Positions 1 to 23,801 of a stretch of 23,801 nucleotides of DNA are shown here, in pieces. The DNA is from Cochliopodium minus (taxonomy: Eukaryota > Discosea > Himatismenida > Cochliopodiidae), in NCBI GenBank assembly GCA_024220525.1, contig JAMYWO010000085.1:66929-90729 (forward strand), written 5' to 3'. The translations under genes and the position numbers were made by a program. The notes under the pieces are model-generated. The model was given only the letters and a program-made list of their open reading frames with translations. It was not told the origin of the DNA and did not search any database. How positions within the stretch are numbered: position 1 is the stretch's first letter; each line of letters begins with the position of its first letter.

Positions 1-1
1 T

Positions 2-3000
2 TCTTCCCCTTCTTTCTCTTCTTTCTCTTCTTTCTCTTCTTCTTATAATTCAAATTTCTTTTCTTTTCTCACTCTCCTCCCTCCTCTTTTTCCCCATTCT
101 GATGATAATATCAACAAAGAGAAACTTGACAATGAGGGGATAGGAGAGGATCCAAAGATAGAAAAGGGATTAAGAGAAAATTACGTATCTCCTTTGTTAT
201 TTATGCGTAATTACAAAACCCCACAGAATCATTCTCCTTCTTCTTTTGCTCAAAATTATCTTTTTGATAAAAATAAAAAGATTTGCAAGTATGAACTTGA
301 TGGAAAGTGTAACAATGATAACTGCAAAAATCTCCACTTTTCTACCCTAAATAACAGTAATGACATGAATGACAATAAAAACAACAATATTGATAGAAAT
401 AACAATAATACTGCCAAAGATAAAGAAGGAGAAACAGTTTTTGAGAAATTGAAAAGATTTTATGAGAAAGAAGAAGAGAAATACGGAGAAGTTGAAACAA
501 ATGCTTTTTATTCTCCTCTTAAATTTCAGAATGCTTTTTCTATTTCCGAAGATAACAGTTTCTCTACTTCTGTAAACAAAAGATACTGGGATAAACGAGT
601 TTCTATTTCACATTTCATAGATTTAATCAAAAAGGATACGCAAAAAGAAGATAATTGGATTTCTCTCTCCCTCTTCCTTCTTCATCCCAACAATGATAAT
701 CAAAAGAAAGAAGAAACAGAAATTAAAGAAGATGAAAAAGAGGAAGAAGAATTAGAATCGTTTTGTTCCACTTTTGTTCCATCATTGTTCCCTTCCCTCA
801 ATCATTCTTCTCTCAAAATAAAAGGAAAGAGTAATAGAGAAAAAGCATTGCATGTGATGTCACTCTCTTCTCTTTTAATCAAAAAAAGTTTAAAGATTTG
901 GTCTTTTTATCTATCTCTTCTTCCTCCTTATTCTACTCTCCAAAATCATCACTCAACTTTCTTAACTGCACTTTCCAATCTTCCCCATTGTTCATCATTG
1001 TGGATTTTGTATCTTTTCTTTAAAATTCTTTTCAATTTGATTAATTATTTCTTTTTTTTACATAAAAAGATATTCAAAATATGTGGAAGGAAATAAAAAA
1101 GAGGAGATTATAGAAATGGGAATTGATAGTATCCTGAAAAAACAAGTGAAAGAAGAAAAAGAAGTGGAAGAGAAATCAATTCATCTTTTCTTTTTGATCC
1201 TTAAAAAAAGCAAGCTTCTATGGAAAAGAGGAAAAGAGAAAGAAAGCATCCTCTACATGGAAAACTTACTTCAACTTTTCACACTAAAAGAAGAAGAGAA
1301 AATAATGAAAGAAATGAGAAAAGAAGAAAAAGTGAATTTGTTTTTGTTTTACCTTTCCCTTTCTTCTCTTCGCTTCTTCCCTTCTATTCCCTCTTTTTCT
1401 TCCCTTTCTTCTTCTTGCGATTCAGAGGAAAGAAAAGTGATTGTTTTGGGATGGGAAAGAATAAGAGAGAAAAGAGTAGAAATATCCAAATCACTCCTCT
1501 TGCTTCAAACTGCTTACAAAAAATTTTCATCCCCTCCTTCTATTTCTTCCTCTACTACTTCTTCCGCCTCTTATTATTTGATGGCATTAGAAGTGAACGT
1601 GGTTCTTCTTTATCTTGTTTCTTCTCCTTCTTTTTCTCTTTCCTCTTCTTTCCTCTTTCTTTCTTCCTCTCCTTCATCAAACGTATTTTTAAATAAGAAA
1701 GAAGAAAGAGAAGAAAAAGAAAGAAAAATGTTTTTCACACTTTTCATTCATTATTTAAACTCTAATTTTCCTCTTTCTCTTCTCTCCCCTTCTCCTTCTC
1801 CTACTTTATCTTTAACTAAACATACTCCAAATAACAACACCTCTCTCCCTAATCCCTCTCTTTTATTTTCTTCTATAAAATCTCCTTCCACCTCTTCTTT
1901 ATCTATCAACACCAACAAAGAGGGCACCAACAATGAAAATAACCAAGAAAAGAAAGAAAGGGAGAGTCTTATTTACGTATACAACTATGTGGTGATAAAA
2001 ATGAAGAGGGGAGAAGTTTTCAATTCTTTTCTTTTTTTATCAAGGTTCTTTCTTTCCCTCTTTTCCCTCCCTTTCCGTTCTTTTCTTTTCTCCCCTCCTT
2101 CTCAAGATAAAAAAGAGAAACAAGAGCTCTCGGAAAGTGAAAGAGAAAAAGAAGAAAAGGAACAAAAAGAAAAAGAAAAAGAAAAAGAAGAGGAAATTGA
2201 AAAAGTGAGAAATAGCTTTTTAAAGTTGATGTTTGAAAAAGAAAACAAGAAAAGAATAAGAGAGGAAGAAAGAGGTTATGCGTGGATGTGTTTCATCATT
2301 TTTGAGAAAATAACAGGAAAACCCCTTTCTCATCTCTCCAACCTCTTCCTCCTTTCTCTTTCTTCCTTCTCTTCCCTTTCTCTTCCCTCAAACTCTTCTC
2401 CCACCTCTTTCCTTTCTTCTTCGCTAGAAAACATACAAACAATCTACCAAAGAGATTTAAAAGAGGAAATACAAGGAAATATCGAAGAAGAGATGGATGA
2501 AATGGAGGATGAAGGAGAAGAGAAAGAATTTCAAATTAAAGGAGAAAACAGAAAATTGGTGTGGAGCAATTTCTTGCATTTCTTCTTTTCTTCTCTTAAA
2601 TCTCCTTCAAATGATGATTCAGACAAAGAGGATAGGAGTATTATGAAAGGAGGAGAAATGAAAAGTAAGATTGGGGAGGGATTTGATTTGATAAAAAGAT
2701 ATTTGGAAGAGATGAACAAAGAAAGAAGATTAAAGTCGAGTTCTTTTGATTATTTGAACAAAAAAATGATTTCCTCGATAAAAGCAGAGCCACTCTTCTC
2801 AGATGTCTTTCTCTTTCAAAATACCACAGATTCTACTTTTTCTCTTCTTTCCAAAATTGAAAAAAGTTTTGATTTGATTCCTTCTTCTCAATGGAAAAAC
2901 ATTTGGAAGGAAAACCTCTCTTTCTTTTTCCCTTTTCGCAAAGAAATGGTTATTCATTATTTTGAATATCTCCTCTTTCATCTCAAAAATCCTTTAAAAT

Positions 3001-3305
3001 CTTTTCAGTTTATTAATTCTGCTTTGTCTATTAATCCTTCCCCTTCTTTTGTTTTTTGCAAGGTTCTTCTCCTACTTTTTTTTTCAAACGAAAAAGAGAA
3101 GAGTACTAATCTTTTGAACAATTTTCTTTTGATCCATCCTCACAAGAAGAAATTATGGATCATTTTTAAAGAAGTTTCTTTTTTCATCTACAAATCTTCC
3201 AAAGCTGCAAAAATTAAAAGCGATAAAAGCCTCATTTCAGCAATCCAATTACTTTCTAGACAAATAGATCAAAAAGCATCTGTGAATGGCATATCCATGA
3301 ACTAA
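2..3305 (+). CDS. ZFC3H1: ZFC3H1/Red1-like zinc-finger and HAT-repeat protein (5' partial)
   Basis: The family scaffolds the PAXT (human) or MTREC (fission yeast) complex, which passes polyadenylated nuclear RNA to the Mtr4 helicase and exosome. Seen here: the reading frame is open from base 2 to a donor at 1009 and resumes at 1070 until TAA at 3303-3305, giving about 1080 visible residues. The 61-nt intron (1009-1069, phase 2) joins ...SLWILY to SKYVEGN..., which restores a HAT-like helix. A zf-C3H1 finger at 284-337 has spacing C-x7-C-x4-C-x3-H (CKYELDGKC...C...H), the same as in human ZFC3H1. Downstream, paired helices with W/Y/F positions look like HAT/TPR repeats, for example near 880-1130 and 2870-3190, broken by long Ser/Leu/Phe-rich and Glu/Lys-rich spacers. 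The true start lies left of the window. Identity rests mainly on the finger and the HAT context; the repeat region is weakly conserved. Confidence 0.8.
11..37 (+). repeat. 9-bp coding tandem repeat (three copies)
   Basis: Three perfect copies of TCTTTCTCT lie in frame and encode Ser-Phe-Ser three times near the visible left end of the ZFC3H1-like gene. They belong to a longer pyrimidine-only run from base 1 to 44. Confidence 0.85.
284..337 (+). other. zf-C3H1 zinc finger coding segment
   Basis: The three Cys codons lie at 284-286, 308-310 and 323-325 and the His codon at 335-337. The spacing C-x7-C-x4-C-x3-H and the CKYELDGKC core match the ZFC3H1-type finger rather than the usual C-x8-C-x5-C-x3-H CCCH finger. 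This motif decides the family call for the gene. Confidence 0.85.
2118..2215 (+). repeat. Polypurine coding tract (Glu/Lys-rich)
   Basis: This nearly pure purine stretch includes several AAAAAG units around 2160-2190 and encodes a charged Glu/Lys/Gln helix. It follows a pyrimidine-rich stretch (about 2030-2103) on the same strand that encodes Ser/Leu/Phe/Pro. Such alternation recurs through the gene. Confidence 0.75.
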
Positions 3306-3716
3306 CAAGAGTTTTATCATTTTTTATTTATATTTTTTTTTAATTTTATATATTTATTTTTTTTATATTATTTTAAATAATTCATTTTTTTTTTTAACAA
3401 CAAAAAATAAAGGGTAAATAAGAATTTCCAAAAAAAAAAATAAAGTTTTTTATTTTCCTTTAACAAAATTATGATTTTTTAAAAAGGAAATCGATTGGAC
3501 AAGAAAAAAATCAATGAGAAAACATATTTTTTTTTATTTATTATTTGTATTATTGAAAAAAAATTTTTGTTAGTTTAAAAAAGGTAAAATGTAAAATTAA
3601 CAAGAAAAAAAATTGTTAAAAATTGTTAAAATTAAAGAATTATTTCAACTTTGAAAAAAGAATATTTTGTTTGTTTTTTTGTTTGATACTTTTATTTAAT
3701 TTGATACTTTCCTTGA
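3306..3716. other. Convergent intergenic region, AT-rich
   Basis: 411 bases separate the ZFC3H1-like stop from the MON1 stop. The region holds A/T homopolymer runs and a small direct repeat (AAATTGTTAAA twice near 3611-3634). I see no tRNA, conserved ORF or other gene. It presumably holds both 3' UTRs. Confidence 0.6.
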
Positions 3717-5878
3717 TTACCAAACAGGAGAGTTTAAAATAAATAATTCCTCTTCATTTCTTTGTATCCATATTAATAGGGAGGTAGCAACTTTGACTGC
3801 AGTCTTTTTGGTGATCAAAGGACCAAAAGTAGCATAAAGTTCATAACCAACACCAATCCAACCCAAAATACATTCATAACTACTGATATGAAACCAGATC
3901 CTCTCCTCTTCGTTAGTAGAACGCATACGTTGATAAACATGTTGATAAAGACGAAACAATCTTTTTTGATGTTTCTTTTGATGATAAGGAGAAGTAAAAG
4001 CAGGAGAAGTAAACTGGCTTGTATTTTGTGATTTGTAAAGAAAATGTAAAAGATGAGGAACAGGTCGATCAATATCAGAGATGGTGTATTCGCTTTTAAG
4101 GACTGCTTTATTTAATTCTTCCAACGAATTTGTTTCTTCGAGTTTTTGTTGGATGAGATTCTTTGTTTCTCTCATTTCATAAAACTTTTCTGGCTTGGTG
4201 GAAATAAGCAAACAACAAATCTCGGGAGTGATGAAACAAATGAAGCAATGCAAAAAACCTTTATCATTGAAATGAGGCAAACAAAGAGGAGTCCAAGATT
4301 CTGACGATCTGAAAGATACAGAATTATTCACAAAATTAAAAATCAAATGCAAATCTAAAAAGGATAAAAAAAAAAAGGTAAAAAGGTGAAAAGAATAAAA
4401 GACGAATATAGGTCGAAATGTGTTTTTTTTTTTGTTTTACCAAGAGGATGTAGGATGTGTTTTTTCGGACGAACCAAATGAATCAATCGATTGTTGGAGA
4501 TGAGAAGTGCAAAGATAAGATCTTTGGTGTAAGAAGATTTGATGAGAGATCCAACAGATGATCGAACAGCTTTTGGCAATCTAAGACAATGGACAGATCC
4601 TTTTTTTAAAAAAAAATTAATTTTATTTTTATTTTTTATTTTAATTTATTTTATTTTTATCATTATTTTTATTTTTATTTTATTTATTATTTTTATTTTT
4701 ATTTTTTATTTATTTTACCCAATAAAAATTGAGGGAGATAATCCATGGAATAAACGAGGGAATCCAAAAACTTTTCTGCTCCACCTAACAAACCTCTCAA
4801 ATCGAAATGAGACTTGGTTTCATAGATTTTGTTGATACCAGTTGTCAACAAAGCAATGATTTGGTAATAAACATATTCCAACTGTTTTTCGAGTATTTTT
4901 TCACTTTCTGTTGATTTTGCAACTATAGCAAAATATAATGGTCCTATTTTTTTTCATTGTTAATTGTCCATTAAATTTTTTTTTATTTTTTTATTTTTTA
5001 TTTTATTTTTTTATTTTATTTTTTTATTTTATTTTTTTATTTTGACATCTAAATTAATTTTTTATTTAATTTTTTATTTTATTTTGACATTTAAATTTTT
5101 TTTTAATATTGATTTTATTTCATTTCATTTAAGTTTTTGTTTTTTTCTTATTCATTTTTTATTTTTTATTTTATTTTACCTTTTACCAAAAATACGATTT
5201 TGTGATCACCAGCAAGGATGCATCTCATTTCATCATCTAAATCATCAACAAAAGAAACAATAGCTTGCAAAACACCCATGAAAGGAGCTAACTTTGATTC
5301 ATCTCCATATCTATTATCAAAAATAAATTCAAATTTTATTAAAAAATTAAGTATAAAAATAAAAATAAAAAAATCAAAGAAAATATGAAAGAAAAAAATT
5401 AAAAAATAAAAAAATAAAATAAAATATAAAAAATTTAATAAAATAAAAATTTATTTGATATTCAAAAAAAATAAAAAAAAATAAAATAAAATATAAATAA
5501 CAAAAAATAATAAAAATAAAAATAAAAAATAAAAAATAAATGAAATAAAATTAATCTCAAAAAAAATTAAATGAAAACAGAAATAAAAATAAAAAAAAAA
5601 GTTTTTTACCTGGCATAAATAGGTTTTCCGGCATTTGACAAAATAAATACATGTTTTTTATGTTTGTGCCAGTTGGGATGAGAAACATCTTCATCTTGGT
5701 ATTTTCTGGGTTTGGGAACCAATTCATTGTTGGTGCTGGTGTTTGTTGTTTCGAATATTTTTTCGATATCCTCCTCTTTTATGCTCTCCTGCACCTCGTT
5801 TTGTAGTTCGTCCTCTTTTGTTTCTTCCTCGTTGTTTTCTCTTTGTTCTTTTATTATATTAAATGGAGAGTCTTCCAT
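3717..5878 (-). CDS. MON1: Vacuolar fusion protein MON1
   Basis: MON1 pairs with CCZ1 as the guanine-nucleotide exchange factor that activates Rab7 on late endosomes and vacuoles. Five exons join in frame: complement(3717..4354, 4441..4599, 4719..4943, 5180..5310, 5610..5878), about 473 aa ending in TAA. Conserved landmarks: an acidic N-terminus, then HKKHVFILSNAGKPIYARYG (start of the first longin domain), YVYYQIIALLT, a FLLG...LPKAVR segment, LIFALLISNNRLIHLVRP, HPLDLHLIFN, SWTPLCLPHFN, HFLYKS, and a C-terminal W(I)-R-EE-LFIL motif. Length is close to animal MON1 (about 550) with a shorter N-terminus. ATG 5878 has a TAA six bases upstream in frame, so it is the simple start. An upstream exon (6159-6265) could add residues. 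CCZ1 is not in the window. Confidence 0.95.
4944..5179 (-). repeat. MON1 intron of TTTTA-type repeats (A-rich on the coding strand)
   Basis: 236 bases that on the plus strand are mostly TTTTATTTTTT units. It lies downstream of MON1 exon 5180-5310 in transcript order. No gene is seen; a Phe/Leu/Ile-only plus-strand frame here is repeat noise. Confidence 0.8.
5311..5609 (-). repeat. MON1 intron of AAAAT-type repeats (T-rich on the coding strand)
   Basis: 299 bases that on the plus strand are mostly AAAATAAAA units, opposite in sense to the intron on the other side of exon 5180-5310. Confidence 0.8.
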
Positions 5879-6401
5879 TCTTTAAGAGAATTTAAATTAT
5901 TTGAAAAAAATTTCAAATCAATTTAATTTTTCAATCAAAAATAAAAAATATATCTATTTGAAGATACAAGATTTGAAAATAAATTTTATGTTTGATTTAG
6001 ATTCGAAGATTATAAAACATTAAAATTTATTGATGGATATGAAAAGTAAAATAGTGCATTTTAATTATAATTTGATAATTATTTTTGAAGATATTGATGT
6101 TACAATAGAATTTATAATTTTTCATTTTTCATAATTTAACAATAGATTGGTTAATTACGTATCTCCATTTGAAAAATTGATAGTTATATTTTCTCCATCC
6201 AGATTTTGATCCAAATTCTCTTCTATATTTTCGTCGACATCATTCACATGTATATTATTATCCATATGGGTAAGTATAATGATTATAAATTGAAATTAAA
6301 TCAACAAAAAAAGCGAATAAATATCAAACTTTCTTTCAATTTTTTTTTTTAGTGATTTGAAAAAGTGAAAGAAAAAAAAAAAATTAAGAAAGGTTAAATC
6401 C
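5879..6401. promoter_or_regulatory. Divergent intergenic region MON1 / FRA10AC1
   Basis: About 520 bases lie between the MON1 start (minus) and the first assignable FRA10AC1 exon (plus). It must hold both promoters and probably the missing 5' exon or exons of FRA10AC1. The only protein-like segment I see is the minus-strand stretch at 6159-6265. On the plus strand, ATG 6266 opens about 28 codons (MGKYNDYKLKLNQQ...) that resemble no known part of FRA10AC1. Confidence 0.5.
6159..6265 (-). other. Possible upstream MON1 exon (N-terminal extension)
   Basis: On the minus strand an ATG at 6265 opens an acidic 35-codon stretch beginning MDNNIHVNDVDENIEEN, unlike the surrounding A/T noise. It ends GATAC|GTAATT, a plausible phase-2 donor. 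An AG just before 5879 could accept it and read straight into MON1 (Thr-Met-Glu-Asp). Without splicing it ends at TAA almost at once and would be a short upstream ORF. Frame compatibility is seen; use of the splice is inference. Confidence 0.35.
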
Positions 6402-7114
6402 TTGCAATCAGAAACAGATATAATGAAATCAGATTTAGAAATATTGAAAGATAAAAATAGATTTATAAGAAATGAGAAGGATGATAAAATTCTAACAAAG
6501 AAAAGACTTTCAGAAAAAGATCATGAGGATAAATATGAGGTTCAACAAGCAAAAAATTATTATGATCAGCTTTATAAGACATATGCCTTGGCAGATCTTT
6601 CAAGATATGAAAATAAACAAATAGGTAAAATAAATATAACCAATTTCTAAATATATCAAAATAAATCAATTTTAAAAAAAGGATTGAGGTAATGGAAATA
6701 ACATAATATGGATTAGTTAACAATTTTTGAATTGTCAAATAAAAAAAAGATGGAGAACGAAAAAAGAAGTAATAATCCAAAAATCAAATTTTAAAAAAAA
6801 GAAACTAAAATCAAATTAAAAACATACAAAAGGTGGAAATAGAAAAGGGAGAAAAAGTATGTGGATCTATAGGTTGTAATACAAGAACAGAATTGTCAGT
6901 ATTTGAAGTGCCATTTACTTATAACGAAAAAAATCACAAGGGAAAAAAAGAGAAGAAAAGTTGCCTCGTTTCTCTTACTCTTTGCAACCCTTGCTCTTTA
7001 AAACTGGAATTTATCAACAAAAAAGATGAGCCAAAAGAGGAAAAGCAAATAGTTCAAAAAGTAGAAGAAAATAAAGATAAAAAAACTAAAAAAAAGAAAA
7101 AAGAAAAAAAATAA
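6402..7114 (+). CDS. FRA10AC1: FRA10AC1 homologue (apparent frameshift, 5' end unresolved)
   Basis: FRA10AC1 is a conserved nuclear protein that associates with spliceosomes. The first readable exon (to 6624) carries the family signature RFIRNEKDD...YYDQLYKTYALADLSRYENKQIG. The last exon carries C-x4-C and later C-x2-C (VCGSIGC, LCNPCSLKLEF), like the family's zinc-ribbon-like pairs, and a Lys-rich tail ending in TAA at 7112-7114. Between them a 7-nt microexon (6682-6688) gives the conserved Gly-Leu-Arg, and the next exon opens g|TGG to supply the family's Trp (LRW). After Trp-Lys that frame hits TAG at 6840-6842, while the conserved remainder lies one frame over (GTG at 6833). One base seems to be missing in an A run. 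The N-terminal helix expected upstream was not found; the first ATG is 6423. It could be a sequencing error, an unusual splice or a broken gene. Confidence 0.85.
6682..6688 (+). other. 7-nt microexon of FRA10AC1
   Basis: GATTGAG is bounded by AG (6680-6681) and GT (6689-6690). With phase 1 from the upstream exon it encodes Gly-Leu and the first two bases of Arg. Together with the next exon (g TGG) it rebuilds the IGLRW block conserved in plant and animal FRA10AC1. The fit depends on remembered family conservation. Confidence 0.65.
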
Positions 7115-7212
7115 AAAAAATAAAAAAAATTGTTTAAAAAAAAAAATGTGTAAAAATAAAAATAAATATTTTTAAAAAAGTTTTTTATCTTTTTATTTTT
7201 TATTTATCAAAT
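7115..7212. other. 98-bp convergent gap FRA10AC1 / CSTF1
   Basis: The two stop codons face each other across 98 A/T bases, so the 3' UTRs and poly(A) signals of the two genes probably overlap. A-rich sequence near the FRA10AC1 end and T-rich sequence near the CSTF1 end fit a signal on each strand, but no single element can be fixed. Confidence 0.5.
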
Positions 7213-9175
7213 TTATTTGGCAACCCAAAATCTTGCTCTGGAGTCCATAGAACAAGAGAGAAAAGAGTACTCTTTGGGAGAGGAAGCAAGAGATGTCACA
7301 GAGTTGGTGTGTCCTGTTAACTTGTGCAAAATTTTGGCAGAAGAACTTTCAAACACGACCACCACCTTATCAGATGTTGCAATGACATAATCTTGATTAC
7401 AAGTCCAAATCTAATTAAAAAAAAAAATTTTTAATAAATTAAGAACTTTATTAAATACGAAAAACAAAAATTAGATCAATATTAAAAAGGAAGAACAATT
7501 TTAAAAAAATATTAAATTTCAAATAAATTTTTATTCAAACTCAATAAAAAATTAAAAATAAAAAATAAATTTTAATTCAAAAACTTTTTTACATAAACTT
7601 ACAAAAAAAGTCAAATATAAAAAATAAAAAACAAAAAAATTTCAAAAATAAAGCAAAAAACTCGAAAATAAATTTTTATTACAGATTCACATTTAGATTT
7701 GGAAGAAGTAGCACCAACATAATTGGTTACGATATCTCCGCTAGAAATGTCAAAGAGATAAACAGAACCATCCTTTCCTGATGACAAAACCTGCCTGGAA
7801 TCATTCGAAACCTGCACACTTGTCACTGAACTTCCTGAATGTGCTTTTTCTATTGTTTTTACACATTCACAACTTACTGTGTCCCAAACCTAAATGAAAA
7901 ATGAAAAAAATAAAAAATAAAATAATGAAAAATAAAATCAAAAAATCAAAAAAATAAAAAAATAAAATAAAAATCAACTAAATAATAAAAATAAAAATCA
8001 ACTAAAAATAAAAATAAAAATAAAAATAAAAATAAAAATAAAATAAAATAAAAATTAAAAAAATAAAATATAATTTAAAAATATTAACAAAAAAATAAAA
8101 ATAAAAAGTAAAAATAAAATGAAATAAAAATAAAAAAATCAAATTTAATGAAATACTGAAAAAAAATCTCTAATGTATATTTTTTTTATAAAAAATATTT
8201 AATTATTAAATTCAAAAAAAAAACAATTATTAATTCACCTTTATTGATCCATCTGTTTAAATAAAAAAAAATTAATTTAATTTTAATTATATTTGAAATT
8301 AATGTAATTTTTAAAAATAATTTTCAATTATAAATATTTGAATTTTAAATATAATACCTTTGGAACAAGAAACAAAGAGTTTGGAGTCTTTGGAATAACG
8401 CGCACGGTTGATGGGAGCTTTGTGGAGATCCTTGTAAGACTTGGGAGTGTAGGGAGTCATTTTTTCTATGTCATAAATTCTCAGCAAATTGTGGGATGTT
8501 CCTACAAGTAAGAAATGTCCTCCTCCATGAAAATCTATGCTTCTCTATTAAATATTATAAAAATCATTTAAAATTTCTTGATTAATTGATTTTATTTTAT
8601 TTTATTTTATTTTATTTTATTTTTTTTTAAGATCTTTAATTAAAAAAATAGACTTAATTTTATTTTATTTTTAATATTTGTGTTTTATTTTTTATATTTT
8701 TGTTTTTTATTTTTATTTTTTTTTGTTTTTTTGTTTTTATTATATTTTTTTATTTTATTTATTTTTATTTATTTTTTTATTATTTTTACCTTTTATTTTT
8801 GATTATTTTTTATATTTACTCAGTTTTTATTTTTTATTTATTTCATTTATTTTTAAATCTAATTTTTATTTTATTTTATATTTTTCATTATTCTTATTTT
8901 AATATAATTCATTTTTTTTTTATTTCTTTATTTTTATTTATTTTTGTTTTTTAATTTTTTGTTGTATTTTATTTATTTTATTTTACGACAGGATGAGTTT
9001 CTTGAATAGAGTTGATCGAACGTTTGTTGGAAGAAGACATATCGTAAAACTTTATGGAACTATCATGTGAAGCAGATGCCATCACTCCCACCCTAGGGTG
9101 AAATGCGATGTCTGATATTGCTTTAGTATGATCATAAAATGTTCTTTAAAAAACAAAATTAAAAAAATAATGAAT

Positions 9176-9208
<33 letters not shown>

Positions 9209-10197
9209 CTAAAATAATAAAAAAAAAAAATAAAAAATAAAACATAAAAAACTGAAATAATAAAAAAAAAAATATTAAAAAATCTAATAGAAAATTAAAA
9301 ATAATAATAAAAAATAATTTGATAAAAAAAATTAATAAAATAAAAAATATAATAAAATTAAAACATAAAATAAATTACAAAATAAAATAATAAAACGAAA
9401 AAAAAATAAAAAACAAAAATAAAAAAATAAAAAATAAAAATACCTTATTACAGGTTTTGCAGATTCTTTGGAGAAATTTTTGGAATGGGAATTAGAGTTG
9501 TAAATTTTCATTTTTTCAACATCAATCAATTTGATGCTTGAATCGTCACTTCCTGTCGCACATAAATTTCCATCAAAATTGAATCTTACCGTTCTTATGG
9601 CATCTTTATGTGTTGTGATGAATCTTGTATCGAATTCCAAATCTTCTGGTTTTATTTTCGGAGAAATGTTCCCTATTATGTTATTGTTTCCATCATAATT
9701 TGTGCTTGGAAGGATTGCTAACTTTTCATTGTTTTCCATAGCTGATAGTTTTGGATATAACAGATTTTCGAGGGTATTTGTAGTATCACTATTCAAAAAA
9801 AAAAAAAAGTACAACTTGTTATTTTCTTTTGTTTGATTCATTCTAATTGAAAATTTTTTTGGTGAATTCAATGTGATCCATATAATTTGGATCAATTTTT
9901 ATATCTGAACATAAGATTGTATATAATTGATCAATGAGATCCAAATAATCATATTATCATTTGTATATGTTGATTAATATTAATCCAAATTTTCATTTCC
10001 TTATTTTTGATTTGTTTGAATTGTTTTTACCTTTCACATGGTGTCATAGTGATTGAAGATACCAATTCTGCAGCTTCTTTGTATCCATCTTTGTGTAATT
10101 GCCTAATATTTGAAATAATTAATACAACAAATCATTATTGTGTTGATACATATTACCCCACAATCAATTGGTAAAGTTTTCTCTTTTTGTTGTTCAT
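7213..10197 (-). CDS. CSTF1: Cleavage stimulation factor subunit 1 (CstF-50), WD40 protein
   Basis: CSTF1 is the 50-kDa subunit of CstF, which binds downstream U/GU-rich elements and stimulates cleavage before polyadenylation. Eight exons join in frame: complement(7213..7410, 7683..7889, 8239..8252, 8358..8544, 8987..9143, 9444..9788, 10031..10102, 10157..10197), 406 aa against 431 in human. The first two exons give the short N-terminal dimerisation helices (KLYQLIVGQLHKDGYKEAAEL, residues 7-27). WD40 blades follow: FITTHKDAIRTVRFNFDG...SIKLIDVEKM, then PVIRTFYDHTKAISDIAFHP, RSIDFHGGGHFLLVGTSH, DGSIKVWDTVSCECV, SSGKDGSVYLFD, and a final HTNSVTSLA...SMDSRARFWVAK. The RARFW ending matches human CSTF1. 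The fifth intron in transcript order (8253-8357) precedes the 14-nt exon. Several introns are pure A/T repeats. Confidence 0.95.
7890..8238 (-). repeat. CSTF1 intron of AAAAT-type repeats (T-rich on the coding strand)
   Basis: 349 bases of A/T low complexity lie downstream of the microexon. On the plus strand, 7960-8160 is mostly AAAATA units, including an uninterrupted AAAAATA run near 8000-8045. No gene is seen. Confidence 0.8.
8239..8252 (-). other. 14-nt microexon of CSTF1
   Basis: ATGGATCAATAAAG sits between AG and GT on the minus strand. With one base from the preceding exon it encodes Asp-Gly-Ser-Ile-Lys, the start of the conserved DG-x-IK-x-WD blade motif that continues as VWD in the next exon (from 7889). 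Leaving it out would break the frame and the WD repeat. Confidence 0.9.
8545..8986 (-). repeat. CSTF1 intron of TTTTA-type repeats (A-rich on the coding strand)
   Basis: This is the longest intron in the window (442 bases). On the plus strand it is almost entirely TTTTA, TTTTTA and TTTATTT units, for example five TTTTA copies near 8590-8620. Phe/Tyr/Ile-only reading frames here are artefacts of the repeat. Confidence 0.85.
9144..9443 (-). repeat. CSTF1 intron of AAAAT-type repeats (T-rich on the coding strand)
   Basis: 300 bases, AAAATAAAA-rich on the plus strand. It is therefore complementary in sense to the 8545-8986 intron on the other side of the short exon 8987-9143. No gene is seen. 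Confidence 0.8.
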
Positions 10198-10250
10198 TTT
10201 TTTTTTAGAAAATTTATAAAAAAAAATTGTGAAAAAATAAAACAATAGAG
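10198..10250. promoter_or_regulatory. 53-bp bidirectional promoter between CSTF1 and PFDN4
   Basis: Only 53 bases separate the CSTF1 start codon (10197, minus) from the PFDN4 start codon (10251, plus). Both starts are well supported by conserved N-terminal residues. The interval is A/T only apart from a few G/C, with a T run beside CSTF1 and an A-rich run beside PFDN4. No TATA box can be told apart from the background. Either the two 5' UTRs are extremely short or they overlap. Confidence 0.75.
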
Positions 10251-10719
10251 ATGGATTCTGTAGAAGTTACAAAGGAAGATCAACAAAAAATTAATACATT
10301 TGGAAAATTGATCAATAAAAAGGCTTTATTAGAAATAGAATTGAATGAAAAAAATGAGTCATTGAGGGAAATAGAAGATGCATCAAGGTAAATCAATTAT
10401 AATTAATATTCAACACCAATTTCTAATTTCAAATCAAGTGATCTTGTATTGGTCGATTCATATAAGTAAAAAAAATTTTCTAAAATTCTATTAAACTTTG
10501 ATACTCATTATGATAACCATTTCTGTTAGATTGAGAATAGGCGAAACCTTTTTTTCTGTTGATGAAGAAACAGCAAATGAATATTTGGAAAAATATGATG
10601 ATAGAACAAGAAAAGAGATTTCAAAAATAAATGATGATTTGGAGTCTATCCAAAAAACATTGACAAAACTAAAATTGGAACTATATCAAAAATTTGGAGA
10701 TAATATAAACTTGGATTAA
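10251..10719 (+). CDS. PFDN4: Prefoldin subunit 4
   Basis: Prefoldin is a hexameric cytosolic chaperone that hands nascent actin and tubulin to CCT; subunit 4 is a beta-type subunit. Three exons, 10251..10387, 10439..10465 and 10530..10719, give 117 aa. The N-terminal helix has the family hallmark V-T-x-EDQQKIN-x-F (VTKEDQQKINTFGKL), followed by LEIELNEKNESLREIEDAS. The 27-nt middle exon gives DLVLVDSY, and the last exon gives K-L-RIGETFFSVDEETANEYLE for the beta-hairpins. The C-terminal helix has SIQKTLTKLKLELYQKFGDNINLD, ending in the typical KFG-x-NINL before TAA. Length is normal (human 134). It is head to head with CSTF1 and tail to tail with the Rax2-like gene 134 bp away. Confidence 0.96.
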
Positions 10720-10853
10720 ATAAATTATTAAAGTCAAAAGAAAAAACGTATTTTTGTTGAAAAGTTTTTTTAGATAGAAGAAAAGATTAAATTAGATAGA
10801 GATTGTGATTAAATGTTTAACAAATATTTATTATTTATAAAAAATTTCGTTTT
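10720..10853. other. 134-bp convergent gap PFDN4 / Rax2-like gene
   Basis: A/T-rich 3' UTR space between two facing stop codons. No gene or structured element was recognised. Confidence 0.5.
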
Positions 10854-13800
10854 TTAAAAGAAATAAGCAAAAAGAATAGTGAATAAAAACAATGCGGAAT
10901 AGACCAAAGAAGATGCAGAAGAGAAAGAGTTAGGGGTTTGAGAGAAACCACCATAAGTAACAACATCTTGGTTGTATTTTTGATCGAAAGTTTGTAAGTT
11001 AGCTCCGTTTGCATCATAAGATCCAGTAGTAGGAGCAACCAAAATACGTCTGGTTTGAGTAGCATTTCTTGCGATAAGAGTGTTAGATTTACCAGTGTAA
11101 GTTCCAACAGATGCAGTTTGTGCATTATACCAAGTATTTGAATCAAAGTAAGCAAGAACAGAACCATCAGTAACACCATAAATGATTCCATCAAATTCTC
11201 TCAAGTTCAAGAAATTTCCATTAGGTCTCAAACTAGAAGGATTAGGAACAAGATTGGTTGTTCCAGCAAAAGAGTAGATATTATTTGGACGATCACAAGC
11301 ACCTCTGCACTTTGCAAGAACAGGTTCCCAATGTTGTCCGTTTTCATACCATCTAGCAATACCCCCAGTGTTAATTTTTCCTCCAGCACTAGTGAAGGTA
11401 CCTCCAACAAAGAGTTGTCCGTTTCTGTAAGCCAAAGCAAGACCATTTCCACCAGTAAGTCCAATTCCAAGATTTCTCCAAGTTGCTTTGCTATCTGCTA
11501 CATCAATTACAGCAATGTGAGAAGTTGGAACTCTTCCTCTTTGAAGGCTTCCAGTATAAGAACCTCCAGTCAAACCACAAAACAAAAAGTCACCAGTAGC
11601 ATACAATTTGCTTCCTACGAACAACAAATCTCTGACAGTCAAATCACAACCACCATCTACTTGATTCCATCCTGCTCCAGATTCTCTAAATTTGATGCTT
11701 GCAATGTTCAAGAGAGATGAACCAGAGTTGTTTCTGTTGAATTGTCCAGCAGCATATAAAACATCTCCTCTTTCTTCAAAATCCCAAACGTTTCCTCCAA
11801 TTCTGTTGTTATAGATAAGATCTTGTCCATAAGCAGGAGCTCCATTGTAGTAAAAGAGACCTCCACCAACAGCAGAAACAGTGTCAGCAATAGAGTTGTA
11901 CCAAGCAACTCCTCCAATAGTTTGAGAACCAATAAAATCAAATTTTCCTCCAATGATGAGTGCATCTTTAGATTTAGTTTGGTGCAATACATTTACAGTA
12001 CCTTCAGTTCCAAAGATAGCTTGAGTACCAGCAGAAACAAATCTTTGTCTTCCCAAAACAGCGCTCCATCTATTTTTTTGATTGAGATTCTTTTCTCCTC
12101 CCCATGAGAAAATGCTTCCTGATACAAGACCATAGGTGGATAATAAAGCATTTTGAGGGTTGTGTACAAAGAATGCTACATCTTGAGCTGCATTCCAAGT
12201 AAATCCAAATGGAGACACAGTCAAAGCAGAAGTTGGGGTTGAATCAGAATCATAAGTGGTGGAAAGAAACCCTCCAAAAGCTTGAGACCATTGGTTGTTA
12301 ACAAAAGAAGCAGCTCCCTTCATAACTTCGGTATATCTTTGTCCAAATTTAGTGTTTACACTTGGGACAATGTAACGGTAAGAATCAAAGTTACCCCAAA
12401 CAAAAACGGTTCCTTGAGTTTTGGAGATTTGATTGATATTAGCACCCATATATTCAGGTGCATTTGTAAGAGTGGAAAGTCCAAATCTTTCAGAGAGGGT
12501 GTTGAGGGTAGATCCAACAATTTGAAATACACGGGTTTGCATTTGTCCTGCACTGTTATCAACAGAAACATTTCTTTCAGCAACTCTCCATCCTCCAGCA
12601 ACATAGATAGAGTTTGCAGATTCAACATAAATAGCAGTCAAACCAGTTGCATCCAAACCAGGAAAGATTTGAGCTCCGTTAACAGAGTTTACAACAGGTC
12701 CAAGAGGTTGGAAGTTTGCAAGAGGCAAAGGTTGAGGGTTAGATACTGCTCTCCAATTAGTACCAGCATCATTAGATACAGCAATGTGTAAGTATTGTCT
12801 AGTTGCATCAGCATCATTGGTGTTATCGAATTTTCCAACAACATAAATGTTACCGTTGCTATCAATATCGAAATCTGCGATAGCACCCAACAAGTTACGT
12901 GCTCCACTAGAAGCGGTGATTTGAGTCCATGAAGCAGAATTTGGTTGAAAAGACCATAAGTTATTGGTATCTTGCAAGATAAAAGTTTGAACATTGTTAA
13001 AATTGAATACTCTCAATTTGTTTTTTCCGGCAGTCAAACCAGGTTGATTAGATCTTGGGCACAAAGAACTGCAAGCTCCATTGATGAATTGATTGTATCC
13101 ATTACCAACAGTGGAGATGGAAAAAAAGTTTCCATTGGTCCATGTTAATTTAGCAAAACCAGCAAGATTTCCTCTTACAAGTCCAACTTGATTGAAGTTA
13201 CCCAAAATATAAACATCATTTCCACTTGCAACTGCTGCAAAAACGGTACCAGCAGAGGAAGAAACTTCATATCTAGGAGTAGTTGCTGCAGAGTTTTGAT
13301 TATAATTGAAAACTCCAACTCCTTCAGGTGCAGACCAGACTTTTCCGTCCCAAAATGCAAGACCTGCTGCATTTCCGTTTCCTCCATTAATAGATGTGAA
13401 ACTACCGTAAGCCAAGAGACCTCCTCCAACTGATACGATCCCATTTAATTGAGAGTTTGGAATTCCGTGAGGAAGAACTACATTCCATCCATTTGATGTG
13501 ATCTGCAATCAAAAATAATTAAATTTTTAATTTTAAAAATAAAGTTGAGAATCTTATAAGAATGAATATTTATGGTCTTTGATTTAATATTTTTTTTTTT
13601 TTTTGAAAGGTATCATTTTAATTGTCCAAAATAATAACATTCCTCTGTTAAAAAATTCGTTTTTTTTTTAAATTGAAATATATATATTTTTTAGGAAATC
13701 CATTATTGTAAATCTGTAGATTTTTTTAGAAAATGATACGTTAAATGCAGCAAATCCGTTGATTTCTTGTTGGTCACCTCTAGATGCACTGCTACCTGCC

Positions 13801-13874
13801 CAGTAATTAGTAGGTCTATCAATTGCAAAGATTGCAGATACAAATAAAATGAATACTATCAATGCTTTGAACAT
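10854..13874 (-). CDS. Secreted, probably GPI-anchored Rax2-like beta-propeller protein
   Basis: Two exons, complement(10854..13502, 13740..13874), give 927 aa. Residues 1-17 (MFKALIVFILFVSAIFA) are a classic signal peptide. The last about 17 residues are hydrophobic (LVYSALFLFTILFAYFF) after a small, Ser-rich stretch (NSFSSASS), the layout of a GPI-anchor signal; a single C-terminal membrane helix is the alternative. The body holds about nine imperfect repeats of the type [IV]Y-x-x-G-x-F...G-x-A-x-W-x-G-x-x-W, for example DVYILGNFNQVG, DALIIGGKFDFIG, DVLYAAGQFNRN, KLYATGDFLFCG and QLFVGGTFTSAGG. This is the pattern of fungal Rax2 cortical markers and related surface propellers. Two blades carry short Cys motifs (CSSLCPR, CRGACDR). 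Its base composition is richer in G/C than its neighbours. Role at the cell surface is inference; no catalytic residues were recognised. Confidence 0.8.
13503..13739 (-). other. Intron separating the signal-peptide exon of the Rax2-like gene
   Basis: GT at 13739-13738 and AG at 13504-13503 are in phase 0, joining GFAAFN to ITSNGWNVV. The secretion signal is thus on its own 45-codon exon. Confidence 0.85.
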
Positions 13875-14604
13875 TTTATCTATGCAAGAAGAAAGATTTT
13901 ATTTTATTTTTTTTTTTTATATGATAATTTTTTTTTTTTTCTTAATCAATGAGAGGTCATTTTAATTTTTTCTGTACACAATAAAAAAAATAAGAAAAAT
14001 GAGAAACTGCTATTTAAAAAAAAAAAACAAAGTAAACTCCATGATTTGTTTACAAATCTTTAAAAAAAAATGGGTGGAAAGGGAGAAATTTGTACTAAAA
14101 AACAAAAAAATTATATAAAATTTGGTATTTGTTGTCAAAAAAGATACATAATTATTTGGAGAGATTGACAACCATTCCAAATTGAGAAAAATTTAATTAA
14201 TTAATAATATATATTTTAAAAATAATAAATTTAAATCTTTTTTTTTTTTTTGTGAATAAAAGCAAATTTAAAATTTTTCAATTCCAAAAAAAGATTCAAA
14301 ATATTTTGTTTTTAAGAAAAGAGAAATGTATTGAGTTTAAAGAATAGGAGATCTCCTTTTATGTAATAATAAATAATTTAAATCATTTAGCACTAAATTT
14401 TGATTTTTTTTCTTTATTTGAAAATAAAAAAAAAAAAATCAAAAATCAATCAAAGGCTTGGAGAATAAAAACAAAAATTTTGAATAAAATTACATGTATT
14501 ATTTGTTTGAGAATTTAGAATAAGGATAAGAGGTCAAAATAAAAAAAAAAAATTTGAGGGAATAAAAAAAGTTAACCGAATTAAATAATTTTTTTTTTTT
14601 TGCT
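13875..14604. other. 730-bp intergenic region upstream of the Rax2-like gene
   Basis: It lies between the 5' end of the Rax2-like gene and the 3' end of the pyrophosphorylase gene, both on the minus strand. It is A/T-rich with homopolymer runs. I see no ORF, tRNA or conserved RNA. It presumably holds the promoter of the Rax2-like gene and the 3' UTR of the pyrophosphorylase. Confidence 0.6.
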
Positions 14605-17600
14605 TTAATGTTCAACAATGTTCAGCTCACCTCCAACAACATTATTTTCAAGAATAGCACCATCAGGAATATGAATTTCACCACCATGTGTGGCAACAAT
14701 GATAACAGTTCCTAAAAATGTTCAAAAAAAAATAAATTGGTTTTTTGAAATGATAAAAGGAACAAAAAAAACTATATAAATTTTAAAGAAAGATGAAAAA
14801 TATTTGAAACTTTAAATTGGAAATTTTTAAAAGAGAAAATTAGAAATTTTTTTAAAAAAAAAAACATAAATTAAAATTGAATTTTTTTAGAAGAGAAAAA
14901 TTGTAAAAAAATTTTAAAATTAAATGACAAACCTTTCAAAGTGACGTTTTTTCCAAAGCGAACAGAACCAGAAACAGTCAAATGGTCAAGATGAAGGATG
15001 TTAGGGAGAAAGGGGATATTTTTTTTGTAGCCGCTGATGAGACGAAACTCTTGATCCCACTTAATGGTGGGGATGTTGGGTAGTTTTCTTTGAGGGTTCA
15101 TCACCATGTTCCCCTCTTTCCACAAGAAAATGTTAGATTGTGCTATCATCAAATCTGATGTTGTCTTTTTGTAAAAAAAAAAAATTATTTTGGAAAAAAA
15201 TTTTAATAAAAAAAATAATGAAAATGATTATTATTTTAAATTATTTGAATTTTAGTTTCTAATTTTGAGATAAGTGTTTTTTTTTTTTTTTACTTTGACA
15301 ACTCTGTATCTTGATCTATCCACTCTAAGTAACTTTGATTTGGGGAAATTTTGGATTGCAGAACCTAATTTTAATTAAAATATGAATGTTTTTTATTTAA
15401 ATGTTTTTTATTTAAATATTTTTACTTAATTCAAATATTTTTAATGAGTAATTATAAAAAAATAATTTTTTATTTTTACAATGAATATTTCAAATTAATT
15501 TTTTTATTAAAAATTTTTTTACCAGCTGGAATTTCAAGTTGGAGATAGTTAAGTTCATCATCAGAGAATTGAGAATTGAGATTGATGGTGCTTTGCTCCA
15601 AATTGGAGGAAGGAGCATGCACAGTACGAGCGTTTATGATGACATCCATTTTCAATTTTTTCTCACTGTTTTTGTCGAAGAAATTTTTCAAGTGATTCAA
15701 ATTTACCTATAAAATGAAAAAAAATATTTAAATAAGTAAAAAAAATAAAAAATTATTTGAAAAAAAAAAATAAACTGAAAAAATAAAATTAAAAATAATT
15801 TTTTTCAAAAAAAAAAAAAATCAAATTTTATTTACCCAAATGTTATTGGTGTTCCAGAAATCAAATTTGCCTGGGTCCAATTTGTCCAATTTAGATTTAG
15901 GAACCTTTAAAAATTTTTGAAAAAAAAATAAGTGAAAAAAGTTAACCAAACTAAAACTAAAACAGTGAAATAGCAAAATATTATTTTAAAAAATTTTTAA
16001 AAGAAAACAAAAACTAAAAAAACTATAAATATGAAATAATGAAATAGTATTATTATAAAATTTTTTTTTAAAAAATAAAATGAAATAAAATAAAATAAAA
16101 AAATAAAAAATAAATGAAAAATATAAATGAAAAAGTCAAATTTTAAAATTAAAAAATATTGAACCTGAGATAACTCTACTAAACGGAGGTCTTTAGTTAC
16201 GTGGTCTTGCAAAATGATACCTCCACGAATATCAGTGGTTTTACGATCAGTGATTTCCAGTGTGAAGGGGATTTCATTGTCCATCACGTTGTAAAGGATC
16301 TTCAAATCAAGTACTGCACCTGGGTTGTCCATGTTCGAAATAAAAATGATATCCCTTTTATAAAATAAAAATTAATTCAAAATGAAGAAAAAATTTTGGA
16401 AATATTTGAATTAATAAATAAAAAATTTTTTTTTACCTTTTTTCTTCTAATAATTTTTGTGCAATTCCTTCCTTGAATAAGGATTGATAAATGTCACCTA
16501 ACAAAAAAGATTTGTTCAAAAAAAAAAATTTTAAAATTATAAAAATAAAAAAATGAAAAAATGAAAAAATAATTCAGACAAAAAAAATCTGAAAATAAAA
16601 AATAATTGAAATAAAAATAATAAGTTGAAATCTTAAAAAATTTGAAATTATAAAAATAAAATAATGAAAAAAATAATTAGAAAATAAAAAAATAATTCAA
16701 ATTAAAAATAATAAGTTGAAATTTTAAAAAATTATGTTTTAAATATTTTGTTTCCGAAAATACCATGTCCAGGAGGGTACCAACAATCCCTGTCAGACTG
16801 AGAAACAGCAACAGGAGCAAGTGTTTGAGGGTCCAAACGAGGAAACTTGCGTTGATTGAAACAAACTATCTTCACACCTCTTTGTGAGTATCTGTTGAGA
16901 GAGTTCTCTGTCATCTTGGAGGTGTTGAAGCTGTTCATCAAAATGAGGGGGACATCTGTTTCGTATTTTTTATTGAGGTTTGCGATTTGATCCACTGTTA
17001 TGTCCAAAAATGTTTTTCCTTGCATCAATTCTAATTCTGATTTTGGTCCATTCAATCCCTTTTAAAAAAAAAATATAAATATATTCAAATGAACCGTCAA
17101 AAAATGTATAATTATATATTCTTTTCTATACTGATATATTTAATTTTACCATGGTGATTCCTAATCCACCGTTCAATTTCACAACTGCGACTCTATTCAA
17201 TAAGGTTTTCTTCAAATCTATCATGTTTGGTTCTTCTTTCAAATCATTAAAGTTCAAAATGTATTGATCAGGAACTGAGAGGATTAAAAAAAAAAAATAT
17301 GAATCAAATTTTGGAGAGATAAAATTTTTGAAAGATATTACCTGTATCAATATTGTCCCAATTCATTGTTGTTTTATGTTTTGATTTTTGTGATATCAAT
17401 TGAGGATAAAAATCCTATATATTTTGGTAAGAAAAGAAAAAGGGTGAGTATATGAATTATATTTGAAATTTCATTTACTTTAAGAAAGCTTTTGGCATCA
17501 TTCTCTTCCATACCAATATTGGTGAGTGATTTGATATCAATTTCATAGCTATAATTTGATTCAAAACTAATATCCTCGAATACTTGGGTCATATTCAACC

Positions 17601-17721
17601 ATTGTCTGTCAACCTTTTTTATTTCTATTTTGGGTTCAGTATTTTTAGATTCAGTAGTTTTTGGTAAAGTGACTTTTGGTTCTGTGCTTTTGGGCACAGT
17701 ATTCTTATTTTCCTCTTTCAT
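14605..17721 (-). CDS. UGP2: UTP-glucose-1-phosphate uridylyltransferase (UDP-glucose pyrophosphorylase)
   Basis: The enzyme converts UTP and glucose 1-phosphate to UDP-glucose and pyrophosphate in the cytosol, feeding glycogen, trehalose, cellulose and glycosylation. Eleven exons join in frame: complement(14605..14711, 14933..15164, 15294..15364, 15523..15706, 15836..15904, 16165..16354, 16437..16497, 16764..17058, 17150..17274, 17342..17414, 17479..17721), 549 aa. Landmarks: [19 protein letters not shown] (nucleotide-binding loop; animals have GTSMGCKGPKS), [40 protein letters not shown], then [20 protein letters not shown] and the C-terminal left-handed beta-helix ending [14 protein letters not shown]. 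It is about 40 residues longer than usual because of a Lys/Thr/Pro-rich N-terminus. It is divergent from the GatA gene across 178 bp. Confidence 0.96.
17633..17712 (-). repeat. Imperfect coding repeat in the pyrophosphorylase N-terminus
   Basis: Units related to K-[ST]-TE-[PS]-K (KSTEPK, KTTESK, KNTEPK) are repeated in the first about 30 residues, ahead of the conserved enzyme domain. It is probably a disordered tail. Confidence 0.7.
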
Positions 17722-17899
17722 TTTTTTTTTTTAATATTTTTGGAATATCTTTTTTCAATATCAAAACTAACCAAAATATATATTCTAAATTTGATCATTG
17801 AAGATACAGATTCAAAAAAGAAAGATTTGATTTAATTTTTTTGTTTTATTTTCATAAATAAAAATAAAAATTGATCACAAATCCTTTGATCACAAAGCA
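17722..17899. promoter_or_regulatory. 178-bp divergent promoter region (pyrophosphorylase / GatA)
   Basis: It lies between two opposed start codons and is A/T-rich. No core element can be told from background. A TGATCACAAA-type sequence occurs twice (around 17873-17882 and 17888-17897) just upstream of the GatA ATG. Confidence 0.55.
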
Positions 17900-19797
17900 A
17901 TGAAGAAAGTAATCACAAAAATGAAGTTCTTTGAGAACAGATATTTTTCATCAACCACAAAAAAATTCAAATTAATAGAAACAATGGAGATATCTGAGGT
18001 TCACAAAATACTTTATTTCGAATATTTTTTTCAAAAAGATTTTCTTCTAATATCCACAAATAAATCAGATAAAGAAAGAATTGGATGATGGAAGGATAAC
18101 AAGTGTAGAATTAACAAAAAAATGCTTTGATAAGATAAAAGAGAATAAAAATTTGAATGCGTTCATTTCAATCTTTGAAAATGAAGCATTGGACAAAGCA
18201 CACAAATCAGATATCAAAAGATATAAAAAACAAGAATTGGGAAAATTGGAAGGAATACCAATAGCATTAAAAGATGTTTTCCTCACAGAGAAATTAAAAA
18301 CGACAGCAGGATCAAAAATGTTGGAATCATTCATTCCTCCTTATTCTTCTAATGTGAGTGATAAATTAGATAAGGAAGGATATGTTTTGTTGGGAAAAAC
18401 AAATCTTGATGAATTTTGTATGGGATCAACAAATAAACATTCATCATATGGAGTTTCAATCTCTCCATGGAGCAATTTTTGGGCAGGTAAAAAAAAAATT
18501 TTTGTTTTCTACCTTATCTTCATTTGAAATAAAGGTGCTCCTAAAAAGATTACTCCAGGAGGATCATCAGGTGGATCTGCTGTTGCAGTTTCTTCAGGCA
18601 TGTGTTTTGGTGCATTTGGAACAGATACTGGAGGAAGTATTAGACAACCTGCTTCTTATTGTGGTATTGTTGGATTAAAACCAAGTTATGGAAGAATATC
18701 AAGATGGGGATTAATTTCATTTGCTTCATCACTTGATACACCTTCAATCATGGGTAAAAAAAGAAATTTGCGCCAAATTTTTTAATTTTTCGAAAATTAT
18801 TTCAAAAAAAACCATGCAGGTAAGACAGTAGAAGATGTATCTCTCATACTTGAATGTACTGCAGGATTAGATAAAAGAGATGCAACATCATTTGATTATA
18901 AAGTGGATGATTATTATTCAAAGATTAAGAATATTGAAAACGCAGAAGGATTGACGATTGGTATTCCTGAAGAATATAATGTATCTGAACTTTCAAAAGA
19001 ACATAGAGATTTATGGAGACAATCTGTCGAGAAAATGGAGAGAGCAGGAGCTAAAATCAAACAAATTTCACTCCCACATACCAAATATGCTCTTCCTACT
19101 TACTATATCCTTTCGAGTGCAGAAGCATCAAGTATTTTCATTTATTCAATTTTTATCCTTCAATTTTGAATCTTTTTATCAAAGGTAATCTCAGCAGATA
19201 TGATGGGATCAGATATGGTGGTGTTGAAATTGATGATAAATCCTTTGAAAATATCCAAATTGATGAATTTTTGAAATTGAACAGAGATAGAGGCTTTGGA
19301 ATGGAAGTGAAAAGAAGATTATTGATTGGAACATTTGTTCTATCGAGAAGTTCTTTCGATAGCTTTTATCTACAAGCTTTGAAAGTTAGGAGACTGATCA
19401 AAAATGATTATGATTATGTTTTCAATAAGGAATCTGGAGATGCAGTGGATGTAACCTCAATCATTTTCTTCTTTTTTTTTTTTTTAAATAAATTTTATTC
19501 CAATCCCAGGTCATTATAACACCAACTGCACCAAGTTCATCTTTTCCTATCGATCAAAAAATGGATCCTATTGATGAATATTTAAATGATGTTATGACCA
19601 TTCCCTCGAATTTGGCTGGTTTACCAGCAATAAGTGTTCCTTTTGATCTTGATCAACATAAACTCCCTTTTGGTATTCAAATAATAGGATCATACATGGG
19701 TGAAACAAAATTATTGCAATCTGCCAAAGTATTACAAATGAATTCCAATTTTTACCAAAAGAGGTTTTTAGATAAGGTTATCTCTACCAAAATCTAA
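17900..19797 (+). CDS. QRSL1: Glutamyl-tRNA(Gln) amidotransferase subunit A, mitochondrial (GatA/QRSL1)
   Basis: GatA is the amidase-signature subunit of the GatCAB transamidase. It frees ammonia from glutamine so that Glu-tRNA(Gln) becomes Gln-tRNA(Gln) in mitochondria. Six exons, 17900..17998, 18069..18486, 18535..18753, 18820..19131, 19185..19450 and 19510..19797, give 533 aa. Residues 1-28 are basic and Ser/Thr-rich, like a mitochondrial presequence. The mature part starts [19 protein letters not shown]. The catalytic set is visible: Lys101 in PIALKDVF, the cis-Ser in [10 protein letters not shown] (about 183) and the nucleophile Ser207 in [49 protein letters not shown] and PTAPSSSFP also match the family. 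ATG 17900 is chosen because it supplies the presequence; ATG 17984 would remove it. GatB and GatC are not here. Confidence 0.96.
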
Positions 19798-19960
19798 TCA
19801 AAAAAAATAAAAAACAGTTATTTATAAATTTTTTTGTCAGTTAATTATTTGTATTTTTGCGCTTCTTTTACCGCTCAATATCATTAAAATATAATAAAAA
19901 AAATCTATATAATTAATTCAAAAAAATAAAAAAAAAAAGTAAAAGAAAAACCAAGGAAAA
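19798..19960 (+). promoter_or_regulatory. Promoter region of the H2A gene
   Basis: 163 bases lie between the GatA stop and the H2A start on the same strand. They should hold the GatA 3' end and the H2A promoter. A TATATAATT sequence occurs near 19906-19914, about 50 bases before the ATG, but the background is so A/T-rich that this is weak. Confidence 0.4.
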
Positions 19961-20362
19961 ATGTCTCAAAAATCAACCAAATCCCAAAAAGATAAAAAAG
20001 ACCCAATTTCCAGATCATACAGAGCAGGATTACAATTCCCTGTTGGTAGAATCCATCGTTTCTTGAGAGAAGGAAAATATGCTGATCGTATTGGAGCAGG
20101 TGCACCTGTATATTTAACTGCAGTCCTCGAATACCTTGCAGCAGAAATTCTTGAATTGGCTGGAAATGCAGCAAGAGACAACAAAAAAACCAGAATCATT
20201 CCAAGACATATCCAACTTGCAGTAAGAAATGATGAAGAATTAAACAAACTTTTGCAACATGTTACAATTGCAAATGGAGGTGTCATCCCTTCCATCCACA
20301 CTGTTTTGGTTCCAAAGAAATCCAAATCAAGAAAAGGAGGTTCTTCTTCTCAAGAATACTAA
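19961..20362 (+). CDS. H2AX: Histone H2A with H2A.X-type SQEY tail
   Basis: Core nucleosome histone, intronless, 133 aa. The fold is full length: [53 protein letters not shown] sits in the usual order (described by parts: L1 and alpha1 with FPVGRIHR, the acidic-patch helix [13 protein letters not shown]), followed by [20 protein letters not shown] and the docking segment [18 protein letters not shown]. The tail ends in SQEY, the S-Q-[ED]-hydrophobic motif whose Ser (here residue 130) is phosphorylated by PI3K-like kinases at DNA breaks in H2A.X proteins. The gene is followed by a histone mRNA stem-loop, so it looks replication-dependent. Whether it is the main H2A or a special variant cannot be told from one window. 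Confidence 0.97.
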
Positions 20363-20420
20363 GAGACTTTCATATTCTTTGTACTATTAAAACCAAAAAA
20401 AATACAAAAAAAAACTTAAA

Positions 20421-20441
20421 GGCGATTTTTATCGCCACCCA
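20421..20441 (+). ncRNA. Histone mRNA 3' stem-loop (SLBP-binding element)
   Basis: GGCGAT-TTTT-ATCGCC forms a perfect 6-bp stem with a 4-base loop (20421-20436), followed directly by ACCCA. This is the canonical geometry and 3' flank of the replication-dependent histone element bound by SLBP. It starts 58 bases after the H2A stop. A purine-rich stretch (AAAAAGAAAAAAAA, about 20453-20466) lies where a histone downstream element would pair with U7 snRNA. It stands out as the only G/C-rich hairpin in the surrounding A/T sequence. Confidence 0.92.
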
Positions 20442-20611
20442 AATCAACAAATAAAAAGAAAAAAAAATGTCTATTTTCAAATATAAATATATATTCAATA
20501 ATTGTTAGTTATAGTCCAAATATATTGATAATATTTGACGTTTTCTAAATACAAAGTAAAATTTGTTCATGGTAAATTGTTTTGAATTAGCACTCTAAAA
20601 AAAAAAAAAAA
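20442..20611. other. Intergenic region H2A / RAB3GAP1
   Basis: 170 A/T-rich bases run from the histone stem-loop to the RAB3GAP1 start codon. No gene or other structured element was seen. It presumably holds the RAB3GAP1 promoter. Confidence 0.5.
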
Positions 20612-23600
20612 ATGTTGAAGGACAAAAAATTTACAAAAGAAAATGTAGAGAGTGAAACTTTTGAAATAATGGATTATACTTGTGCTTCATCATGGGAAAA
20701 GTAATATTTATGAAATCCTTTTCTATTTGAATGATTTATCTCACTGAATATATTTAAAAAAGATTCATACAAAATATAGAATCAACATTCAGAACATGGA
20801 CAAAAAATTCAAATGAAAGAGAAACATCAGTACAATTGAATTATTCAGACAATTATTATTTCTTAAAATTGTATGAGAAAAACAATCTCTTTGAATTGGT
20901 GGAATTAAATCAAACATTTGGAGGGAAAGAATACTATTCCAATTCGATGAATGAAATGATGAAGATGAATTCAGATTATCCATCCAAAACACATCATCTC
21001 TCAAGATGGTTTGGATTTGAGAGATTTGTAATAATGAGTTCATTTCATTCAGAAGGGACAAATTTGGGTGAAAGCCAAATGTTATTGAGCTCCCTCACTA
21101 TCGCCTCTGCAAATTGCAACATGGAATTGCCAATGTTCGTGGTTGTTGGGAGACAAGAATTGGGGGTGTACATAGGATCAATGCTCTCAAATAATCAAAT
21201 TATAACCAATTTTTCCTCAGATGTCCTAGAAAATTTCAATAGGAACAAGGGTATATAAAAAAAAAAATTAAATATATTATTTATTTCAAAATATGAAAGA
21301 GTGTTGACTATTTACATTTGACATATCATATCACCTAAATAATAAATTTTATGATATTGAATCCTTTTTTTATATTTCATTTTACAGAACCAACAATAAA
21401 GAAATTGCTGTCTTTGTTTCACTCAAAGATGGTAACAAAATTTTTTGGAAATCTTTACAAAATTAAATTTAAATAAATTAAAAAAATTAAATTAAAAAGA
21501 TTAAAATTAAATTAAAAAGAAATTTTAACCAACTAAAGTAAAAATTAAAATTATAGTAAAATAAATTCAAATTAAAACTAATCTTGAAATTAAATGATTA
21601 AAATATTTTTTTTTTTCAAAAGGAAATCCCAATGCTTTTTGAAAAGGGGTTCGAAGTTGAAACGAGCATTTCATGCAGGTACACATACATGTTAGACTTT
21701 GAAGACAATGGATGGGAAAAGGGGCTCTACAAAGAAAATGAGTACAAAAGGTCACAAAAGCACCTCGAGTTTGAATGGGGACCTCATTTGTCTCAGGATC
21801 CCATCGAAGCCATTCATTTGGCCACTTCTTCTGTTTTGACTTTTTCTAATGAGAAATCTCTTTTGAAGAATCCTTCTTATCATTCTAAATTTGATAAAAT
21901 GGACTCCAACCAAAGTGAAAATTGGAAGTTGAAGGTAAATCAAATAATAATGGAAATTAATAAAATTAAAAAGTAAAATAAATAAAAATAAAAGGTAAAA
22001 TAACGTAAAATAAAAATAAAATAAAAAAATATGATTAAACAAAAAATAAGATAAAATTTTTATTCAAAAAAATAATTATTTAATTTTGATACATTGTTAT
22101 TTATTATAAATAGAAACTAAATTTATTATTTGTTTCGATAATTTATTAGTTTGTTCAATTTCTAGATTTCATTTTTTAAAATTATTAATTTATTTTTATT
22201 AAAATTTTTTTAATTAAAATTTTTTTTTCACAGGCAATATTCACAGAAAAGCCATTTTGCTCATTATCTTCCAACATGAACCGTTTGATACACTCAATGA
22301 ACGACGCAGAAGGCTACAGATCCATTGTAGAAATAAGCAACTCGCTTCAAAAGTACAAAAACATTTCTTCTCATTACAACCCCTCCAACCACTTGCTCAG
22401 CTCTGTCGGAAATTTCACCAAGAACGTCAAAAACTTCCTCTCCTTCAAAAATCTCCCTTCTCTTCAACAAATCAACGATATTCTTCTTGATCTTTTTCGT
22501 GTCGATCATCCTTCTCAATCTCCTTTTCCTAAAGTAAATTTATTCTTTTTATTATTTTATTTTTCTATTTTTTATTTTTCTTTGTTTTATTTTTTATTTT
22601 TTATTTTTTGTTTTTTATTTTTCATTTTCTTGCTTTTATTTTTTTTTTATTTTTTATTTTTAATTTATTTTTTTAGATAGAAAGAGCGTATGACATCAAA
22701 TCAGCTCCTCCTTTGTCTCTTCTTTCTTCTCTTTCACTCCATCTCTTGAATCACACTTCTCTTGAGTCCATTGGTGACATTTTCTTTTTTTTTTTTTTAT
22801 AAATTTAATTTTTTTTTTTAATCATTTTTTAAACATAAAAAAAATAAGTATTGATATGGACAGACTTTGTAAAAAAATTGAGAGGATTATGGGAAAACAG
22901 CAAGTTTATTCCCAGAATTGGTAAATTCATTTTTTTTAAAAAAATTCAAAAAATTTGTTTTTTCAAAATAAAAATAAACAATTTTTCAATTACATTTTTT
23001 TTTTTCAATAGTTTTTTTTTCAGTTATTTTATTTCTATTGTATTTTTATTTGAATATTTTTGTTATTTAGATTATGAAGAAGTATCACATGTTTCAAGTC
23101 TTTTGTATCAAAAACTTCAAATGATAAACTACTGCGTGTCAAAAAAGAGGGAGTGGAACGAATGGAGAAAGGAAGAGCAGAACTCCAAAAAAAGCAAAAA
23201 CGATCCTAAAAACCTCACCAAACTTTTTGACACTTTTGACACCTCAGACAACAAAAATAACAAAAAAAATGATGGTAAAATTTTTATTTTTTTTTTTTAT
23301 TTTTTTTTTTAATTGTTTATTTTATTTTATTTTTATTTATTTATTTATTATTTATTATTTTATTTTTCATTTTTTTATTTTTTTTATTAGAGGAAAACTC
23401 GAAGAGTCATGAAAATTCTAGCGAAGAATGGGAGGAGTGGGAAGAATGGGAAGGCGAAAAAGATACTGAAAACACCACCGAACATCAAAGCAAGAAAAAC
23501 TCCTCCAACAAAAATGACAACGAAAAAAACAATAAAAACAAAAATGAAAATGAAAATGATGTCAATTCTAAAGACGATGTTAAAGGTAACAGAACTCATC

Positions 23601-23723
23601 TACTTTATTTTTTTTTTTATTTTTGTTTTTATTTTTTCCAAAAACCCCATAATGTGAAGATGAAAGTGGTAATTATTTTTAATAATTGTAAATTATTTAT
23701 ATTATTTTTATTTTTATTTTTAT

Positions 23724-23755
<32 letters not shown>

Positions 23756-23801
23756 TTTATTTTTATTTTTATTTTTATTTTTATTTTTATTTTTATTTTT
23801 A
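20612..23801 (+). CDS. RAB3GAP1: Rab3 GTPase-activating protein catalytic subunit (3' partial)
   Basis: RAB3GAP1 with RAB3GAP2 acts as a GAP for Rab3 and as an exchange factor for Rab18 at the ER, with links to autophagy. Exons in frame: 20612..20700, 20763..21250, 21388..21431, 21623..21934, 22234..22533, 22677..22773, 22849..22920, 23071..23274, 23391..23585 and probably a 9-nt exon 23660..23668. About 603 residues are readable before the gene leaves the window. Landmarks: CASSWEKFIQNIESTFRTW at the N-terminus, SRWFGFERFVIMSS, LLSSLTIASANCNMELPMFV, FEWGPHLSQDPIEAIHLAT, LIWTDFVKKLRGLWENSKFIPRI and SLLYQKLQMINYCVSKK, each matching human RAB3GAP1 in order. An acidic Trp repeat (EEWEEWEEWEG) corresponds to the human SWDSWSDSEEE stretch. 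The catalytic Arg of the GAP domain would lie further on and is not visible. Confidence 0.93.
21935..22233 (+). other. RAB3GAP1 intron with A-rich first part and T-rich second part
   Basis: 299 bases. The first part (to about 22080) is dominated by AAAATA units and the last part (about 22150-22230) by TTTTA/ATTTTT, so the two ends are broadly complementary. No gene is seen. Confidence 0.65.
23660..23668 (+). other. Candidate 9-nt microexon of RAB3GAP1
   Basis: ATGAAAGTG lies between AG (23658-23659) and GT (23669-23670). In phase 1 it adds Asp-Glu-Ser and keeps the same phase, extending an acidic linker. Phase fits, but there is no strong conservation to confirm it. Confidence 0.45.
23700..23801. 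repeat. ATTTTT hexamer microsatellite
   Basis: A nearly perfect array of ATTTTT units with occasional ATTTT or ATTTTTT slips runs to the window edge, inside a RAB3GAP1 intron. Its full length lies outside the window. Confidence 0.9.

Follow-up and report, generated by a model that had tools for sequence, protein, structure and literature searches.

Introduction

Yeast histone mRNAs are polyadenylated and, unlike the system analysed here, have neither the stem-loop nor SLBP. Davila Lopez and Samuelsson are said to have described stem-loop histone genes in protozoa and algae in 2008, and we know of no report from these organisms of a downstream element at fixed spacing together with Lsm10 and Lsm11.

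According to the accessible part of PMC12774660, animal U7 pairs with a purine-rich element that lies downstream of the stem-loop. Stem-loops and SLBP are reported in protozoa in the available text of PMC12819152. A review groups some protozoa with animals as using the U7 snRNP and SLBP machinery, its available sections naming no protist parts (PMC6723414). Among the full-text literature matches listed, a scope with most subscription papers outside it, none names U7 RNA, Lsm10 or Lsm11 in a protist.

Here we describe a histone H2A gene and its relatives in an assembly of 44.65 Mb and 598 contigs. The gene lies in a window of 23,801 nt (G000:C85:66929-90729), which is the whole stretch of DNA that was first annotated; the features of the gene are listed in Table 1. 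An initial annotation of the window had proposed an H2A.X-type gene with a canonical stem-loop 3' end and had considered it a useful lineage marker. The last point loses its force because stem-loops and SLBP are already in print for protozoa, as far as the accessible text of that report goes (PMC12819152).

Results

H2A.X as the apparent sole H2A

The annotated SQEY end is borne out by the intact ORF, the translation of which ends in SSSQEY. The Pfam models Histone_H2A_C and Histone both score above their cut-offs, and 212 distinct PDB sequences match at E<=0.001 (best E 7e-64), the best 60 of the 212 being all H2A by name. With its H2A fold and a C-terminal SQ(E/D)-hydrophobic motif, the protein is of the H2A.X type. 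When the genome was searched with this protein (E<=1), four H2A loci were obtained, all of them with the SQEY end, and no H2A lacking SQEY was seen among them. The 133-aa protein is identical at three loci (the window, C157 and C589); the fourth gene, C214, is half hidden by N and shows 99% identity over 85 matched residues. Two of these genes have stem-loops (the window gene and C214) and the other two have AATAAA and no stem-loop. Because all four loci end in SQEY, the damage-signalling form is apparently the sole H2A: on sequence evidence, H2A.X appears to be the only H2A found within the assembly and to be made by both gene classes. Likewise, the major H2A of yeast carries the SQ motif and there is no separate H2A.X. 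The proposal that one gene may serve both as bulk H2A and as H2A.X is incomplete or wrong: the double role does not fall to one gene, and a single protein is encoded by two gene classes.

H2A.Z was not found in the same protein search (E<=1), which is unusual unless there is an assembly gap. The neighbours of the window gene are, by eye, a GatA-like amidotransferase upstream (18051-19794) and a Rab3GAP-like protein downstream (20758-21973), each in several pieces. Further away, an open frame of 562 aa on the minus strand (10854-12542) has no Pfam match, and GC content is 0.39 at positions 11001-13000 versus 0.14-0.33 in the remaining 1-kb steps of the window.

Table 1. Features of the H2A gene in the window (positions counted from the first letter of the window)
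Feature	Position	Strand	Basis or remark
CAGTTATTT promoter element, common to stem-loop H2A (C85), H2B and H3 genes	19815-19823	+	promoter comparison
TTTGCGC promoter element, core TTGCG	19856-19862	+	about 100 nt before ATG
Histone H2A, H2A.X type, 133 aa, C-terminus SQEY	19961-20362	+	intact ORF
Histone 3' stem-loop, 6 bp + 4-nt loop, GGCGAT-TTTT-ATCGCC	20421-20436	+	sequence, Rfam, fold, six-gene alignment
ACCCA flank, expected mature 3' end	20437-20441	+	cleavage site predicted by animal analogy
Candidate histone downstream element, purine-rich, AAAAAGAAAAAAAAA	20453-20467	+	sequence
Core AAAAGAAA of downstream element	20454-20461	+	17 nt after window stem-loop

The 3' stem-loop

A 6-bp stem-loop with an ACC-type flank stands behind the window H2A gene, 58 nt from the stop codon, and all three annotated parts (stem-loop, ACCCA, purine-rich stretch) are present in the sequence. 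Five other core histone genes of this genome also have a stem-loop. As in animal replication-dependent histone genes, it is found 45-62 nt past the stop and has an ACC-type flank in most copies (ACCCA in 3/6; ACTCA, ACACC and ATTCA in one each). The word "canonical" holds for H2A, with its loop of 4 nt; in H2B, H3 and H4 the loop has 5 nt, which is unlike animal genes.

The Rfam model Histone3 (RF00032) matches positions 20416-20461 with 29.2 bits (E 8.6e-7 for 181 bases searched), below the curated threshold of 34, and at that threshold nothing is listed over the whole window. This score would fit ordinary 3' UTR hairpins or chance structures in AT-rich DNA. Such an origin is nevertheless extremely improbable: the pattern is exclusive to histone 3' ends genome-wide, pairs are changed on both sides of the stem, and SLBP is present. 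More specifically, the window stem-loop folds with -9.4 kcal/mol (z -4.1; 0/200 shuffles equally good), and the pattern GGCGATTTTTN{0,1}ATCGCC has four matches in 44.65 Mb, all behind histone genes (two H2A and two H4), with none in the reversed control. The fold score and the genome-wide restriction to histone 3' ends argue that the window stem-loop is not due to chance. It is important to note that the exact pattern is blind to the stem variants of H2B (GGTGAT/ATCACC) and H3 (GGCGTT/AACGCC), which were identified by inspecting the 3' ends of the histone genes and are changed on both sides relative to H2A and H4. In the six-gene stem alignment two pairs are changed on both sides and 36/36 cells are paired, while 14/500 shuffles score as high; since the alignment has six members drawn from four gene families, the paired changes lend modest support to the stem-loop.

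Broader searches were less specific. The Rfam Histone3 search of the genome (75 of 7644 candidates scored) gave one site, behind H3 C24, and missed the window site; at the same loose limit all 14 control genomes have matches. A 21-base pattern with at most one mismatch found 48 sites versus 42 in the reversed control and is uninformative beyond the window site.

Two gene sets for each core histone

The histone-family search of the genome gave 15 matches. Twelve are core histone genes, two belong to a cenH3-like gene (C182) and one to a further protein with a histone fold (C538, TAF6-like by eye); C182 and C538 were set aside from the core count. The cenH3-like H3 has a long N-terminal tail, is split in two and shows no stem-loop in a scan limited to 4-nt loops.

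Six core genes have the stem-loop (H2A C85 and C214, H2B C268, H3 C24, H4 C112 and C343) and six do not (H2A C157 and C589, H2B C157, H3 C65 twice, H4 C187). A hairpin scan of the 250 nt after each stop (6 bp, at least 3 GC pairs) was positive for exactly the first six. All six stem-loop-less genes have AATAAA 48-64 nt past the stop; the shuffle odds of AATAAA at 40-70 nt are 0.08 to 0.23 per gene. H3 and H4 proteins are identical between the two sets, and H2B has one difference in 117 compared residues, the N-terminal tail differing. Fourfold sites differ between the sets by 19% to 56% with the proteins kept, and since the proteins are kept despite many silent differences, selection seems to act on both sets.

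Unlike the animal genes, those described here are few and dispersed, and the same proteins are also encoded by a set without stem-loops. Coding frames are uninterrupted in C85, C268, C24 and C112 (the 5' half of C214 is hidden). The stem-loop H4 gene C343 (L018:1325-1695) differs from animal replication-dependent genes in having a 59-nt GT-AG intron within its coding sequence. In C157 (G000:C157:49710-50787) an H2A and an H2B gene, both without stem-loops, form a divergent pair with one common promoter region.

The promoters of the two sets also differ; C214, being half hidden by N, was left out of these counts. CAGTTATTT is present at -138 to -146 in 3/5 readable stem-loop promoters, GCGC in 4/5, and TTGCG, on either strand of the last 200 nt, in 5/5, versus 0/6 of the other promoters in each case. 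We take the TTGCG core to be E2F-like. As the words were chosen by searching for differences, and the two C157 promoters overlap, which leaves fewer than six independent promoters in the stem-loop-less set, the separation of the two gene sets by promoter words is suggestive. The motif YTTGRYAA, presumably X-box-like, occurs in four of the six stem-loop-less promoters and in one of the five stem-loop promoters.

Two stem-loop genes likewise contain AATAAA in the first 110 nt past the stop: in the window gene (offset 87) it overlaps the downstream element, and in H4 C112 it lies 24 nt after the stop. Stem-loop genes could thus make both stem-loop and polyadenylated mRNAs, with the stem-loop-less genes being minor or silent, and human H2AFX offers a precedent in the accessible part of its description (PMC7807067). 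We regard this arrangement as quite improbable, because the stem-loop-less set keeps its proteins despite silent changes and differs in its promoter words, and is therefore not decaying. Two separate gene sets remain our preferred reading. The similarity to H2AFX is that H2A.X would come from stem-loop and poly(A) messages; the difference, as far as that source goes, is that one human gene has both ends whereas here separate genes exist for all four core histones (PMC7807067).

A spaced downstream element

In all six stem-loop genes the purine-rich downstream element is found at a fixed distance, AAAAGAAA starting 16-17 nt past the stem-loop, with a conserved G inside the A-rich context. Such spacing resembles that of animal replication-dependent genes. 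Shuffle odds of AAAAGAAA are 0.0005 to 0.0045 per gene, and none of 3000 shuffled sets has any common 8-mer at one offset (+-1). As the two H2A and the two H4 genes are paralogues, the spaced element represents about four independent cases. The sequence AAAAGAAA also follows two of the six stem-loop-less genes (H2A C157 and C589), where no hairpin precedes it.

SLBP

The initial annotation reasoned that the stem-loop implies SLBP, and the genome agrees: in a profile search, three loci encode the SLBP RNA-binding domain (99, 83.5 and 65 bits, each over the cut-off), versus 0/14 control genomes with a match. One of the loci has a stop inside the match, which we read as an intron. The C126 protein matches solved histone hairpin-binding proteins, presumably those of fly and human, with a best E of 8e-16, and is aligned through the TPxK region with TPxK kept. 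The C135 domain has kept TPxK and SKRSWDGQV. The C131 domain is divergent, with SKRAFEGSI and no TPxK, and possibly has another target or role. An SLBP in the same genome as stem-loop histone genes is shared with animals and, outside animals, with the protozoan and algal stem-loop systems.

Candidates for U7 snRNP proteins

The LSM search of the genome gave 19 matches, in which Sm/Lsm names other than those of the two candidates below were assigned by eye. A good candidate for Lsm11 is C89, a protein of 204 aa after joining two exons. Its Sm fold stands behind an N-terminal extension of ~120 residues, with YSELFDPHLALLDDDLLPPVP near the start of the extension. With phmmer, four LSm11 sequences match at E 1.2e-4 to 3.2e-4, and over the Sm fold a solved SmD2 (1.5e-6) and SmE chains (from 3.7e-5) equal or outscore LSm11. 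The N-terminal piece with the motif FDPxLAL is aligned to residues 38-60 of the LSm11 chain of 6v4x with a score of 2.1 bits; this numbering is about 11 too high relative to the 360-residue LSm11 chain, and either way the piece falls within residues 23-130. According to the available text of PMC5636114, LSm11 residues 23-130 form the N-terminal domain through which FLASH is bound. The local score of this piece, 43, is reached in 0/20,000 shuffles and is the top of 1094 reading frames (next 39), a shuffle test that overstates the match because the stretch was picked by the aligner. The N-terminal 47 residues alone have no match at E<=10.

C144, 117 aa from four exons, is a fair candidate for Lsm10. 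Taken whole, it is most similar to Lsm4, and Lsm4, Lsm6, Lsm2, SmD1 and others outscore LSm10 (E 1.7e-7 versus 0.031); Pfam gives both LSM and the Ataxin-2 SM domain. When just the C-terminal part is used as query, no Sm-family chain other than LSm10 comes up at E<=10; LSm10 itself has E 1 and is outranked by three chains outside the Sm family. By eye, the LSM match list contains no recognisable SmD3, so C144 may also be a divergent SmD3.

Search for U7 RNA

No U7 RNA, a check on which had been proposed with the annotation, was found in the genome with the Rfam U7 model and four sequence patterns, a minority of the pattern sites having been read. The Rfam search (65 of 19418 candidates scored) gave 23 weak matches, with E from 0.03, and 12/14 control genomes have matches as well. 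Three of the 23 were read and rejected: C175 keeps the 5' half and has no hairpin, C172 sits by eye at the start of a protein reading frame, and the C10 match covers only about 27 bases. The pattern TTTCTTTT..AATTTNTCTAG has no genome matches and four in the reversed control. For TTTCTTTT..TTTNTCTAG there are 35 matches versus 110 in the reversed control, and three of the loci were fetched, folded and rejected. CTTTTT..AATTTNTC, with 1772 matches versus 1154 in the control, is too loose. TTTCTTTT..AATTTSTC has 100 matches versus 43 in the reversed control; two of them start 62 bases apart at G000:C27:58482-58562 (-), and another is at C48:180639-180656 (+).

Discussion

The suggestion of a U7-like snRNP finds partial backing: the element at fixed spacing and the Lsm11 and Lsm10 candidates speak for it, and the failure to find U7 RNA, in which the genome differs from the animal system, speaks against it. 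It could be that SLBP binds the stem-loop and the general CPSF machinery cleaves without U7 RNA, the A-rich element being the context of the cleavage site. The outcome of the Rfam U7 and pattern searches agrees with this, as does a protozoan survey cited in the available text of PMC12819152, which is said to have found stem-loop and SLBP and not U7 parts. Processing by SLBP without U7 is still rather unlikely in our view, given AAAAGAAA at a fixed distance in 6/6 genes with its G kept in A-rich context, and an Lsm11 candidate with an N-terminal motif. The spaced element and the two Lsm candidates are also what these genes share with animal ones and, as they are not known to us from protozoan and algal stem-loop genes, what sets them apart from the latter.

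We therefore favour a replication-dependent stem-loop set with SLBP and U7-type processing, accompanied by a parallel set for the same proteins that is probably polyadenylated, and consider this fairly probable. The window H2A would belong to the replication-dependent core histone set of an AT-rich organism, apparently a protist. SLBP would be expected on the stem-loop, and a U7-type snRNP with an Lsm10/Lsm11 ring would pair with the downstream CAAAA(A)GAAA element; the U7-like RNA, if present, would be a small transcript that contains an Sm site and has UUUCUUUU close to the 5' end. The pre-mRNA would be cut after ACCCA and not polyadenylated, giving an S-phase mRNA. The second set, with the same proteins, no stem-loop or spaced element and AATAAA near the stop, would probably give polyadenylated mRNA outside S phase too. 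H2A.X, the sole H2A found, would be supplied through both routes.

A wider proposal is that a U7-type snRNP (Lsm10, Lsm11 and a U7-like RNA reading CAAAAAGAAA) works in a non-animal protist and predates animals, with complete parallel stem-loop and poly(A) sets of core histones, H2A.X as the only H2A, and up to three SLBPs recognising the 4- and 5-nt loops. We put this forward tentatively, with somewhat less than even confidence.

Since the two gene sets encode the same proteins and differ just in promoter and 3' end, they provide a natural control for stem-loop function. In the literature, as far as the sources were accessible, the age of the U7 snRNP is unsettled: the particle is mostly described in animals, and a deeper origin is given for stem-loops and SLBP. 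A U7-type snRNP in a non-animal protist would, if true, mean that U7 processing is older than animals, and a protist with a spaced element and Lsm11 and Lsm10 candidates makes the question of U7 age testable.
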